Below, piece by piece: positions 1 through 64,000 of a DNA stretch of 64,000 nt; position 1 is the first letter of the stretch, and each line of letters begins with the position of its first letter. The DNA is from an uncultured Cohaesibacter sp. (GTDB lineage Bacteria; Pseudomonadota; Alphaproteobacteria; Rhizobiales; Cohaesibacteraceae): contig NZ_OY782507.1 in assembly GCF_963677725.1 (NCBI RefSeq), positions 4,322,171-4,386,170 on the forward strand, written 5' to 3'. The notes under the pieces were generated by a model, which saw nothing but the letters and a program-made list of their open reading frames with translations, was not told the DNA's origin and did no database searches. The position numbers and the translations under genes were made by a program.

Positions 1-1
1 A

Positions 2-439
2 GGTCTATCAGAAGCACGCACAGTTTCGGAAACTACATTGATCATGGTGGATGACAATGTTGACGAAATATTTCTGACCCGGCGCAAGTTGCGCAAGGAA
101 GGGATTGTTAACCGTTTTGTCTCCGAGCGAAAGCCGGAGCGGATTTTCGAGGCGCTGGATGAGTTGATCGAGCTGGGGATCGAAAAAAGAACCTTCCTGA
201 TCCTGATGGACGTCAATATGCCGAAGATCAACGGGTTTGAAACTTTGCAGAAAATTCGTGCGCACCCGAAATATGGGGAAGTGCCGGTTCTGATGTTCTC
301 GGCTTCCGATGATCCATCGGACATATTTGAGTCGTTTGAAGTGGGCAGCGATGGCTACATCGTCAAACCCTTCACATCGGAAGAGTTTTTTGCGGCAGTC
401 AAGAATTTGCCGAAAGTTAAAACCCAGCTCATGAGTTGA
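2..439 (+). CDS. Single-domain response regulator (CheY/Rcp1-like), 5' end outside window
   Basis: This is a stand-alone receiver domain that should accept a phosphoryl group from a histidine kinase. The acidic pair sits in the MVDDN motif. The phospho-acceptor Asp lies in ILMDVNMP, about residue 58 counted from the TTG at 38. The conserved Lys is in YIVKPF near the C-terminus, and no output domain follows. The frame is open to the window edge, and the only start codon inside is a TTG at 38 that would cut into the first beta strand, so the true start probably lies upstream. Its stop overlaps or nearly abuts the histidine kinase gene, so the two form a likely cognate pair. The fold is certain; the signal sensed is unknown. 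Confidence 0.85.
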   Translation, partial: GLSEARTVSETTLIMVDDNVDEIFLTRRKLRKEGIVNRFVSERKPERIFEALDELIELGIEKRTFLILMDVNMPKINGFETLQKIRAHPKYGEVPVLMFSASDDPSDIFESFEVGSDGYIVKPFTSEEFFAAVKNLPKVKTQLMS

Positions 440-474
440 TTTCCAACGTCTCAAATCCAAGGGTGGCATATTTG

Positions 475-2340
475 ATGTATCGTTTGAGACAGCTCAGGCA
501 CAAGAAAATTGCAAGCGGTCGTGTGGCCCTTGGTGTTTTCGCAATCTCTATGGCGACGACCATAGGGTCATGCATGTTCTTTCATCAGTGGTTATGGACT
601 GCCGTAGAACATCGCTTTGCCATGGACACCGCCAATATCGAATTGGCGGTCAAAATGAAAATGCGGGTACAGGAAACCGCGCTTTGGGCCGGAGTTGGTC
701 TGTTGAACAGCCAAACATCCATCTCCAATGCGGTGTGGGCGCGGTTCATCAAAGGGCTCAGCCCAAAGCATTTGCAAAATGGTGTGGCTGGCTTTGGCTA
801 TGCCGGGCTGAAAACCGGCACCTTGATGGCCCCTACGTCAAACCTCAACGGCAACCAGCTAGGCATGCAAACCAAAGGCACGCAAACCAGACTGTCGTCG
901 CGGTTTACCACGGCACGTCACATGACGTCCTTTGTTGACGGGGAAGAAATATCCGTTGGATATGACTTGTGGTCGAACAAGGCATACCGCGAGGCGATGA
1001 TCCGGGCGCGGGACAGCGGCAAACTGGCTGTCGGCAATAGCCCAGATGCAAGTGGTGCGCGACAGGTCAGCCGCTTGATGATGTTTGTGCCACTTTATGA
1101 AGCCAATCAGCCTCCCAAGACACTCGCCAAGCGTCAAAAGCAGTTTCGCGGGTTTGTTTTCAGTCCGATTGACGGTTTTGACTTTTTCGAAGGAATTCGC
1201 AGCTTTGTTGCTGAAGGGATTGAATTCGAATTATATGACAAAGGCAGTGATGGTCTCACACACCGGATCTATAGCAGCGCTCAAAATGCAGACGAGAGGG
1301 TGGCGCTGAGCGGGATTGACATCATTGTCAGGCAAGTGGAGTTTGGCGGCAAAAGCTGGATCCTCACTTTTGCTGCTACGCAATCCTTTGTGACAATGAC
1401 CGAGCGTTTCCTGCCGCTGTTGTTTGGCGTGATCGGCATGCTGATTTCCCTGTTGCTCTATCTTGTTACACGTTCGTTGGGCAATGAGCACCAAAGGGCT
1501 TTGGTGTTGGCGCGCCGCATGTCACATCGGTTGCTCGAGGAAAAAGAAAAGGCTCAGACCTCTGCTGAAACAGAAGAAATCTTGCGTGAGGGTTTCGAGA
1601 AGGCATGCCGAAACTTGCAGGCCAAGAATGATGACTTGACGCGTTTCTCTTCAATCGTCGCTCATGATCTCAGAGCACCACTGAAGCGGATCGAAGGATT
1701 TGTTGAAATTCTCAGAGAGGATTTTGACACCGAATTGGATGAGCATGAAGCCAGAGACGTCATGAATAGGCTACAGCGTTCTTCGAGCCGCATGCGGGCC
1801 ATGATCGACTCCTTTCAGGACTATACCAAATATGGCAAGCCGAATTTCAGTCCTTTCCCGGTTCGCCTCAAAGTGCTGGTCCAGGCGCTGTTGGATTCAA
1901 TGGAGACTAGCGTGAAGTCCGCGCGCATAACGATCGATATTGATGAGCAGCTGGAAGTGTATGCAGATACGCAAATGATCGAGACAGTCTTTTCCAATCT
2001 GGTGGACAATGCGATCAAGTTTGCGGGCAGCAACCGGGCCCGGATCCTGATTTCCGCAACAAAGCTGCCGAATGGCATGGTTGAAATAATGGTCCGTGAT
2101 CAGGGTATTGGCATCGAGCCGCTTTATCATGGCAAAGTCTTCGACATGTTCGCCCGTCTGCATAATGATGATGAATATACGGGGACCGGCATTGGGCTTG
2201 CTGTCTGCAAGAAGATCATCGAGGATCATAGCGGTGAGATTGCGGTTCTGCCGACCCCGGATAGCAAGACTTGCATCTGCTTTACCCTGATTGGTTACAA
2301 CGCATCGATCCGTGGCGTCGATGAAGCGATTGCCGCCTGA
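475..2340 (+). CDS. Membrane sensor histidine kinase with periplasmic CHASE domain
   Basis: The protein senses an extracytoplasmic ligand and autophosphorylates on histidine. From ATG 475, a first membrane segment lies at about residues 16-44, a CHASE-type periplasmic domain at about 50-230 (opening RFAMDTANIELAVKMKMR) and a second membrane segment at about 312-335. A short coiled linker follows, then HisKA with the phospho-His near 397 in SIVAHDLRAPLKR, and HATPase_c with N-box NLVDNAIKFA and G-boxes DQGIGI and GTGIGLAVCK. A TTG at 436 would extend it by 13 residues and overlap the regulator stop, but AAGGGTGG sits at good spacing before ATG 475. There is no C-terminal receiver, so the single-domain regulator just upstream is the likely partner. 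CHASE ligands vary; none can be assigned here. Confidence 0.9.
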   Translation: MYRLRQLRHKKIASGRVALGVFAISMATTIGSCMFFHQWLWTAVEHRFAMDTANIELAVKMKMRVQETALWAGVGLLNSQTSISNAVWARFIKGLSPKHLQNGVAGFGYAGLKTGTLMAPTSNLNGNQLGMQTKGTQTRLSSRFTTARHMTSFVDGEEISVGYDLWSNKAYREAMIRARDSGKLAVGNSPDASGARQVSRLMMFVPLYEANQPPKTLAKRQKQFRGFVFSPIDGFDFFEGIRSFVAEGIEFELYDKGSDGLTHRIYSSAQNADERVALSGIDIIVRQVEFGGKSWILTFAATQSFVTMTERFLPLLFGVIGMLISLLLYLVTRSLGNEHQRALVLARRMSHRLLEEKEKAQTSAETEEILREGFEKACRNLQAKNDDLTRFSSIVAHDLRAPLKRIEGFVEILREDFDTELDEHEARDVMNRLQRSSSRMRAMIDSFQDYTKYGKPNFSPFPVRLKVLVQALLDSMETSVKSARITIDIDEQLEVYADTQMIETVFSNLVDNAIKFAGSNRARILISATKLPNGMVEIMVRDQGIGIEPLYHGKVFDMFARLHNDDEYTGTGIGLAVCKKIIEDHSGEIAVLPTPDSKTCICFTLIGYNASIRGVDEAIAA

Positions 2341-2376
2341 GTGAATGACTGAACAGTTTGACAGATGGCTCTTCTG

Positions 2377-2413
2377 CGGCCCGATAGGTTTTGCGTCCTG
2401 TCGGGCCGTTTTT
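2377..2413 (+). terminator. Intrinsic terminator after the histidine kinase
   Basis: A 12-bp GC-rich stem (2377-2388 pairing with 2397-2408) with an 8-nt loop is followed by TTTTTATT. It ends the response regulator/kinase operon and separates it from the convergent racemase-family gene. Confidence 0.85.
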
Positions 2414-2444
2414 ATTGTCCACTTTATTCTTGCCTTTCGTGCGG

Positions 2445-3167
2445 TCACTGGTTCAACAGCGGGCCTGCAAAGGCTGGTTGGGTCACCGCATCAAGGAGAG
2501 AATAAACCGGAAGGCCAGTGGCCTGCCGCAGGGCTTCTTGGTAGGGGGGGAGGTTGCCGCATTCGAGCAGGAATGCCTGAATGCCCGGATGGTGCGCCTT
2601 CATATGGCGCGTTTTGGTGATCAGTGCCTGCTCGATGGATTTTTGGTCGATTGATGCGGATTGCTCGCTTTTGGGACGAAGGATCGCCTTTGCAAAAGCC
2701 GCGCACCGTTCCAGCCCTTCAATAACCACTTCATCTTCATTGATGCCTGCCGCCGTCAGAGGCGCGTCACCAAGGGCTGCCTTTGAGGCCGTCAGGATGC
2801 CAATCTGTCCCTCTGGATGCAGCTTTCGAACATGAGAATAAAAGCCCAAAGCCGAAAGCAGAACGGGGATCGAGACGGAGCGTGCGATATCATCCTGAAT
2901 GGTGATCAGGAAACCGCAGGTCGAGGTCAGGGCGGTGGCGCCTTCCGCCTCCAGCCTTTGGGCGGTTTTGATGAAGGCTTTGATCAAAGTATCAGAGGGT
3001 TTGCCATCCTTGACAATGTCAAGACTGCCCGCACCTTCCACCACCGCCAAGCGCGCGGGAAAAGGATAGGATGCCGGATTGCCCGCATCTCCAATCGGCC
3101 GCTCAAACCGGGTGTCGAGCATCAGGATGCCAAGAAAGGGCGCGGGAGCTTTTGTCTGGTCAGTCAT
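2445..3167 (-). CDS. Aspartate/glutamate racemase family protein
   Basis: This is a 240-residue protein of the Asp/Glu/hydantoin racemase superfamily, cytosolic and cofactor-independent. The two catalytic-type cysteines are visible: Cys84 in TSTCGFL and Cys203 in LLECGNLPPY, each in the expected half of the pseudo-symmetric fold. The N-terminus LGILMLDTRFERPIGDAGNP is typical of the subgroup often annotated only at family level. ATG 3167 is preferred over TTG 3170 because AGAAGG lies upstream. The gene diverges from the FAD oxidoreductase and TRAP transporter, which suggests work on the same amino-acid-like substrate. It could be a racemase or a related decarboxylase/isomerase; the substrate is unknown. 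Confidence 0.8.
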   Translation of the reverse strand: MTDQTKAPAPFLGILMLDTRFERPIGDAGNPASYPFPARLAVVEGAGSLDIVKDGKPSDTLIKAFIKTAQRLEAEGATALTSTCGFLITIQDDIARSVSIPVLLSALGFYSHVRKLHPEGQIGILTASKAALGDAPLTAAGINEDEVVIEGLERCAAFAKAILRPKSEQSASIDQKSIEQALITKTRHMKAHHPGIQAFLLECGNLPPYQEALRQATGLPVYSLLDAVTQPAFAGPLLNQ

Positions 3168-3334
3168 CAATGGCCTTACCTTCTGGATTGGTTAAGCGCA
3201 GTATAGTTGGAAAAGATGACAGGCGCTGCGGAAAAGCAAGTGCCTATCCCTGTGATAAAGTTCCATGCTTTGCTGTTGCTGGAATTTTCTGTAAGTGTAT
3301 TGATGTAATTACTTATTTGTTTTGACGTGATTGC

Positions 3335-3349
3335 CCGGCAAACTGCCGG
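3335..3349. promoter_or_regulatory. Short perfect palindrome upstream of the DadA-like gene
   Basis: CCGGCA-aac-TGCCGG is a perfect 15-bp inverted repeat in the 292-bp divergent spacer between the racemase-family gene and the oxidoreductase, about 110 bp before the latter. It could be an operator or a leader hairpin. The rest of the spacer shows no clear promoter and no other feature. Confidence 0.3.
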
Positions 3350-3459
3350 AAAGGATCAATATATTTCGAGTAATGGCGGACTTTTGAGCAAATTGCCACA
3401 AATTGCATCTTGGGTTTTTGAGTCAAACCTGCGACTGTTCTCACCAAGGAGCAAAGGTT

Positions 3460-4734
3460 ATGACGGACACTGTTCTTGTTTGTGGTGCCGGAATGGTTGG
3501 CACTGCCATAGCGTTGGAATTGCAGCGCAGGGGGGTGACTGTCACCTTATTGGATCGTCAAGAGCCGGGACTGGAGACGTCACACGGCAATGCGGGCATC
3601 ATCACGCGGACATCGCTGGTCCCGATCAACAATCCCATGCTGTGGCAGCAATTGCCCAAATTGATGCTCAATCAGTCTGCCTCCATGCGCTATCAGCTTG
3701 GCTTCATGCTGAAGAATATGGGGTGGGCGACGCGCTTTTTGCTACGCGCCCGACCTGCGGCCTTCAAGGCTACAGCAAAGGCTCTGTTCGATTTGATCGA
3801 CTTGTCCCGTAGCGAGCATGAACGCCTGATCAACGAGGCTGGTGCACGGCATCTGGTTCAGGATGATGGCTGGCTGTTTCTCTATCGCAGCAAGGCGGAT
3901 TTCGACAAGGCTGCGTTCTTGCGCCAGACCTATGGGCAGTTCGATCTCGATATGGAGGTGCTTGCCAAGGGTGACATCGCCGCAATGGAACCGGGACTCA
4001 ATCCGATTTTCGCGCAAGGGCTCTGGATCCGCGACACGCGCTCGATCAAAGATCCTTCGGCTTTGGTGCAGGCCTATGCCAAGTTGTTTGTCGCGCGCGG
4101 TGGCAGAATCGCGCAGGCGGATCTGTCGGCCATCGAACAACGATCGGACGGATGGCAGGTGAAGACCGCGTCCGGGACACGCTTTTCTGCAGACAAGCTG
4201 GTGATTGCTCTGGGGCCGTGGTCGAAGGACTTTCTGGCGCGCTTTGGCTTCAAGATTCCGATGGGCTATGAGCGCGGATATCACATGCATTATTCCGGGG
4301 TCGGGAGTGGTGAGCAGGCTGGTGAGGTGACAAAGCTGAGCCGCCCGATCTGTGATGTCTCGGCCGGTTATGTGCTGGCACCCATGCGCGGGGGCTACAG
4401 GCTTTGCACCGGCGTTGAGTTGGCAGACATCAATGATGCGCAGAATTTCGCCCAGCTGGATTTGGCGGAGGCCTCTGCCAGACAGGCGTTGACGCTCGGT
4501 GAGCGGCAGCTTGACGAGCCATGGATGGGATGCCGACCCACCATGCCCGATTGCCGACCGGTGATCGGGGCTGCTCCGGGCCAAAAGGATCTTTTCTTTG
4601 CCTTTGGTCACCAGCATATTGGTTTTAATACCGGCCCGGGCACGGCCAAACTGTTAGCCGACCAGATAGAAGGTCGGGACAATAAGTTGCAATCCGAACC
4701 GTTTCGACCAGAGCGGTTCATCCATCCAATATAA
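3460..4734 (+). CDS. FAD-dependent D-amino-acid dehydrogenase-like oxidoreductase (DAO/DadA family)
   Basis: A 424-residue flavoprotein of the DAO superfamily that probably oxidises the alpha-amine of a D-amino acid or similar compound and passes electrons to the respiratory chain. The FAD dinucleotide-binding motif VCGAGMVGTAIALEL opens the protein, followed by the DadA-type SHGNAG segment. The C-terminal FAD contact region (WMGCRPTMPDCRPVIG, then FGHQHIGFNTGPGTAKLLAD) is intact. An AAGGAG site lies before ATG 3460; the longer open frame upstream has no ribosome site. It is followed after 37 bp by the TRAP operon, so import then oxidation is the simplest reading. The exact substrate (D-amino acid, sarcosine-like, hydroxyproline-like) cannot be read from sequence. 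Confidence 0.85.
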   Translation: MTDTVLVCGAGMVGTAIALELQRRGVTVTLLDRQEPGLETSHGNAGIITRTSLVPINNPMLWQQLPKLMLNQSASMRYQLGFMLKNMGWATRFLLRARPAAFKATAKALFDLIDLSRSEHERLINEAGARHLVQDDGWLFLYRSKADFDKAAFLRQTYGQFDLDMEVLAKGDIAAMEPGLNPIFAQGLWIRDTRSIKDPSALVQAYAKLFVARGGRIAQADLSAIEQRSDGWQVKTASGTRFSADKLVIALGPWSKDFLARFGFKIPMGYERGYHMHYSGVGSGEQAGEVTKLSRPICDVSAGYVLAPMRGGYRLCTGVELADINDAQNFAQLDLAEASARQALTLGERQLDEPWMGCRPTMPDCRPVIGAAPGQKDLFFAFGHQHIGFNTGPGTAKLLADQIEGRDNKLQSEPFRPERFIHPI

Positions 4735-4771
4735 CAATAAAATCACCAATCAACCACCAGAGGACTACTTC

Positions 4772-5743
4772 ATGAAAATCAAACTTCTTCTTGCTTCCGT
4801 TGCTTGCACCGCGCTGATGGGGGCATCTGCCCAAGCGGAAAAATGGGACATGGCACTGGCTTATTCTGCCACCAATTTCCACTCTGAAGCAGCAGCTGCT
4901 TTTGCCAAGGATGTGGCCGAGAAAACTGACGGCGCGCTTGAAATTGTCACCCATCCATCGGGTGCCCTGTTTGGTGGCTCCGAGATTTTCGGTGCGGTTC
5001 GTAAAGGCCTCGTGCCAATCGGTGAACGTCTGATTTCGGCGCTGGGCAACGAAAACCCGCTCTATGAGATCGACTCGATCCCATTCCTTGCGACCTCTTT
5101 TGCTGATTCAAAAAAGCTCTACGAGGCCTCCAAGCCGGCTCTGATTGAGACGCTTGCCAAGGCGCGCATCGAGTTTCTCTATTCTTGCCCATGGCCACCA
5201 CAGGGCTTTTATTCCATCAAGGAAGCCAAGGTTCCTGCGGATGTGGAAGGCCTGAAATTCCGTGCCTATAATGCCACCACCTCGAAAATTGCCGAGAGTT
5301 TGGGCATGGCTCCAACCAAGATCGAAGCGGCGGAACTGAGTCAGGCCTTTGCGACCGGTGTTGCACAGTCGATGATTTCGTCCGGTGCCACGGGCTATGA
5401 CCGTAAGCTCTGGGAGCATGTGAAATATTATTATGACGTGAAAGCATGGTTGCCGCGCAACATGGTCATCGTCAATGGCAAGGCATGGGCGCGTCTGGAT
5501 GACAGCGTCAAGGCCGCGGTCAAGGAAGCGGCTGCGACTGCTGAGGAAAAATGCTGGGCCAAATCCGAAGAGCTGGACGGTTGGTATATCGAGCAGTTCA
5601 AGGAAAAAGGCATGACCGTCGCCCCGGCCAGCCCAGAAATGATGAAGGCGTTTGAAAAAGCGGGCAGTGAGCTGAAAGCCCAGTGGCTCGAGCGGGCCGG
5701 TGATTCTGGCGCGGCCGTTCTGAAAGCCTATGAAGGCATGTAA
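4772..5743 (+). CDS. dctP: TRAP transporter substrate-binding protein, DctP family
   Basis: This periplasmic receptor delivers solute to the Q/M membrane pair. A Sec signal peptide covers residues 1-22 (cleavage after ASAQA), and the mature 300-residue protein keeps the DctP features: the Arg-containing segment LKFRAYNATTSKIAESLG for carboxylate binding and the core around IEAAELSQAFATGVAQSMI. An AGAGGA site precedes ATG 4772. It is the first gene of the P-Q-M-UspA unit and lies just behind the FAD oxidoreductase, which points to an amino- or carboxylic-acid ligand. Ligand assignment is inference. Confidence 0.9.
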   Translation: MKIKLLLASVACTALMGASAQAEKWDMALAYSATNFHSEAAAAFAKDVAEKTDGALEIVTHPSGALFGGSEIFGAVRKGLVPIGERLISALGNENPLYEIDSIPFLATSFADSKKLYEASKPALIETLAKARIEFLYSCPWPPQGFYSIKEAKVPADVEGLKFRAYNATTSKIAESLGMAPTKIEAAELSQAFATGVAQSMISSGATGYDRKLWEHVKYYYDVKAWLPRNMVIVNGKAWARLDDSVKAAVKEAAATAEEKCWAKSEELDGWYIEQFKEKGMTVAPASPEMMKAFEKAGSELKAQWLERAGDSGAAVLKAYEGM

Positions 5744-5835
5744 GACAGCGAGCGGGAGGGCTCTTGGGCTCTCCCGTCCTGTTATGAATCCATGCTTCGG
5801 CTTTTTGAAATCTGCCTTACCTCAGGATTTCCATC

Positions 5836-6363
5836 ATGGCTCAGATCAGCCGGTTTCTCGACCGGATTTACCTTCTCGGCGCATGGGGCGCTGGACTGTT
5901 GCTTGTGCTGCTATGTTGTCTGGTGCTCTATAGTATTCTTGCCAGACAGATCGGCCTGTTTGCTGGCGGTGCCTCCGATGTTGCAGGCTATGTCATGGCA
6001 ACAAGCACCTTTATGGCGCTGGCCTATACCTTTCGCAGTGAGGGGCACATTCGCGTCACCCTGCTGACCCAGCGCTTCTTTGGGGCAGCACGGCGGGGCT
6101 TTGAATTATGGGCGCATTTTGTCATTTCCTGCGTTGCCTGTTTTCTTGCCTATTACATGGTTCGGCTGATGCTGGATTCCTACGAATATGGCGAGCGCAG
6201 TGAGGGGGCGGATGCGATCCTGCTCTGGATCCCTCAGACCCCGGTGGTGATCGGGTCGATCCTGTTTGCCATTGCCACCATCCATGTGCTTTTGATCGCC
6301 CTGTTCAACTATCGCGAAATCGACCCGGAGCGGGTGGCTGACGGAGGGCCGCAAGAGGTATGA
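5836..6363 (+). CDS. dctQ: TRAP transporter small permease subunit, DctQ family
   Basis: A 175-residue integral membrane protein with four predicted helices, the usual size and topology of DctQ (about residues 15-40, 50-70, 90-115 and 135-155). It pairs with the large subunit to form the sodium-driven transporter. It ends in an ATGA overlap with the large permease gene, which indicates translational coupling. A 92-bp gap separates it from the binding-protein gene; no clear terminator was seen in it. Confidence 0.88.
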   Translation: MAQISRFLDRIYLLGAWGAGLLLVLLCCLVLYSILARQIGLFAGGASDVAGYVMATSTFMALAYTFRSEGHIRVTLLTQRFFGAARRGFELWAHFVISCVACFLAYYMVRLMLDSYEYGERSEGADAILLWIPQTPVVIGSILFAIATIHVLLIALFNYREIDPERVADGGPQEV

Positions 6364-7655
6364 CCGAAGCGCTTTCCATTGCCATTTTCCTGTTTGCCCT
6401 GTTCTTCCTTCTGGGCACCTCTGTCTGGGTTGGTGCCTCTTTGCTGATCACCGCCATACTGGGCATGTATCTTTTTACCTCCGCCCCGATTGGCGACGCC
6501 ATGGCACTGACCATCTGGGGGGAGCAATCCTCCTGGACGCTGACTGCTCTGCCGCTCTTTATCTGGATGGGGGAAATTCTATTCCGCACCAATCTGTCGG
6601 AAACCCTGTTTCGCGGGATTGCGCCCTTCATGCGGCGTCTGCCCGGTGGCCTGTTGCATGTCAATATCGGGGCGTCGGCGATTTTTGCGGCCATTTCCGG
6701 CTCGTCTGCGGCCACTGTGGCGACCGTTGGCAAAATGGCGATTCCCGAGCTGCGCAAGCGTGGTTATCCGGAAAGTCAGATTGTCGGTTCTCTTGCGGGG
6801 GCGGGTACGCTGGGTCTGCTGATCCCACCCTCTATTTCCATGATCATTTACGGCGTAACGGTCAATGAGAGCATTGCGCGTCTGTTCATGGCAGCAATGA
6901 TTCCGGGTGTTGCCCTTGCCTTGATGTTTATGGGCTATATTGTCTTTTGGGGCCTGCGCAATCCATCATTGGTCAAGCAGGATCCGTCAACCAGCTGGTC
7001 GGAAAAGTTTGACGCCTTTGTCGGGTTGCTGCCGGTCATTGCGTTGATCATGGCGGTGATTGGGTCGATCTATGGCGGCATTGCCACAGCGACCGAGGCT
7101 GCGGCTCTGGGGGTGTTTGGGTCGCTCATTCTGGCGGCGTTTCAGCGGACATTGTCGATGAAGACTTTCCGCGAGTCCGTGCTGGGTTCGGTGCGGACGA
7201 CGACGATGATCATGTTTATCCTGATGGGGTCGGGCTTTCTGTCCCTTGCCATGGGCTTTACGGGGATTCCCAAGGCACTGGCGGAAGGCATCGCTGCGTG
7301 GCAGCCATCGCCCTTGTCGCTTATCATCATCCTGACCCTGTTCTATATCCTGCTTGGCTGTTTCCTTGATGGCATTTCTTCCATCGTGCTGACCATGGCC
7401 GTCATCGAACCCATGGTGCGGGCTGCGGGCTTTGATATGCTCTGGTTCGGGGTTTATTTGATGATCGTGGTTGAAATGGCTCAGATTACCCCGCCAATCG
7501 GCTTTAATCTGTTCGTGCTGCAAGGCATGACCGGCCATGATATCGGCTTCATTGCCAAGGCCTCGATCCCGAGCTTCTGTGTGATGTGTCTGTTTGTGGT
7601 GTTGCTGGTGATGTTCCCGGATCTGGCCCTTTGGCTGCCCGAAGTCTTGAAATAG
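6360..7655 (+). CDS. dctM: TRAP transporter large permease subunit, DctM family
   Basis: A 431-residue protein with about twelve hydrophobic helices and the typical DctM sequences GSSAATVATVGKMAIPELRK, LAGAGTLGLLIPPSISMIIYG and ITPPIGFNLFVLQG. It forms the ion-coupled elevator-type translocation unit with DctQ. Its start overlaps the dctQ stop by 4 bp, and the uspA gene follows after 9 bp. Standard family length with no frameshift. Confidence 0.93.
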   Translation: MTEALSIAIFLFALFFLLGTSVWVGASLLITAILGMYLFTSAPIGDAMALTIWGEQSSWTLTALPLFIWMGEILFRTNLSETLFRGIAPFMRRLPGGLLHVNIGASAIFAAISGSSAATVATVGKMAIPELRKRGYPESQIVGSLAGAGTLGLLIPPSISMIIYGVTVNESIARLFMAAMIPGVALALMFMGYIVFWGLRNPSLVKQDPSTSWSEKFDAFVGLLPVIALIMAVIGSIYGGIATATEAAALGVFGSLILAAFQRTLSMKTFRESVLGSVRTTTMIMFILMGSGFLSLAMGFTGIPKALAEGIAAWQPSPLSLIIILTLFYILLGCFLDGISSIVLTMAVIEPMVRAAGFDMLWFGVYLMIVVEMAQITPPIGFNLFVLQGMTGHDIGFIAKASIPSFCVMCLFVVLLVMFPDLALWLPEVLK

Positions 7656-7664
7656 GAGGAACGC

Positions 7665-8090
7665 ATGGCGGGAAATATTCTGGTCGCGATCGATCTGGAG
7701 CATCGTGACTGCGCCATCAAGGCCCTCAAGGAGGGGGCAGAGTTGGCGCGCCAGAAGGAGGCTGCGTTGCATGTCTGCTTCGTGCTGGCCTATGGATTTC
7801 ACACCTATGTTCAGCCCTATTTGATGGAAGAAGTGATCAAGGACACGATCAAGCATGTCAAAGAAGATCTGAAATATCTGGTCAAGGAAGCCGGACTTGA
7901 TGGCGATAAGGTCATCCAGCATGTGCTCAAGGGTGGGGTCCATCAACAGATCTTGCTGCTGGCTGAGAAATTGGCATGCGATTATCTGGTGCTCAATGCC
8001 TCTCGGCCCGATGCATCGGCCGGGGTGACAGGACCGGTGACGGCCCAGATTTGCCGCTATGCGCCCTGCAGTCTGCTGATCATTCGCTAG
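7665..8090 (+). CDS. Universal stress protein A family, co-transcribed with the TRAP transporter
   Basis: A 141-residue UspA-fold protein with start ILVAIDLEHRD and ending CRYAPCSLLIIR. The ATP-binding-type UspA loop near the C-terminus is degenerate (NASRPDASAGVTGPVTAQI, instead of a canonical G-2x-G-9x-G(S/T)). An AGGAGG-like site precedes ATG 7665, 9 bp after dctM. UspA proteins linked to TRAP genes are known, for example TeaD of the Halomonas ectoine transporter, which modulates transport; a similar role here is inference. It is the last gene before a strong terminator. Confidence 0.85.
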   Translation: MAGNILVAIDLEHRDCAIKALKEGAELARQKEAALHVCFVLAYGFHTYVQPYLMEEVIKDTIKHVKEDLKYLVKEAGLDGDKVIQHVLKGGVHQQILLLAEKLACDYLVLNASRPDASAGVTGPVTAQICRYAPCSLLIIR

Positions 8091-8147
8091 GTTTGCCTAA
8101 TCTGACGAGTTGGTCTGGCGATTGCTGCCCCTGTGATGACAAAAACA

Positions 8148-8180
8148 AAAAGGCGCCCCGATTGCTCGGAGCGCCTTTTG
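8148..8180. terminator. Bidirectional terminator between the TRAP/uspA and fru operons
   Basis: The stem AAAAGGCGCCCCGA / TCGGAGCGCCTTTT, with one bulge, has A-runs on one side and T-runs on the other. It can therefore end both the rightward uspA transcript and the leftward fruA transcript. Confidence 0.85.
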
Positions 8181-8221
8181 TGTTGTTCGTCGTTTGCTGA
8201 TATTTGACTGATCGGATCTGC

Positions 8222-10000
8222 TTATTCTGCAGGAACCACAGCTTCGTTGACCGGCCGTTTGAGGGCGACCAGCAAAGCGGTGGTGATCAGCGTGCCAATG
8301 ACGATCGACAGGATATACATGGGCAGGTTGCTGACCGCGTTGGGGATCGCCAGAACGAAGGCGCCACCGTGAGGCGCGCGCAGGCCACAAGAGAAGAACA
8401 TCGACATAGCACCGGTGATGGCAGAGCCGATCATGATGGATGGGATAACCCGCAGCGGATCTTTCGCAGCATATGGAATGGCGCCCTCGGTGATGAAGGA
8501 GAGGCCGAGAACGGCTGCGGCTTTGCCTGCTTCACGTTCTTCTTCGGTGAAGCGGTTTTTGGCAACAAAGGTAGCCAGAGCCAGACCCAGAGGAGGGGTC
8601 ATGCCAGCGGCCATGACGGCTGCCATCGGCGCAAAGGTGTCGCTGGTCAGAAGGCCAACGGAGAAGGCATAGGCCGCTTTGTTGACCGGGCCACCCATAT
8701 CGAAGGCCATCATCGCACCCAGAACAAGGCCAAGCAACACGGCGTTGGTCTGGCCCATGCCCTGCAGCATGGCGGTCAAGCTTTCATTGATATAGCGAAC
8801 CGGCTCACCGATGACATAGACCATCAACAGGCCGACAATCGCGGTGGAGAGCAATGGCAGGATCAGGACCGGCATCAAGCCCTCAAGGGAGGATGGCAGC
8901 TTGATATTGTCGCGCAACCAGAGAGCGACATAACCGGCAAGAAAACCGGCCAGAATGCCGCCAAGGAAGCCTGCGCCCAGATTCACAGCCAAAAGACCAC
9001 CGATCAGGCCGGGGGTAAGGCCGGGACGGTCGGCGATGGAATAGGCGATAAAGCCCGCAAGAACCGGAACCATCAGCTTGAAGGCTGCGCCACCACCGAT
9101 GGCCATCAGGGCCGCGGCAAGGGTGCCTTCTTCTTTGAAGGCTTCGATGCCGAAAACGAAGGAAAGAGCAATCAGAAGACCACCGGCCACCACGACGGGC
9201 AGCATGTAGGAAACGCCGGTCAGCAGGTGTTTGTAAGGACCGCTGCGCTTGGCCTGAAGGGCGGCTTTGGCTTCGGCAACGGATTGCATGTTGCCTTCGT
9301 TTGTGGTGCTTGAAGGCACTGCGGTTTCAGCTTCCGCGAAGGCGGCTTTGATGACGGCGCTTGCATCCTTGACCGATGCCCCAACCGAGGTGCGATAGAT
9401 CGCCTTGCCAGCAAAGCGGCTTTCGTCCACATGGGTATCGGCGGAAATGATCACCAGATCAGCTGCCGCAATATCCTCGGCAGTCAGCTGGTCCTTGGCA
9501 CCGACGGAGCCTTGTGTCTCGACCTTGATGTCATAGCCTTCCGCGGCGCCCTTCTTTTTCAAGGCGTCTGCGGCCATGAAGGTGTGGGCAATGCCCGTTG
9601 GGCATGACGTCACGGCGACAATGCGCTTTTTGGATGATTCTGTCGTGGACACGGCTTCCTCCTGCTTCGAATCACGCGTGTTTGAGGCCGGAATTCCGGC
9701 ATCTTTCAAGGCGTCCGAGAGAATGTCTTCGGTCTTCCGGATCGCGTTGCTGGTTGTCGTAATGGTGGTTTTCAGGTCCGCGAAGCGGGTCTGATCAATG
9801 TCCTGGTCGATGGCGAGGATGGCGAGATCCGCGCTGTCGATTTCGTCCTGCAAAAGAGGTGCGGTGACCCCGTCGGGACCTTGACATTCTATGCTGATCG
9901 AATGGCCTTTATCCTCGGCGACCCTTCGCAAGGCCTCTGATGCCATTCGGGTGTGCGGCTCGCTTTCGCGATTGGCCGATACACCGACAATCTTTGCCAT
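8222..10000 (-). CDS. fruA: PTS fructose-specific EIIBC component
   Basis: Imports fructose and phosphorylates it to fructose 1-phosphate. From ATG 10000 the 592-residue protein has a degenerate N-terminal EIIB-like domain (about 1-95, no active Cys), then a functional EIIB with the phospho-Cys near residue 133 in TSCPTGIAHTF, and a C-terminal EIIC membrane domain from about 240 with several helices and the GGPVNKAAYAF segment. GGAG lies before ATG 10000; a 12-residue in-frame extension lacks a ribosome site and would run into the fruK intergene. Third gene of fruB-fruK-fruA. This is the classic proteobacterial arrangement with all PTS phosphocarriers supplied by FruB. Confidence 0.95.
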   Translation of the reverse strand: MAKIVGVSANRESEPHTRMASEALRRVAEDKGHSISIECQGPDGVTAPLLQDEIDSADLAILAIDQDIDQTRFADLKTTITTTSNAIRKTEDILSDALKDAGIPASNTRDSKQEEAVSTTESSKKRIVAVTSCPTGIAHTFMAADALKKKGAAEGYDIKVETQGSVGAKDQLTAEDIAAADLVIISADTHVDESRFAGKAIYRTSVGASVKDASAVIKAAFAEAETAVPSSTTNEGNMQSVAEAKAALQAKRSGPYKHLLTGVSYMLPVVVAGGLLIALSFVFGIEAFKEEGTLAAALMAIGGGAAFKLMVPVLAGFIAYSIADRPGLTPGLIGGLLAVNLGAGFLGGILAGFLAGYVALWLRDNIKLPSSLEGLMPVLILPLLSTAIVGLLMVYVIGEPVRYINESLTAMLQGMGQTNAVLLGLVLGAMMAFDMGGPVNKAAYAFSVGLLTSDTFAPMAAVMAAGMTPPLGLALATFVAKNRFTEEEREAGKAAAVLGLSFITEGAIPYAAKDPLRVIPSIMIGSAITGAMSMFFSCGLRAPHGGAFVLAIPNAVSNLPMYILSIVIGTLITTALLVALKRPVNEAVVPAE

Positions 10001-10016
10001 TGTGTTCCTTCTCCTC

Positions 10017-10970
10017 TCAAAAATCCAAAGGCTCAATGGTCACTTGCGTGGCGAAAGCCTCGATTGTGTCTCGCGGGGGCAGATGCGGTCCGATTTCGCC
10101 CAGTGCTCCCAGAGAAAATCCCGTAGCCAGACGACCAAGCGCTGCGAGGGACAGGCCCTTGGTGCGGGCATCGACAATGCCTGACACCATGGCGTCGCCT
10201 GCACCGACAGTGCTTTTGACGACGGCCTTTGGCGGTTGGGCCAGAAGCACCTCGTCTGCGGCGATGAAAATGGCCCCCTGTTCGCCCATGGAGACGGCGA
10301 TCAGCTCGACTTTGCCTGCGGCTACCGTACGGGCTGCCGCGACCACCTCTTGTGGCGAGGACAGGGGCTTGCCAACCAGTTCGGACAATTCGCTGATATT
10401 GGGTTTGATGATGTCCGGGCCTTCTTTCAGCGCTGCTGCAAAGGAGGGGCCACTGGCATCAAGCGCGACGTATTTGCCCTTTGCTTTCAGGCTTTTGGTC
10501 AGCTCGCCATAGATGGTGGCTGGTATGTCGGCGGGCAGGCTGCCTGCTAGAACGAATGTGTCGACACCCGCCTCACAGAGCGCATCGATGCGGGCGGTCA
10601 GCTCAACCAAGGCCTGCTGGCTGTTGGTAAGGCCGGGGGCATTGATGTCGGTGATTTCAAGCTTCACCCCATCGACGACCTTCATGTTGACCCTTGTCAG
10701 GCCGGGCAGACGGACAAAATGATCCGCGATGGCCTGACGGGTGAAGAGCTGTTCGAAGATCCCGGCATTGTCTGCACCCAGAATGCCAGTGGCGGCGACA
10801 TGATGGCCCATATGGGAGAGGAAGCTGGCGACATTGACGCCCTTGCCTCCGGCATCAAGCTGCTGCTCGGCAATCCGGTTGACGTCACCTGCGGTGAAGT
10901 CAGGGATCTGAACCGTCTGGTCAATTGCGGGATTAAGGGTGACGGTTGCAATGCGTGGATGGTTCGTCAT
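10017..10970 (-). CDS. fruK: 1-phosphofructokinase
   Basis: Converts fructose 1-phosphate to fructose 1,6-bisphosphate with ATP. The 317-residue protein is of the PfkB/ribokinase family, with the N-terminal motif TLNPAIDQTV, the GGKGVNVA substrate motif and the C-terminal catalytic VGAGDAMVSG anion-hole motif containing the base Asp. GGGAGG sits before ATG 10970. It lies 16 bp upstream of fruA and 22 bp downstream of fruB in the same operon, as expected for sequential handling of fructose. Confidence 0.95.
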   Translation of the reverse strand: MTNHPRIATVTLNPAIDQTVQIPDFTAGDVNRIAEQQLDAGGKGVNVASFLSHMGHHVAATGILGADNAGIFEQLFTRQAIADHFVRLPGLTRVNMKVVDGVKLEITDINAPGLTNSQQALVELTARIDALCEAGVDTFVLAGSLPADIPATIYGELTKSLKAKGKYVALDASGPSFAAALKEGPDIIKPNISELSELVGKPLSSPQEVVAAARTVAAGKVELIAVSMGEQGAIFIAADEVLLAQPPKAVVKSTVGAGDAMVSGIVDARTKGLSLAALGRLATGFSLGALGEIGPHLPPRDTIEAFATQVTIEPLDF

Positions 10971-10992
10971 GGTCTGATCCTCCCAACTTTCC

Positions 10993-13464
10993 TCAGCCCA
11001 GCGACCGCACATCGGCGGCGTTGTGGCAGGCAAGGGCGGCGTTGGCAATCGCCTGGGCTTCTGCCATGGAGCGGGAGCGAATGCGGGCCTTGACTGCGGC
11101 AATGGCCGGGATGCTGACGCTGAGTTCCTTGACGCCGAGACCTGACAGGATGTCGGCTCCAAGGGGATCGCCCGCAATGCCACCGCAAGCCCCAACCCAG
11201 ATGCCGGCGGCATCTGCGGCTTCCACCGTTTTGCGGATCAGGCGCAGAACGGCCGGGTCCAGCCCATCGGCCATTTTGGCCAATTGTGGATGCATACGGT
11301 CCATGGCCAGCGCATATTGTGTCAGATCGTTGGTGCCGATGGAGAAGAAGTCAACCTCACGGGCCAGCTCTTCGGCCATCATTACGGCAGATGGAATTTC
11401 GATCATCATGCCGATTTCGATTGGGTCGGCCCCCATTTCGACGCGGACGTCTTCGGTGATTTGCTTGGCGGCCCGCAATTCGTCAATCGAGGCGATCATC
11501 GGATACATCAGGCGCAAAGGTCCATGAGCTGAGGCGCGGAAGACGGCACGCAACTGACGGCGGAACAGCTCTTCCTGCAAGAGGCAAAGGCGAATGCCGC
11601 GCACGCCAAGGAAAGGGTTCATTTCTTCGGGCATGCGCAAATAAGGCACATCCTTGTCGCCGCCAATGTCGAGGGTGCGGACAATCATCGGTAGCCCGCC
11701 CATGGCCTTGAGCATGGCGCGAAGGGCTTCATATTGCTCGTCTTCGTTCGGCTCTGACGCCCGCTGGAGGAACTGGAATTCGGTGCGCAGCAGGCCGACG
11801 CCCTCGCCACCAGCTTCAATGGCGGCAGCGGCCTCATCGACGCTGCCGATGTTGGCGACCACTTCCACCCGGTGGCCGTCTTTCATGATGGCGGGCTGGT
11901 AGCAGGCGAGCCGCTCGGCTTCGATCTGGGCGGCATGGCGTTGTTGAGCCTCTGCAGCGGCCTTGTGGTCCTCATCGCTCGGAGTGGCAACGAGCAATCC
12001 CGAGGAACCATCGAGAATGATGTCGCTGCCATCCTGAAGGGACAGGCAGTCCTTGCCAGCGCCTACCACGGCGGGGATGTCCATGGAACGGGCAATGATG
12101 GCAGTGTGGGAGGTTGGACCGCCGGAAGCCGTGCAGAGGCCGAGGACGAGTTTGGTGTCTAGACCTGCCGTATCGGACGGGGTCAGGTCATCGGCGATCA
12201 GGATCACCGGGCTGTCGGGAAGGTGTGGATCGTCTTCGACCTTGTCTGCCAACAGTTTGAGAAGGCGGCGACCCACATCACGCAGATCAAGGGCACGGGC
12301 GGCGAGGATTTCCTCTTTCATGGCGGCGAGCGAAGCGGCATGTTCTTCATAAATCTGCTGCCAGGACCAACCAGCGCTATGGCCCTTGTCGATCAGGATG
12401 CGGACTTCGGCGATCATTTCCGGATCGTCGAGAAATTCGGTTTGGGCCTTGAAAATGGCGGCTTTGCCCGCGCCGGACTTGTTGAGCATTTCCGTATAGA
12501 GTTCGGATAATTCGGTGCGAGCCGCTGCCAGCGCAGCATCAAGGCGAGCCTGTTCGGAACCACTGTCATTGGCCGCTTTCTCCTCGACCACAATGCGCCC
12601 ACGCTGAAAGTGTTTCAGCGGGCCGATTGCAATGCCGGGAGAGGCGGAAATGCCAGCAATCACTGTGCCTTGATACTGCGCGACAGGGTGGGGACCCATG
12701 GAACCGGTGGAGGCTTCGCTCGCGGCTTCTTCTTCGTCTTCAAGTCCATTTTCAAAGGCGGTCTGGATGGCCGCCAGCGCCTTGATGGCATCAGGCCCTT
12801 CGGCGCTGACGCGAATGGTTGAGCCGTGATCAATGCCGAGCTTGAGCAAGCCAATCAGGCTTTTTGCGTCGCCGGCTTTCATGCCATTGCGAACGCGGAT
12901 GTTGGCGTCAAAACTTTTGGCAAGGTCGATGAGAGCGGTTGCCGGGCGCGCATGCAGGCCGTGCGGGCTGGTGATCGTATAGTCAAAGCCTTCGTCGAAA
13001 TCTTCTGGCATTTCGGTCGGCTCATCGTCTTTAACGACGTTGCCTCCAGACAGGCGCATGGCGATTTCGCTGGCGTCTGTGGTCTGGGCCAGTCGCGCGG
13101 CTTCGTCCGGGTCACCAAGCACATCGGTCAGATTGGACAGAACGGTCAGATGTTCATCGCTCTTGGCAGCAATGCCAACCACCAAATGGGCCATGCCGCC
13201 GTCATTCCATTCGACGCCTTCAGGCAATTGCAATACGGCGACGCCGGTCTCAAGGATCAATTCTCGGTCTTTGGGAATGCCGTGAGGAATGGCAATGCCG
13301 TTGCCCAGAAAGGTGTTGGCGACCTCTTCGCGGGCCATCATGCTCTCGATATAGCCTGGCTCTATATTGCCAGACTTGACCAGCAATGCACCGACTTTGG
13401 CAATGGCTTCGGCCTTGTTTTCGGCCTTCGCGCCGATCTCGATTGCTGATTCCTTGAACTGCAT
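10993..13464 (-). CDS. fruB: Fused PTS phosphocarrier: EIIA(Fru)-HPr-Enzyme I
   Basis: An 823-residue multiphosphoryl transfer protein that moves phosphate from PEP down to FruA. Order: EIIA (about 1-145, active His in GIAIPHG), HPr (about 160-250, active His in SPHGLHARPATAL) and Enzyme I (about 275-823, phospho-His in GGPTSHTAIIARS, PEP-binding MYPMIAS and a conserved GACGG near the end). GGAGG is placed before ATG 13464. Having its own EI and HPr makes the fructose system independent of a general PTS. First gene of the operon, transcribed away from the ROK regulator. Confidence 0.95.
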   Translation of the reverse strand: MQFKESAIEIGAKAENKAEAIAKVGALLVKSGNIEPGYIESMMAREEVANTFLGNGIAIPHGIPKDRELILETGVAVLQLPEGVEWNDGGMAHLVVGIAAKSDEHLTVLSNLTDVLGDPDEAARLAQTTDASEIAMRLSGGNVVKDDEPTEMPEDFDEGFDYTITSPHGLHARPATALIDLAKSFDANIRVRNGMKAGDAKSLIGLLKLGIDHGSTIRVSAEGPDAIKALAAIQTAFENGLEDEEEAASEASTGSMGPHPVAQYQGTVIAGISASPGIAIGPLKHFQRGRIVVEEKAANDSGSEQARLDAALAAARTELSELYTEMLNKSGAGKAAIFKAQTEFLDDPEMIAEVRILIDKGHSAGWSWQQIYEEHAASLAAMKEEILAARALDLRDVGRRLLKLLADKVEDDPHLPDSPVILIADDLTPSDTAGLDTKLVLGLCTASGGPTSHTAIIARSMDIPAVVGAGKDCLSLQDGSDIILDGSSGLLVATPSDEDHKAAAEAQQRHAAQIEAERLACYQPAIMKDGHRVEVVANIGSVDEAAAAIEAGGEGVGLLRTEFQFLQRASEPNEDEQYEALRAMLKAMGGLPMIVRTLDIGGDKDVPYLRMPEEMNPFLGVRGIRLCLLQEELFRRQLRAVFRASAHGPLRLMYPMIASIDELRAAKQITEDVRVEMGADPIEIGMMIEIPSAVMMAEELAREVDFFSIGTNDLTQYALAMDRMHPQLAKMADGLDPAVLRLIRKTVEAADAAGIWVGACGGIAGDPLGADILSGLGVKELSVSIPAIAAVKARIRSRSMAEAQAIANAALACHNAADVRSLG

Positions 13465-14118
13465 GTTGTCCTCCGATTGTGTCCCGTAAGAGCGCCTTGC
13501 TGGCTGCTGTCCTCTTCGCTGCCAATTTCCTTGCAAGACCCGGTTTGCCGGTCTGCAGGCTGGCGGGATAATAAATCTACTTATATGATTTATTAGGCAA
13601 TAGAAATTTGATTCTGATCAAAATTTCATCGATGCAACGAAAAAAACGACCGTTTTGTCATGAAAATTCCATAAGTGACGTCCATGAAAGAGGTTTTTTC
13701 GCAGGATTAAATCCATAAAAAGTGTTAATTGTTGTGCGTAGAAGCGCAGATGGTAGGGAGATTTTCTGTGCTTGATGCGATTTTGGCCAAGAAATGGCGT
13801 GTTTTGCGCCACTGATTTTGAGAATCTGTCCTCACATTGCAGCTCAATAAGTCTCCTTAATTTAATTATTTGATCTGTTTCATAGATTATGAAAAAATGC
13901 AGACCTATCATGCTCCGGCTTGCCGTCTTTTCTGCACGGACGGGGCATTTGGGGGGACTTGTTCAAGCCGCTGGAATCATATCCAAAAGCCTGTCGAGAT
14001 GGCGTTGCTCAGGCTTTGTTCGATCGACAGTTCGTCCAGAGATTTGAAACGTTGCAATGAGAAAGACACGGCCCGCTGGCATCTTTTTGATGTCTTCACA
14101 GCTTGAGGCCGGGAGGAA
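13465..14118. promoter_or_regulatory. Divergent regulatory region between fruB and the ROK regulator
   Basis: This 654-bp AT-rich spacer must hold the divergent promoters of the fru operon and the ROK gene. An imperfect palindrome, TTGAAACGTTGCAA (14044-14057, 12 of 14 positions symmetric), resembles a FruR/Cra-type half-site pair and is the only candidate operator I could pick out. Short open frames inside (for example 13870-14106) lack ribosome sites and convincing composition. No other element recognised. Confidence 0.4.
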
Positions 14119-15333
14119 GTGGTCAAATTGGCATCCCGTTCAGGCCGCAATCGTGGCTCCGCAGGCGGCTTCAATCAGCGCAAGGTCAGAGCCTATAATG
14201 AAAGGCTTGTGCTGTCGCTGATCAAGCGCCACGGGGCGTTGGCAAAATCCGAAATCACCAGGCGCTCCGGTCTGTCGGCGCAAGCGGTCTCCGTCATCAT
14301 TCGTGAGTTGGAGAAGGATGGTCTGTTGCTGAAGGGAGATCCGGTGCGCGGCCGCGTTGGCCAACCATCGGTGCCAATGGCGCTCAATCCCGAAGGTGCT
14401 TATTCGCTCGGTGTGAAAGTCGGGCGGCGCAGTGCCGATCTGGTGCTGATTGATTTCGTCGGCTCGATCGTGCGCTCGATCCAGATCACCTATAGCTATC
14501 CGATGCCGGACATGGTGCTGGCTTTTGCGGTGCAGGGGATCAAGGATCTGGTGCAGGCGATTGCGCTGGAGGATCACGACAAGATTGCCGGGATTGGCGT
14601 TGCGATGCCCTTTCACCTCTGGGACTGGGAAGAGAAAATTGGCGCCCCGGAAGGCACGATGCATGTCTGGAAAGATTTCGACTTTGCCGAACAGCTTGAA
14701 GAACGCGTCGGTTTTCAGACCTTCACACAAAATGACGGCACGGCGGCGTGTGGGGCGGAGATCTCCTTTGGTCGCGGCATCGAGTTCAGCGACTTTCTCT
14801 ATATCTTTGTTGGCACCTTCATTGGCGGCGGCATTGCGCTGAACAATTCCATCTATTCAGGCCGCACCCGCAATGCAGGGGCCTTGGCCTCGTTGCCGCT
14901 GCCCGAACCGGGGGCAGAAGAGGCGCAGCTGATTGATTATGCCTCTTTGTTCTATCTCGAAGCGATCCTCAAAGAGCGAGGGTTGGATCCTACCCTCCTG
15001 CAACAAAGCTCGTTTGACTGGACTGAACTTGGGGAGGTGCTGGAGGAGTGGCTCGACAAGGCAGCGCGTTATCTGGCTCTGGCCATTGCCAATGCCACGG
15101 CCATTCTGGATATCGAGGTGGTGATCATTGATGGCACAATGCCGCCCACCATTCGCGAGATGCTGATCGACAAGGTGCGATTGGCGCAGGAGCAGAAAAA
15201 CTGGCGCGGCATTGCAAATCCGGTGATCCTTGAAGGCAGTCTGGGGGCCCCTGCACGGGCTTTGGGGGCGGCAAGTTTGCCGCTGCTTGTGCGCTATCTG
15301 CTCGATCAGAATATGCTGCTTACCCATATGTAA
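14119..15333 (+). CDS. ROK family transcriptional regulator (NagC/XylR-like)
   Basis: A 404-residue repressor-type protein. The N-terminal winged helix (about 30-90; KSEITRRSGLSAQAVSVIIR) is followed by a ROK sugar-kinase-like domain (about 100-400). The ROK zinc/cysteine signature near the middle is reduced: the GTFIGGGIALNN segment and NAGALASLPL are present, but the usual CxCGxxGC cysteines are missing. The start is uncertain: GTG 14119 has GGGAGG only 2 bp away, while TTG 14128 would be better spaced. It diverges from fruBKA, so it is the natural candidate regulator; LacI-type FruR is the more usual partner of fru operons. Fructose or fructose phosphate as effector is inference. Confidence 0.85.
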   Translation: MVKLASRSGRNRGSAGGFNQRKVRAYNERLVLSLIKRHGALAKSEITRRSGLSAQAVSVIIRELEKDGLLLKGDPVRGRVGQPSVPMALNPEGAYSLGVKVGRRSADLVLIDFVGSIVRSIQITYSYPMPDMVLAFAVQGIKDLVQAIALEDHDKIAGIGVAMPFHLWDWEEKIGAPEGTMHVWKDFDFAEQLEERVGFQTFTQNDGTAACGAEISFGRGIEFSDFLYIFVGTFIGGGIALNNSIYSGRTRNAGALASLPLPEPGAEEAQLIDYASLFYLEAILKERGLDPTLLQQSSFDWTELGEVLEEWLDKAARYLALAIANATAILDIEVVIIDGTMPPTIREMLIDKVRLAQEQKNWRGIANPVILEGSLGAPARALGAASLPLLVRYLLDQNMLLTHM

Positions 15334-15364
15334 GCCGGTTTATGCCGTTGTCGCTTCGGACATG

Positions 15365-15403
15365 AAAAGGCCCTCTCCAATCAAGGAGAGGGCCTTTTTG
15401 TTT
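15365..15403. terminator. Bidirectional terminator between the ROK gene and the RND operon
   Basis: A 14-bp perfect stem, AAAAGGCCCTCTCC / GGAGAGGGCCTTTT with a 6-nt loop, is followed by T-rich sequence on both strands. It can end the converging ROK and RND transcripts. Confidence 0.92.
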
Positions 15404-15420
15404 TGGTATTGTCTCAAGGC

Positions 15421-18400
15421 TCAATCCGGAGAGATTTCCTTGAAAGGCGCGAACTTGCGGATCAACACATAGAAGAGCGGTGTGAACAGGACCACCAGAA
15501 TGGTGGCCGCGATCATGCCGCCAAGCACCCCGGTGCCAATCGCCTGACGACCCGCCGCGCCCGCTCCGGTGGAGATGACTAGTGGCAAGACGCCAAGGGA
15601 GAAGGCCAGAGACGTCATGACAATCGGGCGGAAGCGCTGCTTGGTGGCTTCCACAACGGCAGCAAGGGCCGTGTCTCCCATGCGTTGCCTGTCTCGGGCA
15701 AACTCGACGATCAGAATGGCGTTCTTGCCGGTAAGGCCGATGGTGGTCAACAGGCCAACCTGGAAGAACACATCATTGGCATAACCGCCCAGAAAAGCTG
15801 CGATCAGAGCACCCAGCACACCCAGTGGCATGGCCAGAATGACCGCCATGGGGATGGCCCAGCTTTCGTAAAGCGCAGCAAGGGACAGGAACACCACGGC
15901 CAGTGACAGCGCATAGAGTAGTGGCGCCTGATCGCCTGACTCGCGTTCTTCCAGTGACAGACCATTCCAGGCAATGCGATAGCCCGGAGGTAGCTGAGCA
16001 GCAAGGCGTTCGATCTCCGCCATGGCTTCCCCGCTCGAGACTCCGGCCTTTGGCGCGCCCTGCAATTGCAAAGCTGGCACACCGTTATAGCGGTAAAGCC
16101 CCTGTGCCCCGAAGTTCCATTTCCCGTCGGAGAAGTTGTTGAAGGGCACGAAGCCGCCAGATGCGTTGCGAACACGCCAGTCTTTCAGGCTCTCCGGTGT
16201 GGCGCGGGCATCGGCTTCGCCCTGAACGATGACGCGCTTGATGCGGCCTCTATCAAGGAAGTCGTTAACATACCGGCCAGCCCAGGCAACGGACAGGAGG
16301 TTGGAGACATCAGCGGCTGAAACCCCCATCGCCCCGGCGCGGCGCCAGTCGATGTTGATCTTGTATTGGGCGGCATCTTCAAGGCCGCTGGGTCGGATCG
16401 AGCCAATCAGCGGGCTTTGGGACACCATGCCCATCAGCTGGTTTCGGGCTGCGGTGAGTTCTTCATGACTTTGGCCATCGCGGGCCTGCAGATAGAAGTC
16501 AAAGCCAGAGGCGTTACCCAATTCGATGACAGCAGGCGGGACGAGCGGGAAGACCATGGCCCCCTGAACATGCGCCAGGGCACCGAAGGCTTTGCCTGCT
16601 TCTGCCTGCACACTATTTTGAGGGCCCGGACGCAGTGACCAGTCTTTCATGCGGACGAAAGCCATGCCGGCATTCTGGCCGGATCCACTGAAGGAGAAAC
16701 CAACGACCGAGAAGAGTGACTGGACGTTTTTCTGAGCTAGAAAATGCTGTTCGGCCTGTTTGACGACACCAAGCGTATGTTCTGCGGTGGAGCCGGCAGG
16801 AGCCTGAACAAGGGCGAACATGATGCCCTGATCCTCTTCGGGCAAGAAGCCGGTCGGGGTCTTGTCAAACAGCCAGCCCATGCTGCCGGACAGGCCGAGA
16901 TAGATAATCACGAACAGCACGGGAAGCCGGGCCACGCGTCCCGCGGCGCTGGCATAGCCATTGGTCAAGCCGTTGAAACCACGATTGAACCACCCGACCA
17001 GACCGCGATCCTTGGCCCCATGCTTGACGGGTTTGAGGATGGTGGCGCAGAGGGCCGGGGTCAGGGTCAGGGCGACCACGACCGAGAGGAACATCGCCGA
17101 TACGATGGTGATGGAGAACTGCTTGTAGATGACGCCTGTGGAGCCACCGAAGAAGGCCATTGGCACAAACACTGCAGAGAGCACCATTGCGATGCCGACC
17201 AGAGCGCCCGAAATCTGCCCCATCGACTTGCGTGTTGCATCCCGCGGGGACAGGCCTTCCTCTTCCATGATGCGTTCCACATTCTCCACCACGACGATGG
17301 CATCATCCACCAGCAGACCAATCGCCAGCACCATGGCCAGCATGGTCAGCACGTTGATGGAGAAGCCAGCCGCCGCCAAAACACCGAAAGTGCCGAGCAG
17401 AACGACGGGCACGGCGAGCGTGGGAATGAGGGTGGCGCGTAAATTCTGCAAGAAGAGCAGCATCACGAGGAAGACGAGACCGATGGCCTCGAACAGGGTC
17501 TTGACCACTTCCTCGATCGACAATTCGACAAAGGGTGTCGTATCGTAAGGAATGGTGTAGGTCACGCCGTCGGGGAAGAATTGGGACAGTTCCTCAATGC
17601 GTTCCTTGACCAGACGGGCGGTGGAGAGGGCATTTGCACCGGATGCGAGCTGAACGGCCATGCCTGAGGCTGGCTGGCCATTGTAGCGGGCGATTGCACT
17701 GTAACTCTGTGCACCGATTTCAACCCGTGCAACATCACGCAGCAGAACCAGACCGCCATCTTCATCAGCTCTCAGAACGATCTGTTCGAAATCTTCCGGG
17801 GTCTGAAGCAGAGACTGGGCGGTGATGGTGGCGTTCAATTGCTGACCCGCAGGGGCAGGGCGCGAGCCAAACTGACCAGCGGTGATCTGGGCGTTCTGGG
17901 CGGAGACAGCGGTCAGAACGTCGGATGGGGCCAGTTCATAGGCTCTGAGTTTTGCTGGATCGAGCCAGATTCGCATGGCGTAAGGCGCACCGAAAACCTG
18001 CACCGAACCCACGCCTTCCAGACGGCTGATTTCGTCGAGAATGTTGGAGTTGAGATAGTCGGACAGGTCCGTCTGTTCCAGATTGCCGTCCTCGGAAATA
18101 AGACCGATAACCATCAGGAAGCCGGCGGACGATTTCTTTACGCTGACACCCTGCCGCTTTACGATTTCAGGCAGCAGAGGGTTGGCTTGAGCGACTTTGT
18201 TCTGGACCTGCACCTGCGCAATGTCAGGATTGGTTCCGGTCTCAAAGGTCATGGTCAGGGAGGCTCGACCATTGGCGGCCGAGCTGGATGAAATATAGCG
18301 CAAACCGTCCAGACCCGTCATCTGTTGTTCCAGAATCTGGGTCACGGTGCTCTCGACTGTCTCGGCAGAGGCGCCGGGATAACTGGCCGAGACCTGAACG

Positions 18401-18525
18401 GATGGCGAGGCGATCTGCGGATATTGGGATATAGGCAGAGTAAAGATGGAAAGCACGCCGATGCCCATGATCAAGAATGAGATCACCCAGGCAAAGACGG
18501 GCCGGTCAATGAAGAAACGTGCCAT
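15421..18525 (-). CDS. RND multidrug efflux transporter, HAE1 (AcrB/MexB) family
   Basis: A 1034-residue inner-membrane proton-driven pump subunit. It opens MARFFIDRPVFAWVISFLIM, as AcrB-type proteins do, and has twelve helices with two large periplasmic loops. The proton-relay Asp pair is visible in GLLVDDAIVVVENVERIM, and the TM10-11 region reads TTIGLTGKNAILIVEFA. It follows the adaptor gene by 11 bp. No outer-membrane channel gene is in the window, so it presumably uses a TolC-like protein encoded elsewhere. Full length, no disruption. Export substrates cannot be predicted from sequence. Confidence 0.95.
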   Translation of the reverse strand: MARFFIDRPVFAWVISFLIMGIGVLSIFTLPISQYPQIASPSVQVSASYPGASAETVESTVTQILEQQMTGLDGLRYISSSSAANGRASLTMTFETGTNPDIAQVQVQNKVAQANPLLPEIVKRQGVSVKKSSAGFLMVIGLISEDGNLEQTDLSDYLNSNILDEISRLEGVGSVQVFGAPYAMRIWLDPAKLRAYELAPSDVLTAVSAQNAQITAGQFGSRPAPAGQQLNATITAQSLLQTPEDFEQIVLRADEDGGLVLLRDVARVEIGAQSYSAIARYNGQPASGMAVQLASGANALSTARLVKERIEELSQFFPDGVTYTIPYDTTPFVELSIEEVVKTLFEAIGLVFLVMLLFLQNLRATLIPTLAVPVVLLGTFGVLAAAGFSINVLTMLAMVLAIGLLVDDAIVVVENVERIMEEEGLSPRDATRKSMGQISGALVGIAMVLSAVFVPMAFFGGSTGVIYKQFSITIVSAMFLSVVVALTLTPALCATILKPVKHGAKDRGLVGWFNRGFNGLTNGYASAAGRVARLPVLFVIIYLGLSGSMGWLFDKTPTGFLPEEDQGIMFALVQAPAGSTAEHTLGVVKQAEQHFLAQKNVQSLFSVVGFSFSGSGQNAGMAFVRMKDWSLRPGPQNSVQAEAGKAFGALAHVQGAMVFPLVPPAVIELGNASGFDFYLQARDGQSHEELTAARNQLMGMVSQSPLIGSIRPSGLEDAAQYKINIDWRRAGAMGVSAADVSNLLSVAWAGRYVNDFLDRGRIKRVIVQGEADARATPESLKDWRVRNASGGFVPFNNFSDGKWNFGAQGLYRYNGVPALQLQGAPKAGVSSGEAMAEIERLAAQLPPGYRIAWNGLSLEERESGDQAPLLYALSLAVVFLSLAALYESWAIPMAVILAMPLGVLGALIAAFLGGYANDVFFQVGLLTTIGLTGKNAILIVEFARDRQRMGDTALAAVVEATKQRFRPIVMTSLAFSLGVLPLVISTGAGAAGRQAIGTGVLGGMIAATILVVLFTPLFYVLIRKFAPFKEISPD

Positions 18526-18536
18526 GATCGGGTCCC

Positions 18537-19757
18537 TTATTCTGCCTTGGATTTGGCATCGGCATTAGCAGCAGGTGCACCTTTTGGTGCTCCGGCTTTC
18601 GGGGCTGCGGGCGCTGCGCCTGCTTCCTGTGGCGCGACTTTGGCACCCGGACGCGCCTTGGCAAAGCCATCCACCATCAATCGGTCACCCTCGGCAACGC
18701 CTGCGGAGACAATCCACTGATTGCCCTGATCCTGCACGATTGTCAGAGGACGGGGTTCAACGACATTGTCCTTGTTGACGATCCAGGCGATTGGCTGGCC
18801 ACGGCGGTCACGCATGACGGCTTTTTGTGGCACTTTCGCCCCTTGCTTGATCAAGCCCTGTTGCAGGCGGACGCGGACATACATGCCCGGAATGAGCAAA
18901 CGGTCCGGGTTGGCGAATTCCATGCGCAGCGTCAGAACGCCGGTCGCCTGATCAACTTGTGTGTCAGCGGCGGCCAATTGCCCCTTCAATTCATAGGTCG
19001 AGCTATCGGCCAGAATGAGGGTTGCTTCGCGGTTTTTCTCGCTGCTGTTGTTGTTGGCGCGCCTGAAGGCCAGAATTTCGGCCGCAGACTGCGTCACATC
19101 CACATGCACCGGGTCAACGGTGCGGATGATGGCCATGGCAGATGCCGAAGCGCTGGAGACCAGCGCGCCTTCATTGATCTGGGAGAAGCCTATGACACCA
19201 GCGAGCGGGGCCTTGATGACGGTGCGATCAAGATTGATCTGGGCGCTTTTGAGTTCTGCCTCAGCGGACTGGACCTGAGCCTCAGCCGATTTGCGACTGG
19301 CAACAGTGGTTTCAAAGGCCTGCGTGCTCACCAGCTTGCGTTCCAGCAGCTGGTTCTGGCGGGCTTCTTCGGCCTTTGCCAGTGCCAATTGGGCTTCTGC
19401 CTGTGCCAGCTGTGCTTTTGCACGGCTGACCTGAGCCTCATAGGTGGCCGGGTCAATCTGATAGAGCGGATCGCCAACGGCAACCAGATCGTCTTCGACA
19501 AACAGCCGTTTGGTGACGATGCCCTGAACCTGCGGACGGACTTCGGCTTCGCGAGAGGCGGAGACGCGGCCCGGCAAGGTGACGGTGAGCGGAATGTCTT
19601 CCAGCTTGATGGTTTGAATGGTGACCGGTGTGGGTGGCTGCTTTCCGCCCGGGGCTTGAGCGAATGCCGGTAATGGCAGGGACAGCATGGAAATGGCTGA
19701 GGCGGAAAAAATCAATCGGCGTATCTGTGACGGAAGGGCCATTGTATGGTCTCGCAT
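18537..19757 (-). CDS. RND efflux periplasmic adaptor (AcrA/MexA family)
   Basis: A 406-residue membrane-fusion protein linking the RND pump to an outer-membrane channel. An N-terminal signal sequence ends near PAFAQA. The lipoyl/hairpin region contains a long alpha-helical heptad segment (QVSRAKAQLAQAEAQLALAK), and beta-barrel domains follow; the tail is rich in Ala, Pro and Lys. No lipobox Cys was seen, unlike AcrA. The start could also be ATG 19742 with a weak GAG site; neither start has a strong ribosome site. Co-transcribed with the pump, and possibly with tetR 181 bp upstream. Confidence 0.92.
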   Translation of the reverse strand: MRDHTMALPSQIRRLIFSASAISMLSLPLPAFAQAPGGKQPPTPVTIQTIKLEDIPLTVTLPGRVSASREAEVRPQVQGIVTKRLFVEDDLVAVGDPLYQIDPATYEAQVSRAKAQLAQAEAQLALAKAEEARQNQLLERKLVSTQAFETTVASRKSAEAQVQSAEAELKSAQINLDRTVIKAPLAGVIGFSQINEGALVSSASASAMAIIRTVDPVHVDVTQSAAEILAFRRANNNSSEKNREATLILADSSTYELKGQLAAADTQVDQATGVLTLRMEFANPDRLLIPGMYVRVRLQQGLIKQGAKVPQKAVMRDRRGQPIAWIVNKDNVVEPRPLTIVQDQGNQWIVSAGVAEGDRLMVDGFAKARPGAKVAPQEAGAAPAAPKAGAPKGAPAANADAKSKAE

Positions 19758-19938
19758 AGGTTTGTTCGATGGATGCCGGACGGTGCTGCTAGTCTGTTTG
19801 GGAGGCAGACCATTGAAATTTCAGACGGTGTCACGACGATCCAAATAAGTCTTATGGTTGTTGATTCATGGCGTTCGGTGCCCGGCTCCATCGGGCAAAA
19901 AGGTCATGAATGCAGTGTTGTTAGACATTCAGGCTTTA

Positions 19939-20538
19939 TTATTCGGGTTTGTACAACGCCATGAACATGGTCACGGCGTCATCAATGATCTTGTCAATTT
20001 GCTCTTCAGAGGGCAGAGATTCGCCTGCCATCAGTTGCGGCCAAAAGAGGAAGGCCTTGATTGTTGCCATGAATTGGGTGGCAGCATAGCCAACTTCGGC
20101 TTGTTTCAGTTTGCCGGCCTGCATGGCATCGGCAATGATTTGGGCGAAAGGCCCCTGGCGTACCCGGTCATGCTCGAAAAGGCTGCGGCTCATCTTCGGG
20201 TTGCGAATGAATTCAGAAGTGACCACTCTGGCCAGCGCCAGCGTGTTGGGGTCTTCAATATAGGGCACATAGGCCTTTGCCGTCTTGCGCAGCTGGCTCT
20301 CAACCGAGCTGCTGGGGTCATGGGTTCCAAAATCATAGCAACCAGCGTCGCTCATCAGCTTGTCGATGATTGCATCAAACAGAGCTTCCTTGCTTTCGAA
20401 GTGGTTGTAAAGGGTGCGTTTGGAGACCGAGGCGAGCTCCGCAATGCGATTGATCCGTGCGGCGGCAAAGCCGATCTCGCCGAATTCAACCAGCGCGGCG
20501 TCAAGAATATCCTGTCTCTTGCGGTCTTTGAGCTTCAA
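19939..20538 (-). CDS. TetR/AcrR family repressor of the RND operon
   Basis: A 199-residue regulator with an N-terminal TetR helix-turn-helix (about residues 8-54; INRIAELASVSKRTLYNHFESKEALFDAII) and an all-helical ligand domain. It is transcribed in the same direction as the adaptor and pump genes, directly upstream of them. Two matching 18-bp palindromes lie 22-80 bp before its start, the arrangement expected for autorepression, with the efflux genes reached by read-through or by a promoter in the 181-bp gap. The inducer is unknown. Confidence 0.92.
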   Translation of the reverse strand: MKLKDRKRQDILDAALVEFGEIGFAAARINRIAELASVSKRTLYNHFESKEALFDAIIDKLMSDAGCYDFGTHDPSSSVESQLRKTAKAYVPYIEDPNTLALARVVTSEFIRNPKMSRSLFEHDRVRQGPFAQIIADAMQAGKLKQAEVGYAATQFMATIKAFLFWPQLMAGESLPSEEQIDKIIDDAVTMFMALYKPE

Positions 20539-20559
20539 ACAGTCGGTCTCCGAATTTTT

Positions 20560-20577
20560 GTAAACTGATTAGTTTAC
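20560..20577. promoter_or_regulatory. Putative TetR operator 1
   Basis: GTAAACTGATTAGTTTAC has perfect 7-bp arms (GTAAACT/AGTTTAC) around GATT, 22 bp upstream of the tetR start codon. Size and symmetry fit a TetR-family dimer site. Confidence 0.75.
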
Positions 20578-20600
20578 ATTTTATAAGTCGGCCTCTATGG

Positions 20601-20618
20601 GTACACTAATCAGTTTAC
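20601..20618. promoter_or_regulatory. Putative TetR operator 2
   Basis: GTACACTAATCAGTTTAC equals the reverse complement of operator 1 with a single mismatch. Its centre is 41 bp from that of operator 1, close to four helical turns, so both dimers would bind one DNA face. The rest of the 327-bp spacer up to the acyl-CoA synthetase start shows nothing else clear. Confidence 0.72.
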
Positions 20619-20865
20619 AATTTAAAGAGTTGATATGCGAAATACTCAGAAATGGTGACTGTTGTCAGTCTCATCTGGCTCGATGCGCAATCATGACCGG
20701 AAAGTGCTAAAGATGTTTGACAGGCTTTGAGCTTTTGGCGATGGTTGGCTTTACAAAAGAAAATCAACCATTTGTCGGGCTGGGAGGTGTGCCGGGCAAA
20801 GGGTCGGCAGGTCTGACATAAGGTGCAGGCTTGCCAGAAAAAGACTTCTGAAGGGGGAGACGCGC

Positions 20866-22452
20866 ATGAGCGCCAATATACGCATGCCCTGGTCAACCAG
20901 AACCATGAATCTGGCCCATTATGTTGAACAACAGGCGCGCCGCCTGCCCGAACGCCCGGCTTTTGTTTGGGGTGAGACCATCTGGGACTGGCAGTCCTTT
21001 GACGATCGGGTCAAGCGGATGGCTGGGGTGTTGGCGGACAAGGCCGGTGTGCGCAAGGGCGACCGCGTGTTGGTCCAGTCGCAAAATTGCAATCAGTTGT
21101 TTGAATCCTTCTATGCCTGTCTGCGATTGGGGGCGATTTGGGTGCCCGCCAATTTCCGCTGCTCGCCGGGGGATTTTACCTGGATGGCGGAATTGTCCGG
21201 TGCCAAGGTGATGCTGTGCAATGCGTCCTATCCTGAGCATGCGGCGATCAAGGCACCCAAAATCGAGACCCGATTGTCGATTGGCCCGTCTGATTTTGGC
21301 GAAGATATAGAAAGCCTGATGGCTAACCATGATGGCGCAGTCCCGCCGCTTGCCGCTGTCGACCGTGATGATATTTGCTGGTTATTCTTCACCTCCGGGA
21401 CCACAGGCAAGCCGAAGGCGGCGATGTTGACCCATGGCCAGCTTGGTTTTGTGATCAACAATCATCTGGCCGATCTGGTCCCCGGTATCACTCATGAGGA
21501 TGCTTCCATCGTGGTGGCTCCGCTGACCCATGGGGCGGGGGTGCACCAGATGTTGACGGTCGCTCGCGGCGCGGCAACCATCCTGCCTGGAGCAGCCAAT
21601 TTCGATCCAGCAGAAATCTGGTCTCTGATTGAACAATGGCGGGTCTGCACTATGTTCACCGTACCAACCATCCTGAAGATGATGGTTGAAGCGCCGCAAC
21701 GCGCCGACTATGACACATCCTGCCTCAGCCATATCGTTTATGCGGGTGCCCCGATGTATCGCAGTGATCAGATCACAGCTTTGGAAGCTTTGGGGCCGGT
21801 GCTTGTGCAATATTTCGGCCTTGGGGAAGTGACTGGCACCATCACCCAACTGCCGACCTATGAGCATAGCATCGGGGCCGATATGCGGGTTGGCACCTGC
21901 GGCTTTGCCAGAACCGGAATGCAGGTGGAGATTCAAGGGTCGGATGGGCAGCCAATGGCACCGGGGGAAACCGGCGAAATCTGCGTGCTTGGGCCTGCGG
22001 TCTTTGCAGGATACTGGAGCAACCCGGAGGCCAATGAGAAGAGTTTCCGGGATGGCTGGTTTCTCACCGGCGATTTGGGGCATATGGATGAGGCGGGCTA
22101 TCTCTATATCACCGGCCGGGCTTCGGATATGTATATTTCGGGCGGATCGAATATCTATCCGCTGGAGATTGAAGAGAAAATTCTTGAGCATCCTTCTGTT
22201 ACGGAAACCGCCGTGTTTGGCATGCCGCACCCGAAATGGGGGGAGATTGGCGTGGCGGTCTGCACTCTGACCCCGGGCCATAGCTTGCGCGCGGAGGAGT
22301 TGGAGACTTATTTGCGGGCCCATGTGGCGCGTTACAAGATCCCGAAACAGTTCCATTTCTGGCAGGAAATCCCCAAATCCGGGGTTGGAAAACTGGCCAA
22401 GCGTCTGATCCGGGCGGAGCTTGAGCGGCGGATCGAGGCGGGCGAAGCATGA
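20866..22452 (+). CDS. Acyl-CoA synthetase (AMP-forming), ANL superfamily
   Basis: A 528-residue enzyme that activates a carboxylic acid as acyl-AMP and then acyl-CoA. P-loop-like motif FFTSGTTGKPKAAMLTH near residue 175, core motif YFGLGEVTG, hinge DLGHMDEAGYLYITGR near 400, and the catalytic Lys in PKSGVGKLAKR near the C-terminus are all intact. GGGGGAG precedes ATG 20866. The stop overlaps the next ORF by 4 bp. It heads a four-gene unit with a PCC-domain protein, a PdxA-like dehydrogenase and a TIM-barrel-cupin fusion, so the acid is probably a catabolic intermediate rather than a membrane fatty acid. Substrate unknown. Confidence 0.92.
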   Translation: MSANIRMPWSTRTMNLAHYVEQQARRLPERPAFVWGETIWDWQSFDDRVKRMAGVLADKAGVRKGDRVLVQSQNCNQLFESFYACLRLGAIWVPANFRCSPGDFTWMAELSGAKVMLCNASYPEHAAIKAPKIETRLSIGPSDFGEDIESLMANHDGAVPPLAAVDRDDICWLFFTSGTTGKPKAAMLTHGQLGFVINNHLADLVPGITHEDASIVVAPLTHGAGVHQMLTVARGAATILPGAANFDPAEIWSLIEQWRVCTMFTVPTILKMMVEAPQRADYDTSCLSHIVYAGAPMYRSDQITALEALGPVLVQYFGLGEVTGTITQLPTYEHSIGADMRVGTCGFARTGMQVEIQGSDGQPMAPGETGEICVLGPAVFAGYWSNPEANEKSFRDGWFLTGDLGHMDEAGYLYITGRASDMYISGGSNIYPLEIEEKILEHPSVTETAVFGMPHPKWGEIGVAVCTLTPGHSLRAEELETYLRAHVARYKIPKQFHFWQEIPKSGVGKLAKRLIRAELERRIEAGEA

Positions 22453-23327
22453 GGTCTGTTCCGCGCTCAGTGACCCATCCGGGACCGAAGGCCGCAGAGC
22501 GTCTGCCCTTTTCCCGGTCGCGGGGGCGGGCGGTGACGCTTGCCTTGCGAGGCGATCAGGATCTTCAGTCGGCCATCGCCGAGGCTCTGGCCGGTGTTGG
22601 CCTTTATAGCGGCTGGTTAGAGCTGGAGGCTGCGCCAGTGGATGCTTTGGCCTATGTCATTCCCGACAAGGCGCCCAATGATCAGACCGTGGCATGGTAT
22701 TCGCAAACGCACCGCCTGCAAGCGCCCGGTCTCATCCATCATTTGGGGCTGGTGGTTGGACAGGCGGACGGGGCCTTGTTTCTGCATGGGCATGGCTCAT
22801 GGGGGCATGGCTCATGGTCTGAGACTGATGGCGCGGTGCGGTTTGGTCATGTGCTGTTTGCCGAAACCATGCTGGCGCAAGATGTCATAGCGCACGGCTT
22901 TTTGCTGGATGACGCCTGTTTTGAACGATTGCCCGATGCGGAGAGCAATTTTTCCCTGTTTCAGACCAAAAGTCTGTCGCAGCCAGAGCCGGATGGCGCT
23001 GATTTTGCGCTGTTGCGGATGTTGCCCAATGAGGATCTGGCAATGGGGCTTGATATGGTCTGCGCCCGGCTTGGCTGGCAGCAGGCGCGTGTCTTTGGGC
23101 TTGGCAGTCTGGTCGGGGCGGAGTTTGACGATGGTCGGCTGCTTGACTCTTTTGCCACTGAATTCGTCATTCGTGATGCGCTTGCTCACGGGGAGGCGGG
23201 ATGTCTCCGGGGACCTGAGATTGTCATTGTGGGCGAAGCGGGCGGTGCGGGACTGCGCGGTCGGGTGACGCGCGGTGCCAATCCGGTTCTGGTGACGGCT
23301 GAGATCCTGCTCCAACGGATATCATGA
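22449..23327 (+). CDS. PCC (DUF296/PD1-like) domain protein
   Basis: A 292-residue cytosolic protein with no signal peptide. The middle (about 85-150) shows the PCC/DUF296 pattern: HLGLVVGQADGALFLHGHG, FGHVLFAETMLAQDVIAHG, with His and Glu in metal-site-like positions. The C-terminal half appears to be a second, weaker PCC-like repeat (RLGWQQARVFGLGSLVGAEF). PCC proteins are mostly uncharacterised; in plants the fold is joined to AT-hooks, which are absent here. Start ATG 22449 overlaps the synthetase stop, so the two are translationally coupled and may share a pathway. A role as a small-molecule or acyl-CoA binding/enzyme subunit is only inference. Confidence 0.7.
   Translation: MRSVPRSVTHPGPKAAERLPFSRSRGRAVTLALRGDQDLQSAIAEALAGVGLYSGWLELEAAPVDALAYVIPDKAPNDQTVAWYSQTHRLQAPGLIHHLGLVVGQADGALFLHGHGSWGHGSWSETDGAVRFGHVLFAETMLAQDVIAHGFLLDDACFERLPDAESNFSLFQTKSLSQPEPDGADFALLRMLPNEDLAMGLDMVCARLGWQQARVFGLGSLVGAEFDDGRLLDSFATEFVIRDALAHGEAGCLRGPEIVIVGEAGGAGLRGRVTRGANPVLVTAEILLQRIS
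22788..22817 (+). repeat. In-frame 15-bp tandem duplication inside the PCC protein
   Basis: Two perfect copies of GGGCATGGCTCATGG encode a doubled GHGSW block at the His-rich loop of the PCC domain. It is either recent slippage or a functional repeat. Confidence 0.9.
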
Positions 23328-23461
23328 GAGGAGCTGAAGGGCATTTCCTCCTGTGTGAGATGGAGCCATTGCTTGAAGGGGGATGCTTCCCGGTTTAGAT
23401 TGCAGTCGACTGATTGTGCTGGCAAATATGGCCAGCGAAAGCCCAATGAGGAACAGCATCC

Positions 23462-24460
23462 ATGACCCAAGCGCCCTTGATCATCACTATGGGAGATCCG
23501 TCCGGGATCGGCCCGGAAATCTCGGTCAAATCCCTTCTGGGCAAGAATGCTGATTGCGTTATTGCTGGCAATGTTTCGGTGATTTCCAAGGCGGTTAAAG
23601 CCCTCGGTCTGCCGCTTGATGTCCACCCGATTGATCGAATCGATGATGCCCAGTTACAAGACGGGGTGATTGATGTGTTGGAGACCGGGGATGCGGGCGC
23701 TGATTTCCCCGTTGGACAGATTTCGGCTGTTAGCGGCAAGGCGGCGTTTGATGCAATTGTCAAAGCGATCGAGCTTGCCAAGGCAGGGGCAGTGTCAGGG
23801 ATTGTTACCGCACCAATCCATAAGGAAGCCCTGTCGGCAGCAGGGGTCGATTTCCCCGGCCATACGGAAATGCTGGCCACGTTTGGTGGCTCAGACCGTG
23901 TGGCGATGATGTTGGCCAATGACGAGATCCGAACGGTTCTCGTCACGATCCATTGCTCGATGGCCGATGCCATTCGGGGTGGCGATTTTGACGCCCAGAT
24001 CAATGCAATCCAACTGGCCCATGAGGGGTGCCGGGCACTGGGGATCGAGAAGCCGCGCATTGCAGTGGCGGGCCTTAACCCGCATGCGGGGGAAGGCGGT
24101 TTGTTTGGGCGCGAGGAAATCGACATCATTGCCCCGGCGATCAAAGCCATGTGCGCGAAGGGGCTGGATGTCTCTGGCCCATGGCCGGGGGATACGGTTT
24201 ATATGGCCGCGCGGCGGGGAAAATTCGACGTGGTCGTGGCGCAATATCATGATCAGGGACTGATCCCGGTGAAATATCTGGGCGTTGAGAAGGGGGTCAA
24301 TATAACCCTCGGTCTGCCCTTTGTCCGAACCTCGCCAGACCATGGCACGGCGTTTGACATTGCCGGGCAGGGCATTGCCGATGCAAGCAGCCTGTCACTG
24401 GCGATTGACTATGCCCGCACCCTGATTACCACACGGATCAAAGCCGAGGAGACTGTCTGA
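23462..24460 (+). CDS. PdxA-family 4-phosphohydroxythreonine-type dehydrogenase
   Basis: A 332-residue NAD-dependent metal enzyme of the PdxA family. Motifs: ITMGDPSGIGPEI at the N-terminus, FPGHTEMLA with a metal His, GLNPHAGEGGLFG, and VAQYHDQGLIPVKYLG plus RTSPDHGTAFDIAG with the remaining metal ligands. In pyridoxine synthesis PdxA acts with PdxJ, but this copy sits in a ligase/PCC/cupin operon and ends in an ATG overlap with the fusion gene. A catabolic PdxA2-type role (oxidative decarboxylation of a phosphorylated hydroxy acid or a ring-diol acid) is therefore more likely than B6 synthesis. GAGGAA precedes ATG 23462. Confidence 0.88.
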   Translation: MTQAPLIITMGDPSGIGPEISVKSLLGKNADCVIAGNVSVISKAVKALGLPLDVHPIDRIDDAQLQDGVIDVLETGDAGADFPVGQISAVSGKAAFDAIVKAIELAKAGAVSGIVTAPIHKEALSAAGVDFPGHTEMLATFGGSDRVAMMLANDEIRTVLVTIHCSMADAIRGGDFDAQINAIQLAHEGCRALGIEKPRIAVAGLNPHAGEGGLFGREEIDIIAPAIKAMCAKGLDVSGPWPGDTVYMAARRGKFDVVVAQYHDQGLIPVKYLGVEKGVNITLGLPFVRTSPDHGTAFDIAGQGIADASSLSLAIDYARTLITTRIKAEETV

Positions 24461-25518
24461 TGGGCCTTCGTTTTATATTCATGCTGACCCGCGATGACCG
24501 CACGGTTGAAGATGCGGTTGATCATTTGGCCACCGCCCTGTCTTTGGGGGTGCGCCATATTGGCTTTAAGGATGTGGGGCTGCCGATTGCGGCCTTGAAA
24601 GATCTCAATGCGATGATCAAGGCCAAGGGGGCAACGTCTTATCTCGAGGTGGTTTCCCTTGACCGGGACAGCGAGATCCAGTCAGCCAAAGCGGCGGTTG
24701 ATATTGGCGTTGATGTGCTGCTTGGTGGCACGCGGGTGGAGGATGTGCTGCCTGTGATAGCGGGCAGCGAGATCGCCTATTTCCCGTTCCCCGGCCGGAT
24801 TACGGGCCACCCGAGTGTTTTGGAAGGCTCGGTTGAGGAAGTTGTCGAAAGCGCGCGCGTCATGGCGGCCCATGACGGGGTGCATGGTCTCGACCTGTTG
24901 GCCTATCGCGCTCAGTTGCCGGACATTCCTGCGTTGATTTCAGCTGTTTGCGAAGCAGCTGGCAAGCCGGTGATCGTGGCCGGGTCGATTGCTGACAAGG
25001 ATCGCATTGCTGCGGTTCACAAGACCGGCGCGGCGGGCTTTACCATCGGGACGGCGGCGCTTGATGGGGACTATCTTGGCCCATCAGAACCGGTGGAAGC
25101 GCAACTTGCGGCGATTGTGCGGGATGTTGCGGCGCTCAATGGCCATCTGTCGCCCTTTGGCAAGAAAAGCCTCGATCTGGCCTTTGGTGGTTTTTCCGAT
25201 TGTTGGGCGCCACGGATCGCCGGGCAGGTCAACAATATGCAGATCAAGCTGGCGAAGTTTCAAGGGGCCTTTACCTGGCATTTCCATGAAAAGGAAGATG
25301 AGCTGTTTCTCGTCCATCGCGGTCGCTTGCTGATGCGCTTCAGGGACCGCGAGGAGATTGTTGAAGAAGGGGAGTTTATCGTCGTGCCGCACGGGGTTGA
25401 ACATTGTCCCGTGGCGCTGACCGATATCTGCGAGGTGGTTTTGCTCGAACCGGCAACGACTATCAATACCGGTACGGCTGAGGATGAGCGGCGGCGGGTG
25501 GAGCTTGACAGCATCTAG
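24460..25518 (+). CDS. Fusion of a TIM-barrel (aldolase/dehydratase-like) domain with a C-terminal cupin
   Basis: A 352-residue protein. Residues 1-235 read as a (beta/alpha)8 barrel with a phosphate-binding type ending (VAGSIADKDRIAAV, then GAAGFTIGTAAL). Residues 240-352 are a complete single cupin with the metal motif WHFHEKEDELFLVHRG (His, His, Glu) and a second-motif His in VVPHGVEHCPVA. The cupin half begins at a point that looks like the natural start of stand-alone cupins (LDLAFGGFSDCWAPRIAGQ). No stop or frameshift is seen at the joint. Coupled by a 1-bp overlap to the PdxA-like gene. Chemistry is not recognised; the barrel may act on the PdxA product. Confidence 0.75.
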   Translation: MGLRFIFMLTRDDRTVEDAVDHLATALSLGVRHIGFKDVGLPIAALKDLNAMIKAKGATSYLEVVSLDRDSEIQSAKAAVDIGVDVLLGGTRVEDVLPVIAGSEIAYFPFPGRITGHPSVLEGSVEEVVESARVMAAHDGVHGLDLLAYRAQLPDIPALISAVCEAAGKPVIVAGSIADKDRIAAVHKTGAAGFTIGTAALDGDYLGPSEPVEAQLAAIVRDVAALNGHLSPFGKKSLDLAFGGFSDCWAPRIAGQVNNMQIKLAKFQGAFTWHFHEKEDELFLVHRGRLLMRFRDREEIVEEGEFIVVPHGVEHCPVALTDICEVVLLEPATTINTGTAEDERRRVELDSI

Positions 25519-25530
25519 GCTTTCGAGCGG

Positions 25531-26391
25531 TCACTTCTCAGCTTCGGGTGCCTTATTGCTGATCTGATAGGCCAGAGCCACAACGATGGACTGGATGAGG
25601 CATTGGGTGGCAGAGGTTGAGCGGAAAGCGTCGATGTGAGGCTCGTCAATGGCAAAGCAGACATCGCCCAAGGTGGCGATGGGGCTTATCTGGCTGTCGG
25701 TCATGACGATCAGACCTGCTCCTGCTTTCTTGGCGGCCTCAGCGGCGGCGCGGGTCTGGCTTGAATAGGGGGCATAGCTGATGGCAACGATCACGTCATT
25801 GCTGGTGACTTGATTCATCTGTTCGCGATGCATGCCGCCCAGACCGTCGACCATCACCACGCTGCGTTCGAGATGATAAAGGGCATAGCGCAGAGAGACA
25901 GCGAGGCTGAATGAGCGCCCCATGCCGGCAATATAGATGGTGCTGGCGTCGGACAAGAGATCAATGGCCCGCTGCAGATTTTCCGGCAGAATCGTGTCGT
26001 TGAGATTTTTCAGCGAGACAATGGTGGCATCGGCAAAGTCGGTCAGGATCTTGCGAGCGCGGTCCGCCGGTGTCGCTTCGGCCACGAAGGCCTTGGTCAT
26101 CTTGGCCCGCTCGGTATAGCTCGGCGTCTCCTCCAGCAACTTGTCGCGGAATAGCTGTTTCATCTCATTAAAGCCCGCAAAGCCAAAGCTTGAGGCAAAG
26201 CGGATCATGGTTGAGGGCGGGACGTCGGCCTTCTCGGCAATGACCGCTATTGTGTCAAAGGCAACACTGTTTTGATATTGGGTCACATATTGGGCGACCT
26301 GCTGCAGGCGTTTGCTCAGATTGTCATAGTCGGTACGGATCTGGTCGAGCAATTCAGCGACATTCTTTGCAGCGGGCATATCGGCATTCAT
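25531..26391 (-). CDS. RpiR/MurR family regulator (HTH + SIS domain)
   Basis: A 286-residue regulator from ATG 26391 (an upstream in-frame TTG/ATG region adds up to 29 low-complexity residues without better support). The N-terminal HTH_6 region, VAEKADVPPSTMIRFASSFGF, lies near residues 45-75. The C-terminal SIS phosphosugar-binding domain has YIAGMGRSFSLA and AISYAPYSSQTRAAAEAAKK. It is convergent with the fusion gene and lies just downstream of iolA on the same strand. RpiR proteins (IolR) control inositol genes in rhizobia, so iolA/iolE control is the best guess; the acyl-CoA ligase operon is the alternative. Confidence 0.85.
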   Translation of the reverse strand: MNADMPAAKNVAELLDQIRTDYDNLSKRLQQVAQYVTQYQNSVAFDTIAVIAEKADVPPSTMIRFASSFGFAGFNEMKQLFRDKLLEETPSYTERAKMTKAFVAEATPADRARKILTDFADATIVSLKNLNDTILPENLQRAIDLLSDASTIYIAGMGRSFSLAVSLRYALYHLERSVVMVDGLGGMHREQMNQVTSNDVIVAISYAPYSSQTRAAAEAAKKAGAGLIVMTDSQISPIATLGDVCFAIDEPHIDAFRSTSATQCLIQSIVVALAYQISNKAPEAEK

Positions 26392-26532
26392 CCTGAGCGG
26401 TTCTGATGGTCTGCGGAGTAGGGGATTACCCGAAGATATTGAACCACCGAGGCGATTGCCAGAAGAAGTTTCACGCAACGATCTTTATCAGGACAGACTG
26501 GGGTTTCTTCTAGAGAATTCGGGGCTTCATCA

Positions 26533-26563
26533 GGAAAGAAAAGAGGGGAGCGATGCTCCCCTC
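26533..26563 (-). terminator. Terminator of iolA
   Basis: A perfect 9-bp stem, GAGGGGAGC/GCTCCCCTC with a 3-nt loop, is followed on the minus strand by CTTTTCTTTCC. It lies 12 bp beyond the iolA stop and separates it from the RpiR gene. Confidence 0.85.
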
Positions 26564-26574
26564 AGATGGATTGA

Positions 26575-28089
26575 TCAGTTTCTCGTCAGAGTGCCATCCC
26601 AGGTGGAGACGGACTTCTTGGCGTCTTCTTCGGAGAACCAGACCGAGGTGACGGATTTGGTTTCGGTGAAGAAGGCCACCCCGTCCTTGCCCAGCGCATG
26701 CAGATCGCCAAAGAAGGACTGTTTGTGACCGGAGAATGGGAAGATGGAATAAGGCACCGGAATACCGACATTGATGCCGACCATGCCGCCATCGGTACGT
26801 CGGGCAAATTCGCGCGACAGGCGGCCAGAGGTGGTATAGATGCAAGAGCCATTGGCGAAGCGGTTGGCATTCATGATGGCCAGACCCTCTTCGAAGTCCT
26901 TGACCCGTTTGATGCAGGTGACAGGGCCGAAGATTTCTTCATCGCCGATCCACATGCCCGGTTTGACATTGTCAAAGATGGTCGGGCCAACATAAAAGCC
27001 GCCTTCTGCGCCCTCTATTGTGACGCCGCGCCCGTCAAGCACCAGATCGGCGCCTTCATCGACACCGCGCTGGATGGATTTCTCGACAAATTCCTTCTGG
27101 CTGGCGGAGACAAGGGGGCCAAGCTGGGAATCTGGTAGATAAGCCGGGCCGACTTTCAGCTGCTTGGCTTTTTCCAACAGCATGGCGACGAATTCATCAG
27201 CGATGGATTCTTGCACGCAGACAACTGGCAGAGCCATGCAGCGCTGGCCAGCGCAGCCATATGTGGAATTGACGATGCCGGCAACAGACCGTTCCAGTAC
27301 GCAATCTTCCATGACGAGCGCATGATTTTTGGCCTCTGTGAGGGCCTGTACCCGTTTTCCATGTGCGGCAGCGGTCTGGTAGATATGCATGCCGACCGAG
27401 GTGGAGCCAACAAAGGTCACACCCTTGATGACCGGATGCTTGAGCAGAGTGTCGGCTTCAACACGCGAGCAGGTGACGATGTTGACCACGCCTTTGGGCA
27501 AGCCCGCTTCGATGAGCAGTTCGAGCATGCGTGAGGCCGTTTGAGGCACCATGGAGGCGGCTTTCAGCACAACGGTGTTGCCGGTGGTGATGCAGAATGG
27601 AATCATCCAGCCCATGGGGATCATGGCCGGGAAATTGTAAGGGGCTATCGCTGCAAAAACGCCCAGCGACTCGCGATAGGAGACGGTGTCATAGCCATTG
27701 GCGACATTCATGCAGGTGTCGCCCTGCATCAGATAATGGCTGGAGCAGGCGCATTCGACCACTTCGATGGCTTTGAGCACATCGCCGCGGGCTTCACCCA
27801 GACATTTGCCATTCTCAGTCGCTACCAGTTCTGTGAGCTCATCGAGATTCTGGTCAAGCAGCTGCTTGAAACGGAACATCAGCTGGATACGGATCGGAAG
27901 CGGCGTGTCGCTCCATGCGGGATAGGCAGCGGACGCAGCATCAACCGCCGCATCCACTTCGTCCTGCGTGCAGCAGGGCGCTTGGGCGATCAACTGACCG
28001 GTCGATGGGTTCATCACCGGCATGTATTTTTCAGTTTTCGACTCGCGCCATTCGTTGTCGACGCAAAATTTCAAGCGTTTAACATCCAT
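26575..28089 (-). CDS. iolA: CoA-acylating methylmalonate-semialdehyde / malonate-semialdehyde dehydrogenase
   Basis: A 504-residue aldehyde dehydrogenase that makes acetyl-CoA or propionyl-CoA from malonate or methylmalonate semialdehyde, the last step of myo-inositol and of valine breakdown. It shows the MMSDH-specific N-terminus, the APYNFPAMIPMGWMIPF segment, and the catalytic Cys near residue 285 in YGCAGQRCMALPVV with the typical double-Cys MMSDH context. AGGATC-type ribosome site before ATG 28089. It is divergent from the DUF2090 aldolase and iolE, so inositol is the likely pathway here; mmsA is the alternative name. Confidence 0.93.
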   Translation of the reverse strand: MDVKRLKFCVDNEWRESKTEKYMPVMNPSTGQLIAQAPCCTQDEVDAAVDAASAAYPAWSDTPLPIRIQLMFRFKQLLDQNLDELTELVATENGKCLGEARGDVLKAIEVVECACSSHYLMQGDTCMNVANGYDTVSYRESLGVFAAIAPYNFPAMIPMGWMIPFCITTGNTVVLKAASMVPQTASRMLELLIEAGLPKGVVNIVTCSRVEADTLLKHPVIKGVTFVGSTSVGMHIYQTAAAHGKRVQALTEAKNHALVMEDCVLERSVAGIVNSTYGCAGQRCMALPVVCVQESIADEFVAMLLEKAKQLKVGPAYLPDSQLGPLVSASQKEFVEKSIQRGVDEGADLVLDGRGVTIEGAEGGFYVGPTIFDNVKPGMWIGDEEIFGPVTCIKRVKDFEEGLAIMNANRFANGSCIYTTSGRLSREFARRTDGGMVGINVGIPVPYSIFPFSGHKQSFFGDLHALGKDGVAFFTETKSVTSVWFSEEDAKKSVSTWDGTLTRN

Positions 28090-28278
28090 CCTAGGATCCT
28101 CCAGTCAGACAGCGACGCTGCCAAAAGCACTTGGATGCGGTTTGGGTGATCGGATCTGGCCTGGCTGAAAAGGAGCGCTATGCGCCTTCATGTCCCAGTC
28201 GCCAAGAGGTCCCCCCTTTCGCAACCTTCATCAGCGATAGGCGCGTGGGGGGCGAATGGAATTGAGAGAAATCAAAAA

Positions 28279-28324
28279 TGAAATATTTATTTCATAAATT
28301 AAATTGATCGGTGAATACATTTCA
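28279..28324. promoter_or_regulatory. Putative RpiR/IolR operators in the iolA-iolE divergent region
   Basis: The 419-bp spacer holds a perfect palindrome, TGAAAT-ATTT-ATTTCA (28279-28294), and 17 bp further a related site, TGAAT-ACA-TTTCA (28312-28324). TGAAA/TTTCA half-sites fit what I recall of RpiR-family operators. A possible -35 TTGACC (28332) points toward the DUF2090 gene, but no convincing -10 was found. Nothing else recognised in the spacer. Confidence 0.5.
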
Positions 28325-28508
28325 TTTTCACTTGACCCATCCTGTCTACAAGCATTTACTTACCTTGACTTTGTGCGCCCTCGCCGCGGCAATGGCCACC
28401 TTGAGGAGAATGAGCGATCCTGCGGTGTTGGCTGATTGAGGAGGGTGCACCAAACTGTTAGGGCTGTCGGCGAAAGGGCCGCCTCAGACCATTTGCAAAG
28501 GAACTGAC

Positions 28509-29399
28509 ATGAGCATCACTTCAGAAATGCCAGAGCAATTGCGCTGTCCTGCCGAGCGTGAGGTGGATTGGAGCAATTTGCGGACCTTCGCCTTTGATCA
28601 CCGTATGCAGCTGGAAGAAATGGAAGGCTATAGTCTTGAAAAAGGCGGGCGGTTTAAAGAGCTTTGCCTTGATGCGGCGCTGAAGGTGCAGCACGGGGGG
28701 CATGGCTTTGGCATTCTGTGTGATGCGCGCATCGGCATGGATGCACTCGAGAAGGCCATCGGATCGGGGTTGTGGATTGGTCGCCCCTGCGAATGGCCGG
28801 GCTCGCGACCCTTGGAGCTGGAGCCACAAGTTGGGCCTGAGGGCGCTGGACTGTCCGAATGGGCGTCAGACCATGTGGTCAAGGTGCTGTGCTTTTGTCA
28901 CCCGGATGATGATGCCGAGATGCAGGCAAAACAGGAAGCGACCGTCAAGCAGCTGTTTTTGTCGGCACGGGCGAACAAGCTGGAATTTTTGCTTGAGGTT
29001 ATTCCGTCCAAGGTTGGGCCAGTCGATGCGGATACCAATGCCAAGCTGATCCAGCGTTTCTATGACATAGATGTCTATCCGGACTGGTGGAAGCTTGAAC
29101 CGATGGTTGATGCTGAAGCATGGACCAATGTGGTGAGCGCGATCAAAGAGAATGACCCCAATGTGCGCGGTATTGTGGTGTTGGGGCTTGATGCACCAGA
29201 AGCCGAGCTTGCCGCTTCCTTCGAAGTGGCTGTTGCCTATCCGCTGGTCAAGGGCTTTGCCGTGGGACGCTCGATCTTTGGCGACGCGGCTCGCGCCTGG
29301 ATGGTCGGCAAAATGAGTGATGAGGAGGCCGTCTTGCAGATGGCCGCGCGCTATGAGCGCCTTTGTTCCATCTGGGATCGGGCTCGCGCACGCACATAA
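28509..29399 (+). CDS. Stand-alone DUF2090 aldolase (IolC C-terminal-domain homologue)
   Basis: A 296-residue protein matching the DUF2090 module that in many alphaproteobacteria is fused behind the IolC kinase. DUF2090 is believed to cleave 5-dehydro-2-deoxyphosphogluconate to DHAP and malonate semialdehyde. Typical segments are LCDARIGMDALE, VYPDWWKLEP and FAVGRSIFGDAARAWM. AAGGAA precedes ATG 28509, and the protein starts at the natural edge of the domain, so it is not a truncated IolC fragment. It is followed by iolE after 53 bp. No iolB, iolD, iolG or IolC-type kinase is in this cluster, so the rest of the pathway must lie elsewhere. Confidence 0.85.
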   Translation: MSITSEMPEQLRCPAEREVDWSNLRTFAFDHRMQLEEMEGYSLEKGGRFKELCLDAALKVQHGGHGFGILCDARIGMDALEKAIGSGLWIGRPCEWPGSRPLELEPQVGPEGAGLSEWASDHVVKVLCFCHPDDDAEMQAKQEATVKQLFLSARANKLEFLLEVIPSKVGPVDADTNAKLIQRFYDIDVYPDWWKLEPMVDAEAWTNVVSAIKENDPNVRGIVVLGLDAPEAELAASFEVAVAYPLVKGFAVGRSIFGDAARAWMVGKMSDEEAVLQMAARYERLCSIWDRARART

Positions 29400-29452
29400 G
29401 ATAAATCAAGCCAATTGCTTGTCATTTTGAAACACGTCAGGGAGTAGAGACG

Positions 29453-30349
29453 ATGTTGGAAGCCAAACTGGGGATAGCCCCGATTGCATGGTGGAATGAT
29501 GATCTGGAAGAATTGTCCGATGATGTAAGCCTTGAGGAATGCTTGCGTCAGGCCTCCGACGCCGGCTTCACGGGCATGGAAACCGGTCGCCGGTTCCCGA
29601 TGAATATGGAAGAGCTGGGGCCGATCCTTGATCGCTTTGGCATTTCGGTCTGTGGCGGCTGGTTCTCCGGTCTGCTGCTGGATGGCGACATCGAGGTTGA
29701 AAAAGATCGCATCGCCGAGCAGATGGCCTTTTTCAAAGCCGCCGATGCTCCATGCATTGTCTATGGCGAAACCGCGCGCTCGGTGCAGGGGCTCAAGGGC
29801 ACTCCTCTCACACAGAAGCCCAAATTGAACGAAGCGGAAATGGAAATCTATGGCCGCAAACTGTCCGACTTTGCCGATTGGTGCGAAAAGCAGGGCATGC
29901 CGATTTCCTATCACCATCACATGGCCGCTGCGGTGGAAACCGAGGCGGAGCTGGATCTATTCATGAAGTACAGCTCTGTGCCACTGCTGTTTGATGCCGG
30001 ACATATGGCCTTTGCGGGCGGTGACATTTTCCGGGTGGTTGAAAATCACTATGCTCGCATCACTCATGTGCATACCAAAGATGTGCGTATGGATGTGATC
30101 AATGGGCTTGATCGCAGCAAGGAGAGCTTCCTTGACGCGGTGGTCAAAGGGGCCTTTACGGTGCCGGGCGATGGCTCGCTGGATTTCGAAGCGCTGACAA
30201 AACTGCTGGCCGAGAAGCAATATCAGGGATGGTTTGTGGTTGAAGCCGAGCAGGACCCCAAGGAAAATCCCCCTTACGACATGGCGGTCAAGGGTCACAA
30301 GGAATTGCTGCGGGTGATGGCCGCGGCTGGCTATCAGGTCGCGCCGTAA
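29453..30349 (+). CDS. iolE: Myo-inosose-2 dehydratase
   Basis: Dehydrates 2-keto-myo-inositol in inositol catabolism. A 298-residue xylose-isomerase-like TIM barrel with the family sequences IAPIAWWNDD, GMETGRRFP (metal Glu), YHHHMA, LFDAGHMAFAG and ITHVHTKDVR, which carry the metal ligands and catalytic residues. GGGAG is placed before ATG 29453. Second gene of the DUF2090-iolE unit and closed by a strong terminator. Length and motifs are standard. Confidence 0.93.
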   Translation: MLEAKLGIAPIAWWNDDLEELSDDVSLEECLRQASDAGFTGMETGRRFPMNMEELGPILDRFGISVCGGWFSGLLLDGDIEVEKDRIAEQMAFFKAADAPCIVYGETARSVQGLKGTPLTQKPKLNEAEMEIYGRKLSDFADWCEKQGMPISYHHHMAAAVETEAELDLFMKYSSVPLLFDAGHMAFAGGDIFRVVENHYARITHVHTKDVRMDVINGLDRSKESFLDAVVKGAFTVPGDGSLDFEALTKLLAEKQYQGWFVVEAEQDPKENPPYDMAVKGHKELLRVMAAAGYQVAP

Positions 30350-30420
30350 GTCTGCTTCACACTGAGAGCCTCTCACATTCCATGTGGACATCTTTCTTGA
30401 GTATATTTGGATGAAAAGCG

Positions 30421-30454
30421 AAACCCCGCTGTGTTGTTGCAGCGGGGTTTTTTG
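30421..30454 (+). terminator. Terminator after iolE
   Basis: An 11-bp perfect stem, AAACCCCGCTG/CAGCGGGGTTT with an 8-nt loop, is followed directly by a T-run. It lies 72 bp after the iolE stop. Confidence 0.93.
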
Positions 30455-30493
30455 TGTTTTGGCAGAAATATGGGCTTAAAATGCATCTATCAG

Positions 30494-30660
30494 TTTACGT
30501 CGCGTAACATTTGCCTAGCGAAAGGAATGAGCCTATGAATTCCCGTCATATCATTTGGGAATTCAATTCACTTCTTTCCGTGTGGGAAGCTGTGGTAACT
30601 CAGTGTCATGTCGCATCCGAGGGAGGGGTAGACGACATACCCATTTCCAGGAGTTACCCG
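30494..30660 (+). ncRNA. Candidate structured 5' leader of a small membrane protein
   Basis: Successive perfect inverted repeats fill this stretch: TTACG-tcg-CGTAA (30495-30507), GAATTCCC / GGGAATTC with a 12-nt loop (30537-30564), CTTTCC / GGGAAG with a GTGT loop (30574-30589, one wobble), and GGTAACTC (30594-30601) pairing with GAGTTACC (30651-30658), enclosing ATGTCG/CGACAT (30608-30638). The last long-range stem covers part of the AGGAG ribosome site that serves ATG 30661, so folding could block translation. No known riboswitch class recognised. Alternatively the stretch is coding from ATG 30535 (in frame, AGGA 8 bp upstream) and the repeats are chance. Confidence 0.5.
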
Positions 30661-30771
30661 ATGTTTCTTATCTTGAGTCTTGTCCTTGCTAGTCCGTTTA
30701 TGGCCGCTGTCTACTTCTATGTTGACGAACTGGCCTATGATGTTGGTCCCCTGCCAGAGATGGCTGCATGA
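30661..30771 (+). CDS. Small single-span membrane protein, 36 residues
   Basis: ATG 30661 has AGGAG seven bases upstream. The peptide opens MFLILSLVLASPFMAAVYFY, a single hydrophobic span, followed by a short acidic tail (VDELAYDVGPLPEM). The in-frame ATG 30535 with AAGGA would give a 79-residue protein with the same tail. It stands alone between two terminators and has its own terminator 13 bp downstream, so it forms a tiny transcription unit. Function unknown; small regulators of transporters or respiratory complexes often look like this, but no family is recognised. Confidence 0.55.
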   Translation: MFLILSLVLASPFMAAVYFYVDELAYDVGPLPEMAA

Positions 30772-30784
30772 TGGATAAATTTGC

Positions 30785-30820
30785 AAAAAGGGGCTCGTCC
30801 CGATGGACGGGCTCTTTTTG
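30785..30820. terminator. Terminator of the small-protein unit
   Basis: The stem AAAAAGGGGCTCGTCC / GGACGGGCTCTTTTT, with a CGAT loop and a few G-T pairs, is followed by T-rich sequence. It closes the short unit before the LysR gene, which starts 116 bp further on. Confidence 0.85.
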
Positions 30821-30936
30821 CGTTTTGGTTCGTGTTTTGTGGCCTCAGCCTCGTCTTTTAGGCCATTGATGCGGGGGAATGATTGCTCTATTCCTCGCGA
30901 GATTAGCGGTTTTGTCCTTATAGTCTGAATAGTCCT

Positions 30937-31851
30937 ATGGAACGCCTCAATCTCAATCAATTGCTGACCCTGCGGATCATGCTCGAAGAGCGGAATCTGT
31001 CGCGCGCGGCCGACAAGCTGTTTTTGACGCAATCGGCGATCAGCAAGCAGTTGAGCCAGTTGCGCAGCTATTTCAATGATCCGCTGTTGATCCGGGAAGG
31101 CAATGTCTATTGGCTGAGCGTTAAGGCGGAAACGCTGTTGCCAAAGCTGCAACGGATATTGTCCGATATCGATTCCCTGACTGAGACCAGCGAATTCCGA
31201 CCCCATGACTGTCGGCGCCAATTTCGGTTTGCCAGCACCGACTATGTGGCACAGTTCATCTTTCCTGCCATCGCAAAACGGCTGACCTATGAAGCGCCGC
31301 TTGTCGATGTTGCCTATGAAATGATGAAGCCTGAATGGATGGGGCAGCTTGGCAAGCTCCATCTGGATTTTGTCTGTTTGTCCAATCCAACCTTATCGGA
31401 GAATGTGCATTCGGTGCCATTGGGGGGCGATCGGTCCGTGTGTGTGATGGCGGATAATCATCCTCTGGCAGCGACCGACAGTCTCACACTTGATGGTTTG
31501 CTCGATTTTCCCTTTGTGTTGATCAATAGCGGCGGCGACAAAGACCGCTTCTTTGACGGGCTTCTAGAAGCGCAAAAGCTGAGCCGGCGGGTGGCGCTTG
31601 AAGTGCCATTTTTCTCTGCATCCTTTGAAATTGTCGCTGGCGGAGATTTCCTGTTGATCGTTTCCGAACATGTGGCGATCAAGGCGCAGCAACGCTATGC
31701 CGTGACCTATCGCCACTTGCCCATGCCCAGCCATAACAATTGCTATCAATTATGCTGGCATGCGATCCATCACAAGGATGAGGCTCATGCCTGGATGCGG
31801 AACCTGATCGCTGAGGAAATCAGCGGGGCCCTCGCTTCGCCTTACAATTGA
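30937..31851 (+). CDS. LysR family transcriptional regulator
   Basis: A 304-residue regulator with an N-terminal LysR helix-turn-helix (about 1-65; LNLNQLLTLRIMLEERNLSRAADKLFLTQSAISKQLSQLR) and a periplasmic-binding-type effector domain. The N-terminal motif and RREFRFASTDYVAQ-like middle resemble the NodD/SyrM-type subgroup. It converges on the hut-linked TRAP operon with a 58-bp gap and follows the small-protein unit. Target genes are unclear; LysR genes usually control a divergent neighbour, which here would be none. Confidence 0.88.
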   Translation: MERLNLNQLLTLRIMLEERNLSRAADKLFLTQSAISKQLSQLRSYFNDPLLIREGNVYWLSVKAETLLPKLQRILSDIDSLTETSEFRPHDCRRQFRFASTDYVAQFIFPAIAKRLTYEAPLVDVAYEMMKPEWMGQLGKLHLDFVCLSNPTLSENVHSVPLGGDRSVCVMADNHPLAATDSLTLDGLLDFPFVLINSGGDKDRFFDGLLEAQKLSRRVALEVPFFSASFEIVAGGDFLLIVSEHVAIKAQQRYAVTYRHLPMPSHNNCYQLCWHAIHHKDEAHAWMRNLIAEEISGALASPYN

Positions 31852-31909
31852 GTTTATCGCAAGCGGGCAGGAACACTTCCCCGATATTGAGCTAAATGCT
31901 GGCCAGCAC

Positions 31910-33460
31910 TCAGAAAATGAGGGCGGGCAGTGTTGTGGCAATCCATGGCATTGACCAGATCAACAGGATGCCGACGACCTGCAAGCCGATGAAGGGCATG
32001 ACACCGCGATAAATATCGATGGTACGCACATCATCGGGTGCCACGCCCCGCAGATAGAACAGCGAAAAGCCGAAGGGGGGTGTCAGGAAGCTGGTTTGCA
32101 GGTTGATGGCAATCAGAATGCCAAGCCAGACCGGGTCATGACCCATCAGGATCAACTGCGGGGTGACCAGCGGCAGGACGATCACGGCGATTTCGACAAA
32201 GTCGAGGAAGAAGCCGAGCACGAACAACAGCAGCATAGTGAAGAAGAGGGCCCCGGTCGGCCCGCCGGGCATCTGGTTGAGGATCTCGGCCACACGCTCT
32301 TCACCGCCAAGGCCGATGAAGACCAGCGAGAAGAAGCTGGCGGCAAGGATCGTGGCAAAAATCATCGCGGTCATGGTGGTGGTCGAGGTTGCCGCTTCGC
32401 GCATCATGCCAGAACGCATGGCCCGCCGCAGGCAGATGCCCGCTGCGATGATGCCGATGACCAACAGGATGATATTGGCAACGCCGAGTGTGATGTCGGT
32501 GATGTCGAGATTGTCTCTTTGCAGGCGCACCGGGTGAAGACCGGAGAGAATGCCTGCCAAAAGGAAGGCCGCAGCCCCCAAAATGACCAGTTTGCGGGAA
32601 ATGCCATAGCGCTGGCCTGCCATCAACAGGGCACCAACCGCTCCGACAGATGCAGCTTCGGTCGGGGTGGCCACACCACCCAGAATGGCACCTAACACCG
32701 CAAATATCAGCAGGATCGGCGGGATGATTGCTTCGAATACCGTGTTCCAGCTCGGCCTCACGCCATCGGTGGAGACAGGGGGCATGTCATCGGGGCGCAG
32801 ATTGGCGCGAATGACGATATAGATCAGATAGAGCAGGACCAGCAACAGACCCGGAATGAGGGCTGCGGCGAAATATTGGCCCACCGACAGGGCTTCAACG
32901 GTGAATTTGCCCTGCTCATATTGAGCCTGCTGATAGGCGTTTGACATGACGTCGGAGAGAATGATCAGCAGGGTGGAGGGCGGAATGATCTGGCCCAGCG
33001 TGCCGGAGGTGCAGACGATGCCCGCGGCTAGTGGCTTGTTATAGCCGGTGCGCAGCATGGTTGGCAGGGCGATCATGCCCATTGCCACCACGGTGGCCCC
33101 GACAATGCCGGTGGAGGCAGCAAGCAAAGCGCCGACCAGCACGACCGAAATACCAAGGCCGCCACGCATGGAGCCAAACAGGCTGCCCATGGTTTCAAGC
33201 AGCCTCTCGGCGACGCGGCTTTTCTCAAGGATCGCCCCCATCAGGATGAAGACGGGAATGGCGATCAGCACTTGATTGGAAAGAAGGCCAAAGGCCCGCT
33301 GACCCAGCGCGCCCAGCAGCTTGATATCCATCGCGCCAACGGACCAGCCCAGATAGGCAAAGATGACAGCGGTGCCTGCAATGGCAAAGGCCACTGGAAA
33401 GCCGGATAGAATGGCCACAACCAGCGTGGCAAACATCAGGAGATCAAGATATTCAACCAT
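31910..33460 (-). CDS. TRAP transporter large permease, long DctM type (hut-linked)
   Basis: A 516-residue permease, about 85 residues longer than common DctM proteins. The extra segment (about residues 275-360) adds two hydrophobic spans before AATSTTTMTAMIF, as in the FcbT3 or mannitol/chloroaromatic/2-oxoacid (Tak) subgroup. Core sequences GLSNQVLIAIPVF-like, GIVGATVVAMGMIALPTML, CTSGTLGQIIPPSTLLIIL and TPPFGFSLFYLRGVAP are present. ATG 33460 (GGGAG upstream) overlaps the dctQ-type gene. It is the last gene of the hutIHGU-TRAP unit. Confidence 0.92.
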   Translation of the reverse strand: MVEYLDLLMFATLVVAILSGFPVAFAIAGTAVIFAYLGWSVGAMDIKLLGALGQRAFGLLSNQVLIAIPVFILMGAILEKSRVAERLLETMGSLFGSMRGGLGISVVLVGALLAASTGIVGATVVAMGMIALPTMLRTGYNKPLAAGIVCTSGTLGQIIPPSTLLIILSDVMSNAYQQAQYEQGKFTVEALSVGQYFAAALIPGLLLVLLYLIYIVIRANLRPDDMPPVSTDGVRPSWNTVFEAIIPPILLIFAVLGAILGGVATPTEAASVGAVGALLMAGQRYGISRKLVILGAAAFLLAGILSGLHPVRLQRDNLDITDITLGVANIILLVIGIIAAGICLRRAMRSGMMREAATSTTTMTAMIFATILAASFFSLVFIGLGGEERVAEILNQMPGGPTGALFFTMLLLFVLGFFLDFVEIAVIVLPLVTPQLILMGHDPVWLGILIAINLQTSFLTPPFGFSLFYLRGVAPDDVRTIDIYRGVMPFIGLQVVGILLIWSMPWIATTLPALIF

Positions 33461-33965
33461 TCTCAATGCTCCCGTTGGTCAATTCTCTCATATGGCGGAG
33501 GAGACAGGCCACAGACTGCAGCATGATCAGGCAGCAGAAGGCCGGAATGAGGGATTTCATCAAGAACACCGCTTTGATGCCACCAACCGCGATCGGGCCT
33601 TCAAGAATGGCCCAGGAATTGGCAACCGAAGGCCATGACCAATAGAGCAGGGCAAGCATCGAGGGGAGCAGCAAAAACAGATGGCCGGCAATGTTGATCG
33701 CGGCACGCAGGCGGGGCGAGAATTTCGCGTAGAAGACATCGACCCGTACGTGACCATCAATCAAAAGGGTATAGCCCCCGGCCAGCATGAAGAGGGTGGC
33801 ATGCATGTAGAGCACGCTTTCCTGCGCGGCGATGGAATTGACGCCAAAGACATAGCGCCCCAGAACGATAATGAACTGAACCGCCACAATCAGGACGGCC
33901 AGCCAACGCACAAAGGCCGTGACGGCGCGATTGACGGCTTCAAGGCCGGATATGACCTTATCCAT
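33453..33965 (-). CDS. TRAP transporter small permease (hut-linked)
   Basis: A 170-residue four-helix DctQ-family protein (FVRWLAVLIVAVQFIIVLGRYVFG at the first helix), with an interhelical GGYTLLIDGHVRVDVFY segment typical of the family. AAGGAAAGG-type ribosome site before ATG 33965. It overlaps the large permease gene by 8 bp and lies 92 bp downstream of the binding-protein gene, matching P-Q-M order. Confidence 0.9.
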   Translation of the reverse strand: MDKVISGLEAVNRAVTAFVRWLAVLIVAVQFIIVLGRYVFGVNSIAAQESVLYMHATLFMLAGGYTLLIDGHVRVDVFYAKFSPRLRAAINIAGHLFLLLPSMLALLYWSWPSVANSWAILEGPIAVGGIKAVFLMKSLIPAFCCLIMLQSVACLLRHMRELTNGSIENG

Positions 33966-34057
33966 GCTGTTCCTTTCCTTCAGTCCGGCGCAAGGATGCG
34001 CGCCGGACCAAAGATAGGCATATTATTGATGGTGTAAATGCGTGGATCTAAGATCGA

Positions 34058-35143
34058 TCAATAGCCCATGATAGACGCGCGGGCGTTCATCTGGCCATTG
34101 TCGGCATAGGTCATATAACCACCAACGCTGTCGCGGTATGCGACGAAGCTTTCGGTGATGCGCTTGACCAGCTCGTCGTCATCCTGACGCAGTTCGTCGA
34201 TCACTTCACCCGCTGCCTTGCCCATAGCCTTTATGACGCTATCAGGGAACTTTTTGACCTGAACGCCTTCCTTCTCGACCATGTTTTTCAGAGCCACTGC
34301 ATGTTTGGTCGTATATTCGGTCCAGACCGGATTATAGAGGCTCTCGCAAGCAAGGCTGACGGCCTGTTTGAGATCGTCTGGCAGACCTGCATAGACGTCG
34401 GCATTGACGCCGCATTCTTCTGCCGAGGATGGCTCGCCAACGCCGGGCCAATAATAGTTTTTGGCCACCTGATAGAAGCCAAGGGCGCTGTCGGTCCATG
34501 GGCCGATAAACTCACCGGCATCAAGTGCCCCTGTCTGCAGGGCCTGGAACATGGCCGGGCCGGACATGGCTTCGGCGGCCATGCCGAGCTTGGAGGCCAT
34601 TTCGGAAGCGAGACCGGTGGTGCGGAATTTAAGGCCCTTGAGATCGTCCGGAGAGTTGATCTCGTTGCGGAACCAGCCACCCCATTGCGGGCCGGAGTTG
34701 CCACACAGGAACGGTTGGATCTTGAAGCGGCCATACATTTCGTCATAGAGCGCCTGACCGCCACCATGATAGAGCCAGCCGAACTGTTCGTCGGCACGCA
34801 GCCCGAAGGGTTGGGAGCCAAACAGCAGGATGCCCTTGGATTTGGAGCCCCAATAGGCAGGGACCGCATGATACAGCTCGGCGGTGCCTTCGCTGACGGC
34901 ATCAAAGACGCCTCGACCGGGGACCAGTTCGCCTGCGGCAAACAGTTTTACCTCGATGCGACCGCCGGACAGGGCGGTGATGCGATCAGCCAGCATTTGG
35001 GCAGCAACGCCGGGGCCGGGCAGGTTCTTTGGCCAAGCGGTGACCATTTTCCATTGCATCTTACCCTCGGCGATAGCCGGGGTGGCGAGGGCGCTGGCTG
35101 CGAGACCGGCAGCGCCGGTTTTCAAGAAGGTTCTTCTTTCCAT
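34058..35143 (-). CDS. TRAP substrate-binding protein with Tat signal (hut-linked, TakP/FcbT1-like)
   Basis: A 361-residue periplasmic receptor that starts at ATG 35143 (AGAGGAG upstream), since a much longer open frame has no ribosome site. The N-terminus ERRTFLKTGAAGLAASA is a twin-arginine signal. The mature protein follows the TakP pattern (MVTAWPKNLPGPG, then LKFRTTGLASEMASKLG with the ligand Arg, and a FIGPWTDSALGFYQVAKNYYW segment). It lies 79 bp behind hutU on the same strand, so histidine, urocanate or another imidazole acid is a reasonable ligand guess. TakP relatives bind 2-oxoacids, which is the main alternative. Confidence 0.9.
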   Translation of the reverse strand: MERRTFLKTGAAGLAASALATPAIAEGKMQWKMVTAWPKNLPGPGVAAQMLADRITALSGGRIEVKLFAAGELVPGRGVFDAVSEGTAELYHAVPAYWGSKSKGILLFGSQPFGLRADEQFGWLYHGGGQALYDEMYGRFKIQPFLCGNSGPQWGGWFRNEINSPDDLKGLKFRTTGLASEMASKLGMAAEAMSGPAMFQALQTGALDAGEFIGPWTDSALGFYQVAKNYYWPGVGEPSSAEECGVNADVYAGLPDDLKQAVSLACESLYNPVWTEYTTKHAVALKNMVEKEGVQVKKFPDSVIKAMGKAAGEVIDELRQDDDELVKRITESFVAYRDSVGGYMTYADNGQMNARASIMGY

Positions 35144-35222
35144 TTGATGTCTCCTCTGGGAAGGTGGATTGGACGGTGGGCGTTCCTTTGCCCTTATTCT
35201 TGTTATGTCTTTTGCTTTGCAT

Positions 35223-36896
35223 TCAGTTGCCGAGGATACCCGGCAGTCTAAGGCCATGATCGCGGGCGCAATCCAGCGCAATGTCATAGCCTGCATCCGC
35301 GTGACGCCAGACGCCGCTGGCAGGGTCATTCCACAGCACTCTTTCGAGCCGCTTGGCGGCGTCCTTGGTGCCGTCAGCGACAATCACCACGCCAGAATGC
35401 TGGGAGAAGCCCATGCCGACGCCGCCGCCATGATGGAGGCTGACCCATGTGGCACCGCTTGCGGTATTGACCAGTGCATTGAGCAACGGCCAGTCGGACA
35501 CAGCGTCCGAGCCATCGCGCATGGATTCGGTTTCGCGGTTGGGACTGGCGACCGAGCCGCTGTCGAGATGGTCACGGCCAATGACAATCGGGGCTTTTAA
35601 CTCGCCCGAGGCGACCATTTCGTTGAATTTGAGGCCCGCACGGTGACGATCTCCCAGACCGATCCAGCAAATGCGGGCGGGCAGGCCCTGAAAAGCGATG
35701 CGCTCGCTGGCCATATCGAGCCAATTGTGCAGATGTGTGTTGTCCGGGAACAGCTCTTTCATCGCCTGATCGGTCTTGCGGATGTCTTCGGGATCGCCGG
35801 AAAGCGCGCACCAGCGGAACGGTCCGATGCCCTTGCAGAAGAGCGGACGGATATAGGCTGGCACGAAGCCCGGGAAGGCGAAGGCATCCTCAAGGCCTTC
35901 TTCCAGCGCCATCTGACGGATATTGTTGCCATAATCGACGGTGGGGACGCCATCCTTGTGGAAGGCGACCATGGCTTCGACATGGACTTTCATCGAGGCA
36001 CGGGCGGCTTTCTCCACTTCCTTGGGCGCAGACTGGGCCTTTTCCTTCCACTGGGCAACAGTCCAGCCCTGTGGCAGATAGCCATTGACCGGGTCATGGG
36101 CGGAGGTCTGATCGGTGACGATGTCAGGGCGGATGCCACGGCGATGAATTTCGGGGAAGATGTCAGCGGCATTGCCAAGCAGACCGACGGATTTGGCAAC
36201 GCCCGCCTTGGTCCAGCGTTCGATCATGTCCAGCGCTTCATCAAGGCTGTCGGTTTTCTCGTCGAGATATTTGGTGCGCAGGCGGAAATCGAGACTGTCG
36301 GGATTGCATTCAACTGCCAGACAGCAGGCCCCGGCAAAGACGGCTGCGAGGGGTTGTGCGCCGCCCATGCCGCCAAGACCGCCGGTGAGGATCCATTTGC
36401 CCTTGAGATCGCCGTCATAATGCTGGCGACCGGCTTCGGCAAAGGTTTCATAGGTGCCCTGCACGATGCCTTGGGTGCCGATATAGATCCAGGACCCGGC
36501 GGTCATCTGGCCATACATCATCAGGCCCTTTTTATCGAGCTCGTTGAAATGGTCCCAGTTGGCCCAGTTGGGCACCAGATTGGAATTGGCGATGAGCACG
36601 CGCGGGGCGTCCTTGTGGGTGCGAACCACGGCGACGGGTTTGCCGGACTGAACCAACAGGGTTTCGTCTTCTTCCAGATCCTTGAGGGTCGCGACGATGC
36701 GGTCGAAATCCTGCCATGTGCGGGCCGCGCGACCGATGCCGCCATAGACGACCAGCTCATGCGGATTTTCGGCCACATCCGGGTGCAGATTGTTCATCAG
36801 CATCCGCATTGGTGCTTCGGTAAGCCAGCTTTTGGCAGTGATTTCGGTGCCGGTTGGCGGGAAAATATCACGGCTGTTTTTACGCGGGTCGGTCAT
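35223..36896 (-). CDS. hutU: Urocanate hydratase
   Basis: Adds water to urocanate, giving imidazolonepropionate, with tightly bound NAD as electrophile. The 557-residue length from ATG 36896 matches the family; an ATG 36908 would add four residues. NAD site [13 protein letters not shown], the family segment LYHAVPAYW is not here but [20 protein letters not shown] and the catalytic-Tyr/Cys region near [11 protein letters not shown] are conserved. GGAGG lies before ATG 36896, and the start overlaps the hutG stop (TGATG). Part of hutI-hutH-hutG-hutU-TRAP. Confidence 0.96.
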
Positions 36897-37678
36897 CAGG
36901 GCCTCCATTCGATAAGCATGCTCGCGATCGTGCGCAGATGGTCGCGCAGGCGCTCAGCCTTGGCAGCATCATAGGTCCATGGTGCGGCTTCGTTTGCGAG
37001 ATAATTGGATTGGGCCAGTTCCATCTGGATGGCATGGATGCCGTCCTGTGGCTGACCATAATGGCGAGTGGTCCAACCGCCCTTGAAGCGGCCATTCAGG
37101 ATGCTGGAATAGCCTTTGGCTTTGCCACAGATGTCAACCACGGCCTGCTCAATGCTCGGTGCGCAGGTCGCACCGAGATTGGTGCCGATGTTGAAATCGG
37201 GCAGGGTGCCTTCAAACAGGAACGGGATGTCCGAGCGGATCGAGTGGCAATCATACAGAATGGCAAAGCCATGGATTGCCTTTACCCGGAAGATCTCGGC
37301 CTGCAATGCCGCATGATAGGGGGCGTGATAGGTGAGGCGCCGGGCTTCGATCTCTTGAGGCGTCGGTTCACTCTTCCAGATCCCGTTGCCGTCAAAATCG
37401 GTGGTCGGCACAAGGGTGGTAGTATTCTGGCCGGGATAGAGGCTGATGCCGCTGGGGTCGCGATTGACGTCGATCACATAGCGGTGGATCTTGGTGCGCA
37501 CAGAGGTAATATCGGCGGCAAGATCATCATAGAGCGTGTGAATATGCCAGTCGGTGTCGCTGAGGGTTTGGCCGGTTTCATTGAGGTCTTTGGCAATGTC
37601 CGCAGGCACTTCGGTGCCCGTATGCGGGAAGCCCAGAATCAGCGGTGACGATCCCTGTTTGATGGCGAGGTGGCTCAT
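36896..37678 (-). CDS. hutG: N-formylglutamate deformylase
   Basis: Hydrolyses N-formylglutamate to formate and glutamate, the final step of the HutF branch of histidine breakdown. A 260-residue FGase family protein with metal/substrate motifs [30 protein letters not shown] and [15 protein letters not shown] lies upstream of ATG 37678. Coupled by overlaps to hutH before it and hutU behind it. Together with hutF this shows the five-step route rather than the direct formiminoglutamase route. Confidence 0.95.
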
Positions 37679-39192
37679 GGTTGGATCTCCAGATTGACAG
37701 TCTTGACCAATGTTTCATCCGCCATGAGGCGTGCGGCTTTCTCAATGTCGGGGGCCAAATAGCGGTCGTCATCAAGGGTCGGTACATGTTGGCGCAGGGC
37801 ATCAATCGCCTGTTGCAGGCGCGGTGCGGTTTTAAGGGGCGCGCGGGCTTCAATGCCTTGGGCGGCGCAAAGGGTTTCAACACCGAGAATGACGGAAAGA
37901 TTGGCGGCCATTCTGTCAAGGCGTCGTGCCCCATGGGCGGCCATGCTGACATGATCTTCCTGATTGGCAGAGGTGGGAGTGCTGTCCGTCGAGCAGGGAT
38001 TGGCCAGATGCTTGTTCTCACTCATCAGGGCCGCGGTGGTGACTTCGGCGATCATGAAGCCGGAATTGAGCCCCGGCTTGGGCGTCAGGAAGGGCGGCAA
38101 ATCGAAGCTGAGAGTGGGGTCGACCATCAGGGCGACGCGCCGCTGGGCAATGGCCCCGATTTCCGAGAGGGCCAGCGCGATCTGGTCGGCGGCAAAGGCC
38201 ACTGGCTCGGCATGGAAATTGCCACCCGACAGGATGCCATCTTCGGTGACCAGCGGATTGTCGGTGACCGCGTTGGCTTCAATTTCCAGCGTCCGTCCGG
38301 CAAAGCGCAGAAGATCAAATGCCGCGCCAGCGACCTGTGGTTGGCAGCGGATGCAATAGGGATCTTGCACACGCGTATCGCCCTCGCGGTGGCTTTCGCG
38401 GATTTCACTGCCATCGAGCAAGGCACGCATTTCGCGGGCCACATCGATTTGGCCCGGCTGGCCGCGCAGGGCATGAATAGAGGGCTGCAAGGGTTGGGTG
38501 GAACCCATGATGGCATCGGTCGACAGCGCGCTGCTCAGCACCGAATTGCGCAGCATGGCAAAGGCCTTGAACAGGCCCGTCAGGGACAAGGCGGTGGAGA
38601 ATTGCGTGCCGTTGATCAGCGCCAGTCCTTCCTTTGGTCCCAACACAACAGGTTTCAAACCGCATTGGGCCAGAGCGTCTGCGGATGGCATGCGTTTGTC
38701 CTGATAGACCACCTCGCTTTCGCCAATGAGGGCGGCGGCAAAATGGGCCAGAGGGGCGAGATCGCCCGATGCCCCGACAGAGCCTTGCACCGGAATGACC
38801 GGGGTGATGCCTTTTTCCAGCATCGCTTCAATGAGGGCACAGATGTCCCAGCGAACACCAGATGCCCCGCGGCCCAGAGAAAGGAGCTTCAAGGCCATCA
38901 TCAGGCGGGTTGAGGCGACATCCAAGGCGTCGCCAACGCCACAGCAATGGCTGAGGATCAGATTGCGCTGGAGGGTTTCGGTGTCCTTGGGAGCAATGCG
39001 GATTGAGGCCAGTTTGCCAAAGCCGGTATTGACCCCATAGATCGGGACCGGCCCTTGGGCGGCTTCACGGATGATGGCCGCTGCGGCATCGACATCTTGT
39101 CTGGCATTTTCATGCAGCCGACAGCTCGCCCCACGCCAAATGGCTTCGAGTGCCGCCAGATCGGTGTTACCGGGTGTCAGGGTGATGCTCAT
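37675..39192 (-). CDS. hutH: Histidine ammonia-lyase
   Basis: Deaminates L-histidine to urocanate. A 505-residue enzyme in which the Ala141-Ser142-Gly143 triad within [14 protein letters not shown] will form the MIO cofactor. YGVNTGFG with the catalytic Tyr and TDNPLV are present, and the tail matches family length. GGAGGG precedes ATG 39192. It overlaps hutI by 4 bp and hutG by 4 bp, so the operon is translationally coupled. Confidence 0.97.
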
Positions 39193-40385
39193 GAGAGCCC
39201 TCCGAAAATACGTTTGTGCAGTGGATTGGAGCCAATGCGATAGGACAATTCAGCCGGATCCGTGACGTCCCAGATGGCGAGATCTGCCCGCATGCCCGGT
39301 GCGATCATCCCGCAGTCGGTATGGCCCAAGGCACGGGCTGCCTGTTTGGTGGTGCCTGCTAGGCTCTCTGCCGGGGTGAGGCGGAAAAGGGTGCAGGCCA
39401 TATTCATTGCCAAGAGAAGAGAGCCCAATGGCGAAGACCCCGGATTCCAGTCGGTGGCAACCGCCATGGGCACGCCTTCAGTGCGAAAGGCATCGACCGG
39501 TGGGGCCTGGGTTTCGCGCAGGGTGTAGAAGGCTCCGGGCAGCAACACCGCAACGGTGCCGGATTCGGCCAAGGCCTTGGCGTCCTCTGCCTTGGCATAT
39601 TCCACATGGTCGACGGACAGGGCTTTATAACGGGCTGCAAGCTGTGTGCCGCCAATGTTGCTTAGCTGTTCGGCATGAAGCTTGACCGGTAGGCCGAGGG
39701 TTTGGGCGCGCTCGAAGACCCGTTCGATCTGGGCGGGGGAAAAGGCAATGCCTTCGCAAAAGCCATCCACTGCATCGACCAGCCCTTCAGCGTGACAGGC
39801 CTCAAGGGCGGGCAGGCAAACTTCATCAAGATAGGCATCAGGTTCCATGCCCTTTGGCGTTGCATGGGCACCAAGGAAGGTGGTGCTGACCCGGATCGGG
39901 CGCATGGTTTTCAGCGATCTGGCGACGCGCAGCATCTTGCGCTCGGTTTCAAGATCAAGGCCATAGCCGGATTTGATTTCAATGGTGGTGACGCCTTGGG
40001 CGATCAACTGATCAACCCGGTTGAGGGCGTCGGCCAGAAGAGTGGCTTCGCAGGCATCACGAGTGGCGCTGACGGTTGAGACGATGCCGCCACCTGCGCG
40101 GGCCACTTCTTCATAGCTTGCCCCATTCAGGCGCATTTCAAATTCGCGCGCGCGGCTGCCGCCATAGACCAGATGGGTGTGGCAATCAATCAGGCCCGGC
40201 GTCACCAACCGTCCGCCGAAATCCGTGCTTTCCAGTCCGGCATAGTCAGCGGGCAGGGCATAGGCAGACCCGACCCAGAGAATCGAAGCCCCATCCATGA
40301 CAATCGCGCCATTTTCGATCAATCCATAGCCGGTTGGATCGCTCATGGTGGCGATTGTGAGATTGGTAAAAGTGCTTTTTGGCAT
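39189..40385 (-). CDS. hutI: Imidazolonepropionase
   Basis: Hydrolyses 4-imidazolone-5-propionate to formiminoglutamate. A 398-residue amidohydrolase with the metal motif [19 protein letters not shown], substrate-contact segment [14 protein letters not shown], metal His in KLHAEQLSN and Asp in [16 protein letters not shown] site before ATG 40385. First gene of the leftward hut operon; its promoter lies in the 97-bp divergent spacer shared with hutF. Confidence 0.96.
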
Positions 40386-40409
40386 TGATGGGCCCCTTGT
40401 TATTGTGCC

Positions 40410-40436
40410 TATTAATATTTAATATGTAGCAACATA
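40410..40436. promoter_or_regulatory. Putative HutC operators between hutI and hutF
   Basis: The 97-bp divergent spacer contains two adjacent AT-rich palindromes: TATTAA-TAT-TTAATA (40410-40424) and TATGT-AGCA-ACATA (40423-40436). GntR/HutC-type sites are short dyads of this sort. Their position between the two hut units suits a common repressor. Confidence 0.5.
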
Positions 40437-40482
40437 ATAATGTCAACTGCAATTTTGCGTCCATCTGCCAAGGGGAAAATCC

Positions 40483-41853
40483 ATGATGAAAATCCGAGCA
40501 AAATCGGCGCTTTTGACCAATGGTTGGGCAAAAAATGTCGATATTTTTCTCACCAAGGCGGGGAAAATCGAGCGTATTTCTCCACAAGCGGGGGCGATGG
40601 GGGACGCGGATCATCATGCGGATCTGGTGCTGCCAGCGCCGGTCAATCTGCATAGCCATGCCTTTCAGCGGGCCATGTCCGGGCTGACCGAGGCCAAGGG
40701 GCCGGATCCCAAGGACAGTTTCTGGACCTGGCGGAAACTGATGTATAAATTCCTCGATCAATTGACGCCGGACCAGATGGAAGCGATTGCAGCTCTGGCC
40801 TTCATGGAAATGGCCGAAGCGGGCTTTGGATCGGTGGCGGAATTTCACTATTTCCATCATGCCCAAGGGGGCGTTGCCTATGATCGCTTGAGCGAAATGT
40901 CCGACCGGATTGCAGCCGCGGCGCAAAATACGGGTTTGGGGCTTACCCTGCTGCCGGTCTTTTATCAGTATGGCGGCTGCGATCTGCGCCCTCTGGCCGG
41001 TGGGCAGCAACGGTTCGGCAACGACTTTGACCAATATGCCAAACTGTTTGAAGAAGCGGAAGCAACGGTCCTTGCCGGACTGGATGACTGGGCTATTGGT
41101 GTTGCGCCGCACAGTTTGCGGGCTGTCGATGCGGATGGGTTGCAGCAAGCTGTGGCCTTGGCTGGCGACCGACCGTTGCATATGCATCTGGCAGAGCAAG
41201 TGCCCGAAGTGGAAGAACTGGTGGCTCACCGGAACGCGCGTCCGGTGGAATGGTTGCTTGCCAATCACGAGGTGAAGCCCAATTGGTGCCTGATCCATTG
41301 CACTCAGATGAACGAAGCGGAAACCGTCGGGCTTGCCAAAACCGGCGCGGCGGCTGGCTTGTGTCCGATCACAGAAGGCAGTCTGGGGGATGGTATCTTC
41401 AATGGGGTGTCCTTTGCGCAAGCCGGCGGACGGATCGGTATTGGCTCGGACAGCGATATCCAGATCAGCCTGTGGGAAGAATTGAAGCAGCTTGAATATT
41501 CCCAGCGGCTGCGGGACCGGGTCCGTGCGGCTTATGCCACGCCCGAAGAATCAACCGGTCGTTTTCTGTTTGATTCTGTCGTCTCTGGCGGTGCGCAGGC
41601 ATCCCAGCGGGCGGCTGGTGGTCTGGAGGCTGGTGCTCAGGCTGATCTGATTGCGCTTGATACGGACAATGAGTGCATTTGTGGACGCGAAGGGGATGTG
41701 GTACTGGATAGCCTGATTTTTTCAGGACGAGGGCAGGGCTGCATTACCGATGTCTGGAGCGCCGGTCGCCATATCGTCAAACAAGGTCGCCATATAGCCC
41801 GCGATTCCGTGGTGGATCGCTATAAGGCGGTCATGAAGCAACTGGATCATTGA
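40483..41853 (+). CDS. hutF: Formimidoylglutamate deiminase
   Basis: Deiminates formiminoglutamate to N-formylglutamate plus ammonia. A 456-residue amidohydrolase with the metal motif LPAPVNLHSHAFQRAMSGL, a further metal His in HMHLAEQ, WCLIHCTQM and the Asp of GIGSDSDIQ. AAGGGG precedes ATG 40483, with ATG 40486 equally possible. It is transcribed away from hutI and overlaps hutC. Confidence 0.95.
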   Translation: MMKIRAKSALLTNGWAKNVDIFLTKAGKIERISPQAGAMGDADHHADLVLPAPVNLHSHAFQRAMSGLTEAKGPDPKDSFWTWRKLMYKFLDQLTPDQMEAIAALAFMEMAEAGFGSVAEFHYFHHAQGGVAYDRLSEMSDRIAAAAQNTGLGLTLLPVFYQYGGCDLRPLAGGQQRFGNDFDQYAKLFEEAEATVLAGLDDWAIGVAPHSLRAVDADGLQQAVALAGDRPLHMHLAEQVPEVEELVAHRNARPVEWLLANHEVKPNWCLIHCTQMNEAETVGLAKTGAAAGLCPITEGSLGDGIFNGVSFAQAGGRIGIGSDSDIQISLWEELKQLEYSQRLRDRVRAAYATPEESTGRFLFDSVVSGGAQASQRAAGGLEAGAQADLIALDTDNECICGREGDVVLDSLIFSGRGQGCITDVWSAGRHIVKQGRHIARDSVVDRYKAVMKQLDH

Positions 41854-42554
41854 CCTTGAGCATAGACCATAAACACAGCTGGTCCGATATTCGGGAGCTT
41901 ATCCATTCACGCATTCTCGATGGCACCTATGGGCCGGGTGACAAGCTGCCACGGGACGAGGATCTGGCGCTGGAACTGGGATGCGCACGCACGACTGTGC
42001 ATCGGGCCATGCGGTCGCTGGCAGAAGGGGGAATCGTTGATCGACGGCGCAAAGGGGGCACCATTGTCTGCACCGCACCGGTCACGCGTACCCGGCTCGA
42101 TATCCCGGTAACGCGCCTGGAAGTGGAAGCGAGCGGCGCAGTCTATGGCTATCACATGGTGGATTGTCAGCGGCTTTTGGCGCCTACTGCCGTGACGGCG
42201 GTGATGGGACTGGTGGAGCGCGAAGAGATGCTGAATATCAGGGCGCTGCATCTCTCCGATGGCCGACCTTTTATTTATGAAGATCGCTGGATCAGTATCA
42301 AAACGGTGCCCGAAATTCTCAATGTCGATCTCAAACGCCAGAATGCCAACGAATGGCTGGTGCGCAACCGCCCCTATAATCGTTGCTCTGTTCAGCTCTA
42401 TGCGGAAGTTGCTCTGGGGGAGATTGCCGAACAAATGAATGTGGTTCCCGGCGCAGCCTTGCTCAATATCGAACGGACCACCTGGCTGAATGATGCCCCC
42501 ATCACCCAAGTGCGAGCAACAACTGCACCGGGTTACCGCCTGTTGACCAGCTGA
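41850..42554 (+). CDS. hutC: GntR family histidine utilisation repressor
   Basis: A 234-residue HutC-subfamily GntR regulator: an N-terminal winged helix (WSDIRELIHSRILDG, then LPRDEDLALELGCARTTVHRAM) and a C-terminal UTRA effector domain, which in HutC binds urocanate. It begins at TTG 41850 or TTG 41856, with no strong ribosome site, overlapping the hutF stop and probably translated by coupling. Expected to repress both hut units through the divergent spacer. Confidence 0.9.
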   Translation: MTLSIDHKHSWSDIRELIHSRILDGTYGPGDKLPRDEDLALELGCARTTVHRAMRSLAEGGIVDRRRKGGTIVCTAPVTRTRLDIPVTRLEVEASGAVYGYHMVDCQRLLAPTAVTAVMGLVEREEMLNIRALHLSDGRPFIYEDRWISIKTVPEILNVDLKRQNANEWLVRNRPYNRCSVQLYAEVALGEIAEQMNVVPGAALLNIERTTWLNDAPITQVRATTAPGYRLLTS

Positions 42555-42566
42555 CCCTCTTGCAGG

Positions 42567-42592
42567 TTACGCAGTGTTGCGTAAGGTTTTAC
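42567..42592 (+). terminator. Possible weak terminator after hutC
   Basis: The perfect 7-bp stem TTACGCA/TGCGTAA with a GTGT loop is followed by GGTTTTAC. The stem is only moderately stable and the T-run is short, so attenuation rather than full stop is possible. Confidence 0.45.
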
Positions 42593-42711
42593 ACAAGTGG
42601 CAATCGTCGACTTTCGCTTTTTTCACCAGACCTTTACAGTCGCTGCCAATCAATAATGCAGCGCCATGAAAGTGGCTTGGTCAAGGGCCGGTGGGTCGAG
42701 GGTACAGCGCA

Positions 42712-43146
42712 ATGAGTGATGAAGATCAGAACCGGCTGGAGCGGGCGCGAAAGCTGGCTTTCCATGGGCGGCAACAAAAAGATGGTGTCCTGATTTTGCG
42801 CACCATTGCCATGCCCGCAGACACGAACCCGGCTGGCGATGTTTTCGGTGGCTGGCTGATGTCGCAAATGGACTTGGCCGCAGGCAACATGGCCGCGCGT
42901 GTGGCGCAGGGACGTTGCGCCACGGTCTCTGTTGAGGGAATGAACTTTATTCGCCCGGTCAAGGTGGGCGATGAGGTCACGCTTTATGCGTCGGTGACCA
43001 AAGTTGGCAATAGCTCGATTTGCATCCATCTCGATGTCTGGGCTCGTCCTCGCTATGCCAACAAGTCCGATATTGTCACCGAGGCGCAATTTGTGTTTGT
43101 TGCTCTTGGCGAAGAGGGGCGGCCCCGTCCCGTTTTCTACGAGTGA
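42712..43146 (+). CDS. Acyl-CoA thioesterase, hotdog fold (YciA-like)
   Basis: A 144-residue hotdog thioesterase that hydrolyses acyl-CoA, in the cytosol. The active-site segment reads ADTNPAGDVFGGWLMSQMD, with the catalytic Asp, and NFIRPVKVGDEVTLYA is typical of YciA/BFIT-type enzymes. GAGGGT precedes ATG 42712; the longer open frame has no better start. It stands alone between hutC and the sugar module and ends in a very strong hairpin. Chain-length preference cannot be seen. Confidence 0.9.
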   Translation: MSDEDQNRLERARKLAFHGRQQKDGVLILRTIAMPADTNPAGDVFGGWLMSQMDLAAGNMAARVAQGRCATVSVEGMNFIRPVKVGDEVTLYASVTKVGNSSICIHLDVWARPRYANKSDIVTEAQFVFVALGEEGRPRPVFYE

Positions 43147-43173
43147 TGGGAAGTGCCTTGTCAAAACAATGAA

Positions 43174-43232
43174 AAACCCGCCATCAAAGCAAGGTCAGTG
43201 GCCTTGTTGCTTTGATGGCGGGTTTGTTTTTT
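43174..43232. terminator. Long terminator hairpin after the thioesterase
   Basis: A 17-bp perfect stem (43174-43190 with 43209-43225) continues inward with further pairs and is followed by TTTTTT on the plus strand and a shorter T-tract on the minus strand. It probably serves both the thioesterase and the convergent isomerase gene. Confidence 0.92.
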
Positions 43233-43263
43233 GTGCTCAAGCAGGTCGCGCCCCAGATGAGTC

Positions 43264-43941
43264 CTAGAGAAACTTGTCATAGTCGGAGACCAGCAGATGG
43301 GTCGGGGCGACATCTTCCTCGATGTTGGAGAAGCGGCCGATTTTCATTTCGAACCAGTTGTCGGTGCGGTCGTCATTGACCGTGGAAACTTCGCCAATCA
43401 GCACATCGCTTCCTTCTCCCCAGAAAGCATGCCATATGCCGGGCATCAGAGTGACGCTTTCGCCCGGATCGAGCTTGAGCAGGCCACCGGCAGGCAGGGT
43501 GACCAGACGACCATCAACCGGAACGGTGACGTCCTTCTCGCGGTTGACAGTGCCGTCTTCATTGGGGGCAAACAGTTCCAGCACCAGTTTTCCGCCGCCT
43601 CGGTTGATAATGTCTTCGGCTTTCACATAATGGCGATGCATCGGTGAGAGCTGATCCTTGCGGCTGATCATGATTTTTTCGGCATAGAGCATGCCGGTGC
43701 CTTTTTTCAGGTCTTCGGCGATGCCATTGCGGACGGTGAAAAGGAAAAGACCCAGTTCGTCGAATTTTTCGAGCCCATAATCAGTGATATCCCAGCCCAT
43801 GCCACGCTCGACCAGTATAGAATTCTCACCTTTTTTCATCTCTTCAGGAGAAAGATAGGCAAAGGGAGGCATCACATAGCCGAAAGAGCGGATGAAGGCA
43901 TCGCCTTCCTTCAGGATTTCGTTGACATAGGAACGTTTCAT
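43264..43941 (-). CDS. D-lyxose/D-mannose-type sugar isomerase (cupin fold)
   Basis: A 225-residue cupin isomerase of the D-lyxose ketol-isomerase family, expected to interconvert D-lyxose with D-xylulose or D-mannose with D-fructose. Metal ligands are in SPMHRHYVKAEDI (His, His, Glu), and a later His lies in MPGIWHAFWG. ATG 43941 is used as start because MKRSYVNEIL is the family-like N-terminus; the longer open frame has no ribosome site. It diverges from a LacI regulator followed by a PfkB kinase, forming a small sugar module. Confidence 0.87.
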   Translation of the reverse strand: MKRSYVNEILKEGDAFIRSFGYVMPPFAYLSPEEMKKGENSILVERGMGWDITDYGLEKFDELGLFLFTVRNGIAEDLKKGTGMLYAEKIMISRKDQLSPMHRHYVKAEDIINRGGGKLVLELFAPNEDGTVNREKDVTVPVDGRLVTLPAGGLLKLDPGESVTLMPGIWHAFWGEGSDVLIGEVSTVNDDRTDNWFEMKIGRFSNIEEDVAPTHLLVSDYDKFL

Positions 43942-44194
43942 TGTCTTGTCCTGTTCATATCTACACTGAGTAATAATAGGGTTGCCGTTACGAAACAGCC
44001 GGGGTATGTGAAGAAGATACCATATCTTGAGACCCTTAAATCGTTTCAAACTGATAGCTAAAGATTAGGTCCTATCTGTTTGTAAGTCGGTATATAGTGG
44101 CGGTGGGTCTGAGGCAGATACGTCAGGATGACGTGTTAAAGGCTGGTGGCCGCAACTTGGCTCCTTGATGACACGATATCGGAAACGGATACGA

Positions 44195-45220
44195 ATGACA
44201 AAAGGGAATATAAGGCCAACACAGAAAACGATTGCAGAAATGACGGGGTTGGCCGTCACGACAGTTTCTAGGGCCTTGCAGGGGGATCCGAAGATCGCCG
44301 AGGCAACCCGAAGGGAAGTGGCCCGTGTGGCTTCTGAAATCGGTTATGTTCCCGATAGGGCGGCCCAGCGTTTGCGGACTGGCAAGACACGGGTCATCAC
44401 CCTGGTGCTCAATCCGTGGGATGAAATGCTCGATTTCGGCAGTTCAATGATCACTGGTCTGTCGCAGTCTCTGCGCGGGACGGATTATCATCTGACCATC
44501 ACGCCCACCTTCACCGAAGATGACGATATGGAGCCGATTCGACGGTTGGTGCAGAATAATCTTGCCGATGCCATCGTGCTGACTCGCACCCGCAATTTCG
44601 ACGAGCGGATCCGTTATCTTCTGGAGAAGGATTTCCCCTTCATCAGTCATGGACGCACCGATTTCTCTCAGGCTCATAATTTTGTCGATTTCGACAATGA
44701 GGCTTTTGCCTATCGGGCGGCGAGCCGACTGGCCAACAAGGGCTGCAAGAAGATAGCAATCATTCTGCCAAGGGATCAATTCACCCTGCATCAGCATTTG
44801 CGGTATGGCTTCATGAAAGCGGTCAGTGAACGGGGGATGGATTATGTCATTCCTGAAAGCCTGTCGCTGGAATCGTCCGTCACCGAGATGCGCAGCTGGG
44901 TAGACAGCTATTTCGGTCCCGATGGTCCGAATGATATTGATGGCTTTGTCTGTCTAGGCGAAAGCTCTTATCTGGCGGTTCATTCCGGTCTGCGTGAGCT
45001 TGGTCGCCAGCGCGGGGTGGATTATCACGCGGTGGTCAAGACCAACTCGGTCATTCTCGAACAGATTCATCCAGGCCTTGAACGTTTCTCCGAAGATATT
45101 CGTGAAGCGGGTGAACTGATGGGACGGGCGATGTTGGCCCAACTGCGCGGCGAAACCACAGGTGTGCAACAGATCATCCAGACGCCGCAGGCGGTTTTCA
45201 CCGAAACGGACAATAGCTGA
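44195..45220 (+). CDS. LacI family transcriptional regulator
   Basis: A 341-residue repressor with an N-terminal LacI helix-turn-helix (TQKTIAEMTGLAVTTVSRAL, hinge YVPDRAAQRLRTGKT) and a periplasmic-binding-like sugar domain. Start ATG 44195 gives the usual distance to the HTH; TTG 44165 or ATG 44168 would add nine or ten basic residues. Divergent from the sugar isomerase and 152 bp ahead of the kinase, so control of both is likely. No convincing CG-centred operator was found in the 253-bp spacer. Confidence 0.9.
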   Translation: MTKGNIRPTQKTIAEMTGLAVTTVSRALQGDPKIAEATRREVARVASEIGYVPDRAAQRLRTGKTRVITLVLNPWDEMLDFGSSMITGLSQSLRGTDYHLTITPTFTEDDDMEPIRRLVQNNLADAIVLTRTRNFDERIRYLLEKDFPFISHGRTDFSQAHNFVDFDNEAFAYRAASRLANKGCKKIAIILPRDQFTLHQHLRYGFMKAVSERGMDYVIPESLSLESSVTEMRSWVDSYFGPDGPNDIDGFVCLGESSYLAVHSGLRELGRQRGVDYHAVVKTNSVILEQIHPGLERFSEDIREAGELMGRAMLAQLRGETTGVQQIIQTPQAVFTETDNS

Positions 45221-45372
45221 GGCCGCGATGGCGGCTTTGGATTGATTTTCAGTGGATGCCATGCGGGCCATGGCGGCGGTCACAGCCAAATCAATGCAAA
45301 TATGCCAATAAGTGCCTGTGGTCCGGGGGAGGTTCCGGCTGGAGGCTGGAAATGAAATAAGGGAGAAAGACA

Positions 45373-46314
45373 GTGAGCGATCAAGCCAGAATTCTGTGTT
45401 GCGGGGAAGCGTTGATTGACATGATCCCGGCTGAAATCGAGCCCGGTGTCACTGCCTTTCAGCCTTGCTCTGGTGGCGCTGTCTTTAACACCGCTGTAGC
45501 ATTGGGGCGCCTTGGGTTCGGCACGGAGTTTCTGACTGGCCTGTCTTCGGACATGTTCGGCCAGCAATTGCAGGATTTCCTGGCGGAAAGCGGCGTAGCA
45601 ACGAGCCTGTGCAAACGCTCTGATCGTCCAACGACACTGGCCTTTGTGAAGCTGGAAAATGGCCATGCAAGCTACTTTTTCTATGACGAGAATTCCGCAG
45701 GTCGGATGATTGCGCTTGAAGATGTCGGAGAGGTGCCGGACACTATCGAGGCTGTCTTCTTTGGCGGTATCAGCCTTGCGGTAGAGCCTTGCGCCCGCAC
45801 TTATGAGGCCTTGTGTGCGCGTGAAGCTGCGGGGCATCTGGTGATGATTGATCCCAATGTCCGGCCGGGCTTTATTTCCGATGCCGATGTCTATCGCAAC
45901 CGGATCAATGGCATGTTTGGTCATGCGGACATCGTCAAGCTGTCGGACGAAGATCTGAACTGGATGATGCCGGAGGTTGCAAGCCTTGATGAGCAGGTCA
46001 AGGCGGTGCTGAGCTACGGCCCGGCAATATTGTTGGTCACCAAGGGTGCGGAGGGTGCGACTGCCTATCTGGCCGATGGGCGTGAAGTCTCGGTGGCGTC
46101 CGAGCCGGTAACTGTGGTTGATACGGTCGGCGCTGGTGACACATTCAATGCAGGCATTCTTGCCAAGCTGGCGGAGCTGGATCTGCTTTCCAAACAAGCC
46201 GTGCGCTCGATCAGCGATGATCAGATGCGCGACGCACTGAGCTTTGCGTCCAAAGTCGCCGCAATCAATGTATCGCGCAAGGGGGCAAACCCTCCTTGGC
46301 GTAAAGAGCTATGA
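45373..46314 (+). CDS. PfkB family sugar kinase (fructokinase-like)
   Basis: A 313-residue ribokinase-family kinase: N-terminal ILCCGEALIDMIP, a GGAVFNTAVALGRLG substrate motif, and the C-terminal DTVGAGDTFNAGIL catalytic motif. GTG 45373 has AGGGAG upstream. Its place behind a LacI gene and near a D-lyxose/mannose-type isomerase suggests phosphorylation of the ketose product (fructose or xylulose). It is not the IolC kinase missing from the inositol cluster as far as context shows, though PfkB sequence alone does not settle this. Confidence 0.9.
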   Translation: MSDQARILCCGEALIDMIPAEIEPGVTAFQPCSGGAVFNTAVALGRLGFGTEFLTGLSSDMFGQQLQDFLAESGVATSLCKRSDRPTTLAFVKLENGHASYFFYDENSAGRMIALEDVGEVPDTIEAVFFGGISLAVEPCARTYEALCAREAAGHLVMIDPNVRPGFISDADVYRNRINGMFGHADIVKLSDEDLNWMMPEVASLDEQVKAVLSYGPAILLVTKGAEGATAYLADGREVSVASEPVTVVDTVGAGDTFNAGILAKLAELDLLSKQAVRSISDDQMRDALSFASKVAAINVSRKGANPPWRKEL

Positions 46315-46354
46315 AGCTATGAGGTGAGGAGCGGATTTCCTGCATGCGTGCATC

Positions 46355-46383
46355 AAGAGGGCTTTTTAAATGCCCTTTTTTTG
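46355..46383 (+). terminator. Terminator after the PfkB kinase
   Basis: The stem AAGAGGGC/GCCCTTTTT with a 9-nt loop merges into a T-run, 40 bp after the stop. The rest of the 307-bp gap to the LuxR gene shows nothing clear. Confidence 0.8.
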
Positions 46384-46621
46384 TGTCCGTACTCCCCTGA
46401 CTGTTTGGGACCACTCTACCGATCCGGCTCCGAGAGTATGAGGCTTGCCGATCAACGGAAATGCCGCTGCGGGTTGATCGCTTTTGGTTAATATGTGACA
46501 TTAAACGTATAAGCATTTGTCACTATCGGCGCTTGTCGATGGGAGCGAGGCGTTTTTGGGGATTTGTGTAGGTTAACGCAGGGGTGCGGTGCGCTTTTTG
46601 ATGAAGCGTGAAGGGGGCCGG

Positions 46622-47824
46622 ATGGATGTGAAGCGGGTGCTGGATGCTGTGTCCAGCTGTTATGAGGCGGTTATCGACGAGAGTTTGTGGCCTGAATCCG
46701 TTGACCGGATTCGGGATGCTTGTTTTGCCCGCACTGCAGTCATCAACTATTTCAATTTTGAGACAGGTTCCAACCACGACCCTTATGAACTGCCCGATCT
46801 TGCCTTCACATTTTTCAGTAGCAACCTGAAACAGGATGTCGTTGCAGACTATGCGCACAAGACAGCCGGGTCAGAAGGGGCGCTTTATTTGGAGGTTCAG
46901 GCGCTGATGCGCAATGCCAAGAATGGCGACCTGTTTCTGGATACGGATCTGTTGCCGCGCGATTTGGTTCAGGTCTCCCCTGACGAGATGCGTAAGCTTG
47001 AACCCTTCGCCACGTCGATCCAATCCATCGATGTTTTCCGCCGCATCGGTGTGGTGCTCAATCGAGCCGAGCCTTGGCGGGATGTCCTGACGGTGCAGTT
47101 TTCCAAGGAGCATGATGAAATACCCGATGGGGCAGGCCAACAGCTTGCTACGATGGCTCCCTATATTGCTCGGGCGCTTAATTCGGGACGGATGTTGACC
47201 GCGCTCAGACGACGCTATTCGATGGTGCTGGAAGTGTTGGATCGGTTGGCGATCGGAACTGCGATTGTCACCGGGGATCGCGAGATTGTGCTCAAGAACA
47301 AAGCTTTTGATCGATTGCTGGCAGACGGAGACGTCTTGCGCGCTTCAGGGGATAGCAACTTGCGCACTGTTGATCCCGATGTGGAAGGTGCTTTTGCCTC
47401 TCAGATCCAGCGGGCAGCGGATTGTAGCCTCAAAAACAGCCTTCATAGTGGATTGACGACCTCTCTTTCCCGTGGATTGGAGAAAGATCCGGTCAGTCTT
47501 GATATTTCTCCGGTGCGGTTCGGTGCCTTTGATGGGGTGGTGAAACGAGGCTATGCCATCATCTTTGCCATTGCGCCGGAATGGAAGCTGGCGACCAATG
47601 GCCTTTCGTTGGCAGGCAGCTTTGGCCTGTCAAAGGCTGAGGGCGAGAGCCTGACGCACTATCTCAAGGGCTACACCTATGAAAATATCGCTGATATGCG
47701 GGGCGTGTCGCGCGAGACGGTGAAAAGCCAAATCAAGTCTGTGCTCAACAAGACCAATGCACGCAATCGCACCGAACTGGCCCGCCTTGTGGTTGCCGCG
47801 CACGTGCCGTTGCTGGATGACTGA
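46622..47824 (+). CDS. LuxR family transcriptional regulator
   Basis: A 400-residue regulator. The C-terminal LuxR/GerE helix-turn-helix reads FGLSKAEGESLTHYLKG, YENIADMRGVSRETVKSQ (about residues 325-385). The 320-residue N-terminus has no receiver or autoinducer-binding motif and probably holds a PAS-like sensor around residues 205-310. ATG 46622 with AGGGGG is preferred over GTG 46589 and ATG 46601. This architecture (long unknown N-terminus plus LuxR HTH) is common in marine alphaproteobacteria; the signal is unknown. Confidence 0.85.
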   Translation: MDVKRVLDAVSSCYEAVIDESLWPESVDRIRDACFARTAVINYFNFETGSNHDPYELPDLAFTFFSSNLKQDVVADYAHKTAGSEGALYLEVQALMRNAKNGDLFLDTDLLPRDLVQVSPDEMRKLEPFATSIQSIDVFRRIGVVLNRAEPWRDVLTVQFSKEHDEIPDGAGQQLATMAPYIARALNSGRMLTALRRRYSMVLEVLDRLAIGTAIVTGDREIVLKNKAFDRLLADGDVLRASGDSNLRTVDPDVEGAFASQIQRAADCSLKNSLHSGLTTSLSRGLEKDPVSLDISPVRFGAFDGVVKRGYAIIFAIAPEWKLATNGLSLAGSFGLSKAEGESLTHYLKGYTYENIADMRGVSRETVKSQIKSVLNKTNARNRTELARLVVAAHVPLLDD

Positions 47825-47943
47825 TCCCGTCATGCCGCGCGATCTGCGGCATTCTGTTTGCCCGCTGGTGCATCTATAGCAATTGCACCGGTCACCGCCC
47901 TGTGCCAGTTTTTGGCAAAGTGCGGCAAAAGAGCGGGACCAGC

Positions 47944-48453
47944 ATGCCAGACATCAGGTTGCCGAAGAAGATCAGGCAATGCCCGGCCTGCCACCAACAT
48001 GGCTTTCAGGCGCAAAGGGCGGGGCTGGGTGGCTCTTGGGGCGGGCAAGGCATCCGGTTTCTTTACGTCTGCTCATTCTGTGATCATCGCGAAGTGATTG
48101 AGAGCGAAGCAACCCGTCGCTCGGTGGCCCTGTCGGGCATTGTCCTTGTTCTGCTGGGCCTGGGCTTGAGCGCTCTACTGGATGCGCCGGGCAATGGCAT
48201 TGTCGCATTTCTGCTGATCGGGCTTGGAGGGTTTGCCATTTGGACAGGGTATTTCGCCTTTGATCGGCGCGCGCCCGTTGTCGGACTGGTCAAAGGAGAG
48301 AAGCCGCCTGTCCCGATTGAAGAGACGCTCTATGCCTCAGCGCAAGAGGCTGCGAAGGGCGCTTTGCGTAATCGGCAAGTAATATATTTCGTCTATGGCA
48401 TTGCTGTCTTGACGCTGTTTTATTGCCTCTATGAGCTGATAATGCTGACGTGA
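47944..48453 (+). CDS. Membrane protein with N-terminal zinc ribbon
   Basis: A 169-residue protein of no recognised family. A four-cysteine zinc ribbon opens it (CPACHQHGF then CSFCDHRE, residues about 12-45), followed by two adjacent membrane spans (about 58-100) and a third near the C-terminus. GCGGGA precedes ATG 47944; a GTG at 47902 is possible. Its stop overlaps the next ORF. Cytosolic ribbon plus membrane anchor suggests a scaffold or regulator, but this is a guess. Confidence 0.65.
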   Translation: MPDIRLPKKIRQCPACHQHGFQAQRAGLGGSWGGQGIRFLYVCSFCDHREVIESEATRRSVALSGIVLVLLGLGLSALLDAPGNGIVAFLLIGLGGFAIWTGYFAFDRRAPVVGLVKGEKPPVPIEETLYASAQEAAKGALRNRQVIYFVYGIAVLTLFYCLYELIMLT

Positions 48454-49289
48454 GCATGCAAATGAGAGACGCGAGCATGGAGATGCATTCCTACCCCTAT
48501 CGCTTGCAGGGACCATCAGTCAGCCTGATCGGATTGTTGATCGCTATTTTTGGCGGATTGATACTGTTCATGGCGTGGAGCGAGCCGGATCGTTTCATTG
48601 GTTTGTCCGTCGGCTTCCCACTCGGAGCCTTGCTATATGGCACTCTGGCTGCGCTTGCATTTGTTTTTCTGTGCCAAATGGGTGACTTTCGTCAGTCCTG
48701 CCTTCGCGGCATCCTCGTCATGGACGGGGTTGTAGAGTTCGTGATCTTACAGTATTGCCTGAGCATGAGACTTTATGTGGTAACCGATATTCACAACGAA
48801 CCCACGCAGGAAAAGTGCCTGTCATTGAGATTGGGAAGTTCCATAAGCGTGATCAGGCTGGCGCTAAATGAGTTGTGCAATCGACCTGATTTGACTGGTG
48901 AAGCATTACATCGACACCTGTTTCACCTAGGTGGAATGGATGAAGTTGTTGACGTCCTGAAGCAAACCATAAGCGAAGTTGGTGTCGGACTGGGTTACAG
49001 TGCTGGCGGTACGGCCATTTGGCGCGCTTGCGCAGCAGGTTGTTCTTTCAACTCGGTTTTTTGCGTTTCGAGTACACGTCTTCGGGAAGAGTTTTCTATT
49101 TCCGCACCAAATCATGTTTTCTTTGGCGCAGAGGACCAAAGCAAACCCAACTCCCGATGGCTTGAAACTGTCCCAGACCGTTTTACAGTGTTTGGTGGCG
49201 TCGGACACAGCTATTACCTTCAATCGGCTTCAGAGGCGGCCTGCCAGACTGTTGCTCACATTTCAAATGGTATGGAAAACTCGGCCTGA
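48450..49289 (+). CDS. Membrane-anchored hydrolase-like ORF, possibly chimeric
   Basis: A 279-residue frame starting at GTG 48450 or one of several following ATGs, overlapping the zinc-ribbon gene. Residues about 20-75 carry two membrane spans in the same GC-rich style as the neighbours. From about residue 90 the composition drops in GC and the sequence becomes alpha/beta-hydrolase-like, with the nucleophile elbow LGYSAGGTAIW and a late His in GGVGHSYY, plus an Asp-containing NHVFFGAEDQSK. An internal ATG at 48720 (MDGVVEF) could be the hydrolase's own start. I read it as a fusion of two genes at the edge of an acquired segment, or a degraded gene. Confidence 0.55.
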   Translation: MSMQMRDASMEMHSYPYRLQGPSVSLIGLLIAIFGGLILFMAWSEPDRFIGLSVGFPLGALLYGTLAALAFVFLCQMGDFRQSCLRGILVMDGVVEFVILQYCLSMRLYVVTDIHNEPTQEKCLSLRLGSSISVIRLALNELCNRPDLTGEALHRHLFHLGGMDEVVDVLKQTISEVGVGLGYSAGGTAIWRACAAGCSFNSVFCVSSTRLREEFSISAPNHVFFGAEDQSKPNSRWLETVPDRFTVFGGVGHSYYLQSASEAACQTVAHISNGMENSA

Positions 49290-49796
49290 ACAATGTCACT
49301 TATCGGTGGTCAGCGACTGATCCCTGCTCTCTATGTCTGGCGGTCACGCACAGTCGCTCACTTGTCTGTCCCCTCGTCCTTTAAACCAGTCTTCGCCAAT
49401 CGATGTCCTCAAAGGGGGATTGAGGCGCGTATTGACGTCAATCAGTCCCGGTTCCTGCATTGTGCCCCTTCCAAATCAAGCCGATATCTGCGCATAATGA
49501 AATGAAGTGGAAAGCCATAAGCCGGACCGGTCAATAAAACTCTTCGGATGGTTTTGATCGGGGCTCAGCGAGCTCCCTCGCATCTTCAGCAGGTTCGGCT
49601 AGGTTTTATTTTATTGAAATTACTCGTTTCTCAATCAGCTTCAATGCGTTGACATGAAGTATGCAACTTGCACCATAGCAAGCGAAACAGTTTGGGATAT
49701 CGCCAAGTTGCAATCTCTGGGTGTTAAGGTGAATTGACACCTTCTAGGCTTCGTATTAGTTTACAATTTGGGGCTTGTAATTGGTGGAATTCTTTT
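49290..49796. other. Gene-poor AT-richer spacer
   Basis: Five hundred bases with no supportable gene. A 70-codon frame (49293-49505) lacks a ribosome site and has odd composition. No tRNA, terminator of quality or repeat recognised. It marks the left edge of the lower-GC island. Confidence 0.5.
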
Positions 49797-50243
49797 ATGA
49801 AAATTCTGCGTATTCTTTTTTTGTCATCGATATTTTTGTTTTCTTTTCCAATTTTAAGGTCGGCCATGTCTAGCGGTATCATTTCTTTGCAAATGATGGA
49901 GAAAAGATCCACCCAGGCTATATTGGAATTGTACGATAGCAATATTGTGGATTCTAAAATTCGATGTAATAGCGTCCGGATTTCACATAAAGGCTCAGCT
50001 GCCTTTTTGATTGAATGCTCATCGGACATGTCAAAAAAAATAAATTCTATTTGGTTATCCCAATCTGTTGACGGAGCGTTGGTGGCAATTACTCCTGTTT
50101 TATTTGAATCGGGAGCAGAAGTATTGGATGGCTCGAAAGAAAAAAAGCTTTTGGGTGGACTGGTTGTTTTAAAGCCATGCTTTCTCAGTGACACCGAGAA
50201 ACGTGAATTGTTGAGTCAAACAAAGTTGGGTTCTAGAGAATAG
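49797..50243 (+). CDS. Small secreted protein of unknown family upstream of the RTX protease
   Basis: A 148-residue protein from ATG 49797 (GGTGGA upstream). An N-terminal signal sequence, MKILRILFLSSIFLFSFPI, is followed by a mature part with three Cys (CNSV, ECSS, KPCF). Strikingly low GC and Ser/Lys/Ile-rich compared with flanking genes. It ends 12 bp before the expected start of the RTX metalloprotease, so the two are probably co-transcribed. Serralysins in other bacteria often have a small periplasmic inhibitor gene next door; no Inh-type motif can be confirmed here, so that role is speculative. Confidence 0.6.
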   Translation: MKILRILFLSSIFLFSFPILRSAMSSGIISLQMMEKRSTQAILELYDSNIVDSKIRCNSVRISHKGSAAFLIECSSDMSKKINSIWLSQSVDGALVAITPVLFESGAEVLDGSKEKKLLGGLVVLKPCFLSDTEKRELLSQTKLGSRE

Positions 50244-50360
50244 CGAGGTTTTAGGACGTGTACTCTATGTGGTATTGGGCTGCCGGACTTTCACGGTCAA
50301 ACATTCACTCCACTGTCTGGGTCTGAGACAGGCGAAGGTCTCACGGCCTCTACAACTTCT
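50244..50360 (+). other. Unstarted 5' coding extension of the RTX protease (ACG in place of ATG)
   Basis: The protease frame stays open upstream of GTG 50361 to a stop at 50241. Read from 50256 it gives x-CTLCGIGLPDFHG, then a Ser/Thr-rich linker that joins the catalytic part smoothly. The codon at 50256 is ACG, with a GAGG seven bases before it, exactly where a start is expected; ACG is one base from ATG. As I recall, many alphaproteobacterial RTX proteases begin with MC-x-x-C. GTG 50361 has no ribosome site. Either ACG is used as a rare start, or a point mutation has damaged the gene. Confidence 0.6.
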
Positions 50361-53300
50361 GTGAGTGATTCTGGCGAAGTCTGGAAAGGCATTCTCCATG
50401 ATACAAAATGGGCCGTAAGCAGCCTCCAATTCAGTTTCCCAACAAGCGCATCATATTATGCATCCACTTATGGCGACGAAGAGCCTGACGCCGGCTTTGA
50501 AGCCCTCAACAGCGTTCAAAAGAACGCCGTTAGAAGTCTCTATAACGATATTGAATCCTTTACGAATTTGACTTTCACGGAAGTGACGGAATCGAGCACC
50601 ACCCATGCGGAGCTCCGGTTCGCCATGACCACGAATAATACCCCAACAGCTGTTGGTTACTTTCCTTATGGATCGGACGAAGCCGGAGATTCATGGTACA
50701 ACAATGACGGGAGCTACGACGATCCGCGTCTGGGAACGTTTGCGTATAATGAAGGGTTCATGCATGAAATCGGGCATACTCTTGGCCTGAGGCATGGCCA
50801 CGATACCGGCAATCCTTATGGGGCGCTTCCCACAAATGTCGATTCAAACGAATTCTCAGTGATGACCTATCGCGATCATGTCGGCGATAGTATAGACTAC
50901 AGCGAGAATGAGTTTGGCGGGAACGCTCAATCTTATATGATGTATGACATCGCTGCCCTTCAATACATGTATGGTGCGGATTATTCCGCCTCAGGCAATG
51001 TTTGGAGTGGAGACACTGTTTACACCTTTGACCCAAGCTCAGGGCAAATGTCGATCAATGGTGCCGGACAGGGGACACCGGTCGCAAATCGGATATTTAG
51101 AACCATCTGGGATGGAAATGGTGTCGATACCTACGATTTGAGCAACTACACGACTGAGCTTAATATCAATTTGAATCCCGGTGAATGGTCGACATTCTCA
51201 CAGGCGCAATTGGCTGATTTGGACGGAGGTAGCCGATCCGATAATCTGGCAAGAGGGAATGTTGCCAATGCGCTTCTCTCTGGCGGAGATTTGCGTTCGC
51301 TGATCGAAAACGCCAATGGTGGTAGTGGCAACGACACAATCATCGGCAATCAGGGCAGCAATGAGCTGCGTGGTAACGGCGGCAATGACAATTTGCAGGG
51401 TGGAGACGGAAGAGACAAGGCCATCTATTCCGGCGCCTATTCCGAATATTCCATTACCAAGAATGGTGATGGCAGTTTCACCATCGCTCATACTGGTGGT
51501 GATCACAGCGATGGCACGGATACAGTCCGCGATATTGAATATGCGGTTTTCAGTGATCGCGAAGTCGCATTAACGCCTCTGACAGGTCCTCTTGATGTTG
51601 TCTTCCTGCAGGATCTTACAGGTTCATTCAGTGATGATCTTGTCTATATGAGGTCGGCGGTAGACGATATTGCTGCTACAATTCAAAATGCCTATGCGAA
51701 TTCACGTTTCGCAATCACCTCATTCAGAGATACTGGTGATAGCTATGTTTATCGTGTGGAGGCAGATTTCACACAATCGACTTCAAGTCTTGTATCAACT
51801 TATAATTCAATGACTGCCTCGGGCGGTGGAGATACACTTGAAGCACAACTTACAGCGCTTCTTGAGGCCTCCACGGATTCGGCTCTGTCCTATCAATCCG
51901 GTTCAACCCGGATTTTCATCCTAGCTACAGATGCTGGCTATCACGACTATGAAAATATTTCATCCATTGCATCGCTTATGGCCTCCAATGACATCATTCC
52001 CATCTTTGCTGTCGCCTCAGGCGAGGTTTCCACATATCAAAATCTGGCCAACGAGTTGGGCACAGGTGTTGTGGTCACAATTGAGAGTGATAGCACTGAT
52101 TTTGCCGACTCCATTCGTTACGCATTGGCGTCCATCGACGGCGAAGTGACTGAAGCGGGTACCTCTAGCAGTGACACCCTCGCTGGCGGTGAAACTGCCG
52201 ATGGCATCTATGGTCTGGGTGGTGACGACTCAATTGCCGGGAACGGGGGCGACGATCTTCTGGATGGTGGCAGCGGCAATGATAGCCTACTCGGTGGGGA
52301 TGATAATGACCAACTGTTGGGTGGATCAGGCAATGACACCCTGGTGGGGGGAGAAGGCAACGACCGGCTGCTGGGGGGGGATGGCGACGATGTGCTTCTC
52401 GGTGATGGTGAAAGTTCCTCTGTGGTATTTCCCTCAGCCCAGTCCCTTAACAGCTTGTTTACTTCGGGCTTTGATGAAGATATTCAGAATTCAACGACGC
52501 AAACACATGCAACGGTACAGGGGACGGGAGATGGCACTGTAAAATACTACAGTTTCACAGTGGCTGCTGCTGGCTTGTCTGTAGTTTTGGACATTGATTA
52601 TGCTAACCAAAATATTGGTGGGTCTTCGGACTTCGATAGCTGGATCGTTCTGTATGATGGTTCCGGCAACCAGCTGACTTATGATGACGATTCCGCTGGT
52701 GACGATCCGGGAAGTGTTAGCTCAGAGGATTCATACCTGTCCCATACGCTTGGAAGCGCGGGCACCTATTATGTGGCTGTTGGATCTTATTGGAATCTTT
52801 CCACCATTCCAGTGGGCGGAACATATGAGCTTCATGTCTCTGTGGACGGTGCGATTGGGGCACCACCTGCTGTTGGGCCCGGAAATGATGTGCTCAATGG
52901 CGGGGAAGGGGCTGACAGCATGGCTGGCGGTGCTGGCAATGATGTCTATTATGTCGACGATGTCGGCGACACCATCGAGGAGAGTGCTGGCAACGGAAAT
53001 GATCAGGTGTTCAGCTACATCTCCTTTGCGTTGCGCGATCATTCCCAGGATCTGGAGCATCTCAACCTCCTGGGGGCCGGCAACATCAATGGCACAGGCA
53101 ATGGTCTGGGCAACTCGATTACAGGCAACTCAGGCAACAATGTCCTGAATGGAGCCTATGGAAACGACATTCTACGGGGTGGCGCTGGTAACGACATTTT
53201 CAAGGATGACAATGGTGCAGACCGCATGATTGGCGGGACCGGCAATGATGTCTATTATGTCGACAATGTCGGCGACACCATCGAGGAGAGTGCTGGCAAC

Positions 53301-54383
53301 GGAACCGATCAGGTGTTCAGCTACATTTCCTTTGCACTGCGCGATCATTCTCAGGATCTGGAGCATCTGAGTCTTTTGGGGTCCGGTAACATCAATGGCA
53401 CAGGCAATGGTCTGGGCAACTCGATTACTGGGAACTCGGGCAACAATGTCCTGAACGGAGCCTATGGAAACGACATTCTACGCGGTGGTGCTGGTAACGA
53501 CATTTTCAAGGACGACAATGGTGCGGACCGTATGATTGGCGGGGCCGGCAATGATGTCTATTATGTCGACAATGTCGGTGACACCATCGAGGAGAGTGCT
53601 GGCAACGGAACCGATCAGGTGTTTAGCTACATTTCCTTTGCACTGCGCGATCATTCCCAGGATCTTGAGCATTTGAGTCTTTTGGGGTCCGGCAACATCA
53701 ACGGCACGGGCAACGGGCTGAACAACATCATTACAGGCAACTCTGGCAACAATGTCCTGAACGGAGCCTATGGAAACGACACCCTACGCGGTGGTGCTGG
53801 TAACGACATTTTCAAGGATGATAACGGTGCGGACCGCATGATTGGCGGGACTGGCAATGATGTCTATTATGTCGACAATGTCGGTGACACCATCGAGGAG
53901 AGTGCCGGCAACGGAACCGATCAGGTGTTTAGCTACATTTCGTTTGCACTGCGCGATCATTCCCAGGATCTAGAGCATCTGAGTCTTCTGGGGTCCGGCA
54001 ACATCAACGGCACGGGCAACGGGCTGAACAACGTCATTACCGGTAATTCGGGCAACAATGTCCTGAACGGAGCCTATGGAAACGACATTCTACGCGGTGG
54101 TGCTGGCAACGATATCTTCGACGATGATAACGGGAATGATATTTTCTCAGGCGGCACTGGAGCAGATACGTTTGTCTTCAGAAATGCCGGTGATTATGAC
54201 ATCATTACCGACTTTGAAGATGGCATTGACAAGATCAGCATCGCAACGGGAAGCCACTCTTTCAGCCAAGTGAAAATTTTGGATAGTGGCGCTAACACAA
54301 TCGTCCAGTTTGATGGTTCAACGGTCGTGCTCAATAATTTCAATCACGCCCTACTGGGAGCTGATGACTTCTTATTCGTTTGA
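50361..54383 (+). CDS. Giant secreted RTX metalloprotease: M10 serralysin + VWA + PPC-like + repeat domains
   Basis: At least 1340 residues. The zincin motif HEIGHTLGLRHGHD (residues about 135-148) and Met-turn SVMTYRD (Met168) mark a serralysin peptidase. Further on are an M10 C-terminal/RTX region (about 320-405), a von Willebrand A domain (about 409-595, MIDAS variant DLTGS), GGxGxDxLxG calcium repeats (about 600-685), a pre-peptidase C-terminal-like beta domain (about 690-830), four 102-residue repeats (about 840-1250) and a C-terminal RTX secretion region ending DDFLFV. No N-terminal signal, so type I secretion is expected; no T1SS genes are in the window. The start is discussed with the preceding feature. 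Confidence 0.9.
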   Translation: MSDSGEVWKGILHDTKWAVSSLQFSFPTSASYYASTYGDEEPDAGFEALNSVQKNAVRSLYNDIESFTNLTFTEVTESSTTHAELRFAMTTNNTPTAVGYFPYGSDEAGDSWYNNDGSYDDPRLGTFAYNEGFMHEIGHTLGLRHGHDTGNPYGALPTNVDSNEFSVMTYRDHVGDSIDYSENEFGGNAQSYMMYDIAALQYMYGADYSASGNVWSGDTVYTFDPSSGQMSINGAGQGTPVANRIFRTIWDGNGVDTYDLSNYTTELNINLNPGEWSTFSQAQLADLDGGSRSDNLARGNVANALLSGGDLRSLIENANGGSGNDTIIGNQGSNELRGNGGNDNLQGGDGRDKAIYSGAYSEYSITKNGDGSFTIAHTGGDHSDGTDTVRDIEYAVFSDREVALTPLTGPLDVVFLQDLTGSFSDDLVYMRSAVDDIAATIQNAYANSRFAITSFRDTGDSYVYRVEADFTQSTSSLVSTYNSMTASGGGDTLEAQLTALLEASTDSALSYQSGSTRIFILATDAGYHDYENISSIASLMASNDIIPIFAVASGEVSTYQNLANELGTGVVVTIESDSTDFADSIRYALASIDGEVTEAGTSSSDTLAGGETADGIYGLGGDDSIAGNGGDDLLDGGSGNDSLLGGDDNDQLLGGSGNDTLVGGEGNDRLLGGDGDDVLLGDGESSSVVFPSAQSLNSLFTSGFDEDIQNSTTQTHATVQGTGDGTVKYYSFTVAAAGLSVVLDIDYANQNIGGSSDFDSWIVLYDGSGNQLTYDDDSAGDDPGSVSSEDSYLSHTLGSAGTYYVAVGSYWNLSTIPVGGTYELHVSVDGAIGAPPAVGPGNDVLNGGEGADSMAGGAGNDVYYVDDVGDTIEESAGNGNDQVFSYISFALRDHSQDLEHLNLLGAGNINGTGNGLGNSITGNSGNNVLNGAYGNDILRGGAGNDIFKDDNGADRMIGGTGNDVYYVDNVGDTIEESAGNGTDQVFSYISFALRDHSQDLEHLSLLGSGNINGTGNGLGNSITGNSGNNVLNGAYGNDILRGGAGNDIFKDDNGADRMIGGAGNDVYYVDNVGDTIEESAGNGTDQVFSYISFALRDHSQDLEHLSLLGSGNINGTGNGLNNIITGNSGNNVLNGAYGNDTLRGGAGNDIFKDDNGADRMIGGTGNDVYYVDNVGDTIEESAGNGTDQVFSYISFALRDHSQDLEHLSLLGSGNINGTGNGLNNVITGNSGNNVLNGAYGNDILRGGAGNDIFDDDNGNDIFSGGTGADTFVFRNAGDYDIITDFEDGIDKISIATGSHSFSQVKILDSGANTIVQFDGSTVVLNNFNHALLGADDFLFV
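52935..54158 (+). repeat. Four tandem 306-bp repeats in the RTX protein
   Basis: Units start at 52935, 53241, 53547 and 53853, an exact 306-bp period encoding 102 residues. Each begins GNDVYYVD and runs through ESAGNGxDQVFSYISFALRD, INGTGNGL and GNSGNNVLNGAYGND to a short DDNGADRMI spacer. Copies 2-4 are nearly identical at DNA level, which indicates recent expansion or gene conversion. The fourth unit drifts at its end. Confidence 0.95.
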
Positions 54384-54535
54384 GTATGCTGAAGATCCCT
54401 GAGACCTATGGGGGGAGCGTGGGGTTCATGAGTGTCGGACTAGAAATGCACATCTAACCATGATGTTGTTCTAGCAGACAAAGCCACGCTTGAGTGTGCT
54501 ACGGCGCATTGGTTTGTGGAGGTTCAAACTTGGCC

Positions 54536-54570
54536 TGACAGTTGCTGTTTGGAAGGCGGCAACTGTCAGA
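54536..54570 (+). terminator. Perfect 11-bp hairpin downstream of the RTX gene
   Basis: CTGACAGTTGC / GCAACTGTCAG with a 13-nt loop lies 153 bp after the RTX stop and is followed by ATAAGTTTTG. It may end the RTX transcript; the weak T-run leaves a relic of a mobile element end possible. The remaining sequence from 54384 to 54825 holds nothing else I can identify. Confidence 0.45.
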
Positions 54571-54825
54571 TAAGTTTTGATCCACGAACCTCTCGTTCCA
54601 GATTTTCTTTCCATCCATCAAAGTTTCCATCGATGTTCTGTCATGACCTTTTCTGCACCTGGTGAATCGGAATGATCAGCTGCTGCCTCCGAACCCGTCA
54701 ATGCTAGGTTAGCGGGATCGTCGAGAAGCATATCTCTGAAACCCCAAGCCATGATTGGGGGCAGGCCGTTGCCAACTCCTTTTCTTTAAAACGTTCAAAT
54801 CCCGGACTTGAAAGCCAGACACGGC

Positions 54826-55175
54826 ATGATTGAAGGCAACATCCCTAATCTGTCTGTCAGCGAGCAATGTCCGTCTTTGTCGATCCCTTGATGTTCCTAC
54901 TATTCCCAGCCCAAAGGGAATAGCGAGCTGAACCTTGAATTGATGCGGAAATTTGATCGCCAGTTTCGGGAAGCAGGTTGTATACTGCTGCCTTGACTGA
55001 GGCCGTCACCCGATATGGACCACATAAAGTCAGGAATGTGGATCAAGATAGCCAGTTCACAGTCTTTACAGGGACCAATGATCTCAACAAGTTTGGGATC
55101 AAAATCTCCAAGGATGGCGCGGGCTGTTTCCTTGATGCCATTTTTGTCGGGTGGCTTTGGCGTTTTCTCAAATAG
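54826..55175 (+). pseudogene. Degraded IS3-family transposase (OrfB) remnant
   Basis: Frames of an IS3-type OrfB can be followed in pieces. From 54826 the reading MIEGNIPNLSVSEQC matches the OrfB N-terminus. After an in-frame TGA it continues YYSQPKGNSELNLELMRK (54899 on). Then, after a frame change and loss of about a hundred residues, the DDE core reads TEAVTRYGPHKVRNVDQDSQ, GIKISKDGAGCFLDAIFVGW and LWRFLK up to 55175. The DDE Asp of DQDSQF is kept, but the enzyme cannot be functional. No clean terminal inverted repeats found. Confidence 0.75.
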
Positions 55176-55276
55176 GACTGTGTCCACTCGCAGACATGCA
55201 CATCCGGATGACAAGCAAGGACAGGTGGCTGAATGTGGATCAGCTTCTACAAAGCAGTCAGGTTGGAAGAAAGTGG

Positions 55277-55349
55277 TGCCGCCAGAGGGATTCGAACCCC
55301 CGACCCCCTGATTACAAATCAGGTGCTCTACCAGCTGAGCTATAGCGGC
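55277..55349 (-). tRNA. tRNA-Thr (TGT)
   Basis: Cloverleaf on the minus strand: acceptor GCCGCTA/TGGCGGC, D arm AGCTCAGCTGGTAGAGC, anticodon stem CTGAT/ATCAG with loop TTTGTAA (anticodon TGT), T arm GGGGGTTCGAATCCC, discriminator A. No encoded CCA. It borders the IS3 remnant, so its 3' side could have served as an integration site. Confidence 0.95.
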
Positions 55350-55544
55350 TTGATGGTCTTTGATGCGGTTGCCAAAGGAACCGTGTGACCTCATGAGAAA
55401 TAGCTCATAGGACAGTTTCTCTGGCGATGCAAAGCCAATTTCATTTTTCCACATCGCTTATGAATGCAACTGATCAAAGGCGTGTGTCGACGTGCCGGGT
55501 TGCCTGCGGCTATGGTTGGCCGAGCCGGGCTTGAAGTGAAGGCT

Positions 55545-56009
55545 TTATGTCTGTTTTTGCTGCCGGTGCTTCTTTTCCTTGATCAGCATGCCTGCAACAC
55601 CCACGATCTGACTGGCAATATCGTCAGACAAGGCTGGAGACAGCCTGGCCATGTCAAACAAGGCTTCCTGTTCGTCATTGTCGACAAAACCATCGGCCAT
55701 GGTGATCATGCAGGCGGCAAAGAAAACCGTGCGATGGGCTTCTGGATCGATATAGTCGAAGGCAGCAGCAATGATTTCCGGCGTGGTGTAGCTATCTTTC
55801 AGGCTGTTGAAGTGATCTTTGGCGTGATCGGCCTTGTCGAGGCCGACGCAGAGGGCTTTGACGATTGGAGCGATGTCGATTTCTTCCTTGGAGATTTCGC
55901 CATCCAGCGCAGACAAGGCCGTAATCAATGTCGCCTTGGCGTGCATGTCATCACAGAAATCGATATCGATTTTGCTGCGATCAATTGTGCTGAAAAGTCC
56001 CAAACTCAT
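55545..56009 (-). CDS. TerB-like helical protein, hypothetical
   Basis: A 154-residue mostly helical cytosolic protein resembling the tellurite-resistance TerB/DjlA-N fold: LITALSALDGEISKEE and VFFAACMITMADGFVDNDEQ are the two acidic, EF-hand-like helical segments typical of that family. ATG 56009 is close to a GGAGG; TTG 56021 is an alternative. Monocistronic, convergent with nothing. Function of such proteins outside ter clusters is not known. Confidence 0.7.
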   Translation of the reverse strand: MSLGLFSTIDRSKIDIDFCDDMHAKATLITALSALDGEISKEEIDIAPIVKALCVGLDKADHAKDHFNSLKDSYTTPEIIAAAFDYIDPEAHRTVFFAACMITMADGFVDNDEQEALFDMARLSPALSDDIASQIVGVAGMLIKEKKHRQQKQT

Positions 56010-56169
56010 ATCCTCCAACAAGGGGCGTGGTGCGTCTTGCTATGGGATGAAATTTGGTGTGCAGGAGAAAGAAGTCAATAGACTTTCATCGTGCTGGAAT
56101 TGTGGATGCTCAGGGTTGAGCTTTTGGCCCCTCCCTGAAGCTTTGTTGTCCCGACGTCGAATGGCTTGA

Positions 56170-56568
56170 TCAGAGGCGGGTCCAGGTCTGGCTGCGGCAG
56201 ATCAGTCCTCCCGCGATGCAACCCGCAACCTTGAGCTTGTTGCCCTTCAATGTCATTTTGCTTTTGTAGGTTTTGTCCTTGTCCGGTGCCCAAATGGTGC
56301 CGCCAGAATAATTGCCACCACCGTCGGACGACATATTCTTGATGATGCTCTTGCCCAGAGATGTCGGGTTCTTCCTGCCGACAACCTTTGTGATTGTGCC
56401 GCAGATTTTCCCGCCGCACGGGCCAATCTTAACGTGGACATAGGCGCCAGTGTCACCCGGAGCGCTCTTCCAGTTGCCATAGACTGGATCGGCCATTGCT
56501 GTGTTGGTTAGGGCAGGGGTGGTCAGACATGCAAGGACGCCTGCCGTCCACAGCCAATTTTTCTTCAT
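56170..56568 (-). CDS. DUF2147 family secreted protein
   Basis: A 132-residue periplasmic protein. Signal peptide residues 1-26 (cleavage after AMA), then the DUF2147 pattern GNWKSAPGDTGAYVHVKIGP, CGGKICGTI, and a closing GLICRSQTWTRL, with paired cysteines. AGGAG-type site before ATG 56568. The family has a small beta-barrel fold and no established activity. Confidence 0.85.
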   Translation of the reverse strand: MKKNWLWTAGVLACLTTPALTNTAMADPVYGNWKSAPGDTGAYVHVKIGPCGGKICGTITKVVGRKNPTSLGKSIIKNMSSDGGGNYSGGTIWAPDKDKTYKSKMTLKGNKLKVAGCIAGGLICRSQTWTRL

Positions 56569-56862
56569 TCGAATTCTCCTCCCAAGTTAAACGAACGAGT
56601 GTTTTTTTTGTGACTGTGACACGAACTTTCCTTATACGTCAAGATGCCGCAGGGGTAGCGGAGAATGGTCAAATGGTTGGGGAGGTGATCAAGACGCTAC
56701 GGCAAAAAAGCACTATGGCAACCGCGCGGAGGGTGAGGCTTTTTTTCGAGGATATGTCCAAGCGGAGAGGGATTTGTTTTTCTTTTTACAAAACCTTAAC
56801 AAACGGTTAATTTTCCAGTATAGGTTGTTGTAAGGTGGAAATAACAGTTTTGGGAGTTGCGT

Positions 56863-57273
56863 ATGCGTGCGTTTGTAAAGTGGATTTCAACCGGGCTTGT
56901 TGCTGGTTTTCTTGCCTTGGGGGCGTCGCAGGCTGGAGCAAGTCCAGATCCTGCTGATGGATATGTGAACGTCATTCGGTTCCATGGTGTCAGAGTGACT
57001 GACTCTTTTGGCAAAGAACGGGTATTTGTGGCCTCGAAATGGGCTGATCCGGGTCGGGTCTTTATGTATCCGAAGCGATTGACCCTTCCTTCTAGCTCGC
57101 ATCGGGGACGGCATGTGACCTACAAGCCGGTTCGGGCTCACTATATTGCTCGTTCGGGCCATATCATTGGATCGCCGGAATGGGTCGCGGATTGCGCGCG
57201 CAGATATAAGAGCTTCAACGTTCGCACAGGCAAATATCTCGCCCGGTCGGGGAAATATCGTTTCTGCAACTAA
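56863..57273 (+). CDS. BA14K-like secreted protein
   Basis: A 136-residue secreted protein with a Sec signal at residues 1-27 (cleavage after AGA). The C-terminus, WVADCARRYKSFNVRTG then KYLARSGKYRFC, is the BA14K signature known from Brucella and related Hyphomicrobiales. The middle, 60 residues, has no recognised domain. GGGAG precedes ATG 56863. The 294-bp gap before it shows no other gene. Confidence 0.8.
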   Translation: MRAFVKWISTGLVAGFLALGASQAGASPDPADGYVNVIRFHGVRVTDSFGKERVFVASKWADPGRVFMYPKRLTLPSSSHRGRHVTYKPVRAHYIARSGHIIGSPEWVADCARRYKSFNVRTGKYLARSGKYRFCN

Positions 57274-57338
57274 GGCTCACACATTAAGGCTCACGGGGCC
57301 TTTGCAAAAAATTGCATTTCATTGGATTTGATAAAGAG

Positions 57339-57380
57339 AAAGGGACCGAGGCTTTTGGCGTCGGTCCCTTTTATTTTTTC
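57339..57380. terminator. Bidirectional terminator between BA14K-like gene and rlmB
   Basis: AAAGGGACCGA / TCGGTCCCTTT with an 11-nt loop has A-runs before and T-runs after, so it can serve the two convergent genes. Confidence 0.9.
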
Positions 57381-57409
57381 CGCTGCGGGGATAATCCCGC
57401 CACATCTTC

Positions 57410-58249
57410 TTATCCGCCGATCACACCTTGCCGTTTTAGAGCGATGGCGTAGAGCGTCATGGCAACGGAGTTGGAAACATTGAGGCTCTTGATCGGGCCG
57501 GGCATGTCGAGGCGGGCCAGAGCGGTGCATTTCTCGCGGCTGAGGCGACGCAATCCCTTGCCTTCGGAACCGAAAACCAGTGCCGTCGGGCGGTTGTCGT
57601 CCTGCTCGCTGAGGATGGTTTCGAAGGGTTGGCTCTCTTCAGAATCAAAGCCGATCACGTCGAAGCCGCCATCGGCCAGATCATCAAGAGCGCGGGCAAG
57701 GTTGGGCACTGTGACCATCGAGATCATGTCGAGGCCACCGGACGCAGTTTTGGCCAGCACACCCGATTCTTCGGGGCTGTGGCGGCCAGTCATGACGATG
57801 GCTTCGGCACCAAGCGCCACGCAAGAGCGGATGATCGCACCGACATTGTGTGGGTCGGTGATTTGATCGAGGACCACGACGAGCTTGCGGTCGAAAATGT
57901 CTGAGATGTCGAGTGGGGGCAGGGGATGGGCGATCAGCACAGCGCCCTGATGCACAGCGTCGGGGACCAGAAGATCAATGTCTTTCGGGTTGGCGGTTTC
58001 CACCAGACCATCAAGCCGAGCGGGGTTGCCGCCGATTTTGCGAATCTCATCCACCAGCCGCGCCTGGGCGTTCTGAGTGGCATGCAGGCGGATCAGGTCG
58101 CGCTCTTCATTGGCGACTGCACTGGCAATTGCATGAATGCCGAAAATGCGGACTTGGTCATCCTGTGCCCGGCGCTTTGGGCGGCCTGCGGCATTGGCTT
58201 GCGCTGCCTGCCGTGCCTTTTTCTGTTTTTGGGAGCGATTTTTTGTCAT
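57410..58249 (-). CDS. rlmB: 23S rRNA 2'-O-methyltransferase RlmB (TrmH/SpoU family)
   Basis: Methylates the ribose of G2251-type position in 23S rRNA. A 279-residue SPOUT enzyme with a basic N-terminal tail (KNRSQKQKKARQ), the L30e-like substrate domain (FGIHAIASAVANEERD) and the SPOUT motifs DQITDPHNVGAIIRSCVA, LVFGSEGKGLRRL and IKSLNVSNSVAMTLYA that form the trefoil knot and SAM site. ATG 58249 is the natural start; the longer frame adds an unsupported tail. Confidence 0.92.
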   Translation of the reverse strand: MTKNRSQKQKKARQAAQANAAGRPKRRAQDDQVRIFGIHAIASAVANEERDLIRLHATQNAQARLVDEIRKIGGNPARLDGLVETANPKDIDLLVPDAVHQGAVLIAHPLPPLDISDIFDRKLVVVLDQITDPHNVGAIIRSCVALGAEAIVMTGRHSPEESGVLAKTASGGLDMISMVTVPNLARALDDLADGGFDVIGFDSEESQPFETILSEQDDNRPTALVFGSEGKGLRRLSREKCTALARLDMPGPIKSLNVSNSVAMTLYAIALKRQGVIGG

Positions 58250-58554
58250 GGGGCGAGTTATGGCGGATTTTCGGCAAAGAACAAGCGAAAAGCTGCTCAA
58301 TGTCGGGCTTTCCCTTGCTTTTTATGACATGAAGGGGCGCGGAGGACTGTGTGAGCCCTATCATCGGCCGTATAATATGGCGCGTTCGGGGCGGAGCTGA
58401 TTTGCGTTGATCGCTGCGCCGGGGAGGGAGGATGGACGGGAGGAATTTTTGTCACATATATCCTTAGCCGTTGGAAGCGTTTGGTGTTTTGGTGGAAATA
58501 TCCCCAACGGATTGGCCGAATATCGCAATACCCACAAAAATGATAAAATCCGTG

Positions 58555-58583
58555 TTGACTTCGCTCATGTGGTTTTGCATAAA
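58555..58583 (+). promoter_or_regulatory. Putative promoter of the tRNA-Tyr/tRNA-Gly/tuf unit
   Basis: TTGACT, 17-bp spacer, CATAAA, followed by a GC-rich discriminator (GCCGC) as in growth-rate-controlled stable RNA promoters. It lies 75 bp ahead of tRNA-Tyr. The remaining 409-bp spacer after rlmB has no supportable gene. Confidence 0.55.
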
Positions 58584-58658
58584 GCCGCTCACGAACTGAC
58601 CGCGACTTGGCGGGCTTTTCGAGACCATCCTGTTCGCAGGGACAGGAAGATGAAGCTT

Positions 58659-58743
58659 GGAGGAGTGTCCGAGTGGTTAAAGGAGACGGACTGTAAATCC
58701 GTTCGCTTAGCGTACGCTGGTTCGAATCCAGCCTCCTCCACCA
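58659..58743 (+). tRNA. tRNA-Tyr (GTA)
   Basis: A class II tRNA with acceptor GGAGGAG/CTCCTCC, anticodon loop CTGTAAA with anticodon GTA, a long variable arm, T arm CTGGTTCGAATCCAG and encoded CCA. Confidence 0.96.
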
Positions 58744-58763
58744 TCTTCATCTTGTAGTCTCGC

Positions 58764-58837
58764 GCGGGTGTAGCTCAATGGTAGAGCAACAGCCTTCCAA
58801 GCTGATGACGAGGGTTCGATTCCCTTCACCCGCTCCA
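58764..58837 (+). tRNA. tRNA-Gly (TCC)
   Basis: Acceptor GCGGGTG/CACCCGC, anticodon loop CTTCCAA (anticodon TCC), T arm AGGGTTCGATTCCCT, discriminator T and encoded CCA. It follows tRNA-Tyr by 20 bp, the classic tRNA-tuf arrangement. Confidence 0.96.
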
Positions 58838-58995
58838 CCGTCTCCAGCTATGACATCAGGTCGGCTCGAATTTCCTTCCATTACGGTCTTTTTGTGTTGA
58901 ACCGGGTTTGCGGCATCTTGCAGAGAAGAGTTGCGGCCTTTTTGCGCTGAAAGTGAGCCAACTCGATTGGCCTGAAGACGACGAGAGCTGTTTCC

Positions 58996-60186
<1,191 letters not shown>

Positions 60187-60213
60187 GCGCGCGCGACAGA
60201 TTGAATTTTGAAG

Positions 60214-60245
60214 AAGCCCCGCTCGTTTGAGCGGGGCTTTTTTGT
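60214..60245 (+). terminator. Terminator after tuf
   Basis: An 11-bp perfect stem, AAGCCCCGCTC/GAGCGGGGCTT with a GTTT loop, is followed by T7-type run. Confidence 0.95.
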
Positions 60246-60411
60246 TTGTCTGCTGCATTTCCAGTCTTTCAATCGGACTTTTAACATGGTGCAGTTTTGA
60301 GGTTTTGGGCAACGGGCAGGAGGGGCATTTGGTTGACAGTGACGGCAAGCGGGGGTAGGGCCTGTTTGAGGATGTTTTGATCAGATCTGTCAATGAGGGG
60401 AAAAATTGGCC

Positions 60412-61356
60412 ATGCGTAACGACATTCGGATCATCGGAGGTACGGCCCACCCAGACTTTACGACCAAGATTTGCGAGCATCTGGGCATTCGGCAATGTCA
60501 GAGCCGGGTGGTGAAATTCTCAAATGAGAATATTATGGTGCAGATCATGGAGAATGTGCGCGAGGCGGATGTGTTTGTCATTCAACCGTCCTGTTCACCG
60601 GTCTCAGATGGCATCATGGAACTGTTGATCACCATTGATGCGCTCAAGCATGCCTCGGCCCGGCGGATCACGGCGGTCATTCCCTATTTCCCTTATTCTC
60701 GTTCAGACAAGAAAGACCAGCCACGCATCTCGGTCACTGCGCGCCTGATGGCTGACTTGCTGGAAACAGCGGGGGCGGATCGGGTTCTGACAATGGACTT
60801 GCATGCGCCACAGGTGCAGGGATTTTTCCGCTTTCCGGTGGATCAACTGAAGGCCGAGCCACTGCTATGCGACTATTTGCATCGGACGCGCGATCTCGAC
60901 AATTATGTGTTGGTGGCCGGAGATGTGGGGGAGGCCAAGGAGATTGGTGGTTATGCCAACCGGCTCAACCTGCCGATCGCTATTGTTGACAAACGCCGCT
61001 ACGGCGACGATGAGAAGCCACGCGCTGTTCATATGATTGGTGATGTTGAGGGCAAGCATGCACTGATCATTGATGATGAGGTGGCGAGTGGCGGTACGTT
61101 GATCGAGGCGGCCAAATTCGTATTGGATCGCGGTGCTCTGTCTGTTGAGGCTGCGATTGTGCATCCGGTTTTGTCCGGCAATGCGGTTAAGCGGATTGCC
61201 GATTCTCCCATTCGTACCCTCGTGACGACCGACAGTTTGCCGATTCTTGCGGACAAGCAGAGCGACATCATCGAAATCTGTACGGTATCGGAGATGTTTG
61301 CGCAGGCAATTCAAGCGATTCACAATGGTGCTTCTGTGTCCGCTTTGTTTCGGTAA
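60412..61356 (+). CDS. prs: Ribose-phosphate pyrophosphokinase, divergent type
   Basis: Makes PRPP from ribose 5-phosphate and ATP. A 314-residue protein with catalytic flexible-loop and ATP segments YFPYSRSDKKDQPRISVTA, DLHAPQVQGFF, and a PRPP-binding loop ALIIDDEVASGGTLIEAA that departs from the usual VDDMxxTGGT. An ATG at 60412 with GAGGGG slightly distant (11 bp) is used; TTG 60406 is possible. Lies between tuf and tRNA-Trp. It may be a second, non-canonical copy, since Hyphomicrobiales normally carry another prs near pth. Confidence 0.85.
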   Translation: MRNDIRIIGGTAHPDFTTKICEHLGIRQCQSRVVKFSNENIMVQIMENVREADVFVIQPSCSPVSDGIMELLITIDALKHASARRITAVIPYFPYSRSDKKDQPRISVTARLMADLLETAGADRVLTMDLHAPQVQGFFRFPVDQLKAEPLLCDYLHRTRDLDNYVLVAGDVGEAKEIGGYANRLNLPIAIVDKRRYGDDEKPRAVHMIGDVEGKHALIIDDEVASGGTLIEAAKFVLDRGALSVEAAIVHPVLSGNAVKRIADSPIRTLVTTDSLPILADKQSDIIEICTVSEMFAQAIQAIHNGASVSALFR

Positions 61357-61564
61357 GGTTGGCAACAGGTCCCGTTGATGGGGATGAGATGCCGGAAAAT
61401 AGGCCATTTTATCCAGAGAGGGTAAAAAATGCAGGCTTGATCCCCTTCATCATTTTGTCATCAGTTGTTGATGTTTTGCACTTTTTTTGGAATTTGGCCT
61501 TGCGGTGGGCATAGAAGTTCAATAGGTAGTCTCCAACTTGGTTTTCACTGAGTGACACGGAAAT

Positions 61565-61640
61565 AGGGGTGTAGCTCAGCTGGTAGAGCATCGGTCTCCA
61601 AAACCGAGGGTCGGGGGTTCGAGTCCCTCCGCCCCTGCCA
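61565..61640 (+). tRNA. tRNA-Trp (CCA)
   Basis: Acceptor AGGGGTG/CGCCCCT, D arm AGCTCAGCTGGTAGAGC, anticodon loop CTCCAAA with anticodon CCA, T arm CGGGGGTTCGAGTCCCTC, discriminator G and encoded CCA. It sits just upstream of secE, as in many proteobacteria. Confidence 0.97.
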
Positions 61641-61693
61641 TTTTCGTGCTTGATCTTCGTGCAGAAGATACTATATATGGTGAGAATCTTTTG

Positions 61694-61719
61694 AACGCGC
61701 GGAACCTGTTTCGCGCGTT
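61694..61719 (+). promoter_or_regulatory. Hairpin between tRNA-Trp and secE
   Basis: A perfect 8-bp stem, AACGCGCG/CGCGCGTT with a 10-nt loop, lies 20 bp before secE. With no T-run it is not a terminator and may be a processing or translational control hairpin. Confidence 0.4.
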
Positions 61720-61738
61720 ATTATATGTGAGCGGTTAT

Positions 61739-61936
61739 ATGGCCAAGACCAATCCTTTTACCTTTTTGCAGCAAGTGCGTTCTGAAGCGGCCAAAGTAAC
61801 ATGGCCGACCCAGAAAGAGACTCTGGTTACCACCGTTATGGTATTCGTGATGGTAGCACTTGCCTCTCTGTTCTTTTTGCTTGCTGACCAGGTGATGAGC
61901 TTTGGTGTGAGTTACATTCTGGGCTTGGGAGGATAA
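61739..61936 (+). CDS. secE: Preprotein translocase subunit SecE
   Basis: Essential single-span partner of SecY. 65 residues from ATG 61739: FLQQVRSEAAKVTWPTQKET is the conserved amphipathic helix, followed by one membrane span (VTTVMVFVMVALASLFFLL). The longer upstream open frame runs into leader sequence and is not used. nusG follows after 6 bp. Confidence 0.95.
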   Translation: MAKTNPFTFLQQVRSEAAKVTWPTQKETLVTTVMVFVMVALASLFFLLADQVMSFGVSYILGLGG

Positions 61937-61942
61937 GCCAAG

Positions 61943-62479
61943 ATGTCAAAAGCAAAGCGTTGGTATATCGTTCACGCATACTCGAATTTTGAAAAAAAAG
62001 TCGCCGACGACATTCGCCTGAAGGCGGAGCAGACTGGTTTGGCTGACCTTTTCGAAGAAGTGCTGGTTCCGACTGAAAAGTTCGTTGAAGTCCGGCGCGG
62101 TCGCAAGGTTGAATCCGAGCGCAAGTTTTTCCCGGGTTATGTTCTGGTGAAAATGGCGATGACGGATGATGCTTATCACCTGATCAAGAATACGCCGAAA
62201 GTCACTGGCTTTCTTGGATCCGACAATAAGCCCATGCCAATCAGCAATGCTGAGGCTGAGCGTTTGTTGTCGCAGGTAGAGGAAGGTGTCGACAAGCCGA
62301 TACCAACCGTCACTTTCGAAGTTGGCGAACAGGTTCGGGTTTCCGATGGCCCGTTTGCTTCCTTCAACGGGCTCGTGGAAGAGGTGGACGAAGAACGTGC
62401 ACGTCTCAAGGTTACCGTGTCGATCTTTGGTCGCGCGACCCCTGTCGAGCTCGAATATAATCAGGTCGACAAGCTCTGA
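61943..62479 (+). CDS. nusG: Transcription termination/antitermination factor NusG
   Basis: A 178-residue NusG with the N-terminal NGN domain (RWYIVHAYSNFEKKVADDIR, FPGYVLVKM) and C-terminal KOW domain (GEQVRVSDGPFASFNGLVEE). Binds RNA polymerase and couples to Rho or S10. GGAGGA lies before ATG 61943; paired with secE as usual. Confidence 0.98.
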   Translation: MSKAKRWYIVHAYSNFEKKVADDIRLKAEQTGLADLFEEVLVPTEKFVEVRRGRKVESERKFFPGYVLVKMAMTDDAYHLIKNTPKVTGFLGSDNKPMPISNAEAERLLSQVEEGVDKPIPTVTFEVGEQVRVSDGPFASFNGLVEEVDEERARLKVTVSIFGRATPVELEYNQVDKL

Positions 62480-62556
62480 TTATTTCATGCGTGCGGGAGA
62501 TTGGTCTGTTTGCCAAACAGCCCATCCAACCGCGCGCCTTTCTCATGTCTAACGCA

Positions 62557-62572
62557 TACATCTTCGGATGTA
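62557..62572 (+). promoter_or_regulatory. UUCG-capped hairpin in front of rplK
   Basis: A 6-bp stem, TACATC/GATGTA, is closed by a TTCG tetraloop and abuts the AGGGGAAAG ribosome site of rplK 14 bp ahead of its ATG. It could shape translation of the L11-L1 mRNA. The 106-bp nusG-rplK gap holds nothing else clear. Confidence 0.45.
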
Positions 62573-62585
62573 GGGGAAAGATACT

Positions 62586-63014
62586 ATGGCAAAGAAGATT
62601 CAAGGCTACCTGAAGCTCCAGGTGCCTGCCGGTGCGGCTAACCCGTCGCCACCAATCGGTCCTGCTCTCGGTCAGCGCGGCCTGAACATCATGGAATTCT
62701 GTAAGGCGTTTAACGCCAAGACCCAGGAATTGGAAAAGAACGCGCCGATTCCGGTTATCATTACCATTTTCCAGGATAAATCCTTCACCTTCGAAATGAA
62801 GACGTCTCCTGCGTCTTACTTCTTGAAGAAAGCTGCGAAGGTACAGAAGGGTTCTTCTGCTCCGGGTCGTGATGTTGGTGGCAAGGTCACCAAAGCACAG
62901 GTCAAGGAAATCGCGGAAGCGAAAATGAAGGACCTGAACGCCAACGACATCGAAGCTGCGATGTTGCAGATTGAAGGCACCGCCCGCGCGATGGGCTTTG
63001 AGGTCGTGGGGTAA
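62586..63014 (+). CDS. rplK: 50S ribosomal protein L11
   Basis: 142 residues; the Pro-rich N-terminal segment [21 protein letters not shown] and the rRNA-binding C-terminal domain ending [11 protein letters not shown] are standard. Forms the GTPase-associated centre with 23S rRNA. Confidence 0.98.
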
Positions 63015-63020
63015 TCCGAT

Positions 63021-63713
63021 ATGGCTAAACTAGGTAAACGTGTTCGCGCTGCGCGCGAAAAAATCGACGCCAACGCCACTTACTCTCTTGAGGAAGCGGT
63101 CAAGGTCATCAAGGATGCCGCATGTGCCAAGTTCGACGAGACTGTTGAGATTTCTCTCAACCTCGGTGTCGACCCTCGCCATGCTGACCAGATGGTCCGT
63201 GGTGTTTGCCAGCTGCCTGCTGGCACCGGTAAAACCGTCAAGGTTGCTGTTTTTGCTCGTGGCGACAAAGCCGAAGAAGCAAAGGCCGCTGGTGCTGATA
63301 TCGTAGGCGCTGAAGAGCTCGTGCAGGAAGTGCAGGGCGGCAAGATCAACTTTGATCGCTGCATTGCAACCCCTGACATGATGCCTCTGGTTGGTCGTCT
63401 TGGTAAAGTACTCGGCCCACGTGGCATGATGCCGAACCCGAAAGTTGGAACCGTTACGCCTGACGTTGCTCAGGCTGTGAAGGATTCCAAAGGTGGTTCC
63501 GTTGAATTCCGCGTTGAGAAAGCCGGTATCATTCATGGCGGTGTTGGCAAAGTAAGCTTCGATGAAGCTGCCATTGTTGATAACATCAAGGCATTTGTTG
63601 CTGCGGTTTCCAAGGCAAAGCCATCGGGCGCCAAAGGCACCTACATGAAAAAGATGTCCCTGTCCTCTACAATGGGGCCAGGTGTACGCGTAGATCTTGC
63701 TTCTGTCGAATAA
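63021..63713 (+). CDS. rplA: 50S ribosomal protein L1
   Basis: 230 residues with the L1 signature ([17 protein letters not shown]). It forms the L1 stalk and in enterobacteria represses the L11-L1 mRNA. It lies 6 bp behind rplK. Confidence 0.98.
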
Positions 63714-64000
63714 ACCGATTAGAAGTCAAACTCGATTCCCTCCGATTCTGATCGGGGGGATGTCTGGTTGTGGTCGCTAGATGGCCCTGTCAGACGCCTG
63801 TCCAAGACTGCGGGGGCGGATCACTTCGGTGTGAAGCTTAATATCCTGCACAGATGGGGTGGACTGATAAGACAAAGGATTTTGTCTGTTGGTTCGAACC
63901 TATGCTTGCCATCCTCGCTTGTCGGGGCGGCAAGGAGGACAGGTCCCTTCGCGCCAGGTCTCCTTACCGTGTTCGATAGGTGTGATCTGGTCAAGTGTAA
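63714..64000 (+). ncRNA. Probable ribosomal protein L10 leader ahead of rplJ
   Basis: No gene in this 287-bp tail. By position between rplA and the expected rplJ beyond the window edge, and by its hairpin-rich sequence (for example GATTCTGATC region and GGACAGG/CCTGTCC at distance), it should be the L10 autoregulatory leader. The rplJ start is not inside the window. Confidence 0.55.

Follow-up and report, generated by a model that had tools for sequence, protein, structure and literature searches.

Judged against one sister genome, the interval between the inositol-breakdown gene iolE (TIGR04379 match) and a LysR-family regulator gene holds a real unit, best read as an orphan gene of a known kind: one for a small membrane protein, with a leader that is subject to regulation. 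The same comparison lends no support to reading it as a riboswitch. Two features of the unit stand above chance. Base changes in the first 27 codons of the 36-residue frame are distributed as in a protein that strong purifying selection maintains, and the DNA between the predicted iolE terminator and the start codon has diverged less than fourfold sites have.

The window is the whole stretch of DNA that was analysed (64,000 nucleotides from an uncultured Cohaesibacter sp.). We refer to its source genome as G000 and to the same-genus relative used for pairwise comparison as G008. The gene order on one strand is iolE, a predicted terminator, the unit, a second predicted terminator and the LysR gene; beyond LysR, on the opposite strand, lies a TRAP transporter (dctM and TRAP_S1 matches). 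The features of the locus are as follows.

30420-30451, plus strand: predicted iolE terminator, the upstream isolator of the unit (14-pair stem and T-run; the G008 counterpart has 12 pairs)
30452-30489, plus strand: conserved block, presumed promoter (36/38 bases as in G008)
30495-30507, no strand assigned: dyad TTACGTCGCGTAA, candidate operator (intact and tandemly duplicated in G008)
30508-30660, plus strand: 5' leader (gap-free against G008 from 30508 to the ATG; core 30604-30634 most conserved)
30521-30537, plus strand: AAAGGA-N8-ATG, a ribosome-site-like sequence with an upstream ATG (kept in G008, its reading frame not)
30649-30653, plus strand: ribosome site AGGAG (TGGAG in G008; predicted mostly paired in both species)
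30661-30771, plus strand: 36-residue membrane peptide MFLILSLVLASPFMAAVYFYVDELAYDVGPLPEMAA and stop (codon pattern against G008; AlphaFold2 helix)
30786-30819, plus strand: predicted intrinsic terminator of the unit (15-pair stem and T-run; 13-pair stem after the G008 copy)
30937-31851, plus strand: LysR-family regulator, a candidate regulator of the dyad (Pfam HTH_1 and LysR_substrate; adjoins the unit in both genomes)

A first-pass annotation of this DNA had described a self-contained small-membrane-peptide unit, and the description holds: predicted terminators, ribosome site and peptide all recur in G008. It was also right in placing AGGAG seven bases ahead of ATG 30661, in closing the 36-codon frame with a TGA stop at 30769-30771, and in setting a terminator, here predicted and with a counterpart in G008, between the unit and iolE. 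The terminator that it put directly after the stop is likewise predicted, but begins 14 bases past it. The co-directional LysR gene starts 117 bases past this second terminator.

In the listed TRAP substrate-binding frame 34058-35383, residues 82-103 give a weak match to a TAT-like signal (TIGR01409, E 0.025, short of the cut-off), well past the listed start, and the true start of the frame may be an internal ATG.

Reading frame and peptide

The product of the unit is most likely the short 36-residue peptide, because of the codon pattern of its frame and because the upstream part of a longer, 79-codon frame appears unconstrained and carries stops in the relative. Over codons 1-27 of the short frame, 12 of the 13 base differences from G008 fall in third positions (binomial P 1.7e-5 for 12/13 or more) and one amino acid is changed, giving a dN of 0.016 and a dS of 1.84, the latter from only 17.5 synonymous sites. 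The longer frame had been raised as a caveat in the annotation, and it does exist, opening at ATG 30535 behind an AAAGGA ribosome site and running for 78 residues plus stop. We rejected it as the product, however, as its 42 codons upstream of ATG 30661 show no coding constraint (dN 0.228, dS 0.192), with 11, 7, and 6 changes at codon positions 1, 2, and 3. The G008 counterpart of this part holds two stops, and there the frame from the upstream ATG closes after 15 codons. A coding history of the 42-codon stretch is unlikely in either lineage. Protein-level conservation over 30535-30660, named beforehand as the outcome that would make the repeats in the leader chance features of an ordinary gene, is not seen against G008. 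The case shows that a single sister genome can set a genuine short frame apart from a longer decoy and from stems that lack support.

When 74 small frames were compared with G008, three exceeded the 36-residue frame in third-position share (the three are among the best 12 of the frames with at least 8 changes). Both this control and the intergenic one below are poor, since the gene list is incomplete; nothing is ranked by them, and the comparisons relied on are those with fourfold sites and adjacent flanks. The three exceeding frames, short plus-strand frames in 8955-9533, have third-position changes only against G008 (0,0,8; 0,0,17; 0,0,15); the stretch is well conserved, and they are probably shadows of a gene missing from the gene list.

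The peptide starts with a Leu/Ile/Val-rich segment, and residues 1-19 have a Kyte-Doolittle mean of 2.17. An AlphaFold2 model built from two sequences predicts one long helix over residues 2-28 (mean pLDDT 82.7), in agreement with the single span proposed at first pass. The C-terminal end of the helix is acidic in G000, where the peptide has no K/R and four D/E; the G008 copy has three K/R and four D/E. The C-terminus is not conserved, and the two peptides end at 36 (G000) and 48 (G008) residues. The peptide falls in no Pfam family (its best match, at E 0.1, misses the cut-off) and no NCBIfam family, and it has no relative in the PDB (best E 1.1, cytochrome b559 alpha). According to PMC7667032, frames as short as this are usually left out of annotation.

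Leader, dyad, and promoter search

From 30452 to 30660, 178 of 209 bases are identical to G008, compared with 2558 of 3926 fourfold sites (binomial P 7e-11, with sites treated as independent). The fourfold reference was taken from 19 listed genes of the collinear block; only aligned positions were counted, which excludes a 21-base insertion in G008. The flanks match at 38/66 bases in the iolE 3' region and at 81/116 downstream of the second terminator. Within the region itself, the presumed promoter block stands out against fourfold sites (P 1.9e-5), and the counts are 17/18 for 30490-30507 (dyad included), 102/126 for 30535-30660, and 29/31 for the leader core. The core includes a G-rich stretch, and a C-rich small RNA could bind it by base pairing.

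Regulatory DNA is often conserved to this extent, and the leader is not the only such stretch in the window. Among six other stretches between listed genes (from the incomplete gene list), two are conserved at about 83% or more, with 344/416 bases identical at 28090-28508 and 61/67 aligned bases identical at 26479-26574, where 29 bases are deleted. A third, at 10513-10992 (389/478), seems partly coding, and the remaining three are less conserved (57/78, 105/163, and 244/325).

The dyad is 13 bp long (TTACG/CGTAA) and invariant. G008 carries it twice, in tandem (L002 1734-1770, minus strand), with a period of 21 bp, or about two helical turns, and the copy number of the candidate operator thus differs between the species. 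An enclosing 16-mer occurs once in G000 and twice in G008, always at the unit locus; elsewhere, allowing up to 3 mismatches, only 3-mismatch sites were found, three in G000 and five in G008. As this first repeat never varies, it offers no evidence for RNA pairing, and in sequence it resembles an operator in DNA more than a stem in RNA. LysR binding sites follow the rule T-N11-A. The dyad TTACGTCGCGTAA fits the rule by inspection, and the adjacent LysR protein would for this reason be the first candidate to bind it; such dyads are not uncommon in random sequence, with 0.41 expected per shuffled window at one mismatch and at least one in 38 of 100 shuffles. The LysR gene itself has no relative at E ≤1e-50 beyond G000 and G008 in 397 order genomes (with the best 5 candidates scored in each genome). 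In the plasmid collection, its seven top-scoring relatives come from Aeromonas and Vibrio (36-42% identity), and the gene was possibly acquired from outside the order.

No sigma-70-like promoter scoring at least 9/12 was found in the window region or the G008 region, and the one sigma-54-like match lies in G008, on its minus strand, with none in the window. When patterns of at least 7/12 kept in both species were sought instead (best 8 per strand), the plus-strand matches had their starts at 30644-30689, within the coding part or at its edge. Minus-strand patterns in the leader reach 7/12 in the window and 8/12 in G008, by a consensus that may not be the host's (again best 8 per strand). Because the promoter types tested match poorly, the transcription start is one that we infer.

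Distribution across genomes

As far as sequence searches reach, the unit is narrowly distributed within the genomes searched. A DNA search recovered it in two of 61 genomes of the same genus, family, and order, namely G000 and G008. With the 78-residue protein as query, 20 of the 61 matched at E up to 10; E was at most 7.5e-27 for G000 and G008 and at least 0.012 for the remaining 18, whose matches we take as chance. A two-peptide profile found G000 and G008 again, and these only, among 397 genomes of the order. The class sample gave 1/385, the unit's own genome (G008 is not among the matches listed), and the phylum sample 19/398 at E up to 0.05, all but the own genome at 0.0047 or worse and taken as chance. 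The order, class, and phylum samples overlap.

A pattern scan of GTDB r220, covering close relatives only, returned 37 stretches and one confirmed locus, a 13-residue match at a contig end that we take as chance. In viral contigs, 55 stretches matched the pattern and none was confirmed. Plasmids held no match to the unit. An iolE match occurs in 20 plasmid records, and three of these neighbourhoods (two Rhizobium, one Paracoccus) were examined; the genes annotated next to iolE there are others, and peptide matches reach E 0.37 at best. The leader, searched at E up to 10, matches 15 of 18 genus genomes, but outside the locus all matches are short, with E 0.256 or worse. A limited search of an open-licence library turned up no publication on this unit.

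The neighbouring genes were searched in the same 18 genomes. LysR is present at E up to 1e-40 in two (G000 and G008) and iolE in nine, of which the seven besides G000 and G008 are only 37-41% identical. Within the genus, this LysR and this type of iolE are thus confined to the two genomes that carry the unit. G000 and G008 are collinear over window positions 8628-38298, in three aligned pieces of 83-88% identity. Because of this collinearity, the unit appears to have been inherited within a larger block, and because the surrounding block is collinear anyway, the neighbourhood says little about a regulator or a partner. All evolutionary comparisons here are pairwise, with the one relative found. 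The unit adds to the inositol-catabolism neighbourhood a small membrane protein under clear selection, with no relative found outside one genus.

Possible function and leader structure

The reading that we favour, and hold tentatively, is an orphan, separately transcribed, operator-controlled small membrane protein with a repressive leader, which probably tunes a membrane partner. For its promoter, operator function, translational repression, membrane insertion, and partner we infer the following steps. A promoter in 30452-30489 would drive an RNA of about 0.3 kb, and a dimeric DNA-binding protein would act on the dyad at 30495-30507. The leader would pair with the ribosome site and the peptide would be made sparingly, its helix sitting in the inner membrane and modulating a membrane protein. 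The nearby TRAP transporter would be the first candidate partner; the proposed links of both LysR and the TRAP transporter to the unit rest on proximity.

By analogy, a modulator of membrane proteins is the best-supported function class for the peptide. A whole class of small membrane proteins is established as modulators of transporters (PMC10710835). Inner-membrane modulators like MgtS and AcrZ resemble the peptide in having fewer than 50 residues, one hydrophobic helix, and separate expression (the last presumed here); they differ in that no sequence relationship appeared in searches of the Pfam, NCBIfam, and PDB databases.

The strongest rival by analogy is that the peptide is a type I toxin like TisB, ShoB, and ZorO, small, hydrophobic, and kept off by an antisense RNA together with a repressor at the dyad; we consider it unlikely. 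It leads the alternatives because the layout of the tisB mRNA is similar, with a structurally sequestered ribosome site and a standby site about 100 nt upstream, as described in PMC7708055. On this reading the mRNA would have a long leader in which the ribosome site is concealed, and a standby site or upstream start would lie far ahead of it. The unit shares with tisB-istR1, shoB-ohsC, and zor-orz a small hydrophobic peptide, a long leader (about 150 nt), an upstream ribosome-site-like sequence, a real ribosome site predicted to be paired (in both species, though through different helices), and a palindromic element near the unit start that is a candidate operator; it also has its own terminator. 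The narrow distribution fits such a toxin, and a target of antisense pairing could well look like this leader, with its core conserved and its stems not. The antisense RNA, however, is only hypothetical here, and the minus-strand patterns in the leader (best 7/12 in the window, 8/12 in G008) include no convincing conserved antisense promoter, although a missing consensus match is weak evidence. The charges of the peptide also argue against the toxin. TisB bears lysine, whereas the G000 peptide is acidic and free of K/R; the G008 copy has three K/R to four D/E.

A leader-peptide attenuator of LysR, with formation of the terminator at 30786-30819 dependent on whether the peptide is translated, is possible by position only, and we think it very unlikely. 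Attenuators of amino-acid biosynthesis likewise have a short leader-peptide frame and then a terminator ahead of a co-directional gene, and the Leu/Ile/Val-rich start of the peptide would fit. A leader peptide is expected to keep mainly its control codons, though, whereas selection here appears to hold almost every one of residues 1-27, the non-repetitive YFYVDELAYD end among them, and thus the whole peptide core. In the one minimum-free-energy fold inspected, 30661-30830 simply forms the terminator.

Equally improbable is a dual-function RNA, a transcript of about 0.3 kb that would also act as a base-pairing small RNA through its core: the monocistronic layout with its own terminator and a core that is highly conserved, yet loses one of the six pairs of the inner stem across it, point that way, but no second copy of the leader better than E 0.25 was found in the 18 genus genomes, no target is known, and with the core just upstream of the ribosome site, translational control is a simpler reason for its conservation.

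The first-pass annotation had itself proposed a riboswitch or structured translational switch, based on four perfect inverted repeats. All of these exist, though the one at 30574-30589 contains a G-U pair and is imperfect as DNA; the others are the dyad, 30536-30544 with 30557-30565, and 30594-30601 with 30651-30658, enclosing 30608-30613 with 30633-30638. In favour of such a switch are the conserved leader sequence, a ribosome site predicted to be mostly paired, and a window leader that folds somewhat better than shuffled sequence (30508-30660, z -2.35, 4/200 shuffles at least as good). Against it, the 33 pairs of the proposed helices include 27 that are standard in G008, six that are broken, and none that is compensated (5/5, 6/8, 5/6, 6/8, and 5/6 kept, helix by helix), in a covariation test for which two sequences are little. 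An RNAalifold consensus has one compensated pair out of 61, located inside the coding part. Rfam covariance models gave no family at its threshold in the unit; in the whole window, only four tRNAs reached gathering scores, all elsewhere, and 15 sub-threshold matches around the unit are taken as chance. We regard a riboswitch as having only a slim chance of being right. For 30510-30690, the fold energy gave z -1.32 (17/200 shuffles at least as good), and for the G008 leader z -1.23 (27/200). The leader folds moderately better than shuffles, and the stems by themselves are unremarkable.

A weaker version of the proposal stands, as a prediction only: in each species most of the ribosome site is expected to be paired, although not by the same helix. 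In G000, 30651-30657 is predicted to pair with 30595-30601, and in G008, 30650-30656 with 30568-30574. Both predicted partner segments are nearly unchanged between the two genomes. This would fit a small membrane gene, restricted to its lineage, that is regulated at two levels, by an operator of species-varying copy number and by a two-partner leader, a reading to which we give little credence. We are just as doubtful of its leader component, in which the conserved anti-ribosome-site segments 30568-30574 and 30594-30601 would compete, one being used in each species. If true, the leader would be a two-partner translational switch kept by exchange of partners rather than by covariation, and either it or a type I toxin role would provide a new alphaproteobacterial model.

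At 30521-30537, G008 keeps both the ribosome-site-like sequence and the ATG, though not the frame that they open; they may serve as a standby site or as an upstream start with a regulatory role.
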